A stretch of 57,150 bases of DNA from Phycisphaeraceae bacterium (GTDB lineage Bacteria; Planctomycetota; Phycisphaerae; Phycisphaerales; Phycisphaeraceae). The position numbers and the translations under genes were made by a program. Positions 1 through 57,150 of this stretch are shown here, piece after piece (within the stretch, counting starts at the first letter, position 1; each line of letters opens with the position of its first letter). The notes under the pieces are model-generated. The model saw only the letters and a list, made by a program, of their open reading frames with translations, had not been told where the DNA came from and did no database searches. Where the stretch lies: positions 1 to 57,150 of the forward strand of contig JAFIFY010000085.1 in assembly GCA_020831765.1 (NCBI GenBank), in the 5' to 3' direction.

Positions 1-126
1 GTCCGCGCCGCGGTTGATCCGCAGACCGGTGGCCAGTTGCTGCATGGTGTTGGACAACTGCCGATTGTTCTGTCCGAGCACCCGCTGCGCGATGAGACTG
101 TTGACGTTGGTGTTGATACGACTCAT
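1..126 (-). CDS. Flagellin, N-terminal fragment (cut by window edge)
   Basis: The minus strand reads 42 codons from an ATG at 126 to the window edge: MSRINTNVNSLIAQRVLGQN, then a run with QLSNTMQQLATGLRIN. This is the conserved D0/D1 helix of bacterial flagellin, the filament subunit exported through the flagellar type III apparatus. The pattern 'INTNV.SL.AQR.L..N...L...M..LATGLRIN' is diagnostic for the family. A strong ribosome binding site (AGGAGAGG) lies about 7-15 bases upstream of the ATG. The rest of the gene is outside the window, so length and variable region cannot be judged. It diverges from the gene at 583; the shared intergenic region holds a 26-bp palindrome. Confidence 0.9.
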   Translation of the reverse strand, partial: MSRINTNVNSLIAQRVLGQNNRQLSNTMQQLATGLRINRGAD

Positions 127-582
127 GATGAAACCCTCTCCTGGTGGTTATCCGATGGGCCGCGTCGAGCACTTACGGGCACACGGGCGTTGGTCAGAAT
201 CCTTTGAACGTGCCCGGTTGATCGTGACACTCGATCAATTCCGGCCTCGTACCGGGTCGAATCCGTTCACCGGGATTCGTGACAGTCGATTCATCGGAAC
301 GCTGTCAATCGAATCGAGCACTTTCTGTAAGAATTTCGGGGCTTGCGGCCACCCCCTGACGTCACAGTCGGCACAATCGATACCATGGCATCGCCCAGTC
401 CGGATGACTGGTCACGGTCGGGTTCCGGCCAGCCGGCGATGTCGCCTTTTGCGCAGAGCGCCGAGTCGATTCGCGCACGCGAATCGACTTTTGGCAATAG
501 GGACTGGTGATGGCGGTTCTGCCGGAAGGCCGCATGGGGTCGGTTTCGGCCGCGAATCCTGGTTCAGTGCTGGAGTATGTTG
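127..582. other. Divergent intergenic region, flagellin / secreted protein
   Basis: No convincing gene is seen here. It carries the flagellin ribosome binding site (about 134-144), a long palindrome at 464-489 (separate entry), several copies of CGATTC/GAATCG in both orientations, and the GGAG ribosome binding site at 572-575 for the downstream gene. Promoters for both directions must lie here, but I cannot place them with confidence. Confidence 0.6.
464..492. promoter_or_regulatory. 26-bp near-perfect palindrome (operator or terminator)
   Basis: AGTCGATTCGCG at 464-475 and its exact reverse complement at 478-489 are separated by two bases (CA), and TTT follows at 490-492. As RNA it would fold into a stem of about 11 bp. 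Read rightward it could be a weak intrinsic terminator, but no rightward gene ends upstream. Read as DNA it is a two-fold symmetric site of the kind bound by dimeric regulators, between divergent genes. The sequence shows the symmetry; the role is inference. Confidence 0.5.
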
Positions 583-2352
583 ATGAAGACGACGCTAAGT
601 GGATTGCTGGTGTTCATTCTGGTTTTCGCGATGGCGCCATCGGCCCTCGGCGAGGATGGGAGCGACGAGGTGAAGCGACTCGTGGATCGGCTTCGGCCTG
701 AGGTCCGATATGCCGATTACACGCCGCGCTTCAGCGTCGAGCGTCGGCGGATCAGCTTTCGGCATCTTCGCGGCGATGTCCCCTGGGATTTCTTCATCAT
801 CAAAGACGGCGATCGCCACGTCGCCCTGATTCCGATTCAGGGCTTTCACAGTGGCGTGATCTACATTCAGGATTTCCGTCCCGACCACGCACCCAGGCGG
901 CTCGATCTCCCCAGCGAGCGCTGGCACATCGACACCGCCGTCGGAAGTGAACTTCGCACCGATGCCTATATCCCGGTTCCCGAAGGTCAGCGGGCGGAAA
1001 CCTATCACTTTGAAGTGAAGAACGATCGAGTGATCCTGACGCGGAAGTACGAGGGCACGGCACGAATCAACAAATGGACCCATCGCTCCCGACATGATGA
1101 GACGATCAACGTGACCAACACGTTCGTACTTTACTGCGACCCCGTTCATGGCTACGTCGTGGATGGAACATACGATGTCCGCGTCAAGCCTCGACCGCGG
1201 GATTTCGAGTTCGCCAGCCTGGCCACGCACGGCCGTTATTCGCTATGGCCGGGGGAATCGACGGTGGATCGGACGGTGGTGACCCCCGTGGGTGCCGAGG
1301 GTTTCGATGGCTACTACCAGAACCTGGCGGCGATCGCCAACGCCGGACGGAACCTCACGGTCCGCGATGGCGGATTCGCGGCGTTTCTCAATGAGCGGAC
1401 CGGCTGGAGCCCGGCGCTGACCGTTCGGGGCGGCAACGCTCAGATGATTGTCTGCAATGCCCATGCGGACCTGGACTTCGCGATGCGTTGGCCCGCGGAA
1501 ATTCCCGCGGATGAAGACGGATATTTCCGGCACATCGTGCATCATCGATTGCTGGCGCTCCCGCCGGAACTGACCCGGCATGTCTGGGACCGGATGAACG
1601 TGCGATGGACCGATCAACGCCGTGTTCAGATACGCATTGGTGAGCGTGAAACCTTTGACGATCAGCCCCTACCGCTGACCACACGCGTGCGGGGCATCAC
1701 CTTCACCTCCGGCAGCGCACCGATTTCAACCGATCACTCGCGGACGCCCGGAGGCCGGTCCCTGGTGGTCGATGGCACGGTCTGGCCGAACATCCCGCAG
1801 ATCAATCTCAAGCCCGACACCCGGTACCGCTTGGAGGCGGTGGTGAAGATGCTCCCGCTTTCCGATGAGGAGATCGCCCAGCGCACGGCGGCGGCGCGGG
1901 AGCGTCACCATCGGGAGTTGGAGCGGCTGAGGCGGCAACTGGCGGAGGCCGAATCGAAGCTGTCCGAAGGGCGGCAAGGTGATCAGCAGCTTCGTACACA
2001 GATGCGGTCGTTGCTCCAGCGCCTGAAGGACATTGAAGAGTTCGAGGGGCTTGCCGAGCCGGAAGGTTTCATCCGCGCTGACTTTTACGAATGGTCGCCA
2101 CATTCAGGCGACTGGGTGCTGCGGCAACAGACCAATAGCGCCCGGCCGGATGCGGATCGTTGGCAGAAGCTTGAGCTGGAGTTCACCGCCCCGGCCTGGG
2201 GACCGTTCGTGAACATCGTCTTTGTCTCGCGAAATGCCCGGATGTACATCGATGAGTTCGCCTTCGTGCCGCTGGAGGCCGAAGGCGAACGAGCCTCAAT
2301 TCCGGTTGAACCGGGGTCGTCGGCCGGGATCGGGGTCTCGGGCGAGCGCTGA
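583..2352 (+). CDS. Secreted protein with coiled coil and C-terminal beta-sandwich-like region, unknown function
   Basis: Unrecognised protein of 589 residues. An in-frame ATG lies at 577, but the GGAG at 572-575 sits 7 bases before the second ATG at 583, so 583 is the better start and gives MKTTLSGLLVFILVFAMAPS, a typical Sec signal peptide ending near 'SALGED'. Residues about 30-420 are rich in beta-strand patterns. A heptad-rich charged coiled coil follows (about 425-480, around 'ERLRRQLAEAESKLSEG'). The last ~100 residues (FIRADFYEWSP..., WQKLELEFTAP, MYIDEFAFVPLE) resemble the jelly-roll fold of carbohydrate-binding modules, in which a closing 'I/VDEF' strand is common; this is inference from pattern only. 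Export to the periplasm or surface is likely. The downstream neighbour is convergent. Confidence 0.75.
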   Translation: MKTTLSGLLVFILVFAMAPSALGEDGSDEVKRLVDRLRPEVRYADYTPRFSVERRRISFRHLRGDVPWDFFIIKDGDRHVALIPIQGFHSGVIYIQDFRPDHAPRRLDLPSERWHIDTAVGSELRTDAYIPVPEGQRAETYHFEVKNDRVILTRKYEGTARINKWTHRSRHDETINVTNTFVLYCDPVHGYVVDGTYDVRVKPRPRDFEFASLATHGRYSLWPGESTVDRTVVTPVGAEGFDGYYQNLAAIANAGRNLTVRDGGFAAFLNERTGWSPALTVRGGNAQMIVCNAHADLDFAMRWPAEIPADEDGYFRHIVHHRLLALPPELTRHVWDRMNVRWTDQRRVQIRIGERETFDDQPLPLTTRVRGITFTSGSAPISTDHSRTPGGRSLVVDGTVWPNIPQINLKPDTRYRLEAVVKMLPLSDEEIAQRTAAARERHHRELERLRRQLAEAESKLSEGRQGDQQLRTQMRSLLQRLKDIEEFEGLAEPEGFIRADFYEWSPHSGDWVLRQQTNSARPDADRWQKLELEFTAPAWGPFVNIVFVSRNARMYIDEFAFVPLEAEGERASIPVEPGSSAGIGVSGER

Positions 2353-2409
2353 TGGGCGCAGCACCCCCGCGGGGGACAATTCGAGCAGGTCGCCAGCGAG
2401 GCGGTGGCT

Positions 2410-3258
2410 TCAACGGCCCTCGGGCGTGCGTCGTCGATGTCGGGCAGCCCGACCGGTGATTAGGGAGATCAGGGGAACCGCCCATGCCAGGATCGCCCCC
2501 GGAAGCACCAGCCACGCCGGCCAGTTGACCATCGTCGTGATGCGCCACGGTTCGAGCACATCCTCGATCGGCGTGGACAGGGTCCAGAGCAGCCGCGGCA
2601 GGTCCAGGTCCGTCAGCCATAGCCAGACCGCCGATTCGCCGGCGTTACGCGGGCCGGCGATCAATGTCCAGATGAGCATCGCCACGGACGGCGCCAACAC
2701 CAGCGCCAGGCAGCCGGCCATCGCCAGGTTGCGCGGCCAAGCCGAACGATGGACCATGCCCCAGAGCATCAGGCGGGCTGTCCACAGGCTCCAGCCGGCC
2801 AGCAATCCGATCATCGCCAGCAGCCTGCCGACCGACCAGCCGCCGATCAGCGAAAGCGGCCAGATGACGATCTGAAAGACCACGTGCAGAAAGAGCCAGT
2901 CCAGCAGAAGTCGCCAGACCGCCGCGCTGCGCGTACGCGGATCATCAGCCGGCCAGGCTGATGCCCAGGTCGCCAGTCGAATCGCCGGCCAGAAAACCAG
3001 CATGCCGATCATGCCCAGGATCAGCATCCAGCGCGATGCCGTCGCGGTGTCCCAGAGCGCCATCTGGACCAGCCAACCCAGAAGCAGAAAGCAGCACCAG
3101 CCGAACACCAGCCCGCGAGGAAAACCTTCCAGGTGATCACGAACTGAACGTAACTCGTTTTGAGGGCGATTGTTCTGGATATCCTTCCGGTCGCTCGCCC
3201 CCGCGTGGGCCGAGTTCGCTTCGGCTTCGGATTGCAGTGGCACGGATTCGTCGGGCAT
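2410..3258 (-). CDS. Multi-pass membrane protein, unknown
   Basis: About 282 residues. The N-terminal ~40 residues are polar and would be cytoplasmic; the rest holds about six hydrophobic segments (for example 'GWCCFLLLGWLVQMALW', 'LILGMIGMLVFWPAI', 'LDWLFLHVVFQIVIWPL', 'LALVLAPSVAMLIWTLI', 'AWLVLPGAILAWAVPLI') and a basic tail (RAARHRRRTPEGR). It is tryptophan-rich. I recognise no family; related layouts occur in planctomycete YIP1-like and ABC-associated membrane proteins, but no motif supports either. An ATG at 3258 and an in-frame GTG at 3264 are both possible starts, and neither has a clear ribosome binding site. It converges on the secreted-protein gene with a 57-base gap and diverges from the giant gene at 3498. 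Confidence 0.7.
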   Translation of the reverse strand: MPDESVPLQSEAEANSAHAGASDRKDIQNNRPQNELRSVRDHLEGFPRGLVFGWCCFLLLGWLVQMALWDTATASRWMLILGMIGMLVFWPAIRLATWASAWPADDPRTRSAAVWRLLLDWLFLHVVFQIVIWPLSLIGGWSVGRLLAMIGLLAGWSLWTARLMLWGMVHRSAWPRNLAMAGCLALVLAPSVAMLIWTLIAGPRNAGESAVWLWLTDLDLPRLLWTLSTPIEDVLEPWRITTMVNWPAWLVLPGAILAWAVPLISLITGRAARHRRRTPEGR

Positions 3259-3497
3259 GGGCACATCTTATCGACCGGCCCGGAGAAGAGACCGGATTTC
3301 GCCCGGCAAAGCTCAGTCGTCCGATCATCCGCCAGTCATGAAGCATCCGGGCATCTTTTCTGAAAGGATATGGGTCCATGGAACCGCCTTCCCGGTGGTG
3401 CGTCCAATCAGGTCAGAGATGCTTCTCGAGATGCATCTCAACGGCCCGTGGAACGCTGATCCCCGTGGTTGATTGTTTTTTCGCCGGAGTCATGATC

Positions 3498-6400
3498 ATG
3501 AAGTCACTTTCGTCGCTTTTCGTCTTTCTGACGGCCGCTTTCGCATTGAACCTTGTTGCCGCGGCCCGGCCGATCGACTTCGTCGAGGATTTCGCCCTCG
3601 CTCCGGATCGGGAGGAAGTGCTCAAGGAGCTGATCCCCGGCTCGAGGGAGTTTTACTACTACCACGCGATCCACTTCCAGCAGACTGGTCAGCTCGACAA
3701 GGTGCGGGAGTTGATGCGGCCCTGGACGGACCGGCACCCCAACGACCCGATGCGGGCGGTGATCGAGAATCGCCAGGCGCTCTTGCAGTACACCACGCAG
3801 CCGCGACAGAGCCTGGACTTCATCCGGCGACGCCTGGGCATTCAATTCAACCATCAACGTGAGCGGCTCGATGCGCGGCCGGACTTTCCGACCGTGCTGG
3901 ATCAGGACCTGATCAGCCGCGACACGCTCACCCGTCGCGCGCTGAACCTTGGTGGGGGAAGGATGGTTTCGAGGTTTGAGGATCGGGCATTGGAGTGGGT
4001 CGCGACTCTTCAACTCAATGAGGATCAGCGGCGCGATCTCCTGCGGCGGTTGTCCCGGCCGGATCTGGCCAATCTTGTCGACCTGGTGATGACCGATCTG
4101 GCCTCGCCTCGATCCGGAGGTTTCGGCGCCGCGGGTATTTCGGTCCATAGTCAGATGCTCACGGCTCAACTCGATGAAATGCTTCGACGGAACCGCGATC
4201 TGATCAATCAGACGCATTTCGTGCATATCTACCTGGCGAGTCTGGCCCCATCGGCGGATGTGGATATCAAGCATGACCTGGAGGCCAGCGAGGCTCACCT
4301 CCGTCGGCTATGGGCATTCGCCCGGAACCTGCCCGATGCCCATAACTCGATCAAGGCCCATGTGCTGTATCAGTTGCTGGACCTTGGCCGTCGCAAGGGC
4401 GAGTACGACCGGGCGCTCTTTGAAGCCTACATCCAGATTCCCCGCCAGACCGGCTACATCCGGCCTGAATTGCTGCAGCGCGGCCAACGCCAACAGTCCA
4501 TCGCCAACCTCAACGCCGATTTCAACCAGTTCACGCTGCATTCACGCATCCGGGATGATGAACCGCTGGTGCGTGAATATCTGCTTCACTTTTTCGTGCG
4601 GATGGACTCCTGGCGGCCGTTTGAGCCTTACATCCGCGACACCTACCTCAAGCCTCTGTTCGCCGAGGCCAAGATTCTGGCCGGCGTGGGGGACATGGAA
4701 GAATGGGCATCGCTGATTTCACCGGCCCAGCTTCAGCGCTTGCGCGATCGCGTGGATATCGATTTCGTCGCCACCAATCGCACGATCTTCGATAGCGGCG
4801 ATGCGGTCTCGCTGGCACTTGATATCAAAAACGTCGAGCGCCTGAGCGTTCGCATCTTCCAGATCAACACGCTCAACTATTACCGCGCTGAGGGCCGGGA
4901 GGTGGATACGGACATCAACCTCGACGGCCTGGTCGCGGCCGAGGAGCTGACATTCAACTACAACGAGCCGGCATTGCGGCGGGTCCGCCGCGCCTTCGAC
5001 CTCCCGCAGCTTGAAGGGCCGGGTGTGTGGGTGGTCGAGTTCATCGGCAACGGCATGAGCAGCCGAGCGGTGATCCGCAAGGGGCGGCTGCGCTATATCG
5101 AGCAGCCCAGCGCCGCCGGTCACCTGATCCGTATCGTGGATGAGCGGAACCAGCCCCGTAACCGGGCGGAGGTCCTGCTGGATGGGCATCGCTACACGGC
5201 GGCCGAAGACGGCCTGATCCGCATTCCCTTCACCAATGAACCGGGCAAGTCCAGGATCATCCTCATCGATGGCGACCTGGCATCGCTGGACCATCTGGAT
5301 CACATGGCCGAAGAGGCCGAGCTCGAAGCGGCTTTCTATGTGGATCGCGAACAGTTGATCCGCTTCGGCAAAGCGGACATGGTCATCCGGCCGAGGCTCA
5401 TGATCAGTGGACAGCCGGCGCCGCTGGAGCTTCTTGAGGATGTCCGCCTGACGATCCATGCCACCGATCTGGACGGCACCACCAGCACGCTGGACATCGC
5501 GGATTTCAAACTCGATACGACTGGCCAGACCGTTCAGACCATCAACGTCCCGCAGCGATTGCGGAACATGACGGCCGAACTGACCGGCAGGGTGCGCATC
5601 ATCAGTAAGGGCACCCGGGAGACCGTCAGTCAGCACTTCTCGCTGGCGATCAATCAGATCGACCAGACCGATCACATCATGGCGCTGCATCTTGTGCCCG
5701 CGGTGGACGGCTATCTTCTGGAATTGCGCGGCAAGAGCGGTGAGCCGCTTGCCGATCGCCCGGTCAACGTCGCACTCAAGCACAAGGACTTCCGTGATCA
5801 GGTTCGTGTTTCGCTCAAGACCGATGAGCAAGGCCGGGTCGATCTGGGCCGGCTCACTGATATCGACCACATCATCGCCACCACACCGCAAGGCCACTCC
5901 GAGCGCTGGACGCTGCCGGAAGATCGCATCCGTCAGCGGCCGGTCATCCATACGATCGCCGGGCGGACGGTCCTGGTGCCGTATTTCGGCGAGCGTGAAC
6001 AAGCGTCCCGCGAGGAACTGAGCCTGCTGAAAACCACCGGGTGGCAGGGACGGCCGGACCGGTTCATCGGTGATGCTTTCGAGCGCCTGGCCATCGATGA
6101 TGGGTATATCCAGATTCGCAACCTGACGCCGGGCGACTATGTGCTGACGATCAAGCCGTTCCAGGAAGTGGTGCGCATCCGCGTGACCGAAGGCGCGATG
6201 CGACATGGCGTGGCCATGGGCCGCCACCGGCATCTGGAAGAGGTTGCAGGCCCCCCGCAGCATCTGACGGCATTGGAAGTGGACGAGGATCGGTTGCGCA
6301 TCCGATTGCGCAACGCCGCTTCGGGGGCGCGGGTCACGGTCGTGGCATCACGCTACGCCCATGCGGTGAACCCGTTCGACTGGCTGGCGCTGGATACCGG

Positions 6401-9400
6401 AACGACACCGGCGGCCGTCACGCTGCCCGGTTATGAGTCGCTGTATGTGGCCGGGCGCGATCTGGGCGATGAATATCGCTATATCCTCGATCGCAGGACG
6501 GCCATGCGCTTCGCCGGCAACATGCTCGAGCGTCCGGGCATCCTCCTGAACCCCTGGGCGGTGCGGGATACGCGGACGACCCGGCAGGATCCATCGAGTG
6601 GAAGCGACTTTGAGCGAACGGCCCGGGAAGCGCCGCGGACGGTAGCGCCCACCCGGCCCTCGGATCGGCGTCAGGAATCGGTCATGGAGCACTTTGCCAA
6701 CTATGACTTCCTGCCGACTCCATCCAAGGTGCTGGCGAATCTGCGGCCGGATGACAATGGGGTCATCACCGTTCCGCTGGAGGATCTGGGCAATGCCGGG
6801 TTCATCCAGGTTCTGGTCAAGGATGAATTGACGACCCAGGTCAGGCACCTGGTGATGGACCCGGTTGACTATCGGCCCCGCGATATCCGGCTGGCCGAGG
6901 CGTTGGACACCGATCGGAAGTTCACGCAGCAGATGCGGATCACCGCGCTCAAAGCCGGCGATGAGCTCTCGATCGAGGACATGGCCAGCAGCCGATTCGA
7001 GATTTACGATAGCCTTGGCCAGGTCTTCAGGCTCATGCTGACGCTCAACGATGCGATGCCGGAACCGGACCCCCGGCTTGGCGAGTTTCGCTTCATCACC
7101 AACTGGCCGGACCTCGAAGCCCAGAAGAAGCGCGAGCTTTATTCGGAGTTCGCCAGCCATGAATTGCATGTCTTCCTTTACTTCAAGGATCGCGAGTTCT
7201 TTAATGAGGTGGTCCGCCCGTATCTGATCCACAAGAAGGACAAGACCTTCATCGATCACTGGCTCCTGGAGCATGATCTATCCGATTACCTCGATCCCTG
7301 GGCGTTCCGGCGATTGAACGCGGCCGAACGTGCCCTGCTGGCCCGGCGTCTGGCTGAGCAGCGGGAAGCGCTGCGGTCGCACATCATCAACTGGCATGAT
7401 GCCGTGGTCGCGCCGGATGTCGAGCGTTTCAATCGGCTGTTCCTGCTGGCGCTGGAAGGCGGAGCGCTGGAAGGCCGCGCGGGCGCTGCCATGCTCAGGG
7501 AAATGGGCGAGCTTGATGATCGAAGGCAGTTCGCCGAAGGTGGGCGCGAGCAACTTGAGCTGCGCCGTGCCCGGATGATGGCCGATCCGGCCGAGTTCTC
7601 GGGGCGAGTGGTCGCTCCGGGCGAGCGCGAGGCGGTGCCCCCTCCGGCTGGGCAGTCGGACGCGGCTTTCGCTCGAACTGGCGGAGTGCGCGGAATGCTT
7701 GGGGACGAGGACGGACAGGAAGCGATGAAGCGGATCGCGGAAATGCGTCAAGAGGCCCAGCGGTACTTTCAGGCGCTGGATTCGACCAAGGAGTGGGCCG
7801 AGAACAACTACTACCATCAGGAAATCCAGAAGCAGGTCGCTGACCTGATCCCGATCAATCCGTTCTGGCGGGATTACGCGCTGCATGAAGAGGGCCCGTT
7901 CCTCTCATCGAGCTTCAACATGGCCACGGCCAGCGCCGCGGACATGCTGCTGGCTCTGGCCGTGCTCGATCTGCCGTTCGAGTCTCCCGAGCACGAGACG
8001 GAGCTGGAAGATGGCCGCTGGTCGATCAGCGCGGCCGGCAACGCGATCATCTTCCATGAGGAAATCCGCCCGGCCCAGCAGGCCGAAGGGACGCCGATTC
8101 TCGTCAGTCAGAATTATTTCCGGCACGGCGACCGATATCGGCAGGTCGGCAATGAGCGCGTGGATAAGTTCATCACCGAGGAGTTCGGAACCCACATCGT
8201 CTATGGCGCGCAACTGGTGATCACCAATCCGACATCCTCGCGCCGCAAGCTTGACCTTCTGACCCAGATTCCGCCGGGATCGATTCCCGTCCTCAGTGGA
8301 CAGGTCACGCGGGGCCGGCATATCGATCTTGCGCCATTCAGCACGATGACGCATGAGTATTACTTCTACTTCCCAGCGCCCGGGCAGTTTACGCAGTATC
8401 CCGCGGGCCTGGCCCAGGAAGCGCAACTGCTGACATCCACCGGCGCCTTCACCTTCAACGTGGTGGAGCGACTGACGCAGGTGGACCGGGAATCGTGGGA
8501 TTACATCAGCCAGCACGGTAGTGAGGAACAGGTTCTTGAGTTCCTTCGGACGCAGAATATCGAGGGCGGGCTGGTGAATCTGCCGCGTATCGCCTGGCGC
8601 ATGCGCGATGAAGCATTCTTCCAGAGCGTGCTGGACGTTCTGTCAGCGCGGCATGTGTTCGATCCCGTGCTGTGGTCGTACGGCATCCATCACAATCACC
8701 TTCCGGCGATTCGCGTCTACCTGCGCCATGCCGAAGCCTTCCTGGCCGGCAGCGGACCATATCTGCGAAGCCCCCTGGTGGATATCGATCCGATCGAGCG
8801 GCACTGGTACGAGCACCTGGAATACAGCCCGCTGGTCAATGCCCGGGCCCATGAACTGGGCCGGCGTCGGCAGATTCTCAATGACCGGTTCCACACGCAG
8901 TATCACAAGCTGATGAATGTGCTGGCGCATAAGTCGGAGTTGACCGACGCCGATCGCCTGGCGGTGACCTATTACCTGCTGCTCCAGGACCGTTATGAGG
9001 AAGCCATCGCCATGCTGGACCTTGTCGATCGGGAGCGGATCGCCACACGGCTGCAGTACGACTATCTCAAGGGATGGTGCGGCTTCCTGACCGGCGAACT
9101 GGACCATGTCGCGGCGCTGGTCGAGCGGTATGCCGGTCACCCGGTCGATCGGTGGGGCAAGCGGTTCGCCGTGATGGGCGAGCATTTGGCCCAGGTTCAA
9201 GGCGAGCGTGAATTGGATGCGGACCTCGATCCCGATGATCGAAGTCGGCGAATGGATCAACTGGCGGCGCGGCAGCAGATGCTCGAATTGGAGATCGAAG
9301 GCGCTGCGCTCAAGCTGGAGCACCGCAATCTTCCGACGGTGACGGTGAACTTCTACCTGATGGACCTGGAGCTGCTGTTCAGCCGCGAGCCATTCATGCA

Positions 9401-9848
9401 GAATCACTCCGATCAGTTCTCCTTCATCCGGCCGAATCGTTCGATGCGGGTTGAGCTGGGTGCGGATGCTTCATCCAGCGAGATCGAGATTCCTGAAGAC
9501 CTTCGCAGCGCCAATCTGATGGTCGAGGTCGTGGGCGGATCGATTCGCCGTAGCAGCCCGTACTTCTCCAATGCGTTGGCCGTGACGATGGTGGAGAACT
9601 ACGGTCAGTTGAACGTGACCCGCCGCGCCGATGGAAAGCCGGCTTCGGCGGTCTACATCAAGGTCTTTGCGCGGATGAACGACGGGCAGGTTCGGTTCTA
9701 CAAGGACGGCTACACCGATCTGCGCGGCCGGTTCGATTACGCCACACTGAGCACCAATGAGTTGGATCATGTGCGGCGATTCAGCATCCTGATCATGAGC
9801 GATGACCACGGTGCGATCGTTCGTGAAACCGCGCCGCCGAGGCGATAG
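3498..9848 (+). CDS. Giant secreted protein with macroglobulin-like (MG) domains
   Basis: 2,116 residues. GGAG at 3486-3489 favours the ATG at 3498 (MKSLSSLFVFLTAAFALNLV), a Sec signal peptide; ATGs at 3492 and 3378 are open upstream. Residues ~20-400 are helical and repeat-like ('REFYYYHAIHFQQTGQLDKV' is reminiscent of TPR). Residues ~418-535 (ATNRTIFDSGDAVSLALDIK..., VWVVEFIGNG) match the MG1/MG2 pattern of bacterial alpha-2-macroglobulins, followed by several Ig-like segments. Around residue 1560-1640 is a well-ordered stretch ('VYGAQLVITNPTSSRRKLDL', 'HEYYFYFPAPGQF'). I see no CGEQ thioester motif, so if it is a macroglobulin relative it is of the thioester-less kind. Family assignment is moderate. 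It appears monocistronic, followed by a structured gap. Role: possibly periplasmic or surface protease trapping or scaffolding, which is inference. Confidence 0.85.
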   Translation: MKSLSSLFVFLTAAFALNLVAAARPIDFVEDFALAPDREEVLKELIPGSREFYYYHAIHFQQTGQLDKVRELMRPWTDRHPNDPMRAVIENRQALLQYTTQPRQSLDFIRRRLGIQFNHQRERLDARPDFPTVLDQDLISRDTLTRRALNLGGGRMVSRFEDRALEWVATLQLNEDQRRDLLRRLSRPDLANLVDLVMTDLASPRSGGFGAAGISVHSQMLTAQLDEMLRRNRDLINQTHFVHIYLASLAPSADVDIKHDLEASEAHLRRLWAFARNLPDAHNSIKAHVLYQLLDLGRRKGEYDRALFEAYIQIPRQTGYIRPELLQRGQRQQSIANLNADFNQFTLHSRIRDDEPLVREYLLHFFVRMDSWRPFEPYIRDTYLKPLFAEAKILAGVGDMEEWASLISPAQLQRLRDRVDIDFVATNRTIFDSGDAVSLALDIKNVERLSVRIFQINTLNYYRAEGREVDTDINLDGLVAAEELTFNYNEPALRRVRRAFDLPQLEGPGVWVVEFIGNGMSSRAVIRKGRLRYIEQPSAAGHLIRIVDERNQPRNRAEVLLDGHRYTAAEDGLIRIPFTNEPGKSRIILIDGDLASLDHLDHMAEEAELEAAFYVDREQLIRFGKADMVIRPRLMISGQPAPLELLEDVRLTIHATDLDGTTSTLDIADFKLDTTGQTVQTINVPQRLRNMTAELTGRVRIISKGTRETVSQHFSLAINQIDQTDHIMALHLVPAVDGYLLELRGKSGEPLADRPVNVALKHKDFRDQVRVSLKTDEQGRVDLGRLTDIDHIIATTPQGHSERWTLPEDRIRQRPVIHTIAGRTVLVPYFGEREQASREELSLLKTTGWQGRPDRFIGDAFERLAIDDGYIQIRNLTPGDYVLTIKPFQEVVRIRVTEGAMRHGVAMGRHRHLEEVAGPPQHLTALEVDEDRLRIRLRNAASGARVTVVASRYAHAVNPFDWLALDTGTTPAAVTLPGYESLYVAGRDLGDEYRYILDRRTAMRFAGNMLERPGILLNPWAVRDTRTTRQDPSSGSDFERTAREAPRTVAPTRPSDRRQESVMEHFANYDFLPTPSKVLANLRPDDNGVITVPLEDLGNAGFIQVLVKDELTTQVRHLVMDPVDYRPRDIRLAEALDTDRKFTQQMRITALKAGDELSIEDMASSRFEIYDSLGQVFRLMLTLNDAMPEPDPRLGEFRFITNWPDLEAQKKRELYSEFASHELHVFLYFKDREFFNEVVRPYLIHKKDKTFIDHWLLEHDLSDYLDPWAFRRLNAAERALLARRLAEQREALRSHIINWHDAVVAPDVERFNRLFLLALEGGALEGRAGAAMLREMGELDDRRQFAEGGREQLELRRARMMADPAEFSGRVVAPGEREAVPPPAGQSDAAFARTGGVRGMLGDEDGQEAMKRIAEMRQEAQRYFQALDSTKEWAENNYYHQEIQKQVADLIPINPFWRDYALHEEGPFLSSSFNMATASAADMLLALAVLDLPFESPEHETELEDGRWSISAAGNAIIFHEEIRPAQQAEGTPILVSQNYFRHGDRYRQVGNERVDKFITEEFGTHIVYGAQLVITNPTSSRRKLDLLTQIPPGSIPVLSGQVTRGRHIDLAPFSTMTHEYYFYFPAPGQFTQYPAGLAQEAQLLTSTGAFTFNVVERLTQVDRESWDYISQHGSEEQVLEFLRTQNIEGGLVNLPRIAWRMRDEAFFQSVLDVLSARHVFDPVLWSYGIHHNHLPAIRVYLRHAEAFLAGSGPYLRSPLVDIDPIERHWYEHLEYSPLVNARAHELGRRRQILNDRFHTQYHKLMNVLAHKSELTDADRLAVTYYLLLQDRYEEAIAMLDLVDRERIATRLQYDYLKGWCGFLTGELDHVAALVERYAGHPVDRWGKRFAVMGEHLAQVQGERELDADLDPDDRSRRMDQLAARQQMLELEIEGAALKLEHRNLPTVTVNFYLMDLELLFSREPFMQNHSDQFSFIRPNRSMRVELGADASSSEIEIPEDLRSANLMVEVVGGSIRRSSPYFSNALAVTMVENYGQLNVTRRADGKPASAVYIKVFARMNDGQVRFYKDGYTDLRGRFDYATLSTNELDHVRRFSILIMSDDHGAIVRETAPPRR

Positions 9849-9862
9849 CCGCCGGAGGCGGT

Positions 9863-9958
9863 CCAAGCGCGGGTGGGCGACGCCGCCTGAGCGTCGGAAC
9901 GTCCGCAGGAGGTGACAGCGTACACGCCGCGCTTGGGCCGCGCATGGGTGTCAGCGGC
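9863..9958. repeat. Nested inverted repeats downstream of the giant gene
   Basis: CCAAGCGCGG at 9863-9872 is perfectly complementary to CCGCGCTTGG at 9927-9936, a 10-bp stem enclosing 54 bases. Inside it CGACGC (9878-9883) pairs with GCGTCG (9891-9896). Just outside, GCCGC (9937-9941) pairs with GCGGC (9954-9958). The element starts 15 bases after the stop codon of the giant gene and would be the 3' end of its mRNA. There is no U-tract, so it is not a standard intrinsic terminator; it could protect the mRNA 3' end. Stems are seen directly; function is inference. Confidence 0.5.
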
Positions 9959-10008
9959 GGATTGTGAAGGCTTGATCGATCGGGATTCCGCCCCGTCACC
10001 CCGAGCGC

Positions 10009-10101
10009 AAAAAAACCCGTACCGCGCCCTAAGGCAGCGGTACGAGCTTCCGGGGGCTCGAAGTTATGGGAACGGCTGGGCCTTGCCCTGTCGCTCATTC
10101 C
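10009..10101 (-). ncRNA. Putative ~93-nt small RNA with intrinsic terminator
   Basis: Transcription leftward from about 10101 is predicted from the promoter at 10108-10135. The RNA would begin GGAAU and this 5' end pairs with GUUCC (10073-10069), enclosing a GGGC-AAG-GCCC hairpin (10088-10078). A second hairpin CGAGC...GCUCG lies at 10060-10043 and shares two bases with the terminator stem. The 3' end is an intrinsic terminator: an 8-bp stem (10044-10037 with 10025-10018), an 11-base loop that can form three more pairs, then GGG and seven U (10015-10009). Predicted start, 5'-terminal stem and terminator fit together well. It matches no RNA family I know: I checked for tmRNA, 6S, SRP RNA and RNase P hallmarks and saw none. 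Confidence 0.55.
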
Positions 10102-10107
10102 ACCAGA

Positions 10108-10135
10108 ATGGTAGCCTTCGCGCAACGCTTGTCAA
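10108..10135 (-). promoter_or_regulatory. Sigma-70-type promoter of the putative small RNA
   Basis: On the minus strand TTGACA (10135-10130), a 16-base spacer and TACCAT (10113-10108). The -35 box is a perfect consensus and the -10 box keeps TA...T. The predicted start is about 10101-10100, at a GG. Confidence 0.6.
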
Positions 10136-10141
10136 GCGTTG
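10123..10141. promoter_or_regulatory. 19-bp palindrome over the -35 box (candidate operator)
   Basis: CAACGCTTG, one central T, then CAAGCGTTG: a perfect 9+1+9 inverted repeat. It covers the whole -35 box of the small-RNA promoter, so a dimeric protein bound here would block that promoter. The symmetry and overlap are seen; the operator role is inference and the regulator is unknown. Confidence 0.5.
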
Positions 10142-10409
10142 AAGCGTGCCACGAGTCAGAAAGTAGAGAATTCTTAGTCCGCACGCCAAAAATGCGGCAA
10201 GAACGGAAGTTTGCACCGGGTGTGGATTTCGACATCGGGAGATTTGCCTCTGGCGGCAATTGCGGCAACCATCCGCATGGGACTTTCGCGCCCGGTCGGG
10301 TTAGAATGGCGGAGTTGGGGGAATAAGCGGACCTTTTGTCGTGTTGCCCAACTTGTGCGAGGCGTGACAGTGGGTCATGCATCGTTTTCGCTAACCGTGG
10401 AGGCGTTTA

Positions 10410-11644
10410 ATGAGAACTTTTCGAATTCGAGTGAGCGTGATGGCGGCGCTGCTGCTGGCCGTGGGGCTGGCCGTCAGTCCGGCCATGGGCGATGCCAAGT
10501 GGCTGGAATCGTACGACGAGGCCATCAAGATGGCCCGGGAATCCGGCAAGCCGGTGATGATCAATTTCACGGGCAGTGACTGGTGTGGCTGGTGCATCCG
10601 ACTGGATCGGGAGGTGTTCGCGACCTCCGAGTTCGCCAAGTGGTCGTCGGATAACGTGGTGCTTCTGAAGTTGGATTTCCCGCGGCGAACCCCGATGCCG
10701 AGCAACTCCAGCGGCGGAACCGTCCTCATCTGGAACGCTACGGCGTTCGTGGATTTCCCACGATCCTCTTCATCACCGCCGAGGGTGAGGCCTTCGGGCG
10801 CACCGGCTACGTCGCCGGCGGACCGGAGCCGTGGATCGCCCAGGCCAATCAGCAATTGGAAAACCGGCCCCGGCCGGCCACGATCGAGACCACCAGCGAC
10901 CTCGAGCGTGCGGTGGCTCAGGCCAAGTCCCAAAGGAAACCCCTGCTTGTGCTGGCCGACGTGGGCGCGGAGCGGACCGAGGCTTTCGACAAGTTGATCA
11001 ACGATGCGGCCCTGGCGGGCGTGGCCAATGATCATTTTGTCGTGGTCCACGTCCAGCGATCCGGCGAGAAGGCCACACCGCAAGCCGACGTGGATCGTGC
11101 GGTGAAGCTTCTGGATGATCTCGAAGCCGAGAAGGGCGACGGTCGGCTGGCTGTGGTGGATGTGTCGGGCCGCCAACCCCGACTGCGTTGGAGCGCATCG
11201 AAGGTTCCTGAAGCCGCGGACATGCGAATCACGCTGATCAAGCAAATGCCCAGGGTTCCATACCGAGGCGGTTGGATCGAGAACTATTCGCAGGCTCAGA
11301 TCATCGCCGCGCAGACCGGCCGCCCGATCATGCTTTACTTCACCGGCAGTGATTGGTGCCCGCCTTGTCAGGCCTTTGACCGGAACATCCTCTCCACCCG
11401 GGAATTCATGGCATACGCTCGGGAGAATCTCGTGCTGGTCAAGCTCGATTTTCCGCGAAACGCTCCGCAGTCCGAGGAACAGAAGCGGCACAATCAGCAG
11501 GTTCAGCGACAGTATGAAGTCCGCGGCTTTCCGACCATGATCTTCATGGACCCGAAGGGCAAGGAACTGGACAAGACCGTCGGCTTTCCGGGTGGCACGC
11601 CCGCCGCGTTCGTTGAGCGGCTGAAGAAAGCCGCCGAAGGCTGA
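10410..11644 (+). pseudogene. Secreted triple thioredoxin-fold protein, interrupted by a -1 frameshift
   Basis: The ATG at 10410 follows GTGGAGG (10397-10403). The product begins with a signal peptide (MRTFRIRVSVMAALLLAVGL) and a thioredoxin domain with the active site WCGWC (about Cys58/Cys61). After 'LDFP' near 10680-10693 the frame breaks: the matching continuation (EQLQRRNR, then ERYGVRGFPTILFIT) lies in the -1 frame and runs to 11644. A single missing A in CGAACCCC (10687-10693) would restore 'RRNPDAEQ', parallel to 'RNAPQSEEQ' in the last domain. The restored protein would have 411 residues: thioredoxin domain 1 (CGWC), a middle degenerate thioredoxin-like domain without CxxC, and a third with WCPPC followed by 'YEVRGFPTMIFM'. 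Such proteins are periplasmic disulfide oxidoreductases. The break may be a true mutation or a sequence error; there is no obvious slippery heptamer. Confidence 0.75.
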
Positions 11645-11708
11645 GGATCGCGGATATCCGACTCGTTATGGCGAGCGAAGAATCGCCGCATTACCCCGAC
11701 CCCCGAAA

Positions 11709-11744
11709 GCACCCGTGCCGGCTTCGCGCCGGCCGGGTGTTTTT
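11709..11744 (+). terminator. Intrinsic terminator after the thioredoxin-like gene
   Basis: CACCCG (11710-11715) pairs with CGGGTG (11734-11739) and GCCGGC (11717-11722) pairs with GCCGGC (11728-11733) around a TTCGC loop, with one bulged T, followed by five T (11740-11744). It lies 65 bases after the stop codon. Confidence 0.8.
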
Positions 11745-11787
11745 CAATGCATGCCCGAATCGCCGATTTCGGGCGATCCGGCGAATA

Positions 11788-12633
11788 TCAGGCCGAACCC
11801 GGTTTCGCTCCGTTCAGCGGGCGAACCTCGATGGGCTCGATGTCGAACTTGGGGTTCTGCCCGAGAAACCGCGCCGGATTGTTATGGAAGATATCGATCA
11901 GTTGATTGAGGCTGTAGCCGCGCCGCTTCATCTCCAGCACGCATTCGTGGATCAGGAAGGGATCGCTGGGCCCCCAGTCCGCCGATGAGTTGATCAGCAC
12001 ACGCTCATACCCGTACCGGTCGACAAGATCGGCGGCGCGGCGGGGGGAGCACTTGGTGATGGGGTATAGCGTCATGCCCACCCAGTAGCCGGCATCTCGC
12101 GCCATGGCGAATGTGTGCTCCTCAACGTGGTCGATCCAGATGCGCTCCGGTTTGACATTCATCCCCTTGAGGATTTCCAGCACCTTTTTCGTGCCGTGCA
12201 GCTTGTCGGCCAGATGAGGGGTGTGAATGAGCACAAGCTGATCGTGCTTCATGGCCAGTTCGACATGAGCCTGGAATATTTCGCACTCGTTGGGCGTGGA
12301 CTTGTGCAGCCCGGTCTCGCCGACGCCCAGGACTGTCGGTTTCTGGAAGAACTCGGGCATCTGGTCGAGTACGACACGACTGAGTTCCCGGTTTTCCGCC
12401 TCCTTGGGGTTCACCGCGACCCAGCACCAATGTCGGATGCCGTATTCAGCGGCGCGGGTCGGCTCGAACTCGCTGATCTGGCGGAAGTAGTCGAGGAATG
12501 TTTCAGGATACTTGCGGTCGAACCCGGCCCAGAAAGCCGGTTCCACCACGGCGACGACGCCGCTCATGGCCATGCGTTCATAATCCTGGGCCGTTCGTGC
12601 GATGGCGTGGTAATGGGGCTGAATCATCCGCAT
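11788..12633 (-). CDS. TatD-family metal-dependent hydrolase
   Basis: 281 residues starting MRMIQPHYHAIARTAQDYER. TIM-barrel amidohydrolase of the TatD superfamily: an N-terminal 'PHYHA' in place of the usual HxH metal site, 'VLGVGETGLHKSTPNECEIF' holding the metal-binding Glu, 'LVLIHTPH' and 'IWIDHVEEHT' with the later His ligands, and 'INSSADWGPSDPF' with the catalytic Asp. Members are metal-dependent nucleases or phosphoesterases; this divergent subgroup resembles the EboB-type hydrolases of Ebo clusters, but no other Ebo gene is nearby, so that link is weak. It lies 60 bases downstream of a small gene on the same strand and is probably co-transcribed with it. Confidence 0.8.
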   Translation of the reverse strand: MRMIQPHYHAIARTAQDYERMAMSGVVAVVEPAFWAGFDRKYPETFLDYFRQISEFEPTRAAEYGIRHWCWVAVNPKEAENRELSRVVLDQMPEFFQKPTVLGVGETGLHKSTPNECEIFQAHVELAMKHDQLVLIHTPHLADKLHGTKKVLEILKGMNVKPERIWIDHVEEHTFAMARDAGYWVGMTLYPITKCSPRRAADLVDRYGYERVLINSSADWGPSDPFLIHECVLEMKRRGYSLNQLIDIFHNNPARFLGQNPKFDIEPIEVRPLNGAKPGSA

Positions 12634-12693
12634 CAGGCATGGTTCCGGATCAAGGCTTTTGTGGGGGAAAGCGTATCGTTGATCGCGCTGCGA

Positions 12694-12945
12694 TCACGGT
12701 TCGGAATGAAGCTCCAGAAGCCGCTGCGCACGCTGATTGGCGCCGTTGTCCTCGACCAGCACGCGCAGCATCGCCTTGAGCAATGCACGCCTCGGATCGT
12801 CCGGCGCGGCGTCCCCGGCTGATGCGGCATTCGAGGCCGCGGCCTGATCAGCACAGCCGAGCCGATCGAGCGTTGCCGCGATCTCCAGCAACTGGCAGCG
12901 GGTTTCCAGGAAATAGTCATCCAGTACTTTGCGCGGCGTCAACAT
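12694..12945 (-). CDS. Small conserved-looking helical protein, partner of the TatD hydrolase
   Basis: About 83 residues from the ATG at 12945 (MLTPRKVLDDYFLETRCQLL), with GGAG 9 bases upstream; an in-frame TTG at 12960 would add five residues. It is predicted helical, with an Ala/Asp-rich central linker ('ASNAASAGDAAPDDP') and a second helix ('LLKAMLRVLVEDNGANQRAQ') ending LLELHSEP. There is no signal peptide or membrane segment. I recall similar short proteins beside TatD-like genes in other planctomycetes, which is recollection, not a search. Function unknown; the neighbourhood suggests it works with, or regulates, the hydrolase. Confidence 0.65.
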   Translation of the reverse strand: MLTPRKVLDDYFLETRCQLLEIAATLDRLGCADQAAASNAASAGDAAPDDPRRALLKAMLRVLVEDNGANQRAQRLLELHSEP

Positions 12946-13170
12946 GCCTCTGGTCTCCAAAAGTTCGTTGCATCACCCCGGCCCCAAGCCCCCGGACCAC
13001 ACCCCCGGCCCGCGGAATGACTCAAGCCGCGACACTCGGAATGCGGCAGGGGGGCATCGCTGGGCCATGGTTCGAATCCGGCTCCGCGACTCCAGCGGAA
13101 CCCATTCTCCAATTCATAGCATAGTCGGACCGCACCGAAGGCCTGCCCGTGATGCAATTCGTGCTGTCGC

Positions 13171-16110
13171 TCAGTAACCTTCAGCGCCGGCGGAAACCTC
13201 CGGCTGTTCCTCCGAGGCTGGCACCCAGAGCGGCTCATCGTCGCCCGCCGCCGCGCGCTCGAAGATTTCGGGATCGAGCGGCTGGTCGATCATCAGGATC
13301 ACGATGGGGTTGACCAGATACTTCCGGGCCACCTCATGCAGCTTCTCGGGCGTCAACCGGCCGACTGCCTCGAGGAAAGCCTCCGACGAATTCCGGCCCA
13401 GCCCGTAAAGCTCATCCAGAGCCAGCTCCGATGCCTGATCCGAAAGCGACTGGCTGTTGAGAAACTCGCCGGTCAGGACCATGGCGCGGGCATGGTCGAG
13501 TTCTTCCTGGCTGATCGGAGCATCGAGGAGCTGGCGATAGACACGCACGGTCTGTCGCAGCGCCTCGGGGCTCTTTTCGGGCAGGCTGTTGAAGGCCATG
13601 TTGAAGTGGCCGGGACGAAGTCCGGTTTGCTGGAAGGCCCAGACGGCATAGGCCAGCCCCGGCCCTTCGCCGCGCAATGCCTCGGTCAGCCGCCCGGAGG
13701 GGAACCGGGACAGAACGCGGCCCATCACGGCCATGGCGGCGTAGTCCTCATCGGTCCGTGTCGGGATGGGCCCGAGGACCACGGCGCCGGCGGCGGTGTT
13801 CTGTTTGCCGGTGACCACCTGCCTGGCCAGAGGCTGGCGGGGTTCGGGCAAGCCGGCCAGCTCGGTGATCGGCGCGCTTCGTGGCATCTGACCGAACACG
13901 GCCTTGACGGTTTCGATGACTTCCCGCGGATCGACATCGCCGACCACGGCCAGTACGGCCTGCTCAGCGCCCAAGCGGTCGCGATGGAAGCGGCGAATGT
14001 CATCGATGGTGATTCGCTCGATCGCCTCGCGCCGGCCGGTGGGCTCGAAGGCCCATGGATGGTCGCCATAGACGGCCCGGCGGATATGTCCGAACAACTC
14101 GCCCGACCAGGAATCCTGGCGCCGATCCAGCGCGGCGATGATGCGCCGTTGGACATTGGGCCATTCATCTTCACGCAACGCCGGATGCAGAATGACCTCG
14201 CCCATCAGACCCAGCACCTGCCGCATGTCGCCGGAAAGGAAATCGGCCTGGGCGTAGTGGGTGTTGTAGCCGGTCCCGGTGCTGATCCTGGCACCCAGTT
14301 CATCCAGCCGTCGGGCCAGTTGATCGGCGGACAGTTCGCGTGTGCCGCGCATCTTCATCCAGGCCAGCGCCCCGGCCAGGCCTTCGGAGCCCTGGGGATC
14401 AGCCAGGAGCCCGCCCGACTGGTAAAAGTGCGCCGCCGCGGCCGGCACCAGGGTGGTGGGGCGAATCAGGACACGCAGTCCATTGTCCAGGGTGTGCTCG
14501 ACGATCTGGCCGCTGTCGGCAGCCCGGCCATCTTCGCGCGGGCGCTCCAGTTTTTCCTGGAGCCGCTCGATGAGCAGCCGATTATCCAGATCGACATCGA
14601 TGAACTTGAACTCTGATGGATCGGGCTCCTCGGGCCGGGTCATCTCGACGGCGGCGGTGCCGGGTTCCAGCGGCCGGAGGACGATGCGCATGGTGCGATC
14701 GGCCCGGATGAACTTCTCGGCGGCGATCTGAAGATCGCGCGTCGTCAGCTTGTTGATCGCTTCGACGTAGTCCTGCAGGTGATCGGGATTGGCCGAGGTG
14801 ATCAGATTCCACGCCAGCGAGGAAGCCAAACCCTGGGCGCTTTGCCCGCTCATCGCCACGCTCGCCCGCACACGCCGCTTGGCCCTGGCCAGTTCATCCT
14901 CGTTCACGCCATCGCGGATCACCTTGTTCAGCTCCGCCATGATGGCCCCTTCAACTTCCTTGAGGCGATCTTCCAGGCTCATGTCCGCCTGGGGCGTTCC
15001 GGTCCGGGGGCTGGCAAGCTCGGCATCGACGCTGAAGAATCCCTCACCCCAACTGAAGCTGATGTTGCCGGCGCTGATGGTGTTGACCAGCCTTTGCTCA
15101 TCTCGAATGGATCGAACCAGGCGGCTGGCATCTCCGCTTGAGAGCACGCTGGCCAGCAGGTTCAACGCGTAGTCATGTTCGGCATTGGTCACGGTGCCCG
15201 GCCAGGCCAGCCGCAGCCGGGTCGCCCGGACATCAGCGCGGGCTTCCTGCGTCGGCGTATGTTCGGCGACCTCTTCGACAGGAAAGCGTATGGTCGGCAG
15301 GTCGCGTGCCGGCCGGTCCTTCCAGAATTCGGCGATCTGCTCAAGGACCGCCTTTCGGTCGACATCGCCGACAACGACCATGACCATGTTGTTGGGCACA
15401 TACATTCGCTTGAAGAACTCGATGAGCTGTTCGCGGGTGATCTGGTTGAACTCATCGAGGTAGCCGATGGTGGGATGGCGCGCCGGGTGAAGCTGGAACC
15501 TCGCCTGCTGCGTATTGCGCCACAGGACGCGCCCGGGATCACCCCGGCCCATGGCGAACTCGCTGTTGATCACCTGCTTCTCGCGGAGGAACTCGGCTTC
15601 GTCGATGGTGCAGTTGGCGACCCAGTCATTGACCAGATCGATCGCGGTCGCGGCATGGTCGCGCGTGGTGTGAATGAAGTAGTTGACCCGGTCCAGCCCG
15701 GTCGTTGCGTTGATCTGCCCGCCGATCGAACTGAGCAGGCGCGCACCTTCGGCTTCGGTTCGGGTGGTGGTGGTGCCGCCGCAGACCAGGTGCTCGAGGT
15801 AATGCGAAAGTCCGGCGCCGATGAACTCCTGCTCGTAAATCGAGCCGGTCTTGACCACCATGCGAACCGAGACGACCGGCGCAGCGCGCGTCTCCTGAAT
15901 GGCCACGATCATTCGGTTGGGCAGCGCGGCGATCAATCGCCCATCACGGTCCTGCAAGATTCGCACGTTCTTCTGGTCTCCTTGTCCAGGGTCAGCCGGG
16001 TTGGGTTCGGCTCGAACCAGGGTCGGGCCGAGCAGACTCAGCGATACAAGCATCGCCAGAAGAGTTCCGAAACACCGGCCGCTCAAGCGGCTGCATCGTT
16101 GGTTGCACAT
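13171..16110 (-). CDS. M16 (pitrilysin/insulinase) zinc peptidase, two-domain, exported
   Basis: 979 residues from the ATG at 16110. GGAG lies 6 bases upstream of this ATG and directly abuts the alternative ATG at 16116. A signal peptide with hydrophobic core 'FGTLLAMLVSLSLLGP' is followed by the first M16 unit with the inverted zinc motif HYLEH (about residues 103-107) and a downstream Glu in 'FLREKQVINSE'. The second half (from about 'HTLDNGLRVLIRPTTL') is a second M16 unit where the HxxEH position reads 'GSEGLAGALAWM', so it is catalytically dead, as usual for the partner half of single-chain M16 enzymes. The enzyme likely degrades peptides in the periplasm. It is separated from glnB upstream by an intrinsic terminator, so it should have its own promoter in 16111-16280. 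Confidence 0.9.
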   Translation of the reverse strand: MCNQRCSRLSGRCFGTLLAMLVSLSLLGPTLVRAEPNPADPGQGDQKNVRILQDRDGRLIAALPNRMIVAIQETRAAPVVSVRMVVKTGSIYEQEFIGAGLSHYLEHLVCGGTTTTRTEAEGARLLSSIGGQINATTGLDRVNYFIHTTRDHAATAIDLVNDWVANCTIDEAEFLREKQVINSEFAMGRGDPGRVLWRNTQQARFQLHPARHPTIGYLDEFNQITREQLIEFFKRMYVPNNMVMVVVGDVDRKAVLEQIAEFWKDRPARDLPTIRFPVEEVAEHTPTQEARADVRATRLRLAWPGTVTNAEHDYALNLLASVLSSGDASRLVRSIRDEQRLVNTISAGNISFSWGEGFFSVDAELASPRTGTPQADMSLEDRLKEVEGAIMAELNKVIRDGVNEDELARAKRRVRASVAMSGQSAQGLASSLAWNLITSANPDHLQDYVEAINKLTTRDLQIAAEKFIRADRTMRIVLRPLEPGTAAVEMTRPEEPDPSEFKFIDVDLDNRLLIERLQEKLERPREDGRAADSGQIVEHTLDNGLRVLIRPTTLVPAAAAHFYQSGGLLADPQGSEGLAGALAWMKMRGTRELSADQLARRLDELGARISTGTGYNTHYAQADFLSGDMRQVLGLMGEVILHPALREDEWPNVQRRIIAALDRRQDSWSGELFGHIRRAVYGDHPWAFEPTGRREAIERITIDDIRRFHRDRLGAEQAVLAVVGDVDPREVIETVKAVFGQMPRSAPITELAGLPEPRQPLARQVVTGKQNTAAGAVVLGPIPTRTDEDYAAMAVMGRVLSRFPSGRLTEALRGEGPGLAYAVWAFQQTGLRPGHFNMAFNSLPEKSPEALRQTVRVYRQLLDAPISQEELDHARAMVLTGEFLNSQSLSDQASELALDELYGLGRNSSEAFLEAVGRLTPEKLHEVARKYLVNPIVILMIDQPLDPEIFERAAAGDDEPLWVPASEEQPEVSAGAEGY

Positions 16111-16281
16111 GTCCATCTCCTGGGCAACGCCGAAAATATGGGGTTGGGATGTTTCCGTCGGGCGATGTCGGCCTGTAAGTGTATCCCCGTCGAGGCGATC
16201 CGTCAGCCTCGGCCGGTTCGGATCGTGGCCGGCGCGGCGGAGACGTGAGCCTGATCGGGGCCGGTGGAGTGATGCGGGGCG

Positions 16282-16328
16282 AAAAAAAGCGCGGCTCTCC
16301 AGGCCCGAGGACCACGGAGAACCGCGCT
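16282..16328 (-). terminator. Intrinsic terminator of the amtB-glnB operon
   Basis: On the minus strand AGCGCGGTTCTCC (16328-16316) pairs with GGAGAGCCGCGCT (16300-16288), 12 of 13 pairs, with a 15-base loop, followed by a run of U that continues to 16282. It lies about 50 bases after the glnB stop codon. Confidence 0.9.
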
Positions 16329-16378
16329 GGTCGACCGGATCCACGAGATCCGGCCGGGGTGAGGAGCTTCACGGTTAA

Positions 16379-16717
16379 CTACAAGGCATCGTTGTCCGAT
16401 TCGCCCGTGCGAATGCGGATGGTCTTGTCCAAGCCGTAGACAAAGAGCTTGCCGTCGCCGACGTTGCCGCTTCGGGCCGATCCGACGACCGCATCGACGG
16501 CCTTGTCCAGGTCTTCGCTCTTGACCGCGATCTTGAGCATGATCTTGGGCACGAAGCCCACATCCATCCGGCCGCCTCGATAGCGTTCGGTATGGCCTTT
16601 CTGCTTGCCGAAGCCCTTGCATTCCAGGGCCGTACAGCCGTAGATGCCCAGCTTCGAGAGCTTATCCTTGACCGCGTCAAGCGCTGAGGGCTTGATCACC
16701 GCTTCAATCATGTGCAT
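16379..16717 (-). CDS. glnB: PII nitrogen-regulatory protein
   Basis: 112 residues, the standard PII length. Trimeric sensor of 2-oxoglutarate and ATP/ADP that controls AmtB and nitrogen enzymes. Hallmarks: 'AVIKP' start strand, 'KGFGKQKGHTERYRGG' leading into the T-loop, 'VGDGKLFVYGLDKTIRIRTG' in the ATP-binding part. Unusually the T-loop reads Y46-R-G-G-R-M51-D: Tyr46 is kept but Tyr51, the uridylylation target in enteric GlnB/GlnK, is Met. AAGGAG lies 7 bases before the ATG at 16717. It is downstream of amtB in the same operon, so it may equally be called GlnK. Confidence 0.95.
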   Translation of the reverse strand: MHMIEAVIKPSALDAVKDKLSKLGIYGCTALECKGFGKQKGHTERYRGGRMDVGFVPKIMLKIAVKSEDLDKAVDAVVGSARSGNVGDGKLFVYGLDKTIRIRTGESDNDAL

Positions 16718-16770
16718 GGTAATTCTCCTTCAAGAACCAGTGGTTTACGGGAATGTTCCGGTTGGCCCGT

Positions 16771-16804
16771 CGTGGCGCACGGAGTTTTCGCTCCGGGCGC
16801 CACG
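16771..16804. repeat. Strong hairpin between amtB and glnB
   Basis: CGTGGCGC (16771-16778) pairs with GCGCCACG (16797-16804) and CGGAG (16780-16784) with CTCCG (16791-16795), one A/G mismatch between the stems, loop TTTTCG. Neither strand has a U-tract after it, so it is not a normal terminator. In the amtB-glnB mRNA it sits 54 bases before the glnB start and could stabilise or separate the glnB part of the message. Confidence 0.7.
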
Positions 16805-16868
16805 CCCTTGGGCTCAAGACCCTTGCCAACCCGTTACGTCAACACAAACCGAGCTTTCATGGGTTGAT

Positions 16869-18506
16869 TTACATTTCCCGTGCATGATAGCTCTTGATAT
16901 AGACACGCTGGAAGTCCGGGTAAGCGCTCATGTCGTGCTCGCCCAGGTCCAGACCTTCCATCTCTTCCTCGGCGCTCACCCTCAGCCCGAACACGGCCTT
17001 GATGACCAGGAACAGGATGGTGGCGGAGATCGCCGTGAAGATGATGATCGAGAAGCAGCCGATGATCTGGTTCATCAACTGCGCGAAGCTGGCCTCCGAG
17101 CCGAAGATGCCCACGGCCAGGGTGCCCCAGATGCCGGCCACCAGGTGGACGCTGATCGCGCCGACCGGGTCATCGATCTTGATCTTGTCCAGCGCCAGCA
17201 CGCTGAAGTACACGATGGCGCCAGCGATGATGCCGATGATCGCCGCCTCGGGCCAGCTCATCAGATCGGCGCCGGCCGTGATGCCGACCAGGCCGCCCAG
17301 CACGCCGTTGAGCGCCATGGTCAGATCGGGCTTGCCACCGGCGATCCAACTGATGATGCCCGCCGAGATGCAACCGCATGCCGCGGCGATGCCGGTGGTG
17401 ACAAAGACCAGCGAGACTTCCGCCGGATCAGCGCTAAGCACCGAACCGCCATTGAAGCCGAACCAGCCCAGCCACAGCAGGAACACGCCGATCGTGGCCA
17501 GCGGAAGGTTATGACCGGGAATCGGGTTGACGGTGCCGTCGCTGGCATACTTGCCCAGACGCGGACCGAGAATGATCGCGCCGACCAGGGCGCCTGTGCC
17601 ACCGACGGCATGAACCAGCGTCGAGCCGGCGAAATCAACAAAGCCCAGTTCATCCAGCCAGCCGCCGCCCCACTGCCAACTGCCGGTGATTGGATAGCTG
17701 ATGCCAACGAACAGAGCCGTGAACAGCAGGAATGGGCCAAGGGCGATACGGCCAGCCACAGCGCCCGAGACGATCGTGGCGGCTGTCGCGGCGAACATAC
17801 CCTGGAAGATGAAGTCGGCGTTAAGGGTGTAGGCTTCGTAGATTGGCGAGTTGTCGATCGCCGATTCGCCGTAGCCCAGACCGAGGCCGAACGAGAAGAC
17901 GCCGGGGATCATCCAATCGCCCGGATACATGATCATCCAGCCGCAGATCGCGTACATGACCAGGCCGATGCACGGGATCATGGTGTTCTTGAAAAGGATG
18001 TTGACCGTTTCCTTGGAACGGGTCAGGCCGGCTTCAAGCGTCGCGAAGCCCAGGTGCATGAGGAACACCAGCGCCGCGGCGATCAGAATCCAGAGATTAT
18101 CGACAACAAAGGTGGCCCACGAGAGGATTTCGACTTCGATCTCGCCGTCCTTCTCCATGGAAAAAATCGCCTTGCGCGTCTCTTCCGAGCCATCGGCGTA
18201 GGTGATGGTGACATAGCCAATGGTCTTGGCCGTGCCATCATCGTAATAGATGCCGACTTCTTCCAGATCGCCATCGTCGTCATATGTCAACGCATAGGCG
18301 GAGGTTTCGCCTTCGGACTCGATAACGATTTTGAACGCGGCTTCGAGTTGAGCCTTGTCGAAACTCCAGGTGACGGAGGTTTCGCCGGATTGAGTGAACA
18401 TCGTCAGTTCCGGGGTTTCATCGGCCCGGGCCTGATCGGCGATCATCATTGATCCCATCAGGGCCACCAGGCAGATCCAAAGAGCACTGAATCGGTGCAG
18501 GTGCAT
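16869..18506 (-). CDS. amtB: Ammonium transporter with an extra N-terminal extracytoplasmic domain
   Basis: 545 residues, well over the ~400-430 of a standard Amt core. A signal peptide (MHLHRFSALWICLVALMGSM) is followed by an acidic, strand-rich region of ~100 residues ('ALTYDDDGDLEEVGIYYDDG', 'YVTITYADGSEETRKAIFSM') before the first Amt membrane helix ('LWILIAAALVFLMHLGFATL', then 'EAGLTRSKETVNI'). Core motifs include 'DFAGSTLVHAVGGTGAL' with the first pore His and conserved Asp, and 'GAISVHLVAGIWGTLAVGIF' with the second pore His. The C-terminal tail (FGLRVSAEEEMEGLD...) is the usual Amt cytoplasmic tail that contacts PII. glnB follows in the same operon with a hairpin between. Start ATG at 18506, with a weak GGGAG 11 bases upstream. 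Confidence 0.93.
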   Translation of the reverse strand: MHLHRFSALWICLVALMGSMMIADQARADETPELTMFTQSGETSVTWSFDKAQLEAAFKIVIESEGETSAYALTYDDDGDLEEVGIYYDDGTAKTIGYVTITYADGSEETRKAIFSMEKDGEIEVEILSWATFVVDNLWILIAAALVFLMHLGFATLEAGLTRSKETVNILFKNTMIPCIGLVMYAICGWMIMYPGDWMIPGVFSFGLGLGYGESAIDNSPIYEAYTLNADFIFQGMFAATAATIVSGAVAGRIALGPFLLFTALFVGISYPITGSWQWGGGWLDELGFVDFAGSTLVHAVGGTGALVGAIILGPRLGKYASDGTVNPIPGHNLPLATIGVFLLWLGWFGFNGGSVLSADPAEVSLVFVTTGIAAACGCISAGIISWIAGGKPDLTMALNGVLGGLVGITAGADLMSWPEAAIIGIIAGAIVYFSVLALDKIKIDDPVGAISVHLVAGIWGTLAVGIFGSEASFAQLMNQIIGCFSIIIFTAISATILFLVIKAVFGLRVSAEEEMEGLDLGEHDMSAYPDFQRVYIKSYHAREM

Positions 18507-18861
18507 AGTCCTAAACTCCCATGTTGGTTGGACCAGGGTTGGTTTGAGGGGTGCGGTCGTCCCGACCCATGCCGAATGTTCAAGCAGTCAGGCCAATGAC
18601 GAATCGGGGATCGTCCGCGGACGAGGGACGAAGGCGATGCCGGCTTAAAGTTCCATGGCCGGATGCGGCGACCGTTTGGTTGTTCGGGTCGCACCGCATC
18701 GGGACATCGGGCCCGACGCGCCTTCACTGAGGGTTGAGGCTCTTGTCGCTAGGCATCCTCCTTTCCGGGGGCCATACCCAACGCAACCCCAAGTTCAGCA
18801 AAGTGAAGTTTCAGTTGACTCATCCACCCCGGATGACCATCTCCCGCCGCGCCGCCGACGA

Positions 18862-18892
18862 CTTGCGACACTCTTCCCACAGGTGTCGCAAG
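18862..18892. repeat. Perfect 10-bp inverted repeat, 11-base loop
   Basis: CTTGCGACAC at 18862-18871 and GTGTCGCAAG at 18883-18892 are exact reverse complements. No T-tract follows on either strand. It lies about 360 bases upstream of amtB. It could be an operator pair or an RNA hairpin; nothing more can be said. Confidence 0.55.
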
Positions 18893-19292
18893 CCAGGGTC
18901 CAGTTTTCGCGACGGGTGCCGGTCTTGAAGCGGGCCAGCTCGGCGCCGTCGCCGGTGCCTGCATGGCTCCGATAACCTCAAGCCAGGTCGTCAGTGCGGG
19001 ATCATGGTTCCGGTATCGAGGCAAGGAATGGTCTCCTGGGCCGCTCGGGCGACCGCCGCCTGTTTACGCGACAGCGGCGGTGCATTCGATAGGAGAGGAT
19101 GCAATCGCAGTGCCAGGAAAACGGTCAGACCATCCAGAAAGAGATAAACGTAATAATTAGAGAATCTTACGTCATAAAATGGTGATTGGGTCCGGGTAGG
19201 ACCGTGCCTCAGTGGCCTACAAATCAAGCGTAGATGAACAATTAGTGCCTAATTTCTAGTCATTTTTTAGGGACTGTGCCTTGATGAAGCAG

Positions 19293-19321
19293 TTGTTCGG
19301 GCGGATGTGGTGAATTAAAAT
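19293..19321 (+). promoter_or_regulatory. Possible promoter of the carotenoid operon
   Basis: TTGTTC (19293-19298), a 17-base spacer and TAAAAT (19316-19321). The -10 box is good, the -35 box keeps only TTG. It lies in the AT-rich stretch about 195 bases before the first desaturase gene. Confidence 0.3.
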
Positions 19322-19516
19322 GGGGTCAGGTCAGGGGTTGGCCGGCTGGATACGAGCCGAGTGCGGGGTTGGAGACCAATTTAGAAAATTTGCCGGACAC
19401 GAGATATCGGTGAAATGCCATCCTAGTATCTGGACAAACGATCAAAACGTTCAAAGTGACCGCATGCGTGGTGGTCATCGAAACGGCGGATCGTCCCAGG
19501 GATTGGATTGGTGCCC

Positions 19517-21091
19517 ATGAGCGCAAACAAGAAAGTCGTCATCGTCGGTGCCGGACCAGGGGGATTGGCTTCGGCCATGCTCCTGGCCAAGGCGGGTCTT
19601 GATGTCACCGTCCTCGAACGCCGCGCGGCGGTGGGGGGTCGAACATCCACCATGGAGGCCGAGCGGTTCCGGTTCGACCTGGGGCCGACCTTCTTCCTCT
19701 ATCCGCAAATCCTCAGGGAAATCTTCGCCGCGTGCGGACGATCACTCGACCGGGAGGTGGAGCTCAAGCGACTGGATCCGCAGTATCACCTGCGGTTCGA
19801 GGAAGGTGGCGATCTGCTGGCGACGCCGGATGTCGATCGGATGAAGGAGCGGCTGGCCCGTCTGAACGGAGATGATGCGGGCAACCTTGAAGCCTATCTT
19901 GCCGACAATCGGGCGAAGTTCAAGGCCTTTGCGCCGATCCTGCAGCAGCCGTTCAGTAAGCTGACGGACCTGTTGAACCCGAAGCTGCTTTCGGCGGCGC
20001 TTCTTGTCAGGCCGTGGCTCAGCGTTGATTCCGACCTCAAGCGGTGGTTCAGCGATCCGCGTGTGCGTCTGGCGTTCACATTTCAAAGCAAGTACCTGGG
20101 CATGTCGCCGTTTACCTGCCCGAGCCTGTTCACGATTCTCTCTTTCCTCGAATATGAGTATGGTGTGTTTCACCCGATCGGGGGATGTGGTGCCGTCTCG
20201 CAGGCGATGGCCCGTGTCGCCGGTGAGATGGGAGTGAAGATACACCTTAACGAACCGGTCACGAGCGTTCGAGTGGAAAAAGGCCGCGCGACGGGCGTCG
20301 CCACGACATCGGGTGAGTGGGATGCCGATGCCCTGGTGATCAATGCCGACTTCGCCGAGGCGATGCGTCGGCTGATCCCTGATCAGCACCGTCGTCGCTG
20401 GACCGATCGCAGGATTCAGAAGAAGAAATTTTCCTGCTCGACGTTCATGATGTACCTGGGCATCGAAGGGCTGGAGGAAGACCTGGCCCATCACACCATC
20501 TTCCTGGCCCGTGATTATCAGCAGAACATCGAAGATATCGACAGGCGGCACGTGGTCAGTCAGAATCCCTCGTTCTATGTGCAGAACGCGTGTGTCACCG
20601 ATCCCACGCTCGCTCCGACGGGCCAGAGCACGCTTTACGTTCTTGCCCCGGTCACGCATCAATCGCCGAATGTGGACTGGCCCTCCCAGACGGCCACGTT
20701 CCGAGCGTTGATGTACCGGCAGCTTGAGAAGATCGGTCTGCGTGATCTTGAAAAGAGAGTTCGGTTCGAGAAGGTCATCACACCCCGCGATTGGGAGCAC
20801 GATCACCATATTCATCGCGGGGCGACGTTCAACCTGGCGCACAATCTCGGCCAGATGCTCCATCGACGGCCCAACAACCGATTCGAGGATGTGCGGGGGG
20901 TCTATCTTGTCGGTGGGGGCACACATCCGGGCAGCGGGTTGCCGGTGATCTACGAGTCGGCAAGAATCAGTTCCCGGCTGCTGCTGGGAGACCTGGGGGT
21001 TCGCGTGGGCTGGCTCGAGCCCAAGCCACCCGAGCCACAGAGTCCGTTCGGACGATTGGTCGGAGCCGCTTCGCATGCCGCTACGCTCTGA
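19517..21091 (+). CDS. crtN: CrtN-like carotenoid desaturase (phytoene-desaturase family FAD enzyme)
   Basis: 524 residues from the ATG at 19517; a TTG at 19508 is in frame but less likely. The N-terminal Rossmann motif 'VVIVGAGPGGLASAMLLAKA' binds FAD, followed by 'VGGRTST' and 'FDLGPTFFL', the substrate-side signature of CrtI/CrtN desaturases. Near the C-terminus 'GVYLVGGGTHPGSGLPVIYE' is the second family signature. In a squalene/diapophytoene route it would introduce conjugated double bases into the C30 backbone. It is the first gene of a five-gene operon whose start (desaturase, aldehyde dehydrogenase, second CrtN-like enzyme) is the order known from methanotroph C30 clusters. No squalene or diapophytoene synthase is in this window, so the precursor must be made elsewhere. 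Which of the two CrtN-like enzymes desaturates and which oxygenates is inferred from order. Confidence 0.85.
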   Translation: MSANKKVVIVGAGPGGLASAMLLAKAGLDVTVLERRAAVGGRTSTMEAERFRFDLGPTFFLYPQILREIFAACGRSLDREVELKRLDPQYHLRFEEGGDLLATPDVDRMKERLARLNGDDAGNLEAYLADNRAKFKAFAPILQQPFSKLTDLLNPKLLSAALLVRPWLSVDSDLKRWFSDPRVRLAFTFQSKYLGMSPFTCPSLFTILSFLEYEYGVFHPIGGCGAVSQAMARVAGEMGVKIHLNEPVTSVRVEKGRATGVATTSGEWDADALVINADFAEAMRRLIPDQHRRRWTDRRIQKKKFSCSTFMMYLGIEGLEEDLAHHTIFLARDYQQNIEDIDRRHVVSQNPSFYVQNACVTDPTLAPTGQSTLYVLAPVTHQSPNVDWPSQTATFRALMYRQLEKIGLRDLEKRVRFEKVITPRDWEHDHHIHRGATFNLAHNLGQMLHRRPNNRFEDVRGVYLVGGGTHPGSGLPVIYESARISSRLLLGDLGVRVGWLEPKPPEPQSPFGRLVGAASHAATL

Positions 21092-22628
21092 AGCACAACT
21101 CGAACTCGAACCTCGGACATCGGACGGCGCACGCCCGGTCACGGAAGGCATGGCCTCAGGGGTGGATGCCGAGGTTGCCCGTGCCCGCGAGGCATGGGCC
21201 CTGTGGCGTCAACGGTCGGTCACCGAGCGGCTCGGCATCATTGCGCGATTCAAGCATCTGATCGTCGAGCATGCCCGGGACCTTGCCGGCGCCATCACCT
21301 TTCCGCGCCGTGAAAGCGTCGCTGAATCGATCAGTGCTGAAGTCCTGCCTCTGGCCGATGCCTGCCGTTTTCTTGAACGTTCAGCCAGGCGAGCGCTCAA
21401 GCCGCGCCGAGTGCGCCGAGGCCGGCCTTGGTGGCTGATGGGTCATCGCCTGACGATCCATCGTCAGCCCCTGGGGGTGATCCTGATCATCGGCCCGTTC
21501 AATTATCCATTGATGTTGATCGGTGTTCAGCTCATTCAGGCACTGGTTGCCGGCAATGCGGTGGTGATCAAGCCGGGCCAGGGTGGTGGTGAAGCTGCGC
21601 GAATGCTGGTGGGGCTGCTGGTTCGCGCGGGATTGGATGAGAACCTGGTTCGCGTGTTGGATGAATCGCCCGACTCGGCCCGCCGCGCCATCGAGGCGGG
21701 GGTGGACAAGGTGATTCTGACCGGATCGGCCCGGACCGGCCGCGCGGTCATGGAGGCGTGCGCGCCGAAGCTGACGTCTTCGATCATGGAGCTTTCCGGA
21801 TGCGATGCCATGATTGTTCTGTCAGGGGCTGATTTGGAGATGGTCGCCGACAGCGCCGTGCTGGGCTTGCGATTCAATGCCAGTTGCACCTGCATCGCGC
21901 CGCGCCGCCTGTTCATCCCTGATGAGCCCGATCACCCCTTGCCTTCGATGATTGAAGGGCGTCTGGCTGACTTACCCCCCGTGGAACTCCCCGAGACGAC
22001 CAGGCAACCGCTCGAACATCGAGTGCGGGAGGCGCTCGAAGCCGGTGCCGTGCTGTGGCATGGCGATATCGCCGAGTTGCGTAAGGGCGGTCCGATACGG
22101 CCGCTGCTGATCGAGCATGCCCGCCCGGACATGGCGCTTCTGAACGAGGATATCTTCGCGCCGGTATTGAGCATTGTCCGGTATCGCTCGACCGGTAGCC
22201 TGATCGAGGCGGTGAACGGGTGCCGGTACGGGTTGGGGGCCAGCCTGTTCGGGCCGGAGCGTCCGTGTCGGTCTCTGGCGTCGGAGCTTGCGGTGGGTGT
22301 GGTGAGCATCAATGACTATCTGGCTCCGCTTGCCGATCCCCGGCTGCCTCTGGAGGGTGTCCGACATAGCGGCTTTGGGCCGACACGGGGCGTCGAGGGG
22401 CTTTTGGCCATGACGCGCTCCATGGCGGTCAGTCGTCGCGGCGGCCGCCAACGGCCGCACCTTCAGCCGATTGCCGCCGATGATGCGGAGCTGTTTCTCA
22501 GCTATCTCCGACTTGTTCATGGACGCGGGCTCTTTAATCGCCTGAGTGCGCTGCCCGATCTGCTCCGTTCCCTGGTTCGCAAGGCTCGCACAATGCGCGC
22601 CACCCGAAAGGACAATCCCCCATCATGA
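21075..22628 (+). CDS. Aldehyde dehydrogenase of the carotenoid operon
   Basis: 517 residues. NAD(P)-dependent aldehyde dehydrogenase superfamily: 'GPFNYPLMLIGVQLIQALVA' with the catalytic-site Asn (about residue 141), 'ILTGSARTGRAVM' for the cofactor, 'MELSGCDAMIVL' with the general-base Glu (~238), and 'FNASCTCIAPRRLF' with the nucleophilic Cys (~270). 'LLNEDIFAPVLSIVRY' is the usual late motif. It should oxidise a carotenoid terminal aldehyde to the acid, as the aldehyde dehydrogenases of staphyloxanthin-type pathways do. The start ATG at 21075 overlaps the end of the preceding gene by 17 bases, so translation is coupled. The N-terminal ~30 residues look disordered. Confidence 0.85.
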   Translation: MPLRSEAQLELEPRTSDGARPVTEGMASGVDAEVARAREAWALWRQRSVTERLGIIARFKHLIVEHARDLAGAITFPRRESVAESISAEVLPLADACRFLERSARRALKPRRVRRGRPWWLMGHRLTIHRQPLGVILIIGPFNYPLMLIGVQLIQALVAGNAVVIKPGQGGGEAARMLVGLLVRAGLDENLVRVLDESPDSARRAIEAGVDKVILTGSARTGRAVMEACAPKLTSSIMELSGCDAMIVLSGADLEMVADSAVLGLRFNASCTCIAPRRLFIPDEPDHPLPSMIEGRLADLPPVELPETTRQPLEHRVREALEAGAVLWHGDIAELRKGGPIRPLLIEHARPDMALLNEDIFAPVLSIVRYRSTGSLIEAVNGCRYGLGASLFGPERPCRSLASELAVGVVSINDYLAPLADPRLPLEGVRHSGFGPTRGVEGLLAMTRSMAVSRRGGRQRPHLQPIAADDAELFLSYLRLVHGRGLFNRLSALPDLLRSLVRKARTMRATRKDNPPS

Positions 22629-24226
22629 TTCTCACTTCGCAAACCTCGACGCAAACCGCATCGCGCGTGGCCGTTATCGGTTCCGGGCTGGGCGGATTGG
22701 CCGCGGCATGCACCTTGGCCGCGCGTGGCTATGAGGTCGTCGTCTTCGAGAAGAACTCGTGGCTGGGTGGCAAGGCCGCGCAGCTCCAGAGCCCCGAAGG
22801 CTTCCGTTTCGACATGGGCCCGACCATCCTGACCGTGCCCTCCGTGCTGGAACGCATCTTCGCCGAAGCGGGAAAGTCGCTTGGCGAATCAGTTCCCATG
22901 GTGCGACTCGATCCACAGTGGCGGTGTTTCTTCGAGGATGGCTCGGTGCTTGACCTCGAGGAGAACACCGGGCGGATGGCCGGCAAGCTCGAAGCCTTCG
23001 CGCCCGGGAAGGGTGCTGAACAGGGCTACCGCCGTTTCATGGAACTGAGCCGGAAGCTGCATGATGTCTCCGATCGGTTCTTCTTCTGGAAGAGCGTGGA
23101 GTCCATCAAAGACACGTTTGATGCCTCCACGTCGTTCAAACTCTCGACGCTGTCCGATGTGCTGAGCCTTCGCATGGGCCGGACCGTGGCCGGGACCATT
23201 CGCGGCTTTGTCTCCGACAAGCGTGCCGCGCAGATGCTCGACCACTTCACGCAGTACGTCGGTTCTTCGCCGTACAACTCGCCCGCGGTCCTCTGCTCGA
23301 TCGCCCACATGCAGACGCAAGAGGGCATCTGGTATCCCATCGGCGGCACTCGAGCCGTGCCCGAGGCGCTGACGAAGCTGGCTGAGTCCCTCGGTGTGGT
23401 CTTCCATCGTGGCCATGAGGTGGTCAAGATCATGGTGGAAGGTGATCGGGTCACGGGCATCATGACCGACGATGAGCAGGTCCATGCCTTTGGCGCGGTG
23501 GTCTCGAACATGGATTCGGTCCGCACGCACCGCGAGCTATTGGAATATCCGATCGGGTCGAAGTTTCTGGGCAGGCGTAAATTCGAGCCCGCCTGCTCCG
23601 GCGTTGTGCTTTTCCTGGGACTGAAGGAAGCTTACGACCATGTCCTGCATCATGATTTTGTCTTCTCCCGTGACCCGGAGGAGGAATTCGAATACATCTA
23701 CAAGCGCGGCGAGCCCGCGCCGGACCCGACGGCGTATCTCTGCTGCCCATCCCGAAGCGATCCGGAGGTCGCTCCGATCATTGATGGCAAGCGCGGCGAA
23801 GCGCTATATGTGCTGGTTCACACGCCATATCTTCGCCCGCATCATGACTGGAGCCGTATGCTTCCGGAATACCGCCGGGTCATCATTGACAAGCTCAAGC
23901 GAACCGCGGGGATGAGCGATATCGAAGATCGCATCGTTTTCGAGCGGACGCTGACTCCGCGGGATATTCATGAGCGTTATCATGTTCTGGATGGCGCGAT
24001 CTATGGGCTGGCCAGTCACGGCCGATTCTTCGGTGCGTTCAAGCCGGGCAATCGTAGCCGCGATCTTCGCGGCCTTTACCTCGCCGGTGGCGCAGCGCAT
24101 CCGGGGCCGGGCATGCCGATGGTGATGATGTCCGGCTGGATCGCCGCGGATTCGCTGGCGCAGGATGGGCTGGTGCGTCCGGCCGGAAGCCCGGCATCGA
24201 GCAGCCAGCGGGAAGTGGGTTCGTAA
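22625..24226 (+). CDS. Second CrtN/CrtP-like carotenoid oxidoreductase
   Basis: 533 residues. FAD-binding start 'VAVIGSGLGGLAAACTLAAR', 'WLGGKAAQL' and 'FDMGPTILTVP', and the C-terminal 'GLYLAGGAAHPGPGMPMVMM': phytoene-desaturase superfamily. The ATG overlaps the stop of the aldehyde dehydrogenase gene (ATGA). Its place after the dehydrogenase suggests the terminal oxidase role (CrtP/CrtNb), which makes the aldehyde substrate for that enzyme; but the sequence alone does not separate oxygenase from desaturase, and the roles of the two paralogues could be swapped. Segments such as 'QYVGSSPYNSPAVLCSIAHM' and 'IYGLASHGRFFGAFKPGNRS' are typical of the superfamily. Confidence 0.85.
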   Translation: MILTSQTSTQTASRVAVIGSGLGGLAAACTLAARGYEVVVFEKNSWLGGKAAQLQSPEGFRFDMGPTILTVPSVLERIFAEAGKSLGESVPMVRLDPQWRCFFEDGSVLDLEENTGRMAGKLEAFAPGKGAEQGYRRFMELSRKLHDVSDRFFFWKSVESIKDTFDASTSFKLSTLSDVLSLRMGRTVAGTIRGFVSDKRAAQMLDHFTQYVGSSPYNSPAVLCSIAHMQTQEGIWYPIGGTRAVPEALTKLAESLGVVFHRGHEVVKIMVEGDRVTGIMTDDEQVHAFGAVVSNMDSVRTHRELLEYPIGSKFLGRRKFEPACSGVVLFLGLKEAYDHVLHHDFVFSRDPEEEFEYIYKRGEPAPDPTAYLCCPSRSDPEVAPIIDGKRGEALYVLVHTPYLRPHHDWSRMLPEYRRVIIDKLKRTAGMSDIEDRIVFERTLTPRDIHERYHVLDGAIYGLASHGRFFGAFKPGNRSRDLRGLYLAGGAAHPGPGMPMVMMSGWIAADSLAQDGLVRPAGSPASSSQREVGS

Positions 24227-24239
24227 AGGGCGGTTGAAC

Positions 24240-25100
24240 ATGGCGACCACGTCCGGTCACACGGGCCTTGAAACAACTCCAGAAGCCCGCGCGGTGCTTG
24301 AACGGCGATCGTCCCGGATGATCCGAGGGTTCAATCGGTATCTGCGCTGGTATCTGTCGCGTCATCTTCGACAAGTCGCGATCCTCGATGATGCGCTCCT
24401 GCCCGACCTCGCCGGACGCGCGGCGGTTATTCACCTCAACCACCCATCCTGGTGGGATCCGCTGATCGTCATGCTGCTGGCCGATCAGTTGCTCCCCAAG
24501 CGAAGGCATTTCGGGCCGCTGGATGCCGAAGCGCTCAAGAAGTATCGCGTCTTTGAGAAGCTGGGTGTCTTTGGTGTGGATCAGGAATCGGCCTCGGGAG
24601 CCCGGGCTTTTCTCAGGATCGCGCAAGGGTTGCTGGCTGATCCTGAGCATGTGATCTGGATCACCGCCGAGGGAGCATTCACCGATCCGCGCCGACGTCC
24701 GATCCAACTCAGGCCGGGTATCAGCCACCTGGCCCGATCGATGCCGGAGGTGGCCTTTATTCCGATGGCCCTGGAGCTGGTCTACTGGCAGGAGCGTACC
24801 CCGGAGGCCCTGATCGCCTTCGGAGAACCGATCGTTCCCGCAAGTAACGGGAGTGAAGGTGGTGAATCGGTCGAGGCATGGACGCGTCGGCTGGCGGAGA
24901 ATCAGCAGGCGATCCAGGACCGGCTGGCATCGGTGGTGATGGAGCGTGATGATTCACGTTTCCTTCCAGTGCTGGTGGGTCGAACGGGTGTGGGTGGCTT
25001 TTACGACTTCTGGCGGCGGATCAAGTCATTCTGGCGCGGCGAGCGGTTCGACCCGTCCCATGCCGCCGGGCTGCGCCGGCGATCGGGGGAGCGATCATGA
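24240..25100 (+). CDS. PlsC-type acyltransferase (CrtO-like role)
   Basis: 286 residues from the ATG at 24240, 13 bases after the previous stop. Lysophospholipid-acyltransferase fold: the HxxxxD motif is 'NHPSWWDPL' (about residues 67-75), and 'WITAEGAFTDPRRRPIQLRP' corresponds to the second block (usually FPEGTRS). No signal peptide; probably membrane-associated by basic and hydrophobic patches near 'FNRYLRWYLSRHLRQ'. In this operon it would esterify the sugar of a glycosyl carotenoid with a fatty acid, analogous to CrtO in staphyloxanthin synthesis. This role is inferred from neighbours. Confidence 0.82.
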   Translation: MATTSGHTGLETTPEARAVLERRSSRMIRGFNRYLRWYLSRHLRQVAILDDALLPDLAGRAAVIHLNHPSWWDPLIVMLLADQLLPKRRHFGPLDAEALKKYRVFEKLGVFGVDQESASGARAFLRIAQGLLADPEHVIWITAEGAFTDPRRRPIQLRPGISHLARSMPEVAFIPMALELVYWQERTPEALIAFGEPIVPASNGSEGGESVEAWTRRLAENQQAIQDRLASVVMERDDSRFLPVLVGRTGVGGFYDFWRRIKSFWRGERFDPSHAAGLRRRSGERS

Positions 25101-26260
25101 GTTTTGCGGTCGGTATCTTCCTGCTGGTCATGGTTTCGATTCCCGTGACGATGACGGCGGTCAACCTGTTGGGGGTATATCGCCGCGCTGCAAAGGTCAC
25201 TCCGGACGGAGATTCTCAACCGCTTGGGCGCATCTCGGTTCTGATTCCCGCCCGCGATGAAGAGAGCTCGATTGGCCAGGCGATCGAATCAGCGCTGGCC
25301 TCGGGTGGCGTCGAGCTGGAGGTGATCGTGCTGGATGATGATTCGTCCGATCATACCGCTTGGATCGTCAAGCAATGGCTTGAACGTGACTCGCGCGTTC
25401 GGTTGGAATCCGCACCGCCGCTGCCATCGGGGTGGTGCGGCAAGCAGCATGCCTGTTTCGTCCTCGCGGGACTGGCCCGGCACGAGATACTGGTATTCAT
25501 GGATGCGGATGTTCGGCTGGAGCCGGACGGGCTGGCGCGCATGGCGCGGGAGATGGATCGACTGGAGACCGATCTGCTCAGCGGCGTGCCCCGGCAGATC
25601 ACGGGAACATGGCTGGAGAAGCTGCTGATCCCCTTGATTCATACGGTGCTGCTGGGCTACCTGCCGATGCCGGCGATGCGGGCCACGAAACTGGTGGGCT
25701 TTGGCGCGGGTTGTGGTCAACTTTTCATGGCGCATCGCCAGAGCTATCGGAAGATGGGCGGACACGAGCGTATCCGCGATTCGATGCATGACGGCGTGAC
25801 CCTGCCCAGAGCCTTCCGCAGAGCGGGATTCCACACCGACCTTGTCGATGCCACGGACCTGGCCCGTTGCCGTATGTATCGAAGCGCGGCGGAGGTATGG
25901 CGCGGGCTGGGCAAGAACGCGGGCGAGGGCATGGCCGGCCCGAAGGCGATCGTCGTCTGGACGATCCTTCTGGGCATGGGGCATGTGGTGGCCCCCATCG
26001 CGGGGCTGGCCCTCCTGACCGGCCTGATCACCGGCCCATTTGATCCGAACTGGCCGGTTGCGCTGGGTTTGACCGCCCCGTGGCTGCTTCGGATTCATCA
26101 ATCCCTTCATTTCCGCCAAAGCCTGTTGGGCGCGGCCATGCATCCGCTCAGTGTTCTGCTGCTGCTGGCGATCCAATGGCAGGCGCTCTATCGAAGGTTG
26201 GCCGGTGTTCAATCAGGCTGGAAGGGCAGAAGCTACCCGGCCGGTGCGGTCGAAGGTTAG
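25097..26260 (+). CDS. Family 2 glycosyltransferase (CrtQ-like role)
   Basis: 387 residues; ATGA overlap with the acyltransferase gene. An N-terminal membrane helix (MSFAVGIFLLVMVSIPVTMT) is followed by a GT-A domain: 'ISVLIPARDEESSIGQAIES', 'VIVLDDDSSDHT', 'ILVFMDADVRL' with the metal-binding DxD region, then C-terminal helices ('VWTILLGMGHVVAPIAGLAL', 'LSVLLLLAIQWQALYRRLAG'). This architecture matches the membrane GT2 enzymes that glycosylate carotenoid acids. It is the last gene of the carotenoid operon; the next gene starts 98 bases later with no terminator seen between. Confidence 0.85.
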   Translation: MSFAVGIFLLVMVSIPVTMTAVNLLGVYRRAAKVTPDGDSQPLGRISVLIPARDEESSIGQAIESALASGGVELEVIVLDDDSSDHTAWIVKQWLERDSRVRLESAPPLPSGWCGKQHACFVLAGLARHEILVFMDADVRLEPDGLARMAREMDRLETDLLSGVPRQITGTWLEKLLIPLIHTVLLGYLPMPAMRATKLVGFGAGCGQLFMAHRQSYRKMGGHERIRDSMHDGVTLPRAFRRAGFHTDLVDATDLARCRMYRSAAEVWRGLGKNAGEGMAGPKAIVVWTILLGMGHVVAPIAGLALLTGLITGPFDPNWPVALGLTAPWLLRIHQSLHFRQSLLGAAMHPLSVLLLLAIQWQALYRRLAGVQSGWKGRSYPAGAVEG

Positions 26261-26357
26261 TCTGGCAAGTCTCTACACGCCTTCGAAATCCGGGCATCGG
26301 ATCGCGTACACTTTGGCTGGCGGTTTCGTTGATCGACCGTCCGGAATATCAGCCGCA

Positions 26358-28952
26358 ATGCACAGGATGGAACGAAAAGTTGAATTGCTCGCTCCCGCGG
26401 GCGACTGGGAAGCCCTCAAGGCCGCGGCGGCCAATGGGGCGGATGCGGTATATCTTGGCCTGTCTGAATTCAATGCCAGGCACCGGGCCCATAACTTCAC
26501 GGTTGATGAGCTTCCCGGCGTGGTCGCCTATCTTCACGAACGCAACGTTCGGGTGTATGTCACGCTGAACACGCTCATCTTCTCCGATGAACTGGAATCG
26601 GTGGCCCGCACCGCGCGGGCGATCAACGAAGCCGGAGTCGATGCGGTGCTGGTTCAGGATGTCGGCCTGCTGCGGATGCTTGGCCGGATGTGTCCGGACC
26701 TTGAGGTTCATGCATCGACCCAGATGACCTTGACCGACGGTTGGAGCATCGAATGGGCCCGGCATCAGGGTGTGGCCCGCGTGGTGCTTCCCCGTGAATT
26801 GTCGATTCACGATATCAGGCGGATCGCCGGTATGACTGAGCTTCCGCTGGAAGTCTTCATCCACGGAGCATTGTGTGTCGCATACAGCGGCCAGTGTCTG
26901 ACCAGCGAATCCATTGGCGGACGAAGCGCCAATCGCGGCCAGTGTGCCCAGGCGTGCCGGCTTCCCTACGAGCTTTATGTTGATGGCCGCCATGTTGACT
27001 TGGACGGGCAATCCTATCTGCTCAGCCCGCAGGATCTGGCCGGGTATGAGATGGTCACGGATCTGGTTGACGTGGGTGTTTGCAGCCTCAAGATTGAGGG
27101 ACGTCTCAAGAGCGCTCACTATGTCGCCGCGGCGACCACCGTTTACCGCCGCGCCTTGGACAAGGCGTTGGCCGGTGAAGCGTTTGAGCCGGATGAACAG
27201 GACATCGAGGCGATGAGCCAGAGCTTTTCGCGTGGGTTCTCACCGGGATTCCTCGATGGGATCAATCACCAGCGTCTGGTTCAGGGCTACTTTCCCAAGC
27301 ATCGGGGCGTGCGACTTGGGACGGTGGTCGACGTCAGCCGCCGTGGGGTCATCATCCGTCTGGAGGCATCCGTTCGGCCACCGCGCCCGGGTGATGGGGT
27401 GGTTTTCGATCAGGGGCATCCGGAGCAGGATGAGCAGGGCGGCCGGTTGGTGGCGGTGACTCCGTGGGCGGCGGGGCCGGGGCGCACGGGCAAGGGTCGA
27501 TCGAACCGGGATGGCTTTCTGGAGTTGGTTTTTCTTTCCGGCCATGTTCAGCTCGAGGCGGTTGAGATCGGCGCTATTGTGTGGAAAACCGACGATCCGA
27601 AGCTCGAGCGGCGTCTGCGACAATCATGGTCGAGTGAACGGATCGTCCATCGTCGGCCGCTCGATGCCCGCGTGGTGGCCGAGGTCGGCAAGCCGTTACG
27701 GCTGTCGCTGAAGAGCGCCGATGGTATTGAGGCTGAGGTGGCGTCCAGCGAGCCGCTCGAAGCGGCCGTTCGCCAGCCGGTGGATGAAGCCATGGTGCGG
27801 GCGCAGCTTGAGCGCCTGGGAGATACGCCGTTCGAGCTGGCTGGTTTGGAGCTTATCGCGCCGGCCATCGAGTCAACCTCAGAAGCGCAGGGGCCCGGGC
27901 CGGCGCGCGCGATGGTGCCCAAGAGCGTGCTCAATGAGCTTCGCCGCGCGGCCGTTGGGCGGCTTCTGGCCAGGGAGGCCAGTTCACCACGGGCATACGT
28001 GCCCGGGGTTCCGGCAGCGCTTCGCGCTGAGTCGGCGGCGAGAGTTGCCGAGTCGATCAATCGTCAGGAAGGGGAGGCGGACGGGGACGATGCGCGGCTG
28101 ACGGTGCTGGTGCGGACCACGGATCAGTTGGAGCAGGCGCTCTCGTGGCGAAGTCGGGAGCGGGTGGGTCGCGTTCAGACGGTCTATTGCGATTTTGAGG
28201 ATGTCCGGCGATATGTCGATGCGGTCGAACGGGGGTGTCGTGAGGGTGTGCGAATCGTGCTCGCCACGCCACGCATCATCAAGCCGGGCGAGGAAGGGTT
28301 GCTGTCGCAGGTGGTTCGGTGTCGACCGGATGGCGTATTGATCCGAAACCTTTCCGGTCTGGCCTGGATGCGATCCCAATCGCCCGCCATGCCGCTGGTG
28401 GGGGATTTCGGTTTGAACCTGACCAATGAACTGACGGCGGGCGTGCTGGCCGGCGAGGGACTGGTTCGGATGACGCCCAGCCACGATCTGACCTGGTCGC
28501 AACTGGCCGCGATGCTCAAGTGGGTCGATCCTCGCTGGTTTGAGATGGTGATCCACCAGCACATGCCGATGTTTCACATGGAACATTGCATCTTCGCGGC
28601 GACACTCAGCGAAGGCAAGGACTACCGCGACTGCGGCCGGCCCTGCGATCACCATCGGGTGGAACTGGCCGACCGAGCGGGGGTCAGGAATCCGCTCCTG
28701 GCGGATGTCGGTTGTCGGAACACGCTGTTCAACGGAGTGGCCCAGAGCGCTGCTGAGTATGTGCCACGCATGCTGGGCATGGGGTTAAGATGGTTTCGCA
28801 TCGAGTTGCTCAACGAGTCGGGGCGTGCGGTGCATGAGCTTCTGGACCGATATGCCCCGGTCCTGAGCGGTCGGGAAGCGGGCCGGAAATTGTGGCGGCA
28901 ACTCAAGGTGCTCAGCCAGGTGGGCCTGACGCGCGGCACACTCGACGATTAG
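26358..28952 (+). CDS. Peptidase U32-family protein (RlhA-like)
   Basis: 864 residues. The start 'VELLAPAGDWEALKAAAANG' with 'GADAVYLGL' is the N-terminal signature of U32, and 'EVFIHGALCVAYSGQCLTSE' (about residues 165-184) is the U32 signature, followed by 'RGQCAQACRLPYEL'. These cysteines are iron-sulfur ligands in characterised relatives (UbiU/UbiV, RlhA). Length and the mid-region resemble the long YdcP/RlhA branch with a DUF3656-type insert, which hydroxylates a cytidine in 23S rRNA. A C-terminal part has more cysteines ('HMEHCIFAATL', 'DCGRPCDHH'). True protease activity is doubtful for this family. The start at 26358 is chosen because homology begins at once after it; ATG 26367 is also possible. 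Confidence 0.85.
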   Translation: MHRMERKVELLAPAGDWEALKAAAANGADAVYLGLSEFNARHRAHNFTVDELPGVVAYLHERNVRVYVTLNTLIFSDELESVARTARAINEAGVDAVLVQDVGLLRMLGRMCPDLEVHASTQMTLTDGWSIEWARHQGVARVVLPRELSIHDIRRIAGMTELPLEVFIHGALCVAYSGQCLTSESIGGRSANRGQCAQACRLPYELYVDGRHVDLDGQSYLLSPQDLAGYEMVTDLVDVGVCSLKIEGRLKSAHYVAAATTVYRRALDKALAGEAFEPDEQDIEAMSQSFSRGFSPGFLDGINHQRLVQGYFPKHRGVRLGTVVDVSRRGVIIRLEASVRPPRPGDGVVFDQGHPEQDEQGGRLVAVTPWAAGPGRTGKGRSNRDGFLELVFLSGHVQLEAVEIGAIVWKTDDPKLERRLRQSWSSERIVHRRPLDARVVAEVGKPLRLSLKSADGIEAEVASSEPLEAAVRQPVDEAMVRAQLERLGDTPFELAGLELIAPAIESTSEAQGPGPARAMVPKSVLNELRRAAVGRLLAREASSPRAYVPGVPAALRAESAARVAESINRQEGEADGDDARLTVLVRTTDQLEQALSWRSRERVGRVQTVYCDFEDVRRYVDAVERGCREGVRIVLATPRIIKPGEEGLLSQVVRCRPDGVLIRNLSGLAWMRSQSPAMPLVGDFGLNLTNELTAGVLAGEGLVRMTPSHDLTWSQLAAMLKWVDPRWFEMVIHQHMPMFHMEHCIFAATLSEGKDYRDCGRPCDHHRVELADRAGVRNPLLADVGCRNTLFNGVAQSAAEYVPRMLGMGLRWFRIELLNESGRAVHELLDRYAPVLSGREAGRKLWRQLKVLSQVGLTRGTLDD

Positions 28953-28969
28953 CCGATCGGCCCGGAGCG

Positions 28970-30505
28970 TCAGTACGCCTTGGCCCAGACCACACGCTGC
29001 TTACTGGGTTTGCCGGTGAAGGGGCAGGTGCCTGGCTCGGCTTCGAGCCCTTCCTGTCCGGGCATGGGAATGCAGCGAACCGTGACGCCCAGATCGCGCG
29101 CGATCTGGTCTTCGAGTTCCGCATCGCCGCAGAAGTGAGCCAGGGCGAAGCCGCCGTGAATCTCCGGCTTCTCCTTGTCCTTGGGCGTGAAATAATCGTA
29201 GAACGATTGGCGGTCGTCGAACGAGCGGGTGTTTTCCCGCCGGTACTGTCTTGCGCGGCTGAGCATGGCGTCTTGAATCCCGGCCAGAAGGGCGGGGGCC
29301 TTTTCGATGAACTCGGCCCGGGGCATGCTGGACTTATCCTTGTGGGCCTTATCGCGACGCGCCATGAAAACCGAGTCTTCCGCGATATCCCTTGGGCCGA
29401 TTTCCAGTCGAATGGGCACACCCTTCTTCACCCAGGACCACATCTTTTCGCCGCCGCGCATGTCACGTTGATCCACTTCAACGCGTATCGGCTGATCGCC
29501 ATATCGCTGCGATCGCAAGTCCTGCGCCAGCCGTTGGCACCAGTCGAAGATCTCCCGTGGATTCTCGCTCTTGCCCAGCACGGGCAGGATCACAATATGC
29601 CGGGGTGCCAGTCGAGGCGGCAGCATCAGCCCATCGTCATCACTGTGGGTCATGATCAGGCCGCCGACCAGGCGTGTGGAAACGCCCCATGATGTCGTCC
29701 ATGCGTGCTGCCGCTGACCGTTCTGATCCAGGAACATGATCTCCGAGGCCTTGGCGAAGTTCTGGCCCAGGAAGTGGCTGGTGCCGGCCTGAAGCGCCTT
29801 GCGGTCCTGCATCATGGCCTCGATGCATAAGGTATCGACGGCCCCGGGGAACCGTTCGCCCGCGGTCTTGCGGCCCCGGATGACGGGCATGGCCATGTAG
29901 TTCTCGGCGAAATCGGCATAGACCCCGAGCATGCGGATCGTTTCCTCAACGGCTTCATCTTCGGTGGCGTGGGCGGTGTGTCCCTCCTGCCAGAGGAATT
30001 CCGTGGTGCGCAGGAACATGCGGGTGCGCAGCTCCCAGCGGACCACGTTGGCCCACTGATTGATCAGGATGGGAAGATCGCGATAAGACTGCACCCACTT
30101 GGCGTACATCGCGCCGATGATGGTCTCGCTGGTGGGCCGGACGATCAGCGGTTCTTCCAGTTCTCCCGCCGGCACAAGCGATCCATCCGGGCCGGCCTCA
30201 AGCCGATGATGCGTCACCACCGCGCATTCCTTGGCGAACCCCTCGACATGCTTGGCTTCCTTCTCCAGAAAGCTCTTGGGGATGAACAGCGGGAAGTAGG
30301 CATTCTCGTGCCCTGTGGCCTTGAACATGGCATCGAGCGATTGCTGGATGTTCTCCCACAGGGCGAATCCCCACGGCTTGATCACCATGCAGCCGCGCAC
30401 CGGCGAGTTTTCCGCCAGATCGGCGGCGCGGACCACCTGCTGATACCACTCGGGGTAATTTTCCTGGCGGGTTGGAGAGATCGCGGTCTGCGGGGCCTTG
30501 GCCAT
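28970..30505 (-). CDS. proS: Prolyl-tRNA synthetase, archaeal/eukaryal type
   Basis: 511 residues. Charges tRNA-Pro with proline. It is the short class II form without the bacterial editing insert: 'MVIKPWGFALWENIQQSLDA' (motif 1 area), 'LIVRPTSETIIG', 'VVRWELRTRMFLRTTEFLWQ' (motif 2), 'WTTSWGVSTRLVGGLIMTHS' (motif 3 area), an anticodon-binding domain ('PRHIVILPVLG'), and the extra C-terminal domain typical of this type ending 'SKQRVVWAKAY', with 'FCGDAELE...CPFTGKP' cysteines that may bind zinc. It converges on the U32 gene with only 17 bases between. Confidence 0.95.
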   Translation of the reverse strand: MAKAPQTAISPTRQENYPEWYQQVVRAADLAENSPVRGCMVIKPWGFALWENIQQSLDAMFKATGHENAYFPLFIPKSFLEKEAKHVEGFAKECAVVTHHRLEAGPDGSLVPAGELEEPLIVRPTSETIIGAMYAKWVQSYRDLPILINQWANVVRWELRTRMFLRTTEFLWQEGHTAHATEDEAVEETIRMLGVYADFAENYMAMPVIRGRKTAGERFPGAVDTLCIEAMMQDRKALQAGTSHFLGQNFAKASEIMFLDQNGQRQHAWTTSWGVSTRLVGGLIMTHSDDDGLMLPPRLAPRHIVILPVLGKSENPREIFDWCQRLAQDLRSQRYGDQPIRVEVDQRDMRGGEKMWSWVKKGVPIRLEIGPRDIAEDSVFMARRDKAHKDKSSMPRAEFIEKAPALLAGIQDAMLSRARQYRRENTRSFDDRQSFYDYFTPKDKEKPEIHGGFALAHFCGDAELEDQIARDLGVTVRCIPMPGQEGLEAEPGTCPFTGKPSKQRVVWAKAY

Positions 30506-30670
30506 GGGAAACGGACTCCATCTACGTTTGGGAAGGCAAGGGGTGATAGTCTAGCGTTCCGGGCACGGAGGCATCGGGAGCCGTGGCCCTTGCGTCTGAG
30601 CGGGGGGAAGCCGAGCCGGAGCCGGTCCGCCGCCCGGAACGTGAAACCAGAAGGCCGGAATCCGCCGGAT

Positions 30671-32332
30671 TCAAGGACTCGGAGCGGATCGCGAATTTCC
30701 AGTGGCCTCGGGGTCGCCGTGCGATGCGGTTGAGGGTTCAAGCACCTGCTTGATGTAGAACTCGTAATCCTCAACGGCAAGCCGCGTCAGCGTGTGGTGG
30801 AAGCGGACGGCCATCAGCATTTCCAGATAGGGCTTGGGCTTCCGAGCGATTTCGATGGCGATCTGGTACGCCTTGCCGCCGGGCGGGCGAACCGGGGCCT
30901 CCTTGCGCCAGACTTTGCCGAACTCCGATGCGGGCAATCCGACGGCGATTTCCAGGGCGCGGCGGGCATGCCTGGGATCATCGGTCAACTCGATCACCTG
31001 CGGGTGGATCGCCAGCCAAGCGGTCAGCTCTCCTCTCAGCTTCCGGCGAGCCTCGATTTCCCGATTCAGCCGCTGGTTGCTGCGGCCCCCGAACTCACGA
31101 CGGAATGCCCGGGCGTAGCACATACGGTCCTTCTCCCACCCCGCGTCCAATTCACCCAGCAGATACTCATCGTCCACCCGCCTTCGAAGCAGACTGGCGG
31201 CTTCGAAATCCGGATGGATCGCGCGCTGCATCAACTGGACCGCCAGTTCGGGTTTGGAACTGAACACCCGGTGGAACAGGGTCACTCGCATCCTCTGAAG
31301 CGTGGCCAGCGCTTCGGAGCCCGCGTGTTCGGCCACCTGCTGATCCATCACCGGGTTCGGCCAGAAGAAGTGATCGGACACGAAGGTGTAGCCGGGATAC
31401 CGCCGGTCCAGCGAATGGCAGGCCGAGGCCACGCGAAGCTGTGTCGCCCGGACAATGAAGCGGAACCACATCGTCTGGCGCGAGCGTTTGAAGCTCCACC
31501 GGATGGTGTGACCATGGCCAAGACACGCCTCCCGCCGGGCCCGCAGCAGCAGATCATTGCCGTGAAACTGCTCGCTGAGCTTGTTGTCCGTGTGATGGAA
31601 AGGGGCTCCATCGTACCAGTCCTTGAGCATGGTCAGGTCATATCGGAATCGGTCGTGCATTTCAGCACGGCTCATGGGCACACCGACGATGAAGTCGAAG
31701 AGATATCCCCAACCTTCCCGGGTCAGGGCCAGCCTGGAAAGCGGTTCCTCCAGAACCTTCGGCGGGTCATCGACGGCCCTTCGAATCCGGCCGAGCAGAT
31801 ATCTCTCCAGTTCATCGTGATGAGACGCCAGCCAGCGTTTCTCGCGCTCGATTTCCTTGGGCTCGATGTATCGGGTCTCCGGCTCGAACGCGTGTTGCCA
31901 GAGAGCTTCGGCATGAACCTTTCCACGGCTTTTCTTCATCTCTTGCAGCAGATTGCTGCCCTTGGCTTCGGCGATCTGGAGAAAATAACGGGAAAAGCCG
32001 CCACTGATGAGCATGAGCAGGAAGCCGCCCAGGCAACTGATCAGCAGGATCAGGCCCGTGCCGGTCGCGGCCGATTGCATGGTCATGCCGGTATCGATAC
32101 GGCGTCCCAGAATCCACAATCCGAGCATCGCGATGCCCACGGCCATGGTCCGGCGGAGGGTTCCGCGATACAGCCAGAAGCCCAACCAGGCGAACAGATC
32201 GGCCAGCGTGATCAGACCACGCAGATCATGGAAAGTCTGGACCAGAATCTCCAAGGGCCGCCGACGCGGCACCTCCTGCGACGAGATCGTCTCCTGATCG
32301 ACATCGCGACGTTGGGCGGGTTCATAGCTCAT
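30671..32332 (-). CDS. Large protein with N-terminal membrane segments, unknown
   Basis: 553 residues from the ATG at 32332 (MSYEPAQRRDVDQETISSQE). Two membrane segments near residues 65-115 ('RRTMAVGIAMLGLWILGRRI', 'TGLILLISCLGGFLLMLISG') precede a long soluble, charged, mostly helical part ('RYIEPKEIEREKRWLASHHD'). The soluble part holds many Trp/Arg/His-rich stretches and ends with 'YEFYIKQVLEPSTASHG'. I recognise no domain. Its start overlaps the end of the TIM-barrel gene by 11 bases, so the two are translationally coupled. The opposite strand is also open for most of its length, a codon-bias effect of GC-rich DNA and not a gene. Confidence 0.75.
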   Translation of the reverse strand: MSYEPAQRRDVDQETISSQEVPRRRPLEILVQTFHDLRGLITLADLFAWLGFWLYRGTLRRTMAVGIAMLGLWILGRRIDTGMTMQSAATGTGLILLISCLGGFLLMLISGGFSRYFLQIAEAKGSNLLQEMKKSRGKVHAEALWQHAFEPETRYIEPKEIEREKRWLASHHDELERYLLGRIRRAVDDPPKVLEEPLSRLALTREGWGYLFDFIVGVPMSRAEMHDRFRYDLTMLKDWYDGAPFHHTDNKLSEQFHGNDLLLRARREACLGHGHTIRWSFKRSRQTMWFRFIVRATQLRVASACHSLDRRYPGYTFVSDHFFWPNPVMDQQVAEHAGSEALATLQRMRVTLFHRVFSSKPELAVQLMQRAIHPDFEAASLLRRRVDDEYLLGELDAGWEKDRMCYARAFRREFGGRSNQRLNREIEARRKLRGELTAWLAIHPQVIELTDDPRHARRALEIAVGLPASEFGKVWRKEAPVRPPGGKAYQIAIEIARKPKPYLEMLMAVRFHHTLTRLAVEDYEFYIKQVLEPSTASHGDPEATGNSRSAPSP

Positions 32333-33125
32333 CGACTTGCAGCAACCCGAGCGTCGCAAGGTCCGCCTGATAACGTTCCAGGCTTTCAAGCGTGGTCAGG
32401 CCATACTCCTCGTAGAACCATTCGCCGACCATGTAGCCGTCGTACTCGGCGACCTTGAGCCGCTGGCAGATGTCCGAGAGCGGAAGATCGCCTCCACCGA
32501 CCGGGCGGACAATGACGCGCTGGTCATCGTTGAGTCCATCATGCAGATGGACATGGACGATCAGGTCGCCCAGGGCGCTGAAGGTTTCCGATGGTGTTTC
32601 GCCTTTGCGAAACGGATGCAGCGGATCGTAAAGCACGCGGACCCGTGGATGGTTGACCTTGCGGACCACATCAGCCATGTCACGCCCCCGGCTCAGGCCA
32701 TCATGGGTCTCCAGGGCCAACGTGACCTCAAACTCATCAGCGGCCTCCGCCGCGATGCGAAGGTGATCCACCAGATCGCTGTGGTAATGCCGCCGGTCAA
32801 CGCCGTCAGGGACCGGCCCGCCAAAGACCCGGAGCAACGGACAGTCCAGATCGGAGGCCAGCTCCAGGCGTTCACGGAGCGGCTCGAGCACATCCGGTTC
32901 GATCATCCTCAGGCTGGTGGCCAGGCAGCAGACATTCATGGCCCGCTTCTCAAGCAGACGCCGGAATTCCTTACGCTCGCTGGTCACCGACCACGCCTCG
33001 ACGCGATGATCGTGCAGCGCATCACAACGAAATTCGATCCCATCGAAACCCAGCTTCACGGCCACTTCGACCACCTGGATGAAATCGAGCTTCGGGCATG
33101 CGAACGTGGTGAATGCGAACTTCAC
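32322..33125 (-). CDS. Xylose-isomerase-like TIM-barrel protein (sugar phosphate isomerase/epimerase family)
   Basis: 267 residues starting MKFAFTTFACPKLDFIQVVE. AP-endonuclease-2 / sugar isomerase-epimerase fold: 'GFDGIEFRCD' in strand 2, 'LALETHDGL' with the first metal-ligand Glu, 'VRVLYDPLHPFRKG' with the Asp, 'IVHVHLHDG' with the His pair, and 'MVGEWFYEEYG' with the final Glu. All ligand positions look intact, so it is probably an active metal-dependent isomerase, epimerase or dehydratase; substrate unknown. It is upstream of, and overlaps, the 553-residue membrane protein gene. Confidence 0.85.
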   Translation of the reverse strand: MKFAFTTFACPKLDFIQVVEVAVKLGFDGIEFRCDALHDHRVEAWSVTSERKEFRRLLEKRAMNVCCLATSLRMIEPDVLEPLRERLELASDLDCPLLRVFGGPVPDGVDRRHYHSDLVDHLRIAAEAADEFEVTLALETHDGLSRGRDMADVVRKVNHPRVRVLYDPLHPFRKGETPSETFSALGDLIVHVHLHDGLNDDQRVIVRPVGGGDLPLSDICQRLKVAEYDGYMVGEWFYEEYGLTTLESLERYQADLATLGLLQVDEL

Positions 33126-33233
33126 AGGTCTCTGATCTCCGGTCAGCGTGGGGGACTGCGGGCATCAGAATAACCGGATCGCCTTCGATGCGTAGCCCGC
33201 CTCCCATCAATACCCTTGGCCGCGGCGGGGTCT

Positions 33234-35102
33234 TCAGCCCCGACGACGCCTGCCCAGGGCCAGAATCGCAAGTCCGAGGCTGGCCGCGGTCGAGGGCTCG
33301 GGGACGAGCGTGGGCGGGCTGATCGAGTCCCCGAATCCTTCAAACAACAGAAATGCATCGCGCAATCCAACTCGACCACCCCCGGTGAAGTCTCCATCGC
33401 GCCACGTCTTGCCGTTGACCTGGCCCAGTGAAGCCTGGAGGATCGCCAGGTCAAGGTCATCCACGACCCCATCGAGGTTGGCATCGCCGATCAGTGCCCG
33501 GGCGACCAACTCGATGGTTGAGCCATGATCCTCCAGCTCGAGCCAGAGTCCGGCCAGCCCCCCGACACCGGGCTCATCGCCCAGAACCGTCGCGAACGAG
33601 CCGACGGTGGAGGTTGCGGCGATGACATCGAAGCGGTCGCCCGGAAGCGCATCGAAGCCCGGCGATGTCTGGATGAGCAGTTCACCATCGACCATCGCCG
33701 CGCCGGTCATCGTGATGGGGGCTTGATGCGCATCCGGATTGGCCAGCTCGATCCGAAGCGTCGAACCCTCGCCCAGATGCAGATCACCCTGAACCGCGAT
33801 GCGCATGGTCGGTTCCCCACCCAGATGCAACTCGCCGTCGTTGATGAGATCGCCGATGATCGTCAAGGCACCGGCGCCGGTTCTGCTCCAGTGGGCATCG
33901 GCTTCGATGAGAAGGTCGGCCTGTACCTGGCGTGATGCCGGCACTTCGAAAACGTATGCGGCATCACGAATCACCACCTGCCCAAGGGTCAGATCAGCCT
34001 GGATCGTTACCGTGCCATTGCCACCGGTGAAAATGGCGTTTCGCGACGGCGAATCGCTCAGGCTCATGTGGTTGAAACCGTTGAAGAACGTCTGACCGGA
34101 TGCGGTCCATGCGCCGTCGCCACCAAGGTTTGATGGCCCCTGCTGGTCCGGATCCCAGAAGAGGTTCTGAAACAGCGAAGGTGAATCGACAAGGATTTCC
34201 ACATCGCTGATGATCGCCTGGGCGGTGTTCGTTGCCCGCCAGAAGAGCCGGATTCCCTCGATCGTGTCGAACTGCTTGACAAGACCGTTGGCATCGAACT
34301 GCTCACCAGGATCGGTGATATCGCCGAGCATCTGCGTGCCCACGAGATCGCCGTCATACCAGAGCTCCTGGCGGTCGGGCTTGAGCACGTAGGAGTAATC
34401 CTTCCACGCCGATTGCGAGTATCGATTGAGCCCGGCGCCTTCAACACCCGGGACATTGGGTTGAGGACTATCTCCGCCGGGGGCCGATGAGAAGCCGGGC
34501 AGCCACACGCCATTGACAAACTCGAACTCGCCTTCAGGCTCCGGGCCGCCGCCGTACATGATCATGGCCTGCTGATTCAGCGTCCGGATACGCATGTTGT
34601 ACGCCGGGCGCCCCCACCAGGCGGAGTTCGGATCGGTGGTCCTGGACGGGCTGTTGATGTCCAGCCCATCTTCGGGATAGTCGTGAACATAGGTCACCAC
34701 GAAACGGCTGCCTTCGTTACTCAGCGAGCCCGAATCCCAGATCGCCCGGAAATTGATGGTGATGGTGGTATCGCCGGATGAGCGATCAATCGGCATCGCA
34801 AACTGGTAGTCGAGCGCCTGGAACATACTGGTTGTGCCCAGGGCAAAGCCTTGAGCGGCCTTGACGGCTTCAGTCACCGTGATGCCCGTCACACCCTGCA
34901 CGGTCTTTGTCTGGATGCCGCTGGTGCCAGTGGGATTGCCACCCCAGGAAACGGCTTTGAGCAATTCCACCCACTCCGAACCATAGCCCGTGTCCAGATC
35001 GTCTGAGAAGATCGTGACCGGTTGCGCGGCCGCATTGAGTGAATACGATGCGGCCAGGAACGCGGCCATGGTCGAATAACGGAAAAGATCGCGCGTTTTC
35101 AT
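33234..35102 (-). CDS. PEP-CTERM secreted protein with dockerin repeat
   Basis: 622 residues. AGGAGG lies 6 bases before the ATG at 35102 (MKTRDLFRYSTMAAFLAASY), which begins a signal peptide cleaved near 'NAAAQP'. Residues ~25-320 look like a lectin/LamG-type beta-sandwich ('WKDYSYVLKPDRQELWYDGD'); ~330-520 are short beta-strand repeats of the autotransporter-associated kind ('GALTIIGDLINDGELHLGGE'). A dockerin-like calcium repeat follows ('GDANLDGVVDDLDLAILQAS' near 537, 'DGDFTGGGRVGLRDAFLLFE'), then the sorting tail VPEPSTAASLGLAILALGRR-RRG: PEP motif, membrane segment and basic end. It should be exported and processed by an exosortase that is not in this window. Confidence 0.9.
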   Translation of the reverse strand: MKTRDLFRYSTMAAFLAASYSLNAAAQPVTIFSDDLDTGYGSEWVELLKAVSWGGNPTGTSGIQTKTVQGVTGITVTEAVKAAQGFALGTTSMFQALDYQFAMPIDRSSGDTTITINFRAIWDSGSLSNEGSRFVVTYVHDYPEDGLDINSPSRTTDPNSAWWGRPAYNMRIRTLNQQAMIMYGGGPEPEGEFEFVNGVWLPGFSSAPGGDSPQPNVPGVEGAGLNRYSQSAWKDYSYVLKPDRQELWYDGDLVGTQMLGDITDPGEQFDANGLVKQFDTIEGIRLFWRATNTAQAIISDVEILVDSPSLFQNLFWDPDQQGPSNLGGDGAWTASGQTFFNGFNHMSLSDSPSRNAIFTGGNGTVTIQADLTLGQVVIRDAAYVFEVPASRQVQADLLIEADAHWSRTGAGALTIIGDLINDGELHLGGEPTMRIAVQGDLHLGEGSTLRIELANPDAHQAPITMTGAAMVDGELLIQTSPGFDALPGDRFDVIAATSTVGSFATVLGDEPGVGGLAGLWLELEDHGSTIELVARALIGDANLDGVVDDLDLAILQASLGQVNGKTWRDGDFTGGGRVGLRDAFLLFEGFGDSISPPTLVPEPSTAASLGLAILALGRRRRG

Positions 35103-35322
35103 TCGTTCCTCCTCGAATCGAGACCTTTCGCGGCCACCTCCGCCAGGATCAGTATATGCTGAGGATGCCGGAAGAACGGCCGCCTGTGAGCGGAATGCGG
35201 AAAACGTCACAACCTTTTCGCTTCCAGAGCCCGAGGTCGCTGAGCCTGCGACTGGGGGTGATGCCGCGAGTGTCGGTCGCGCCTCGGCCGGGGTTTGGGT
35301 CGTGCGGCCGGGAGTGGGCAAT

Positions 35323-37068
35323 CTATGGCTCAACCCGGCGAATCAGATCCAGCCTGCGCTTGAGCCAGGGATTCTCGTTGATGTCGGTCAGCCGGTTCGG
35401 GTCATACAGCTCGATACTGACCCACTGGAACATCGGAGCGATGGGCTGTTCCTGAAGCAGAAGCTCTTCCGCTTCGCGCAGCCGCGCCAGCCGTCGGGCC
35501 GGGTCCACGATGCCGCCGGCTTCACGGAGGATCGAGTCATATTCCTCGTTGGAGAACCCGGCCATGTTGTTGCTGTCGCCGGTTCGCCACATATGCAGCC
35601 AGGTGGTCGGGTCCTGGTAGTCGCCAAACCAGTTGCCCAGGGCGATGCTGTGATCGACGCGCTTGACGCGATCGAAGAAAATGGCGTTGGTTGTGCCCTC
35701 CATCTCCACATCAATGTTCAGGTGGGTTCTCCAGTCCCGGATGAGTCGTTCCACCAGCGGTCGCGCGCCACTGTCAGCCCGGTAGAGGAGCGTCAGCCGG
35801 CGAGCCGGGGGGCCGATCTGTTCGATGATCCGCCGGGCCTCCTCGGGATCGAATGTGATCCCAGCCTCCTGCGGCGGGTCGTAGTCCGGAACAGCGCCGG
35901 GCGGCACCAGCGCGAAGACGACCTGCTCGCCCTTCCTGGCGATTTCATTCACGATGCCTTCCCGGTCGATGGCCATCGAGAGGGCCCGACGAAGCTCGCG
36001 ATCGCCCAGCGGGTTGGCTTCTCCGTCGTATTCATCCTGGCTGTTGAACATCAGGAAGAAGGTGCCGAAATTGTCGTAGGCATGGACATCGGTTCGCGTT
36101 CCGCTCTTCATCTGCTGATGGAGATCGCCGGCCAGCGGTGAGAGCGTGGGCACATCCGGCCACCAATCGGCCCGGCCGGATTCATACATGCGAAACGCCG
36201 CGCTCTCATCGGCGACGATCAGGAAACGGAACCCTTCATTGGCCACCATGTCACGGCCCCAATAGTGCGGGTTGGGCGTGATCACCACATCGCGGTCCGA
36301 CCGATGCCGGTCCAACTGATAAGGACCATTGCTGATCAGCCGTCCGCCGCGAAGCCAGCCCGACCGCATGCTGATGGTCCCGGTCTCGGCGCTGGGTTCG
36401 GTCATGTTGGTCTGGATGTAGCCGGTGTGGTTGGGGCCGAAGGTGGCAAAGGCGGTGAGCTCTAAAAAATAGGCCAGCGGCTCGACCAGGCGGATCTCCA
36501 GCGTTCGCTCATCGATCGCATTCAGGCCGACGTTTTCGGCGAAGTATTCCATGTGCCGGTCGAACATGGCTCGTGCCGCCTCGGCGGTGCGCTGGTCCGA
36601 TGGCAGCCGGCTGTATTCTTCAAGTTCCCCGGAGCGAAGGTTGAAGAACGATTCAGCGCCTTCGATGGCGAAAAAGAGGCTGCTGTAATAAGCGCTCATC
36701 TCCGGCAGCAGTGCTCGTCGCCAAGCCGTGATGAAATCCTCGGCGACGACGGGATCACCATTGTTCCAGCGCGCATCTTCCCGAATGAAGAAGGTATACA
36801 CCCGGCCATCATCGCTTCGCTCGTAGCCTCGCGCGGTTCCCGGCTCCAGGGTCATGTCAGGAACCCGATGGCGCATCAGCGGCTCGAACAGCCCATCGAT
36901 GATGCGGATGTCCCGAAGCAGGGAAGTGACCTGCGGGTCCAGTGTACGCAGCGGCGAGGTGATCATCCGGATCTGACCCTGATCATCATCCAGAAGCGCC
37001 GGCAGGACGGTGACCGCGACCACGGCCAGAATGACAAGGCCACCGAGTACGTAGAGTAGTTTTTTCAT
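35323..37068 (-). CDS. Oligopeptide-binding protein of ABC-transporter type (SBP family 5)
   Basis: 581 residues. N-terminal membrane anchor (MKKLLYVLGGLVILAVVAVT) without a lipobox Cys, then the extracellular solute-binding family 5 fold: 'MITSPLRTLDPQVTSLLRDI', 'IDGLFEPLM', 'VYTFFIREDARWNNGDPVVA' followed by 'EDFITAWRRAL', and the C-terminal 'GNWFGDYQDPTTWLHMWRTG', all typical of OppA. It delivers peptides to an ABC permease, but no permease or ATPase gene is next to it. The signal-anchor in place of a lipoprotein signal is notable. Likely in one transcription unit with the HAD gene 73 bases upstream. Confidence 0.88.
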   Translation of the reverse strand: MKKLLYVLGGLVILAVVAVTVLPALLDDDQGQIRMITSPLRTLDPQVTSLLRDIRIIDGLFEPLMRHRVPDMTLEPGTARGYERSDDGRVYTFFIREDARWNNGDPVVAEDFITAWRRALLPEMSAYYSSLFFAIEGAESFFNLRSGELEEYSRLPSDQRTAEAARAMFDRHMEYFAENVGLNAIDERTLEIRLVEPLAYFLELTAFATFGPNHTGYIQTNMTEPSAETGTISMRSGWLRGGRLISNGPYQLDRHRSDRDVVITPNPHYWGRDMVANEGFRFLIVADESAAFRMYESGRADWWPDVPTLSPLAGDLHQQMKSGTRTDVHAYDNFGTFFLMFNSQDEYDGEANPLGDRELRRALSMAIDREGIVNEIARKGEQVVFALVPPGAVPDYDPPQEAGITFDPEEARRIIEQIGPPARRLTLLYRADSGARPLVERLIRDWRTHLNIDVEMEGTTNAIFFDRVKRVDHSIALGNWFGDYQDPTTWLHMWRTGDSNNMAGFSNEEYDSILREAGGIVDPARRLARLREAEELLLQEQPIAPMFQWVSIELYDPNRLTDINENPWLKRRLDLIRRVEP

Positions 37069-37141
37069 GGTTCAACCCTTCTGGAGGTAAACATGGGTGC
37101 GGCGGGCCGGATCGATTCAACATGCCCGCGAGCTCTGCATC

Positions 37142-37852
37142 TTACGCGGACGATCGTCGGGCAACGTTGGCGGCCCCGGCGCTCAGCCACAGATCAATCG
37201 CTTCCGGTGGCGCGGCCAGGCTTGGACACGTCCAGCTTGCGCCGTGCGATGTGAGCTGCTCATCGCTGAAGCTGCTGGTGATACCCAGGGCGGGGCAGCG
37301 GGCGCGCCGGGCGGCTTCCAGTCCACTGGGGGCATCTTCGATGACCAGACATTGCTCCGGCGGCAGGCCGAGACGCTCGGCCGCGAGCAGGAAAATCTCC
37401 GGGTCCGGCTTTTTCCTTCGCACATCGCTGGCGCAGACCACCGCATCGAAGCGCTCGGGTGGAAGCTCGATCTGCCGAAGATTCCCCTCGACCTTGATCC
37501 AGTCCGCGCTGGATGCCACCGCAAGGCGCAAACCGGCCGCACGCGCCCGGGCGATGAATGTGCCGGCCCCGGCAAGGGGCTCGAGTCGCTGGTCGATGGT
37601 CCGCAAGTATCGATGGTAAGTCCAATCCTTATCCGCCGGCATGTTCAGATGCACGCCGTACTGCTCGGCGACACCGCCCAGAAAGCGGTCCTCGCCGGTG
37701 CCGGAGAACGGCCGGAAATCATCGGGCTGGACGGTGATCTTGTGACAGTGGGCGAACATGGCACAGGCGGCTTCCCGGATGAAAGGCTCCGAGTCGCAGA
37801 GCACACCATCCATGTCGAAAAGAATGCCGCCGATTCCGCTCAATCGATCCAT
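37142..37852 (-). CDS. HAD-family phosphatase (beta-phosphoglucomutase-like)
   Basis: 236 residues. HAD subfamily I: motif I 'ILFDMDGVLCDSEP' with the nucleophile and general-acid Asp, a helical cap domain, motif II 'LAVASSAD', motif III Lys in 'VRRKKPDPEIF', motif IV 'CLVIEDAPSGLEAARRA'. It hydrolyses or transfers phosphate on a small sugar or metabolite; the 'DMDGVLCDSEP' start is typical of the phosphatase/phosphoglucomutase group. It lies upstream of the oligopeptide-binding protein gene. Confidence 0.88.
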   Translation of the reverse strand: MDRLSGIGGILFDMDGVLCDSEPFIREAACAMFAHCHKITVQPDDFRPFSGTGEDRFLGGVAEQYGVHLNMPADKDWTYHRYLRTIDQRLEPLAGAGTFIARARAAGLRLAVASSADWIKVEGNLRQIELPPERFDAVVCASDVRRKKPDPEIFLLAAERLGLPPEQCLVIEDAPSGLEAARRARCPALGITSSFSDEQLTSHGASWTCPSLAAPPEAIDLWLSAGAANVARRSSA

Positions 37853-38154
37853 CGGGGAAGTTTAGCACACCCGTCCGCCCTGACGGCTCCCGCAAGCGTG
37901 TCGCTTCGTATCGTTGGCCGATGCGATCGTCATCGCCGACATGAGCGGCCACATCGTTCTCCGGGAAGCGCTTGGCTCTGGCGCATGCGGCAGGCGGGCT
38001 CGGATGAACCGCCAATTTGACGGGCTGGCCGGCTTGTCGGCCGCGATCCTGGCCAGACTCAAACGCACAAGGACTCTGGTCACAGCGATCCGGCAACCAT
38101 CGATTTCCAATAATCCAATCGCCCTGCGCCCCGAACAACTGTCGTAAAATGGTG
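37853..38154. other. Intergenic region between HAD and ApaG genes
   Basis: 302 bases. Short frames are open on both strands, but none has a ribosome binding site plus plausible protein composition. I see no terminator or strong promoter. It must hold the promoter for the HAD gene. Confidence 0.5.
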
Positions 38155-38598
38155 TCAGACCAGCTCGCGGGAGACCAGCTCCGTCGTATCGGCCTGGTGG
38201 AGATCGGTCAGCATGAAGCGTGGGATCGGAATCTCCAGTTCCTGCTCCTTACCGAGGCGAACCGTGTAGTGGCCCTCCATGGTGCCCCAGTGGGTGCCGA
38301 TCCGTGTGAAGCTGCTGTAACGAAAGCTCGTGGCCGGATCGATAACCGGCTGGCGGCCCACAACTCCTTGCCCATCAACGGTTTCTCGGCGGCCCTCGCC
38401 GTCGATGATATCCCAGTGGCGATGGAGAATGCGTATCGGCAGTTCGTTCTCGTTGGTGATGGTCATGCGATAGCCAAAGACGAACTCCTCGCGATCCGGC
38501 TGGGAATGCTGTGGCAGGAAGAACGCCGACGCCGCGACCCGCACGCCGTGGGTGGTTCGCTCGACCGGTGGTTGTTCGATTCGTTCCTGCTTAGTCAT
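38155..38598 (-). CDS. apaG: ApaG domain protein
   Basis: 147 residues from the ATG at 38598 (MTKQERIEQPPVERTTHGVR), with GGAG 9 bases upstream. The fibronectin-III-like ApaG fold shows in 'VFGYRMTITNENELPIRILH', 'RHWDIIDGEGRRETVDGQGV', 'VVGRQPVIDPATSFRYSSFT' and 'GTMEGHYTVRLG'. ApaG proteins bind phosphate-containing nucleotides and metals; their role is still poorly defined (linked to Co2+ resistance in Salmonella). The frame stays open far upstream through the heptad repeat, so automated calling may give a false 313-residue product; the extension is low-complexity and should be excluded. Confidence 0.9.
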   Translation of the reverse strand: MTKQERIEQPPVERTTHGVRVAASAFFLPQHSQPDREEFVFGYRMTITNENELPIRILHRHWDIIDGEGRRETVDGQGVVGRQPVIDPATSFRYSSFTRIGTHWGTMEGHYTVRLGKEQELEIPIPRFMLTDLHQADTTELVSRELV

Positions 38599-38774
38599 GG
38601 GCGGAATCTCCGTCTCAACGTACCCTACGTACGCACTCGACATGTTTGCGGTTTGCAAAACCGGTGCCGCAATTGTGCTCCATGTTTCCTGTCGGCATGA
38701 TGCTCGACCCAGGATGAACGCCCCAACGCCAACCTGAGTTTTCAGGAGGTTGACCGGACGGGCGAGGCCCGGGC

Positions 38775-38985
38775 TCCGACCCCGGACCCCGGACCTCGGA
38801 CCCCGGACCCCGGACCTCGGACCCCGGACCCCGGACCTCGGACCCCGGACCCCGGACCCCGGACCTCGGACCTCGGACCCCGGACTCCGGACCCCGGACC
38901 TCGGACCTCGGACCCCGGACCCCGGACCTCGGACCCCGGACCCCGGACCCCGGACCCCGGACCTCGGACCTCGGACCCCGGACCC
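38775..38985. repeat. Heptanucleotide tandem array, 29 copies of CGGACCY
   Basis: From 38782 to 38879 there are 14 exact-register copies of CGGACCC or CGGACCT, then one extra C, then 15 copies from 38881 to 38985 (the first is CGGACTC). A degenerate copy CCGACCC precedes at 38775. Only the seventh base varies freely (C or T). Because 7 is not a multiple of 3, the array is open in all six frames and reads as low-complexity Arg/Pro/Gly/Asp peptide. The G-rich minus strand carries regularly spaced GG/GGGG runs. It lies between two divergent genes. Confidence 0.95.
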
Positions 38986-39014
38986 AGGGGCCCCGACCCC
39001 GCGCTCGGCCCCGG

Positions 39015-39031
39015 GGGTTCGGATCGAACCC
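39015..39031. promoter_or_regulatory. 17-bp palindrome beside the heptad array
   Basis: GGGTTCG (39015-39021), GAT, CGAACCC (39025-39031): perfect 7+3+7 symmetry, about 100 bases upstream of the TATGAT box. Candidate operator; function is inference. Confidence 0.4.
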
Positions 39032-39225
39032 AACCCCGTCAATCCCCGACAATATTCGTATTTCCAAGCCTGCTTCCGCGAAGCCAGCCGCCCCACGCCG
39101 GCAGCGAAACCGTTTATCGTGTTTTGTTATGATCCGCCGCGGGCAAAACGAAGGGGCCCGTGTGTCGGCCGGGTGTGTCGCTCGGTTGGTGTTGGGGTCC
39201 AGCGACGTATGGAAGGAGTGATGTG

Positions 39226-40293
39226 ATGCGTAACTGGCTTCGGGCCGCCTCGGTGGCGGCCGCGGTATTCGTTTCGGGAACGGCACTTGTGGCCATGGCC
39301 GACGAGGTTCACTTGGCCAATGGCAGCCGTCTGGTCGGTACGGTCAAGGCGATCGAAGATGGCAAGCTGACCATCGAAACGGACTTCGCCGGCACGATCA
39401 CGGTCGACATGGAACAGGTTGAACGGATCGTGACCGAGCAGCCGCTGAACGTGGAACTGGGAACCGGCGAGGTGGCCCAGGGCCGCATGGCCGCGGGTGA
39501 AGAAGGCGAACAATTGGTCGAGAGCGAAGACCTCGGTGCCCGTCCGTTGCCGATCGGTAACGTGACGGCCGCGTGGGGTCTGGGCGAAGAGAGCCCGCGG
39601 ATGCGCGCCCAGCGCGCCGCCCTCGAAGCCGCGCAGCCCAAGTGGACGCTTCGCCTCGAAGCCGGGCTCACCGGCGAGACCGGCAACAACGAACGCATCA
39701 ACGTCAACGCCGGGGCCACGGCCAGGCGGGCGACCGACACCGACCGGCTCACGTTCTTCGGCCGCGCACGCTTCGCACGGGAGAACAGCGTCGATACCGC
39801 GCGCCAGTTCGCCGCGGGTGCCGGCTACGAAGTGGATATCCATCGCAATCTCTTCGCCTACGGGCGAGTGGAATTCGAGCATGACCGCTTCGAGGATATC
39901 GAGTTCCGCGCCACCGGCATCGGCGGCTTGGGCTACTTCATTCTCCGCGAGCCCGAGTCGGAATGGAAGGTTCGAGCCGGTCTTGGTGTCCAGCACGAGA
40001 GCTTTCGCAGCGACCGGGAAAGCGACACATCGCTGGTCGGCGAACTGGGCACGGATTACTTCCGCCAGTTCGCGCCCTGGCTGCTGTACAACTTCTCATT
40101 CACCTACATCCCGACCTTCGACGACCTCAACGACTACCGGCTGGTGATGGAGAACTCGGCGGAGATTCCGCTGGGCAGCGATGAAATGTGGAAGATCCGC
40201 GCCGGTGTCCGGAACAGCTACCGCGGCTCACCCAGCCCCGGCTTGAAGCGACTGGATACCGTCTATTTCCTCAATCTCGTGGTCGACTTCTAA
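39226..40293 (+). CDS. Outer-membrane beta-barrel protein (DUF481 / YdiY type)
   Basis: 355 residues. AAGGAG 7 bases before the ATG at 39226. Signal peptide [20 protein letters not shown] ending near 'AMADEV'. Residues ~25-80 '[20 protein letters not shown]' and '[20 protein letters not shown]' form a small SH3/Sm-like domain often found ahead of this barrel. From about '[20 protein letters not shown]' the alternating strands of a DUF481 barrel run to the C-terminal '[12 protein letters not shown]', ending in the aromatic residue expected of outer-membrane proteins. Its presence shows a diderm envelope. An intrinsic terminator follows. Confidence 0.88.
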
Positions 40294-40325
40294 TCGATCA
40301 CGATCGCAAGCAACACAATGTCCCC

Positions 40326-40358
40326 GGCGGATCGGTCGAAAGGTCGATCCGCTTTTTT
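40326..40358 (+). terminator. Intrinsic terminator after the DUF481 gene
   Basis: GCGGATC (40327-40333) pairs with GATCCGC (40346-40352), 12-base loop, then six T (40353-40358). It starts about 33 bases after the stop codon. Confidence 0.85.
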
Positions 40359-40843
40359 CCATGGTGCGCCGGGCATTGTCCGTGGCCTGGCGACGCAAGG
40401 CCTCCACGGTCCTGGTAATCAGGCAAACCTCTGGCCGACCGCCAACCGTGACGTTGCGATGCGTCATGGGAACGCAGGTTCCAAGGTGTGATCGCACGTT
40501 GAAACCGAGGCGTGGATCGCCGGAGGGAAAATCACCACGAAACGCGCAAAATGCGCAACAAAAAGCAGGTGGCAAGGGACAGCCTGCATCGTTGGCGGTT
40601 CAAGGGCCACCAGCGAAGCGCCCGTTACTACGAATGTCGATTCCCGGAGCGCCGATCCGCATCAACCAGCGCGTGCCGATTTTCCCTGGGTGTTACCGAT
40701 TGGGGTATCTGGACTTTTGTTGGATCCGTCGGATAATTAGGGAGGTCGGCGAACGTTCGTTTGTCGGCTTCGCTGAGCCGCCAAATGATCAGGTGGCGGC
40801 GATGCCCATCCTCGGGCGGAACCACCCGTATGGAGCTTTTCAC
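40359..40843. other. Intergenic region upstream of the prepilin-like gene
   Basis: 485 bases, no supported gene, although one frame stays open through it. It contains small hairpins such as GACG-TTGCGATG-CGTC (about 40450-40467) and GCGCAAAATGCGC (about 40543-40555). GACGCAAGGCC and GGCAAACC words near 40391-40429 recall cyclic-di-GMP-I riboswitches but are in the wrong order. TGGAG at 40831-40835 is the ribosome binding site for the next gene. Confidence 0.5.
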
Positions 40844-41632
40844 ATGAAACGGGCTTTTTGGCATCCTGGTGGGTTCACGCTGATCGAGCTGCTTGTGGTG
40901 ATCTCGATCATTGCCTTGCTGATCGCGCTGCTGCTTCCGGCGCTGAGCGCAGCGCGGGAAACAGCGCGTCATGTGGCCAACAGCGCCAATCTGCGAAGCA
41001 CGATTCAGGCGCTGCACTCCAGCGCTGCGGACAATGGCGGGTTTTTCGCGGGGCTGGACCGGTCGGGGAATCCGATTCCCAATATCCGCGGCAACGCCGG
41101 AGGCGATCATGTTCAGGCGCGGTATTACCTGTTGCTGAGCCAGGGATACATCGGTAATCCGCGGGGTGCGATCAGTCCATTTGAAGCCCAGTATCCCCGC
41201 CGGGAAGTCCATGGCCGCGTGGCCTGGGACTATGGCCCGCTCAGCGAGTTCAATCATCTTTTCTACTCCTATGCCATGCTGACGATCGGCGATCATGGCC
41301 CTGGCGCCTCGCCGGACATGAAAGCGGCTCGCCGCGAGGCATGGAGCGAAGGCGTCGGCAGTTCGGCGATCATCGCCGCCGATCGCAACACCTCGGAAGA
41401 CCAGAATCGGTACGGAGCCCGCCATAATCCCCGCTGGTATGACTTGAGTGAGTGGGAGGGTGCGATGGGACACGGCGATGGCAGTGTGGTGCGCGGCGAG
41501 CACACCGTGCCCCTGACCGTCTATGGCTCGATCCGCAGCGAAAACGACAACCTCTTCCACCCCGGAATCGGCGTCGCCGCGCTGCTGACGCGTGGCAACA
41601 ATACCGACCACCCCCAGTTCGACCGCTGGTAG
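40844..41632 (+). CDS. Type IV pilin/pseudopilin-like protein with planctomycete prepilin leader
   Basis: 262 residues. A short basic leader MKRAFWHPG is followed by the prepilin cleavage and helix [29 protein letters not shown], the class III N-methylation signature of type II secretion pseudopilins and of the many DUF1559-like proteins of planctomycetes. The C-terminal globular part ('[20 protein letters not shown]', '[20 protein letters not shown]') resembles the H-x-GG-N/x-GDGSV ending of that group. It is processed by a prepilin peptidase and stays in the inner membrane or joins a pseudopilus. Function unknown. It stands alone between two long gaps. Confidence 0.88.
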
Positions 41633-42032
41633 TCCAAAGCAAGGAAAACACCGGGGAACGGTCGTCGAGATTCGACCCCGCCGCGTAAATTCAATCGGCC
41701 ATGGCCTGGGTACGAATCCGGACCTCCGGACGGCGGCGCACCGCATGTTCTGGCATAAATGCTTTTCTTAAAAGGTCTTGCATCATTCCGGTTCCTGGCC
41801 GACAGCGCTCGATGGTGCGGCGGTCCGGCATGGGTGATGATCTGCGATTTTTCATTGCATCCTGAATTCGCGGCCGATAGACTCCCCACTGGGGGATACT
41901 TATGAGTTGCGCCCCCGGGGTTGCACCGGAGAAGGTGCGGGGTCGGCGCGGCGGATTTGCACCATACCCCGACTTGTGCCGGCTAAGCCACATGCCCAGC
42001 GGCCAGGTCAAGCGCGATAAGGATGGGCTCGC
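41633..42032. other. Intergenic region upstream of the surface-glycan operon
   Basis: 400 bases with no gene I can support. A CCCC-ACT-GGGG hairpin lies near 41884-41894 and several C/G-rich runs near 41908-41922. The promoter of the six-gene operon is expected here; I cannot place it. Confidence 0.45.
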
Positions 42033-42992
42033 GTGAATCACGAGACGACACTGAACCAGCAAGAGATAGAGACACCTGCCGTGACCGGCCGGTCCGACGC
42101 GCCCACCCCGGGTTCGGTTCAGCCTGTCTATTCCGTCGTCGTGCCCTGCTACAACGAAGAGGGAGCGATCCTCCGGACGATTGCCATGATCAAAGAGGTC
42201 ACGGCGGACCTTCCGGCGACGGAGGTGATCATTGTCAATGATTGTTCGACTGATTCCTCCGGAACGGTGCTGGACGAGGCCGCGGCGTCGGATCCGGCAT
42301 TGCAGGTGATTCATCACCGGGTCAATCGCGGCTACGGGGCAGCGCTGAAGACCGGAATCCGCCGCGCCCGCGGTGAGTGGGTCGCCATCACCGATGCCGA
42401 TGGAACCTACCCCAACGAGCGACTGCCGGAGTTCTTCCTGCGGGCACGCCACCAACGCATCGACATGCTGGTCGGATCGAGGACCGGCGACGATGTCACC
42501 TACTCGACGCTACGCAAGATTCCCAAGTATTTCCTGAGGGCCTACTGCAACTGGCTCACCAACGAGAAAATCCCGGATATGAATTCGGGCATGCGGGTGT
42601 TGCGCCGAGCCGTGGTCGATCGGTTCCTCAACTTTCTGCCCGATGGTTTCAGCTTCACCACCACCATTACCATCGCCATGCTGACCAGCGGCTACTTCGT
42701 CGTCTACGAACCGATCAACTATGCGCAGCGCATCGGCAAGAGCAAGATCAGGCCGATCCGGGATACGATCAACTTCGTCCAGCTCATCGTTCGAACCGGC
42801 ACCTATTTCGCACCGCTGCGGGTTTTTCTTCCCCTGGCGGGCATCCTGTGGCTGGCTTTCATGGTGAGCCTGGCGATCGACATCATCAACTTCGACGTCA
42901 CGCAAAGCACCCTGCTGTTCCTTCTCTTCTCCCTGAACACGGGCATGTTCGCCCTGCTGGCCGATGCCATGCACCGAAGAGGGGGCGTATGA
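42033..42992 (+). CDS. Family 2 glycosyltransferase, DPMS/polyisoprenyl-phosphate type
   Basis: 319 residues from a GTG at 42033 (AAGGATGGG about 8-16 bases upstream). GT-A fold: 'YSVVVPCYNEEGAILRTIAM', 'VIIVNDCSTDSSG', 'NRGYGAALKTGIRRARGEWV', 'AITDADGTYP' with the DxD metal site, 'DMNSGMRVLRRAVVDRFLNF' typical of dolichyl-phosphate mannose synthase relatives, and two C-terminal membrane helices ('LAGILWLAFMVSLAIDIINF', 'LLFLLFSLNTGMFALLADAM'). It likely charges a lipid carrier with a sugar, and could supply the polytopic GT39-like enzyme at the end of this operon. It overlaps the next gene by ATGA. Confidence 0.88.
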   Translation: MNHETTLNQQEIETPAVTGRSDAPTPGSVQPVYSVVVPCYNEEGAILRTIAMIKEVTADLPATEVIIVNDCSTDSSGTVLDEAAASDPALQVIHHRVNRGYGAALKTGIRRARGEWVAITDADGTYPNERLPEFFLRARHQRIDMLVGSRTGDDVTYSTLRKIPKYFLRAYCNWLTNEKIPDMNSGMRVLRRAVVDRFLNFLPDGFSFTTTITIAMLTSGYFVVYEPINYAQRIGKSKIRPIRDTINFVQLIVRTGTYFAPLRVFLPLAGILWLAFMVSLAIDIINFDVTQSTLLFLLFSLNTGMFALLADAMHRRGGV

Positions 42993-44194
42993 GACCCTTG
43001 GCCGCCCCCGTGCAGATCGACCGGGCGGATCACCTCACTGGGGCCGAGGGTAAGCCGCTGAACATCCTGACCCTCTGCCACGAGTGGCCGCCCGTGGGTG
43101 GTGGGGCGGCGGCGGTGACCGAAGCGCTCTGCCGCGCTTACGTTTCACTTGGGCATCGGGTGACGGTTCTGACCATGGCGATGGGCCGGACCGGCACGAT
43201 CCTGGATGAGCCGAACCTGAGCGTGATGGCGGTTCCATGCGGACGGAAACGTAGAGAGATGGCATCGCCCGCTGAGGGACTGCGATGGGCCTGGGCCGGT
43301 CTATCGGCTGCGCGAAGCCGTCACCGCGCCGATCCCTTCGATGCGTGTCACGCCCACTTCATCATGCCCTCGGGCATCATCGCCGACCGCCTGAAACGAA
43401 CCGAGGGGTTGCCCTTCATCATCACGCCACATGGTTCGGATGTGCCGGGATACAACGCCGAACGACTCAAGCTGATTCATCGCCTTATCCGTCCCTGGTG
43501 GCGCCGGATATGCCTGAACGCCGACCGTATCGTCAGTCCGTCGGAAGACCTGATGGCATTGCTTAAGGCCTCCGCTCCGAACGCCCACGGCAGCGTCATC
43601 CCCAACGGGATCGATCCGGGCCGCTTTGTTCCCGGTGATAAAGCTCGACGGATCCTGCTCTGCAGCCGACTGGTCGGGCGCAAGGGGTTCCACCATGTGC
43701 TGGAGATCCTTGCTCGGAGGCCCTTCGAAGGATGGGAAGTCGACATCGTGGGGGATGGACCGATGCGCCCCAGACTTGAAGAGCTGGCGGCCGGAAGCCG
43801 AACGCCTGTAAGATTTCACGGCTGGATCGGCCAGGACGACCCGCTGCTCAAGCGGCTTTACGCCGAGGCGACTCTATTCATTCTACCATCTCAGCGGGAG
43901 AACTTCTCGATCGCCCTGTTGGAGGCCATGAGCGCCGGATGCGCGATCATCACGACTGATGTTTCCGGCAACCCCGAAGCCGTGGGTGACTGTGCTCGGC
44001 TGGTTCCCTGGGACGATCGTGATCGCCTTGCCGAGGAGATGATGGCGTTGAGCGCTGATCCAGCCGGGTGCGTCGAACTGGGCAGACGAGCCCGCGAACG
44101 GGTGCGGGAAATGTTCACATGGACCATGCTTGCCCGGCGATACATTGAAACGCTTCGGGAAGTCATGGCCGAGAGAGTGGGGATTGATTCATGA
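42989..44194 (+). CDS. Family 4 glycosyltransferase
   Basis: 401 residues from the ATG at 42989 overlapping the previous stop. GT-B fold: N-terminal 'LNILTLCHEWPPVGGGAAAV' loop, 'CHAHFIMPSGII', 'FIITPHGSDVPGYN', linker 'VIPNGIDPGRFVPGD', and the donor-site E-x7-E in 'SQRENFSIALLEAMSAGCAI' (about residues 303-322). It adds a sugar from a nucleotide donor to a growing glycan in the cytoplasm. ATGA overlap with the following gene. Confidence 0.9.
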   Translation: MRPLAAPVQIDRADHLTGAEGKPLNILTLCHEWPPVGGGAAAVTEALCRAYVSLGHRVTVLTMAMGRTGTILDEPNLSVMAVPCGRKRREMASPAEGLRWAWAGLSAARSRHRADPFDACHAHFIMPSGIIADRLKRTEGLPFIITPHGSDVPGYNAERLKLIHRLIRPWWRRICLNADRIVSPSEDLMALLKASAPNAHGSVIPNGIDPGRFVPGDKARRILLCSRLVGRKGFHHVLEILARRPFEGWEVDIVGDGPMRPRLEELAAGSRTPVRFHGWIGQDDPLLKRLYAEATLFILPSQRENFSIALLEAMSAGCAIITTDVSGNPEAVGDCARLVPWDDRDRLAEEMMALSADPAGCVELGRRARERVREMFTWTMLARRYIETLREVMAERVGIDS

Positions 44195-45333
44195 AAGTGT
44201 GTCTGATCTGCAATCAGATCGCCGCGTGGGGCAAGATCGGCGGATTTGGCAGCGCGACCCGGGCGCTGGGCCGAGGGCTGGCCGAGCGCGGCGTTGAAGT
44301 GACTGCGGTGATCCCACGACGCGCCGGTGACGGTCAGGAGCCCGTCGAGAACCTCGATGGGATCACGGTATACGGGACCGAATCGGCTGAGACTTTCTTT
44401 TCCGGCCGAATCTTTCGGCGGATCGATGCCGATGTTTACCATTCCCAGGAACCGACCGTCGCCAGCTATCTTGCCCAGAGGTCGATGCCAAACAAGATTC
44501 ACATCGTCACCTGTCGTGATCCTCGCGGGATGGCCGACCACATGGTGGAGCTTCGCTACACTAATCTTAGGCGTCGGCTACTGTTTCCCGTGACGTGGGC
44601 GTATGAAGCGGCTCCATGGGTGAAGGCTGCGGTCCGCAATGCCGATTCGGTGTTCATGCCCGCGCCGTCCTGCCTGACTCCACGTATCCAGAAACTCTAC
44701 GGTCGATCCGTGCAGCCACTCTTTGTTCCCAGTCCGGTGGACGTCCCGGAGTCTCCGCCAGTCAAGGATGAAGAGCCACTGGTGATCTTCGTGGGCCGAT
44801 GGGACCATCGCAAGCGCATTGAGCGCTTCTTCGCTCTGGCTGAACGGTTCCCGCACATCCGCTTCATGGCCATCGGGAGGGCTCACGATTCGGCCTACGA
44901 TGCGAGGCTGCGGCAAGCGTGGGAGCATCTGTCCAATGTCGAGATGCCCGGCTTCGTCCCGCGATTCGGTCCGGAAAATCTCAATTCGATCTATGCCCGT
45001 GCCTGGATACTCGTTAACACCTCGGCCAGAGAGGGGCTACCTTATACATTCATCGAAGCCGGCGCGTGGGGATGTTCGATTCTTTCAAGCCTCGATCCGG
45101 ATCATTTCGCCCGCGATTTCGGCTACTACGTCGAGGACGATGACTTTGCCAAGGGCCTTGCATGGCTGTTGGAAAGCGACCGTTGGCGGGCACGTGGGCG
45201 GAAGGCCATGGAGTTCGTCAGGGCGAACTTCAGCGAAGAGAGGAGCCTCGATGCCCACATGAAGGCTTACGTTGAACTGTGCGGGCAAAAGAGCGGGTCA
45301 GAAATGGGAATTGCATCGGGAAAGGCGATTTGA
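44191..45333 (+). CDS. Family 4 glycosyltransferase
   Basis: 380 residues. GT-B fold with the N-terminal 'CLICNQIAAWGKIGGFGSAT' loop, 'DVYHSQEPTVASYLAQRSMP', a conserved 'LVIFVGRWDHRKRIERFFAL', and the E-x7-E donor motif in 'SAREGLPYTFIEAGAWGCSI' (about residues 279-298). Second retaining glycosyltransferase of the operon; acceptor and sugar unknown. It shares one base with the next gene (TGATG). Confidence 0.88.
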   Translation: MKVCLICNQIAAWGKIGGFGSATRALGRGLAERGVEVTAVIPRRAGDGQEPVENLDGITVYGTESAETFFSGRIFRRIDADVYHSQEPTVASYLAQRSMPNKIHIVTCRDPRGMADHMVELRYTNLRRRLLFPVTWAYEAAPWVKAAVRNADSVFMPAPSCLTPRIQKLYGRSVQPLFVPSPVDVPESPPVKDEEPLVIFVGRWDHRKRIERFFALAERFPHIRFMAIGRAHDSAYDARLRQAWEHLSNVEMPGFVPRFGPENLNSIYARAWILVNTSAREGLPYTFIEAGAWGCSILSSLDPDHFARDFGYYVEDDDFAKGLAWLLESDRWRARGRKAMEFVRANFSEERSLDAHMKAYVELCGQKSGSEMGIASGKAI

Positions 45334-46736
45334 TGACAGCGCCCTCACCATTGACCGAGATTCGAACGCCAGGCGAACAAAGCGAAGGCGACAGCCAGCG
45401 CCACGTCCGAGTCCTGATGTTGAATGACCGTTTCGCATCACGACACCGGTTATTCAATCTCGGAGATCGCGCGCTGCAGGATGGCATTCATTGGCTTGTG
45501 CTTCGTAGCAGGTCGGTCAACCTGTTGCCTTCCGAATGGAAGACGTTTCCCTACCTCACGATCAAGCGCTATCGCGCGGCGCGGCGGAACAGTACCGCGG
45601 ACGATGTCTTCAAGCAATGGAGCTTGTCGTTTTTCACGGATCACTCAAGAGGAGCTGGCTTTCAGAGTACGATCGAACAATGGACACGGAAGAGCGCTCT
45701 GTTCAACAACCCGATCATGCGGCGCATCGATGATTGGACGCAGTATCGCACAAGCCTCGGATTGATGGAGGCTCTGCGGCCGTATCTCCTGCGGCGCCAC
45801 TATCGCCAACGCCTTATCGATCGGATCACGGCGGCCGAGCTGGTGGTGTTTAATGGTAGTGGCCTGATCTCGGATCACCTGGGTCACTACATGCCGGGTT
45901 GGCTTCTGGAGCTTTACTTGGCTAAGACACTTGGCAAACCCGTGATTACCTGCAACCAGACCATCGGCATCCATGATCCTGAACTACGTGATATGGTCGG
46001 AACGGTCTATCGGATGCTTGATCTGCACATCACGCGCGAGCCCGAGTCGGTGGAGGTTCTTCGAGAACTGGGTGTTCCCGAGGATCGCATCATGACTTCG
46101 ATCGATTCGGCTTTCGCGGCCGATCTGTCCGTTCCGTTGCCTTCCGCCGAAATTGCGAACGATTACGGCATCGATGACAAGACCATTCTGATGATTCTTC
46201 GCGGCGACCGGTCCCACCAGATCGATGCCATACGAGCTTATGTCCGAGGATTGAGCGATCAGGGATTCAAGCCCTTATTCGCCTTTACCTGCGATGCCCA
46301 GGACAGGCCTCTTTATCAGAAAGTCGGCGGTGGTGCGCTTGCTCCGGCCCTGGATCGCATGGTTGATTTTCCTTTGTTGGTGGCGATGATGCGGCATGCG
46401 CGACTGGTCGTGACCGATCGTTACCACGCGGCCATCTTCGCCACCATGGCGGGAACACCATTCGTGCCCATGCCCTCAAGCACACTCAAGATGGTGGGAT
46501 TGGTTCGCCTGCTGGACTATCCGATGAACGTGCTGCCACCGTTGCGAATGGAATCGCTAAGTGAATATCTCAACACGACGCGTACCCTGGCCGACGATCG
46601 GGTATCGCTAGGCGCTGGATTGCTGGCGACTGCCGAACAACTCCGTAACAGGGCATTTTCCGACTACAGAATCCTTGCCCACTGGGGAAGGCGGCCTTTG
46701 ACGGGTGGCTCCAAGGAGGAGAATCCAGATGGGTGA
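45333..46736 (+). CDS. Polysaccharide pyruvyl transferase family protein
   Basis: 467 residues from the ATG at 45333; an open upstream extension to 45279 is in frame but lies within the previous gene. CsaB/WcaK-type motifs: 'FNLGDRALQDGIHWLV' (the N(I)GD start), 'VVFNGSGLISDHLG', 'ITCNQTIGIHDPELRDMV', 'HITREPESVEVLRELGVPED', and late 'LVVTDRYHAAIFATMAGTPF', which matches the conserved R-x-H donor-site motif. It would add a pyruvate ketal from phosphoenolpyruvate to a sugar, giving a negative charge to the surface glycan; such groups anchor S-layer-like domains in some bacteria. The next gene starts inside its 3' end. Confidence 0.87.
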   Translation: MTAPSPLTEIRTPGEQSEGDSQRHVRVLMLNDRFASRHRLFNLGDRALQDGIHWLVLRSRSVNLLPSEWKTFPYLTIKRYRAARRNSTADDVFKQWSLSFFTDHSRGAGFQSTIEQWTRKSALFNNPIMRRIDDWTQYRTSLGLMEALRPYLLRRHYRQRLIDRITAAELVVFNGSGLISDHLGHYMPGWLLELYLAKTLGKPVITCNQTIGIHDPELRDMVGTVYRMLDLHITREPESVEVLRELGVPEDRIMTSIDSAFAADLSVPLPSAEIANDYGIDDKTILMILRGDRSHQIDAIRAYVRGLSDQGFKPLFAFTCDAQDRPLYQKVGGGALAPALDRMVDFPLLVAMMRHARLVVTDRYHAAIFATMAGTPFVPMPSSTLKMVGLVRLLDYPMNVLPPLRMESLSEYLNTTRTLADDRVSLGAGLLATAEQLRNRAFSDYRILAHWGRRPLTGGSKEENPDG

Positions 46737-47856
46737 TGCTTCGCCCACCGATCCGGAGGTTCAAGGTTTCATCAAGCCGCCGAACTCCCGGCGGGCAAAG
46801 CTGCTTCGGCACATGGCTCGCTGGCTGATCACCGCCGCCGTGGTCGCCGCGATCTTCGCATCCATCGGGCTGGATCGACTCGCCGAAGCCCTCAGGCAGG
46901 TCTCCCCGTGGCTCTTTGGCCTGATGCTTCTGCTGGTCGTTCTGATTCGCGTGACCGAGTCACTCCAGATGACGCTGCTCCTCCGCAAGGCTGGTGCCGC
47001 GGTTCCGCAATCGCGGGTACTCCTTGCCAATCTTCTTTCGAGTTTTTACAGCCTGGTCGTGCCCGGTGACCTGATCGCGGGTGGCGCCAAGTGGATGAAC
47101 CTGTCCGCCGCGACGGGCAAACGTTCACTGGTGCTCAACGCGATGGTCTACAATCGCTTGGCCCTGCTTTTGCCCCCACTGGTGCTCGGGGCGGTCGCGC
47201 TTGCGATCGATAACCCCTTCAACCGGCCGATCCTCGCCTGGGCCATCGGATTCGCCGCGCTGTTGACCATGCTTGGCGCGGCAATGCTTTACCACCCGAA
47301 ACTGGCGCCGTGGATTGACCGGCCCGTAAGAGCCATCGCCGCCATGTTTCCCGAGGCGATTTCCAGCCGCGTGGAGATGCTGCTCATCTCGCTTGAGCAC
47401 TTCCGTGCCCTGCGCGCCCGGGATCACCTGGTCCTGCTTATGACCGCCCTCTTGAGCGTTTCACTGGCGATGGGTTCCACGGTGATCGCATTCCAGGCGG
47501 TGGGGATCGAACTGGCGATTCTCACCATCATCTGGGCACATGCTCTGGTCGTCGCGGTGCGTCAGTTGCCGATCACCATCAGTGGGCTGGGGGTGCGCGA
47601 AGCTCTGCTTGTGGTGATCCTTCAGCCTTTCGGAGTGCCTGCGGCCCAGGCGGTCACCGTCGGCCTGCTCAAGTTCGCCAATTCGCTGCTGCCGGCGATC
47701 GCCGGGGGCATCTACCAGATATGCCTGGTCACGGGCTGGGCCAGCGCGGGCCGGATCGCATCGCCAACTTTGCCCCAGCAAGCCAGGCCCGTAAATTCGC
47801 GGAGGCGGATGGAGCACGAACTGGAGCCGGAAGCCGAATCGGGTAAGTGCGGGTGA
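46729..47856 (+). CDS. YbhN/AglD-type lysylphosphatidylglycerol-synthase TM-region protein
   Basis: 375 residues from the ATG at 46729, with an excellent AAGGAGGAG 7 bases upstream; it overlaps the previous stop by 8 bases. Eight or so membrane helices. Family signs: 'LLANLLSSFYSLVVPGDLIA' followed by 'GGAKW' (the position of the usual 'P.G.GG' loop), 'AMVYNRLALLLPPLVLGAVA', and 'VRQLPITISGLGVREALLVV'. Relatives in glycan clusters are thought to act on lipid-linked sugars, possibly as flippase-like components. In this operon it may handle the lipid-linked product of the DPMS-like gene; this is inference. Confidence 0.87.
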   Translation: MGDASPTDPEVQGFIKPPNSRRAKLLRHMARWLITAAVVAAIFASIGLDRLAEALRQVSPWLFGLMLLLVVLIRVTESLQMTLLLRKAGAAVPQSRVLLANLLSSFYSLVVPGDLIAGGAKWMNLSAATGKRSLVLNAMVYNRLALLLPPLVLGAVALAIDNPFNRPILAWAIGFAALLTMLGAAMLYHPKLAPWIDRPVRAIAAMFPEAISSRVEMLLISLEHFRALRARDHLVLLMTALLSVSLAMGSTVIAFQAVGIELAILTIIWAHALVVAVRQLPITISGLGVREALLVVILQPFGVPAAQAVTVGLLKFANSLLPAIAGGIYQICLVTGWASAGRIASPTLPQQARPVNSRRRMEHELEPEAESGKCG

Positions 47857-47926
47857 TCGTGCTGGAGCGTCGCCGAGTGATGACCGATCGAAAGATCATG
47901 GCAGCCCTCGATTGGGAACGGGTCTC

Positions 47927-49864
47927 ATGGAAACACCACCTCAGGCGAACTTGAGCATCTGGAACCTCGTTCAGATCGCCATTGCCGTCCTGCTGCTCGG
48001 CGGTGGTCTGCTGCTGAGGTGGGGCGAGGCTGAAGTCGATGGCAAGGTCATCGTCGGTCTTGGCGGGCTGATGCTGCTGGGCATGGCGCTGGTGCTCGCG
48101 CGATCGGTTCGTTACGAATCACGCAAGGAGTCGGAAGCGGGGGGGATGGGACCATTCGCGCCCGCCTTGCTTCTCCTGCTGGCGGTGCTCTTCACCATCA
48201 GCGTGTGGTACGGCTACATCCTGGATGGCGAACTTCGGACCTGGGAATTTCGGCCGATGATCGGCACATTACTGCTGACCACGGGTGTGGCGCTGGTTGC
48301 CGTTGGTGCCTGGCCGGGGTTCATCGATCGGTGCGTGGTTTCCCTGGCCCAATGGTTGAAACGCTGGAGTGGAGGCAGGCTCGTTCTGGCGGCGGCGATG
48401 GCGCTTCTGGTTGGCTCAACGCTGCTGGCGTGGCTGGTTCTCGATGCCATGCCGCATATGAGCGATGCGCTGACCTATCTCATGCAGGGGCGTGTGCTGA
48501 TGGCCGGCCGGCTGATGCTGGAAATGCCCACGCATTCGGAATTGTTCCGACATTCGCTTTTTTTCGTCGAGGGAGACGCCGGCTATTACGGCAAGTACCC
48601 GATCGGATGGCCCACGATCCTTGGCGCGTTCGATGCGCTGGGCATCGCGGTTCTGGCCGCGCCCCTCCTGGCCGGCATCACCGTCTGGGCCACTTATTCG
48701 CTGCTGCTTCCCCGTTGCGGCCGTGGGCTGGCGACACTCTCGGCGCTGCTGTTGGCGGCGACGCCCTGGCTCTGGTTCAACGCCGCCACCATGATGTCGC
48801 ATGTGGCAAGCCTCTGCTTCCTGACCCTCTTCCTGCTCGGCTTTGAACGCGCAAGGCTCGGCCAAACCGCGTGGCCCGGGCTTCTGAGCGGCCTGGCACT
48901 TGGCGCGGCGATCATGACCCGACCGCAGGATGCGGCGTTCTTCGCGCTGCCCTGCATCCTGCTGGCCTGCTGGCTGGTGATCCGATCTCCGCGAACCGGG
49001 CTGCCGCCGATGGGCGCGGTGGCGGTTGGAACGCTCCCGGGGCTGGCCGGATACTTCCTGGTCAATCGCCACCTGACCGGAGAGGCGACGACCACAGGCT
49101 ACGAAAACACACCAGTCGCTGAGATCGCCAGCCAGTCACCCGATTCCCTGATTCAATGGCTGGCCTGGACGCAGGAGAACTGGGCGGGGATGAGCCGCGA
49201 GTGGTTCGCCGGTACAGTGCCCGCCGGTGTCGCGATCATCGTCGGCCTGGTGCTGGGCTGGCGCTATGCCCGGCGACAACCGCTGCTTCTTGCATGTGGC
49301 CTTTGCTTTCTGCTGGGGTATAGCAGTTTCATCTTCGTCAGTCGTCCATGGGTCGGGCCGCGATGGCTTCTGCCATTGTTGCCCAGCGGATCGTTCCTGA
49401 TCGCATGTGGGCTCCATGCGGCCTGGATCAACATCCGGCAGCCGCGGCGTTCGGTGGCGTTCAGTCGTGCATGGCTGCGTGTGGCCCTGACGGCGATGCT
49501 GGTGACGTGGCTGATCGTGATCCCGGTCCGGACGGCCGAACTGAGGTTTTACCCACCCCATGGCGTCGATGGGCGCGTCGCCCGGGCCGTCCGCGATGCC
49601 GGGCTGAAGAATGCCGTGCTGGCACTGCCCACGGAAGCCAAGCAGGAGGATGCCAACGGCTTTGCATTCACCTATAAAGACCCGCGTGCGGGCATGTGGT
49701 TGATGAAAGCGCCTCTGGAGCGCAGCACCGTGATCTTTGTCCGGGAGATCGAAGGCTGGCAGGACATGGCCCGCGCATCCTGGCCGGACCGAAAGCTATA
49801 CATCCTGGACCCGGAACCGGGCACTTACAGGATCCTTGAAGCCGAACCGGCCAGCAATCACTGA
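47927..49864 (+). CDS. Polytopic GT39/ArnT-like glycosyltransferase
   Basis: 645 residues from the ATG at 47927. About twelve membrane helices and a soluble C-terminal part of ~90 residues ('NAVLALPTEAKQEDANGFAF'). The loop after an early helix, 'MPHMSDALTYLMQGRVLMAG', fits the acidic first-loop motif of GT-C enzymes, and 'YYGKYPIGWPTILGAFDALG' resembles the later conserved loop of PMT/ArnT relatives. These enzymes use polyprenyl-phosphate sugars on the outer face of the membrane, which would fit the DPMS-like first gene of the operon. It follows the YbhN-type gene after 70 bases and ends the cluster. Confidence 0.83.
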   Translation: METPPQANLSIWNLVQIAIAVLLLGGGLLLRWGEAEVDGKVIVGLGGLMLLGMALVLARSVRYESRKESEAGGMGPFAPALLLLLAVLFTISVWYGYILDGELRTWEFRPMIGTLLLTTGVALVAVGAWPGFIDRCVVSLAQWLKRWSGGRLVLAAAMALLVGSTLLAWLVLDAMPHMSDALTYLMQGRVLMAGRLMLEMPTHSELFRHSLFFVEGDAGYYGKYPIGWPTILGAFDALGIAVLAAPLLAGITVWATYSLLLPRCGRGLATLSALLLAATPWLWFNAATMMSHVASLCFLTLFLLGFERARLGQTAWPGLLSGLALGAAIMTRPQDAAFFALPCILLACWLVIRSPRTGLPPMGAVAVGTLPGLAGYFLVNRHLTGEATTTGYENTPVAEIASQSPDSLIQWLAWTQENWAGMSREWFAGTVPAGVAIIVGLVLGWRYARRQPLLLACGLCFLLGYSSFIFVSRPWVGPRWLLPLLPSGSFLIACGLHAAWINIRQPRRSVAFSRAWLRVALTAMLVTWLIVIPVRTAELRFYPPHGVDGRVARAVRDAGLKNAVLALPTEAKQEDANGFAFTYKDPRAGMWLMKAPLERSTVIFVREIEGWQDMARASWPDRKLYILDPEPGTYRILEAEPASNH

Positions 49865-49980
49865 CCGCATGGGACGTCCGCGTGGCACCCCGGACCGCGC
49901 CGATGAATCCATCGGTCGCGGATGTACCGGTTTCAGGCCTGAGTGAAGCGAATCATCGCCGCGCGGAGGACGTTGGGCGG

Positions 49981-51006
49981 TCAGGTGAGGTATTCGACTT
50001 CCAGACTGTCGCGGATTTTCTCCAGCGCCTTGTTCTGGATCTGGCGCACGCGTTCCTTGGTCACGCCAATGATCCGGCCGACCTGTTCCAGCGTCAGGGC
50101 CGTGGGGCCGGACCGGGCCGCGGGCTTGGGCGTGGCGGGCGCGGGTTTGCCGATGCCGAAGCGATGGGTGATGACCTGGCGCTCGATTTCGCTCAGGTCA
50201 GCGCGATTGTCACGGAGGATGTCGCGAATCTCCGAAACGCAGTCTTCCTCGTGCGTCTGTCGCCGCCGCTCCATGTAGTCCGAGCGTTCCAGCTTGGAAT
50301 CGAACTCGGTGGGAAAGAGCTGGCGATACTTGCTCAGCTTGACACCGCTTCGGCTGAACGCTTTGAGGATGGCGCGGCAGGCGTAGGTGCTGAACTTGAA
50401 GCCACGGGCCACATCGAACTTATCCACCGCGCGCAGAAGGGCCATGTTGCCCTCGCTCACGAGATCGACGAAATCGACCTCGCTCATCCGTGTCCGCTTG
50501 GCCATCGCCAGCACCAGGGCCAGGTTGGTCTGCGCGATCAGATCGCGCCGATCTTCGGCCAGCCGGAACCAGTGCAGCAACTCCTGGGACTGCTCGAACG
50601 TCAGAAGGTTGGCGTTCAACGACTCCTTGAGCTTGACCGTGCGATAGCGGGCGTAGTTGAACTGCAGGAACAGCGCCCGCTCCTCGGCGGCTGAAAGCAG
50701 CGCTGCGCCCGGGGCACCGCCCTTGGCCGCGCGAAGGGCCTGGGTCGAGGCGGTCTCCATCACGGGGTGATACCAACTGGTATCAGGCCGCTTGATCTTG
50801 GGGGCTTCCTCGAAAAGGGTGCGATAGGCGTTCTTCGCGGCGAACGCCTCGCTATCGACGTACTGATACTTCTCGGTCAGAATCCGCTTGAGATCATGCT
50901 GATCCCGCGGACTGAGCCTGAATTTACGGTCGGCAAGTTCCACGCTGCGATTGCGGCGCGCCTGTCGAAGCGGGGACAATTCGTGTCCTAGCGTCTTGTT
51001 TTCCAT
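49981..51006 (-). CDS. RNA polymerase sigma factor, sigma-70 family, divergent
   Basis: 341 residues; AAAGG lies 9 bases before the ATG at 51006, better than the ATG at 51015, which abuts it. Region 1.2-like 'SAAEERALFLQFNYARYRTV', region 2 'DFVDLVSEGNMALLRAVDKF' and 'DVARGFKFSTYACRAILKAF', and region 4.2 'LTLEQVGRIIGVTKERVRQI' followed by 'QNKALEKIRD' are clear. Two oddities: the 2.3/2.4 stretch reads YACRAILKAFSR in place of the usual Y..WWIRQAI.R, and a normal region 3 is hard to see between regions 2 and 4, with a Pro/Ala linker ('GKPAPATPKPAARSGPTA') inside region 4. It is therefore a non-housekeeping factor or a lineage-specific one. Divergent from the superoxide dismutase gene. Confidence 0.88.
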   Translation of the reverse strand: MENKTLGHELSPLRQARRNRSVELADRKFRLSPRDQHDLKRILTEKYQYVDSEAFAAKNAYRTLFEEAPKIKRPDTSWYHPVMETASTQALRAAKGGAPGAALLSAAEERALFLQFNYARYRTVKLKESLNANLLTFEQSQELLHWFRLAEDRRDLIAQTNLALVLAMAKRTRMSEVDFVDLVSEGNMALLRAVDKFDVARGFKFSTYACRAILKAFSRSGVKLSKYRQLFPTEFDSKLERSDYMERRRQTHEEDCVSEIRDILRDNRADLSEIERQVITHRFGIGKPAPATPKPAARSGPTALTLEQVGRIIGVTKERVRQIQNKALEKIRDSLEVEYLT

Positions 51007-51490
51007 GGCGCCCATCCTTTCCGCTGAGATTCAAACAACGTTCTCAGCTTCGGGTCCCGAAAGCTCAACTCGGCAAACCGCGATCATCGTCGAGCCATCG
51101 GCCGGCCTCCGATCAGTCAGCACCGGGCCGGTGCGATTGGGGTCTGTCAAGCGTCGAAGCCCATCCCGAGGGGTGCCTCGGGAAAAAGTCTTCTGAGGGG
51201 TTCGGCCGCGCTCCCACGCCAACGTGACCTGCCCTCATCACATAAAATACCACAAAAACGGCGGGATATTCCCATTTTTCGCATTTTTCCAGCCATATTG
51301 ACTTCTGTCCCTGATACGCTTAACCAAGGTCCGCGGTTCTTGGGCCTTGACCCGCTTGCGGATCGGACTTATCATGGTGAGTACCGTAAACCTCTTTTGT
51401 TACAGAGATTAGGGGATCAACTATTCTCAAGAATCGCCGCCCGGATCGAACCGGCCGGGACGGTTGACCCACTTTGACGGAGAACCACCG
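51007..51490. other. Divergent intergenic region sigma factor / superoxide dismutase
   Basis: 484 bases, no gene. It contains GCACCG-GGC-CGGTGC (about 51119-51133), CCCGAGG-GGTG-CCTCGGG (about 51163-51184), an AT-rich stretch (51238-51305), and the promoter of the dismutase gene at 51347-51375. Confidence 0.6.
51347..51375 (+). promoter_or_regulatory. Sigma-70-type promoter of the superoxide dismutase gene
   Basis: TTGACC (51347-51352), exactly 17 bases, TATCAT (51370-51375): five of six and four of six consensus bases with ideal spacing. Start expected near 51382, giving a leader of about 110 bases. Confidence 0.65.
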
Positions 51491-52117
51491 ATGGCTTTTG
51501 AACTTCCCAATCTTCCCCATCCCGCCGACGCCCTCGAACCTGCGATTGATGCACAGACCATGCAGATTCACCATGGCAAGCACCACGCCACTTACGTCTC
51601 CAAGCTCAACGAGGCGGTGGCGGGCCTGGATGTGCCCGACGACATCGATGCCCTGATCGCCGCTCTGGACAAGATTCCCGAAGCCAAGCGAACCGCGGTG
51701 CGCAACAACGGCGGGGGGCACGCCAACCACAGCCTTTTCTGGAAGTTGCTGGCCCCCAAGGGCAAGGGCGGAACGCCCTCGGTCAAGCTGGCTGACGCGA
51801 TCAAGGGCGGATTTGGCGGCATGGATGCTTTTAAGGAAGCATTCGCCAATGCCGCGGTGACGCGGTTCGGCTCGGGCTGGGCCTGGCTTGTGGTCGATGG
51901 CGGCAAGCTCAAGGTCGGGTCCACGGCCAACCAGGACAGCCCGCTGATGGGCCAGTCGATCGCCGGGCTTGCTGGTACGCCGATTCTTGGCTTGGACGTC
52001 TGGGAGCACGCGTATTATCTCAACTATCAGAACCGCAGGCCGGACTACATCAAGGCATGGTGGGACGTGGTCAACTGGACCGAGGTCAGCCAGCGCTTCG
52101 ATCAAGCCTCGAAATGA
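51491..52117 (+). CDS. sodA: Superoxide dismutase, Mn type by motif
   Basis: 208 residues, the usual length. Converts superoxide to oxygen and hydrogen peroxide. Metal ligands: His in '[13 protein letters not shown]', His in '[14 protein letters not shown]', Asp and His in '[16 protein letters not shown]'. '[10 protein letters not shown]' is the central signature. The Gln of 'TANQDSPLM' comes from the C-terminal domain and a Gly stands at the corresponding N-terminal site, the pattern of Mn rather than Fe enzymes; cambialistic use cannot be excluded. GGAG lies 8 bases before the ATG. No signal peptide, so cytoplasmic. Confidence 0.95.
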
Positions 52118-52255
52118 CGGCCGATCCGGCGGAGCGCCGGCTGCGGGCAGACTCGGAAGACTGCGCAGGGCCTGTGCGCATGACGGGCCGGCGGATGCGT
52201 CGCGGCGACCGTTCCCGCCCTGAATATTCTCGGACCAACGCACCAGAATGCTTGA

Positions 52256-52534
52256 GCATGGTGCGCGGCGGACAGGCACGGATTCGCGACTCTGTCAGCG
52301 TTCGGCCAAGCTTTCCTGCTTGCGGCCGTCGCGTTCGAGTTGGAGGCGATTCTGCCTGCTGGGATCGGCCCGAGCGACTTACCCGCGGATATGACCTTCG
52401 AGTATGGCACTCAAGCCATCCATGTTGTTAACATGGGCAACCTGATGCGGGTGCCTGAGCAGTCCGGCTCGGTTTTGCTGGGCATCGGCGGCCTGACTCT
52501 GCTCCGCTGCGGCGAGGCGCGATCGGCTGAGTGA
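52256..52534 (+). pseudogene. Remnant of a PEP-CTERM protein gene (C-terminal tail)
   Basis: The frame open from 52256 to the stop at 52534 ends with VPEQSGSVLLGIGGLTLLRC and then GEARSAE, clearly a PEP-CTERM sorting tail (VPEP, membrane segment, basic end) in which the second Pro is Gln and the basic cluster is broken by Cys and Gly. No start codon with a ribosome binding site and no signal peptide or domain precede it. It is followed by a good terminator, as expected at the true end of a gene. Best read as the decayed 3' end of a lost gene. Confidence 0.6.
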
Positions 52535-52565
52535 CTGACGATTTTGGTGCCACCAGGAAGCGGGG

Positions 52566-52590
52566 AGGCGGTCCACGAACGGACCGCCTT
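52566..52590 (+). terminator. Intrinsic terminator of the PEP-CTERM remnant
   Basis: AGGCGGTCC (52566-52574) and GGACCGCCT (52581-52589) form a perfect 9-bp stem with a 6-base loop, followed by a short T-rich tail (TTCTGTTCTTT). Confidence 0.65.
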
Positions 52591-52838
52591 CTGTTCTTTG
52601 GGCTGGAGGGGTCGCATCCAGGGATGCGCACTCGGAGGCGTAAATTTCAGATTAGATCATCAATTTAACGCCGTCGCACTGAGGCCACGAAGTAGGATTA
52701 CATTTTCCAACGGATATAAATGTTAAAACCTTTAGCAGCGCAAGGCTCCGCAATCCCTCCCCAGTCCGGCCATCCCCCGTCCCTCCGATCCGTCCTAGGC
52801 GTAAAATATGTCCACACACTGAAGGTTCGCGCAACGCC

Positions 52839-52857
52839 TATTGGTGTATAGCCAATA
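52839..52857. promoter_or_regulatory. Inverted repeat just upstream of a promoter
   Basis: TATTGG (52839-52844), 7 bases, CCAATA (52852-52857). GCCAA (51 to 55 of the same block) can also pair with TTGGC at 52866-52870, so the right half has two possible partners. It sits 14 bases before the -35 box, a normal place for an activator or repressor. Confidence 0.4.
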
Positions 52858-52870
52858 TGCAAATGTTGGC

Positions 52871-52898
52871 TTGACAAAACGCATTTCTGAGGTAATCT
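52871..52898 (+). promoter_or_regulatory. Sigma-70-type promoter of the adhesin-like gene
   Basis: TTGACA (52871-52876), a 16-base spacer and TAATCT (52893-52898). The -35 box is perfect. Start expected near 52905, giving a leader of about 230 bases before the ATG at 53135. Confidence 0.6.
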
Positions 52899-52963
52899 AT
52901 GGGTCGAATCTTCCCCGATTGCCCGCCGATCGTGCGTGGTGCCGTGGTGGAGAAGGAGACCCC

Positions 52964-53104
52964 TTGAATCTGATCCGCGCTTTCAGTCTGGCGCTGGCAC
53001 TCGTGCCGCCTGCCGCACGTGGTCATTGCGGACTTAGTTCATGGGCATCCGCCTTGTTCCGAACCTTTCGTGTGACTGTTGTTGGTCACAACGTTAGTCC
53101 ATAG
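52964..53104 (+). CDS. Possible small leader peptide ahead of the adhesin-like gene
   Basis: AAGGAG (53-base block 52953-52958) lies 5 bases before a TTG that opens 46 codons: MNLIRAFSLALALVPPAARG and so on, ending at 53104, 30 bases before the next ATG. The first part looks like a signal peptide and the rest is Ser/Val-rich. No homologue is known to me. It may be a translated leader in the long 5' region, or chance. Confidence 0.25.
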   Translation: MNLIRAFSLALALVPPAARGHCGLSSWASALFRTFRVTVVGHNVSP

Positions 53105-53134
53105 TTCCATTCCTTATTCTCAAGGAGCATCAGG

Positions 53135-56100
53135 ATGAAGAAACGAAGATTGTTTGCAGGACTCGCCCTTGCCGGTTTGCTGGCAGGTGGAACCAGTGCC
53201 TTCGCCATCGAGACGGTCTGGACCGGCTTGGGTGACGGCGTCACTTGGACGGACCTTGACAACTGGAGCGACGGAGCTCCGGGAGTTCTGGACACCGCCC
53301 GTTTCAACGCCGCGGCGGCGGTCACGCTTGATCTAGACCAGACCATCGACTCGCTCCTGTTCCAGAGCGGGGCTGTCACGGTCGGCGGAACGAACACGCT
53401 CAGCCTCAACAGCATCGTTCAGAACAACAATCAGACGCGTACGTTCGACGCCGACATCAGTGACATCCTCGCCGGCGGACTGTCGGTCGCGGTCAACAGT
53501 AACACGCTGGTGATCAATGGCCTGATGGCCCTCGGCGGCGAACTGACCAAGACCGGTGGTGCGACTCTGGCGCTGACCAACGCCGACAGCTCGGCGGCTG
53601 GCGTCAACCTCAGCGGCGGTACGCTGAGCCTGCGTAACAACTCCGTCTTCGACTGGACGGACTTGGGTATCTTCACGGTCGTCGGCAATTCAACGCTCGA
53701 CGTTCGCCGCGTTAGTGCCAACGACAACCAGACGCACACGATCGCCGGCGTCAATCTGGGCGCTACCCTGACAGTCTCCAACGCCAACAACCACCGCATC
53801 GACCTTGGTGGCGTCACGCTGACGGCCGATGCCGGCATCAACGCCAACATTACCGCCGGTGACGGCGTGACCATCAGCGGGGGGCTCTCGGGCGACTTCG
53901 ACTTCACCAGGGGCGGCAGCGGCGTCCTGACCATCACCTCGGTCGGCAGCACACGCGTTCAGGATGACATCATTAACGGTGGCACCACCCACCTGAATGT
54001 TGCCGATGCCTTGGGCACGGGCACGTTGGTGGTTAATGGCGGCACGGTGAATGTCAACGCCACGCAGGGCCTCTCGGCCTGGACCCTCGGCGACGGCCGG
54101 GTCAACCTAAACGTTGATGGCGCCATCGATGGTAGCGCCTCGGTCATTGTTGATGGTGGCCTGGTCCATCAGGGGGTTACCGGCGGCCAGTCAGCATATG
54201 CGACCACCACGGTTAACGCCGGTGGCGCCATTGGTGGCGACTGGACCGGCGCAACCATCGTGGCCGGCGCGCCAGGCGCTGGTGAGATCGGACTGGCCAA
54301 TGGCGCGATCGTCGTGGCGGGTACGGTTAACGCTCCCGGCGCCGGCTTCGGCTCCGACCTTCTACTGGGCATCAACTCCAATAACCAGACCTTTGTTCAG
54401 GATGGCGATCCTTACGTCGGTCTGGCGTTCGGCGCCTGGACGCCTAGCGGCAACTTCACCAACGGCGCCCTGACATCGGCTTTGGCCGACGGCGGGGACG
54501 GTGAAGACCTCAATATCACGCTTTACAGCTCCAAGAACTTCCGCGCTGGGTCGTCCGGTGGCCCCTCGGCCACGCTCAACTCCGAGACCGGCATCGTCAA
54601 TGTGACACTGACCGGAAATTTCAACCTCGGCTTTGAGTCCAACGGAGCCAGCCCCGCCACCGTTGGCGATTGGGATACCCTCAACGTCATCGGCCTCGAG
54701 TCGAGCCAGAACACCAACATCTTCACCGCCAACCGCAGCGGTGCGGTGCAGGCCGGCAAGACGATCAATGTCACGGATGGCCGTGTGAATCTGAGCAACA
54801 ATGACGACGCCGTACTGGGCACGATCAACATCGGTGATGGTGCCACGCTGTTCCCGACCCGCAATGCCAGCACCGGCACGTTCAACATCCTCGAAGGCGG
54901 CGCCCTGTTCATCGACAACGCCGCACGCCTGACCAACGGAGCGACGTTCACCAACGAGGCCGGCAGCCTCCTTGTATTGCGCGGCAACATCACGTTGAGC
55001 GCCTCGCAGCTTCCCCAGTCGCTGGTGGACAACGCCGACATCATCCTCGACCGCAACACCATCACGCTGTCCGATGGCATCATTATCCGGGATGGGTACC
55101 GCATCACCACGGGGCGCAATCAGAATGCCGCCCTGGGTGGCGATGGTGTGGTCGCGATGGAGGACGGGGCCATCCTGTCGGCCCCCGGCGGGCGGACGCT
55201 CACCATCAACAACAATGTCTCGGGCGTTACTCTCCAGCTCGGTGACGCATCGCCTTTCACGACGACGATCGGCGATAACAACATGACGCGCGATACTTTG
55301 GACCAGACGGGCACGGTCACGCTTGGCGGCGTGGTGACCGCCAACGATGTGGTGCTGGTCAGTGGCAACGCCAATATCACCAACGGCAGCAGTACTGTTG
55401 CCGGAGACGTGGATGTCCAGAGCGGTGTCCTGAGCGCTCCGGCAGGGATCTTCGCCAGCGGGACAACCACAACGGTCGCCGCAGGCGCGGTTATGGAGTT
55501 CCGAAATGGCACCTTCGCCGGCGATATTGTCAGCGACGGAACCGTTCGGGCTCCCAACGGCTGGGATGGCACACTAAACCTCGAAGGCAGTGTGACGCTC
55601 AACAGCACGGGCCAGTTGAGGGTTCCTGACAACCGGAACTACACCATCAACATCGAAGGGACCTACACCGACTTGCCCGGCGCCCGGATCTTCGCGCCCG
55701 TGAGCACCCAAAGTGCGGGTGTCTACTGGGCCAACAACCAGACCAACGAGGTGAACGCCGATTTCCAGACCGCTACGCAGCGCAACAACTGGACGGTCGG
55801 TGCCAAGGGTCCTGACACCGTGGTCAACTATGCTGGCGGTGGCGTTGTTGCCGGCGGCGGGTTCGCCAACAACCAGGCCTTCTGGATTCGTCTGGAAGAC
55901 GGCGCGACCTGGAACATGACCAGTGCCGCCAGTTGGGGCGGTGTGCCCTCATCCAATGGATCAGCGCTTCGCTTTGTCTCCGACACGACCGGCACGGTTG
56001 AGCTTGAGGCAGGTTTCGATGGCAGCCGCATGGGCACCACGGCTGATGGTTACGGTGGCGCTGGTGGTGGCGCTGGCGGTGTTCGCCTGTTGGGCGGCAT

Positions 56101-57150
56101 CACGCTGATCACCAATGACTCGGGCAACCTGCCGTCCGGCTTTGTGGACAGCAGCTTCGGTGATGGCTTCCGCAGCTACACCTACCTGGCGTTCGATTCC
56201 ACCGGCGGTTCGACCTGGCAGGTGCGTTCCAACAGCCAGGAGATGCCCAACAGCATCAATGTCTGGTGGGACGGCACGATCGATGTGGCCGGCGGTCTCT
56301 CGCTGACTCAGACCGGTACCACGGCGGACTCGCTGGACTCCAGCGGCATCACCATCAACCCCAATCGCACCCTGACCCGGACCGGTGACGGCGCCCTGGT
56401 GGCCGGCGGCTTTGTCAGCCTGGGCACGACGGTTCCCGATCCTGACACCGGTATCCGCGAGTACACCTCGGCGATCGACATGGCCAAGGGCATCATGGTC
56501 TTCCTTGACGGTTCGACCATCACCACCATTGACAACACCGGCGCCGATGAGCTCAACCCGGGCACGGCCAGCCTGACCGCGGCGGACTTCGCCACGATCC
56601 GCGGGCTGGTGCTTGATGCCCACTTTGCCGGCTACGCCAACACCACGGGCATCATGAGCTCGGCGGCCTTCGCCGACAGCAGCCTGGCGATCGGCTATGC
56701 CAGCGGCAGCCAGATCAGCAGTGTCGGCGGCGTGGCGCTCGGTGCCGACGATGTGGTCATCCGCGTGACGAAGAAGGGCGATGCGACGCTCGATGGAACG
56801 GTGGACATCAACGATGCCTCGGTACTTCTGGGCAACTTCGGGGCCACCTCGGGCAAGACCTGGGCGGAAGGCGACTTCACCGGCGATGGCGCGGTGAACA
56901 TCGACGATGCCAGCGCGCTTCTGGGTAACTTCGGCGCTTCGTACTCCCCGGCGGCCGGTGAGATCGAGGTGACGATCGATATCGCCAACAAGCAGGTGAT
57001 CATTGAAGCCAATCAGGTTGCGTTGATCCGCCTCGAGGATCCCTCGGGCAACATCATCAGCTATGACCCCGCGGTTCCGTTCAGCACGGTGAACCCGGTG
57101 ACGCCGACGCTGGTTGGCGAGTTCATGCTGGGCAACTTCATCACGGGCAC
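53135..57150 (+). CDS. Giant secreted beta-strand-repeat protein with dockerin (3' end outside window)
   Basis: At least 1,338 residues, open to the window edge. AAGGAG (53122-53127) lies 7 bases before the ATG. Signal peptide MKKRRLFAGLALAGLLAGGT, cleaved near 'SAFA'. It begins 'VWTGLGDGVTWTDLDNWSDG', the usual start of planctomycete autotransporter-associated strand-repeat proteins, then has ~1,100 residues of Gly/Asn/Thr-rich short strands ('TLVVNGGTVNVNATQGLSAW', 'GGRTLTINNNVSGVTLQLGD') expected to form a beta-helix. Near residue 1215 a dockerin type I pair follows: 'GDATLDGTVDINDASVLLGN' and 'EGDFTGDGAVNIDDASALLG'. By analogy with the gene at 33234 a PEP-CTERM tail should come next, outside the window. 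Probably a surface or matrix protein. Confidence 0.88.
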   Translation, partial: MKKRRLFAGLALAGLLAGGTSAFAIETVWTGLGDGVTWTDLDNWSDGAPGVLDTARFNAAAAVTLDLDQTIDSLLFQSGAVTVGGTNTLSLNSIVQNNNQTRTFDADISDILAGGLSVAVNSNTLVINGLMALGGELTKTGGATLALTNADSSAAGVNLSGGTLSLRNNSVFDWTDLGIFTVVGNSTLDVRRVSANDNQTHTIAGVNLGATLTVSNANNHRIDLGGVTLTADAGINANITAGDGVTISGGLSGDFDFTRGGSGVLTITSVGSTRVQDDIINGGTTHLNVADALGTGTLVVNGGTVNVNATQGLSAWTLGDGRVNLNVDGAIDGSASVIVDGGLVHQGVTGGQSAYATTTVNAGGAIGGDWTGATIVAGAPGAGEIGLANGAIVVAGTVNAPGAGFGSDLLLGINSNNQTFVQDGDPYVGLAFGAWTPSGNFTNGALTSALADGGDGEDLNITLYSSKNFRAGSSGGPSATLNSETGIVNVTLTGNFNLGFESNGASPATVGDWDTLNVIGLESSQNTNIFTANRSGAVQAGKTINVTDGRVNLSNNDDAVLGTINIGDGATLFPTRNASTGTFNILEGGALFIDNAARLTNGATFTNEAGSLLVLRGNITLSASQLPQSLVDNADIILDRNTITLSDGIIIRDGYRITTGRNQNAALGGDGVVAMEDGAILSAPGGRTLTINNNVSGVTLQLGDASPFTTTIGDNNMTRDTLDQTGTVTLGGVVTANDVVLVSGNANITNGSSTVAGDVDVQSGVLSAPAGIFASGTTTTVAAGAVMEFRNGTFAGDIVSDGTVRAPNGWDGTLNLEGSVTLNSTGQLRVPDNRNYTINIEGTYTDLPGARIFAPVSTQSAGVYWANNQTNEVNADFQTATQRNNWTVGAKGPDTVVNYAGGGVVAGGGFANNQAFWIRLEDGATWNMTSAASWGGVPSSNGSALRFVSDTTGTVELEAGFDGSRMGTTADGYGGAGGGAGGVRLLGGITLITNDSGNLPSGFVDSSFGDGFRSYTYLAFDSTGGSTWQVRSNSQEMPNSINVWWDGTIDVAGGLSLTQTGTTADSLDSSGITINPNRTLTRTGDGALVAGGFVSLGTTVPDPDTGIREYTSAIDMAKGIMVFLDGSTITTIDNTGADELNPGTASLTAADFATIRGLVLDAHFAGYANTTGIMSSAAFADSSLAIGYASGSQISSVGGVALGADDVVIRVTKKGDATLDGTVDINDASVLLGNFGATSGKTWAEGDFTGDGAVNIDDASALLGNFGASYSPAAGEIEVTIDIANKQVIIEANQVALIRLEDPSGNIISYDPAVPFSTVNPVTPTLVGEFMLGNFITG

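Follow-up and report, generated by a model that had tools for sequence, protein, structure and literature searches.

The stretch of DNA analysed here, referred to as the window, covers positions 1 to 57,150 of contig JAFIFY010000085.1 from a Phycisphaeraceae bacterium (assembly GCA_020831765.1). The locus of interest lies on the minus strand of the window, between a 2156-aa ORF (3378-9848, plus strand), which is convergent with it and matched no Pfam family at 1e-5, and a thioredoxin-like gene that begins at 10410. The sequence of the thioredoxin-like gene (10410-11644, plus strand) is divided between ORFs 10410-10997 and 10856-11644, which overlap, differ in frame and both encode a thioredoxin-like domain; this may represent a frameshift, an assembly error or two genes. 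Its relatives showed no synteny.

In this gap, the promoter scan found a -35 box TTGACA (10130-10135) and, 16 nt away, a -10 box TACCAT (10108-10113), together matching 10 of 12 consensus positions on the minus strand. It was the only sigma-70-type site in the region 9500-10700, against 0.4 expected. The predicted start lies near 10101 on the same strand, and the resulting small RNA would be 93 nt long (10101 to 10009). The folding energy of this RNA was -42.4 kcal/mol (z -3.15), and one of 200 shuffles was as good. Its 5' GGAAUG pairs with an internal GUUCC region to form a compound hairpin (10069-10101; the GGAAUG...CGUUCC region with an inner GGGC/GCCC), which gave a z-score of -2.25 when folded alone. 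The second hairpin, with a run of seven U (10015-10009), forms an intrinsic terminator (10009-10050) that was also recovered by a simple terminator scan, for which 1.3 such sites were expected by chance in 9500-10700. The C run of the RNA is located outside both hairpin loops, in the motif GCCCCCGGAAG (10047-10057, minus strand), which ends at the foot of the terminator stem, is common to a second copy in the same genome and to relatives, and is the seed proposed below. A previous sequence-only reading had placed a small RNA here, and its TTGACA-N16-TACCAT promoter, its start, its 5' stem paired with GUUCC and its seven-U terminator were all found where it had put them. On the other hand, it had counted two further hairpins beyond the 5' stem, whereas the fold has two hairpins in all. 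The most conserved part of the RNA, GCCCCCGGAAG at 10057-10047, and the presence of several copies per genome were both absent from that reading.

When the 133-nt segment was compared with the window genome by nucleotide BLAST, a second place was found (C55, E 1.3e-5). The same segment matched three of 60 relatives, in every case within the last 49 nt of the query, which correspond to the motif and the terminator. These homologs were obtained from the window sequence alone, with no chosen motif, and are free of the circularity that selection by motif brings; they bear out the small RNA where nucleotide alignment in related genomes had been proposed as a check. Upstream of them, promoters and 5' hairpins that are unrelated in sequence were seen by eye at similar places.

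The pattern GCCCCCGGAAGCN{15,42}GGGTTTT was found at 23 places in 18 of 151 genomes of the order, and the reversed pattern in one. A first covariance model (R1) used 19 of these 23 places; three were excluded by eye for unlike terminators (L087, L090 and L099), and L091 as a near copy of L089. R1 matched 40 of 298 genomes of the class at E 0.01. For a second model (R2), we took 54 R1 matches from 53 loci, out of 68 loci of which 15 were set aside as duplicates, weak, shifted or motif-less. At E 0.001, R2 matched 64 of 397 genomes of the class; 61 of these belong to the order of the window genome. The window RNA was matched by R1 at E 3.0e-10 and by R2 at E 1.9e-8 (10010-10065, whole genome), with the window copy itself included in the alignments behind both models. 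Within the family of the window genome, R2 matched 37 of 40 genomes (28 of the 29 good ones), with 1 to 11 matches each. The window genome has five matches, on C55, C104, C185 and, on the contig of the window, at C176:10010-10065 and, weakly, at C176:11691-11745. The last of these (plus strand) has the variant motif ACCCCCGAAAG and a best promoter of 6/12, lies 46 nt past the end of the thioredoxin-like ORF and may be merely the terminator of that gene. An altered motif was also seen in the copy at L177.

Among the genomes listed, 20 were negative for R2; all of them belong to the order (18 to f2 and 2 to f5), so that the family is patchy there. Three positives lie outside the order: G209 has the motif, G376 is without it, and G354 has a stretch that, as printed, does not differ from one in G014, so this positive may be contamination. 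In a sample of 294 genomes of the phylum, 12 were positive and 11 of these were in the order; the match in the twelfth covered only model positions 17-54, which leave out the motif. Of 12 named genomes, some of which had been taken from relatives of the thioredoxin-like gene, one was positive, a Phycisphaeraceae bacterium that is the same as G041 (three places, same coordinates), and no R2 match was found in the other 11 (two Planctomycetota, Verrucomicrobiota, Lentisphaerota and Flavobacteriia). Two patterns scanned against viral contigs matched 0 and 2 contigs; the stretch common to these two contigs, judged by eye, is without a U run and belongs to an ordinary phage contig, and we rejected them as viral copies.

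Rfam 15 gave a single match on 9500-10700 of the window (E 3.1; 16 bits, where the cut-off is 69), which is not credible. On 20 of the 23 pattern loci, searched at E values up to 1, it gave four matches, none on the RNA match itself; a match to rne5 in L098 (E 0.027; 21 bits, where the cut-off is 180) extends up to the start of the motif. The view that the RNA belongs to no known family has thus held at a permissive threshold, for the window and for 20 loci of relatives. In the open-access literature, no such sRNA of Phycisphaerales appeared among the matches listed. C-rich small RNAs are a known kind; within the searches made, this family is new, as are its layout and its spread. As a sequence feature the small RNA is real, and the window carries one copy of an undescribed RNA family. 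The window RNA stands above chance because it is conserved in other genomes.

In the alignment of copies, the family shows a G-poor leader, then CCCCCGGAAG, then a terminator hairpin of varying sequence, and the window copy has all of these (G-poor leader, CCCCCGRAAG, terminator hairpin and U run). The string CCCCG[GA]AA is present in 132 of 133 matches, a count that is partly circular, since the pattern and the models selected for the motif. Outside this anchor, the preceding base is C in 130 of 132 copies, the one before it is G in 111, and the following base is G in 123; at eight leader positions, G occurs in only 4 to 12 of the 132 copies each. In the terminator stem, 98.7% of the cells are paired over 19 copies, and 9 of 16 pairs have changed on both sides, when slid controls gave 39-51%. 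Over 54 copies, in an alignment that was fitted to the model and leans towards it, 96.2% are paired, against 45-55% in slid controls, and 13 of 16 pairs differ on both sides. Of 500 shuffles, 40 had as many doubly changed pairs, but none equalled the alignment in the other four measures. Compensatory changes, which had been named as a further check on the RNA, are present in the terminator stem, the equivalent of that in the window; any retained terminator would covary likewise.

We surveyed the 130 nt upstream of all 133 matches for a sigma-70-type pair; no match was dropped, and close relatives each contributed their own copies to the count. A promoter of at least 9/12 precedes 56 copies and is missing from 77. 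With 20 Markov shuffles per copy the expectation was 6.7, and the opposite strand gave 6. Among the 56, the distance from the -10 box to the motif is 13-18 nt in 30, 27-56 nt in 19 and elsewhere in 7. Both the excess of promoters and the two distances were measured independently of the search motif. The sequences thus predict a short form, in which the RNA would start about 8 nt ahead of GCCCCC, and a long form with room for a 5' hairpin. With 50 nt between the -10 box and the motif, the window copy falls in the range of the long form. In 32 copies of the long form (promoter of at least 8/12 at 27-75 nt), the 5' segment had a mean z-score of -2.3, with 26 below -1 and 19 below -2; as single-sequence z-scores these are suggestive only. 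The 5' hairpin is thus common in long-form copies, and its sequence in the window copy is not conserved. When six long forms were folded as a consensus, it was not recovered, since their 5' sequences cannot be aligned. Taken together, the conserved copies, found both within the window genome and throughout the order, support the claim of a small RNA at this locus: they share the linker motif and the terminator, and many of them have a predicted promoter at a preferred distance.

The -35 box of the window copy is covered by a perfect 19-bp inverted repeat, CAACGCTTG-N-CAAGCGTTG (10123-10141). The sequence-only reading had taken it for the operator of a regulated RNA. The repeat is perfect and its position is as described, but its role as an operator finds no support, since it does not recur in the genome or in the homologs. 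The regulon expected from further copies did not appear: the window genome has one perfect site, that of the window, and two sites with 3 mismatches, and a control word has one site. Perfect inverted repeats with 9-bp arms occur 8 times in the window and 2 to 8 times (mean 5) in 10 Markov-shuffled sequences; as they are about as frequent as in shuffles, only the position of the palindrome is notable. In the 55 remaining copies with a promoter of at least 9/12, no inverted repeat over the -35 box has arms of more than 7 bp. Arms of 7 bp, the longest elsewhere among the 56 scored promoters, were reached or exceeded by 9 of 1120 shuffled segments. We rejected the palindrome as an operator because it has no regulon in the window genome at up to 3 mismatches, and only the window copy stands out among the 56 promoters. 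From the sequences compared, it is unique to the window copy and looks like a local oddity; it may be a private operator, its position being the sole point in favour.

The copies have no fixed orientation relative to their neighbours. By crude ORF calls, the nearest upstream ORF is on the same strand in 71 of 128 copies and on the opposite strand in 57, and the nearest downstream ORF is on the same strand in 70 copies and on the opposite strand in 57. Since the neighbours have no fixed orientation, the element is not the leader of one gene. A cis-regulatory leader or attenuator was rejected because there is no fixed downstream gene on the same strand, and the large ORF downstream in the window is convergent. 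The copies are likely intergenic, with 55 of 500 crude ORF calls around them overlapping the match.

These orientations also bear on a reading without any regulatory RNA, according to which the motif and hairpin are a type of terminator that the order favours after genes, and the promoters are there by chance. The weak match at 11691-11745, which follows an ORF end and lacks a good promoter, would suit this reading, as would the 71 of 128 upstream ORFs on the same strand. However, the other 57 face the opposite way, promoters are about 8-fold in excess over shuffles and at two preferred distances, 5' hairpins are predicted, and the matches in the 37 positive genomes of the family are far fewer than the genes that need terminators. 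Accordingly, we consider this reading very unlikely.

One cluster of ORFs recurs on the opposite strand at 19 loci, upstream of the copy in 15 and overlapping it in 4. In one locus tested (L210), Pfam identified it as a PTPS-family gene, and an ACT-domain gene, an ABC transporter gene and ruvC lie close by. This recurrent neighbour suggests that the sRNA gene at these loci is an old chromosomal gene. Among the 25 largest clusters, the window copy has no neighbour in common with the copies of other genomes.

Other copies lie beside recombinase and defence genes. In G030, five copies end modules that are 84-88% identical to one another. Four of these modules have a complete tyrosine recombinase gene (467-468 aa aligned; assigned by Pfam on one of the G030 recombinases) 48-56 nt upstream of the match, and the fifth has only a stretch resembling the last 84 residues of the recombinase. 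The similarity among the five modules stops at the end of the sRNA, with different sequence beyond. In G069, two copies are 3.1 kb apart with a GmrSD-type gene between them and helicase and restriction genes beyond. One of these copies and the helicase and restriction genes beyond it resemble a G030 module with 94% identity over 6.4 kb, so that there the similarity continues past the sRNA. In G045 (C18; L150 and L250), two same-strand copies about 6.2 kb apart have type I restriction genes between them, and the C185 copy of the window genome has a HipA-type gene at a distance of 497 nt. Among the G030 and G069 loci L244-L249, one has a prim-pol gene, and SNF2/PLD helicase genes lie beside the G069 copies. 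The modules with tyrosine recombinases in G030 and G069 are possibly a family of defence islands.

Considering these neighbours, the element could be mainly an attachment site or the end of mobile elements, with the promoter and terminator insulating the cargo. The five similar G030 modules ending at the sRNA are in line with this, as may be the restriction, helicase, GmrSD-type and HipA-type genes near copies. A search of loci of 14-17 kb showed no direct repeat at the far end of the recombinase modules, only one genome has copies beside which such a recombinase was found whole (in the other loci searched, tblastn gave fragments or distant matches), and copies with a conserved chromosomal neighbourhood exist. 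We regard this explanation as unlikely. A combined view seems to us somewhat less remote, though still doubtful: a C-rich sRNA independent of chaperones would be a single chromosomal gene in some genomes and multiplied in others (up to 11 matches), integrative elements would use or carry a copy at their end, and host and element copies would share the seed. If this is true, the sRNA network of the host would extend to mobile islands that carry restriction, GmrSD or HipA genes. The copies linked to recombinases make it testable whether an sRNA gene serves as a landing site or a passenger of defence islands.

Our preferred reading, which we consider probable on comparative grounds, is a trans-acting sRNA family that is conserved in Phycisphaerales, has four or five copies in the window genome, carries an exposed C-rich seed and would work in the manner of 6C/B11 or RepG. 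RNA polymerase would make an RNA of about 55-110 nt, whose ends would be protected by the terminator and, in long forms, by the 5' hairpin. The C-rich stretch would act as a seed and pair with G-rich stretches of a few mRNAs, and this pairing would block translation or change decay without Hfq. Several copies with different promoters could then feed different signals into one seed. We infer base-pairing with G-rich mRNA stretches from the exposed C run beside the terminator and from the host being without Hfq: a search with PF17209 at E 0.001 found Hfq in 0 of 81 genomes of the order, including the window genome, and in 5 of 14 control genomes. The window RNA is accordingly no Hfq-dependent sRNA in the sense of having an Hfq in its host.

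The search for targets of this seed, which is the weakest step of the reading, found none. Upstream of 371 crudely predicted starts, the seed complement was not enriched; GGGGG occurred 15 times sense and 24 times antisense and is, if anything, rarer on the sense strand. The complement TTCCGGGGGC was 3 to 77 times as frequent as the reversed word in six of seven genomes and occurred 5 times against 0 in the seventh, the reversed word being a weak control and the matches including G-rich repeat arrays. Over-representation of TTCCGGGGGC was seen in G000 (258 against 12), G030 (230 against 3), G069, G005 and G034. Among 30 fetched loci of TTCCGGGGGC, we found no preference for UTRs or for a strand and no consistent gene context, and one was an sRNA copy. 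In 100 kb of the window genome unselected for the word, TTCCGGGGGC occurred 5 times, 3 of them being sRNA copies; the shorter TTCCGGGGG also occurred 5 times, and its permutations up to 12 times (mean 2.3). Neither the context of TTCCGGGGGC nor the sense-strand count of GGGGG thus singled out targets of the seed.

The motif could also act by binding a protein. In this case, the RNA would be transcribed and would sequester or carry, for example, CsrA, bound at the GGA of CCCCCGGAAG. CsrA was matched in 41 of 41 genomes of the order, with two matches in the window genome, and Hfq in none of the 81 searched. Of 132 aligned copies, 127 have GGA in the motif. The remaining five copies read CCCCCGAAAG and lose the GGA of the motif, which, as far as the alignment goes, speaks against CsrA as the main partner. 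The motif has a single GGA, at the foot of a stem, whereas the RNAs known to sequester CsrA carry several GGA loops, and a C run would not be needed for CsrA. We therefore think it improbable that the RNA is chiefly a ligand of this kind. RNAs of the CsrB/RsmY type are CsrA-binding RNAs; ours resembles them as a stand-alone RNA with a terminator and GGA in a lineage with CsrA, and differs from them in the single GGA of its motif, which 5 of 132 copies lack. In G030 (C1), a divergent sRNA copy is followed on its own strand, after about 230 nt, by a csrA match (326865-327017 and 327250-327306, minus strand).

With respect to the preferred reading of a base-pairing sRNA, several known RNAs are comparable. 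For 6C/B11 of actinobacteria, C runs are proposed to pair with G-rich mRNA sites, in hosts with no known RNA chaperone, and B11 acts on a 5' UTR with six G as the possible partner of its C-rich loops (PMC10470900). The present family is alike in being a small RNA with a C run in a host without a known chaperone, and differs in that 6C/B11 has two C-rich loops, whereas here one C run lies in the linker before the terminator and is followed by GGAAG. No kinship was detected, as Rfam gave no match at the permissive threshold, and in its fold the 93-nt RNA does not have the two hairpins with C-rich loops that mark 6C/B11. In Firmicutes, sRNAs of the RoxS/RsaE type use C-rich single-stranded motifs as seeds against ribosome binding sites. 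Ours is set apart from these by phylum and by the absence of an Rfam match. RepG of Helicobacter pylori uses a C/U-rich terminator loop, and its host is, to our knowledge, without Hfq. RepG targets a G-repeat in an mRNA leader (PMC8295292). Our family resembles it as a C-rich sRNA in an Hfq-less host, but its C run precedes the terminator hairpin, and our searches found no G-repeat target.

The family is present in most sampled genomes of one family and in many of the order, in a group that is apparently Hfq-less. Its constant C-rich stretch, combined with copies that appear to be differently driven, offers a handle on how small RNAs work in Phycisphaerales, and with the covariance model the family can be annotated easily. 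Two arrangements of copies were observed in addition. In G023 (C5:198611-198836, minus strand), three sRNA-like matches adjoin one another within about 230 bp. In L108, an sRNA copy (1499-1554, minus strand) lies 73 nt from an RNase P RNA gene (1026-1425, plus strand), the two being on opposite strands.
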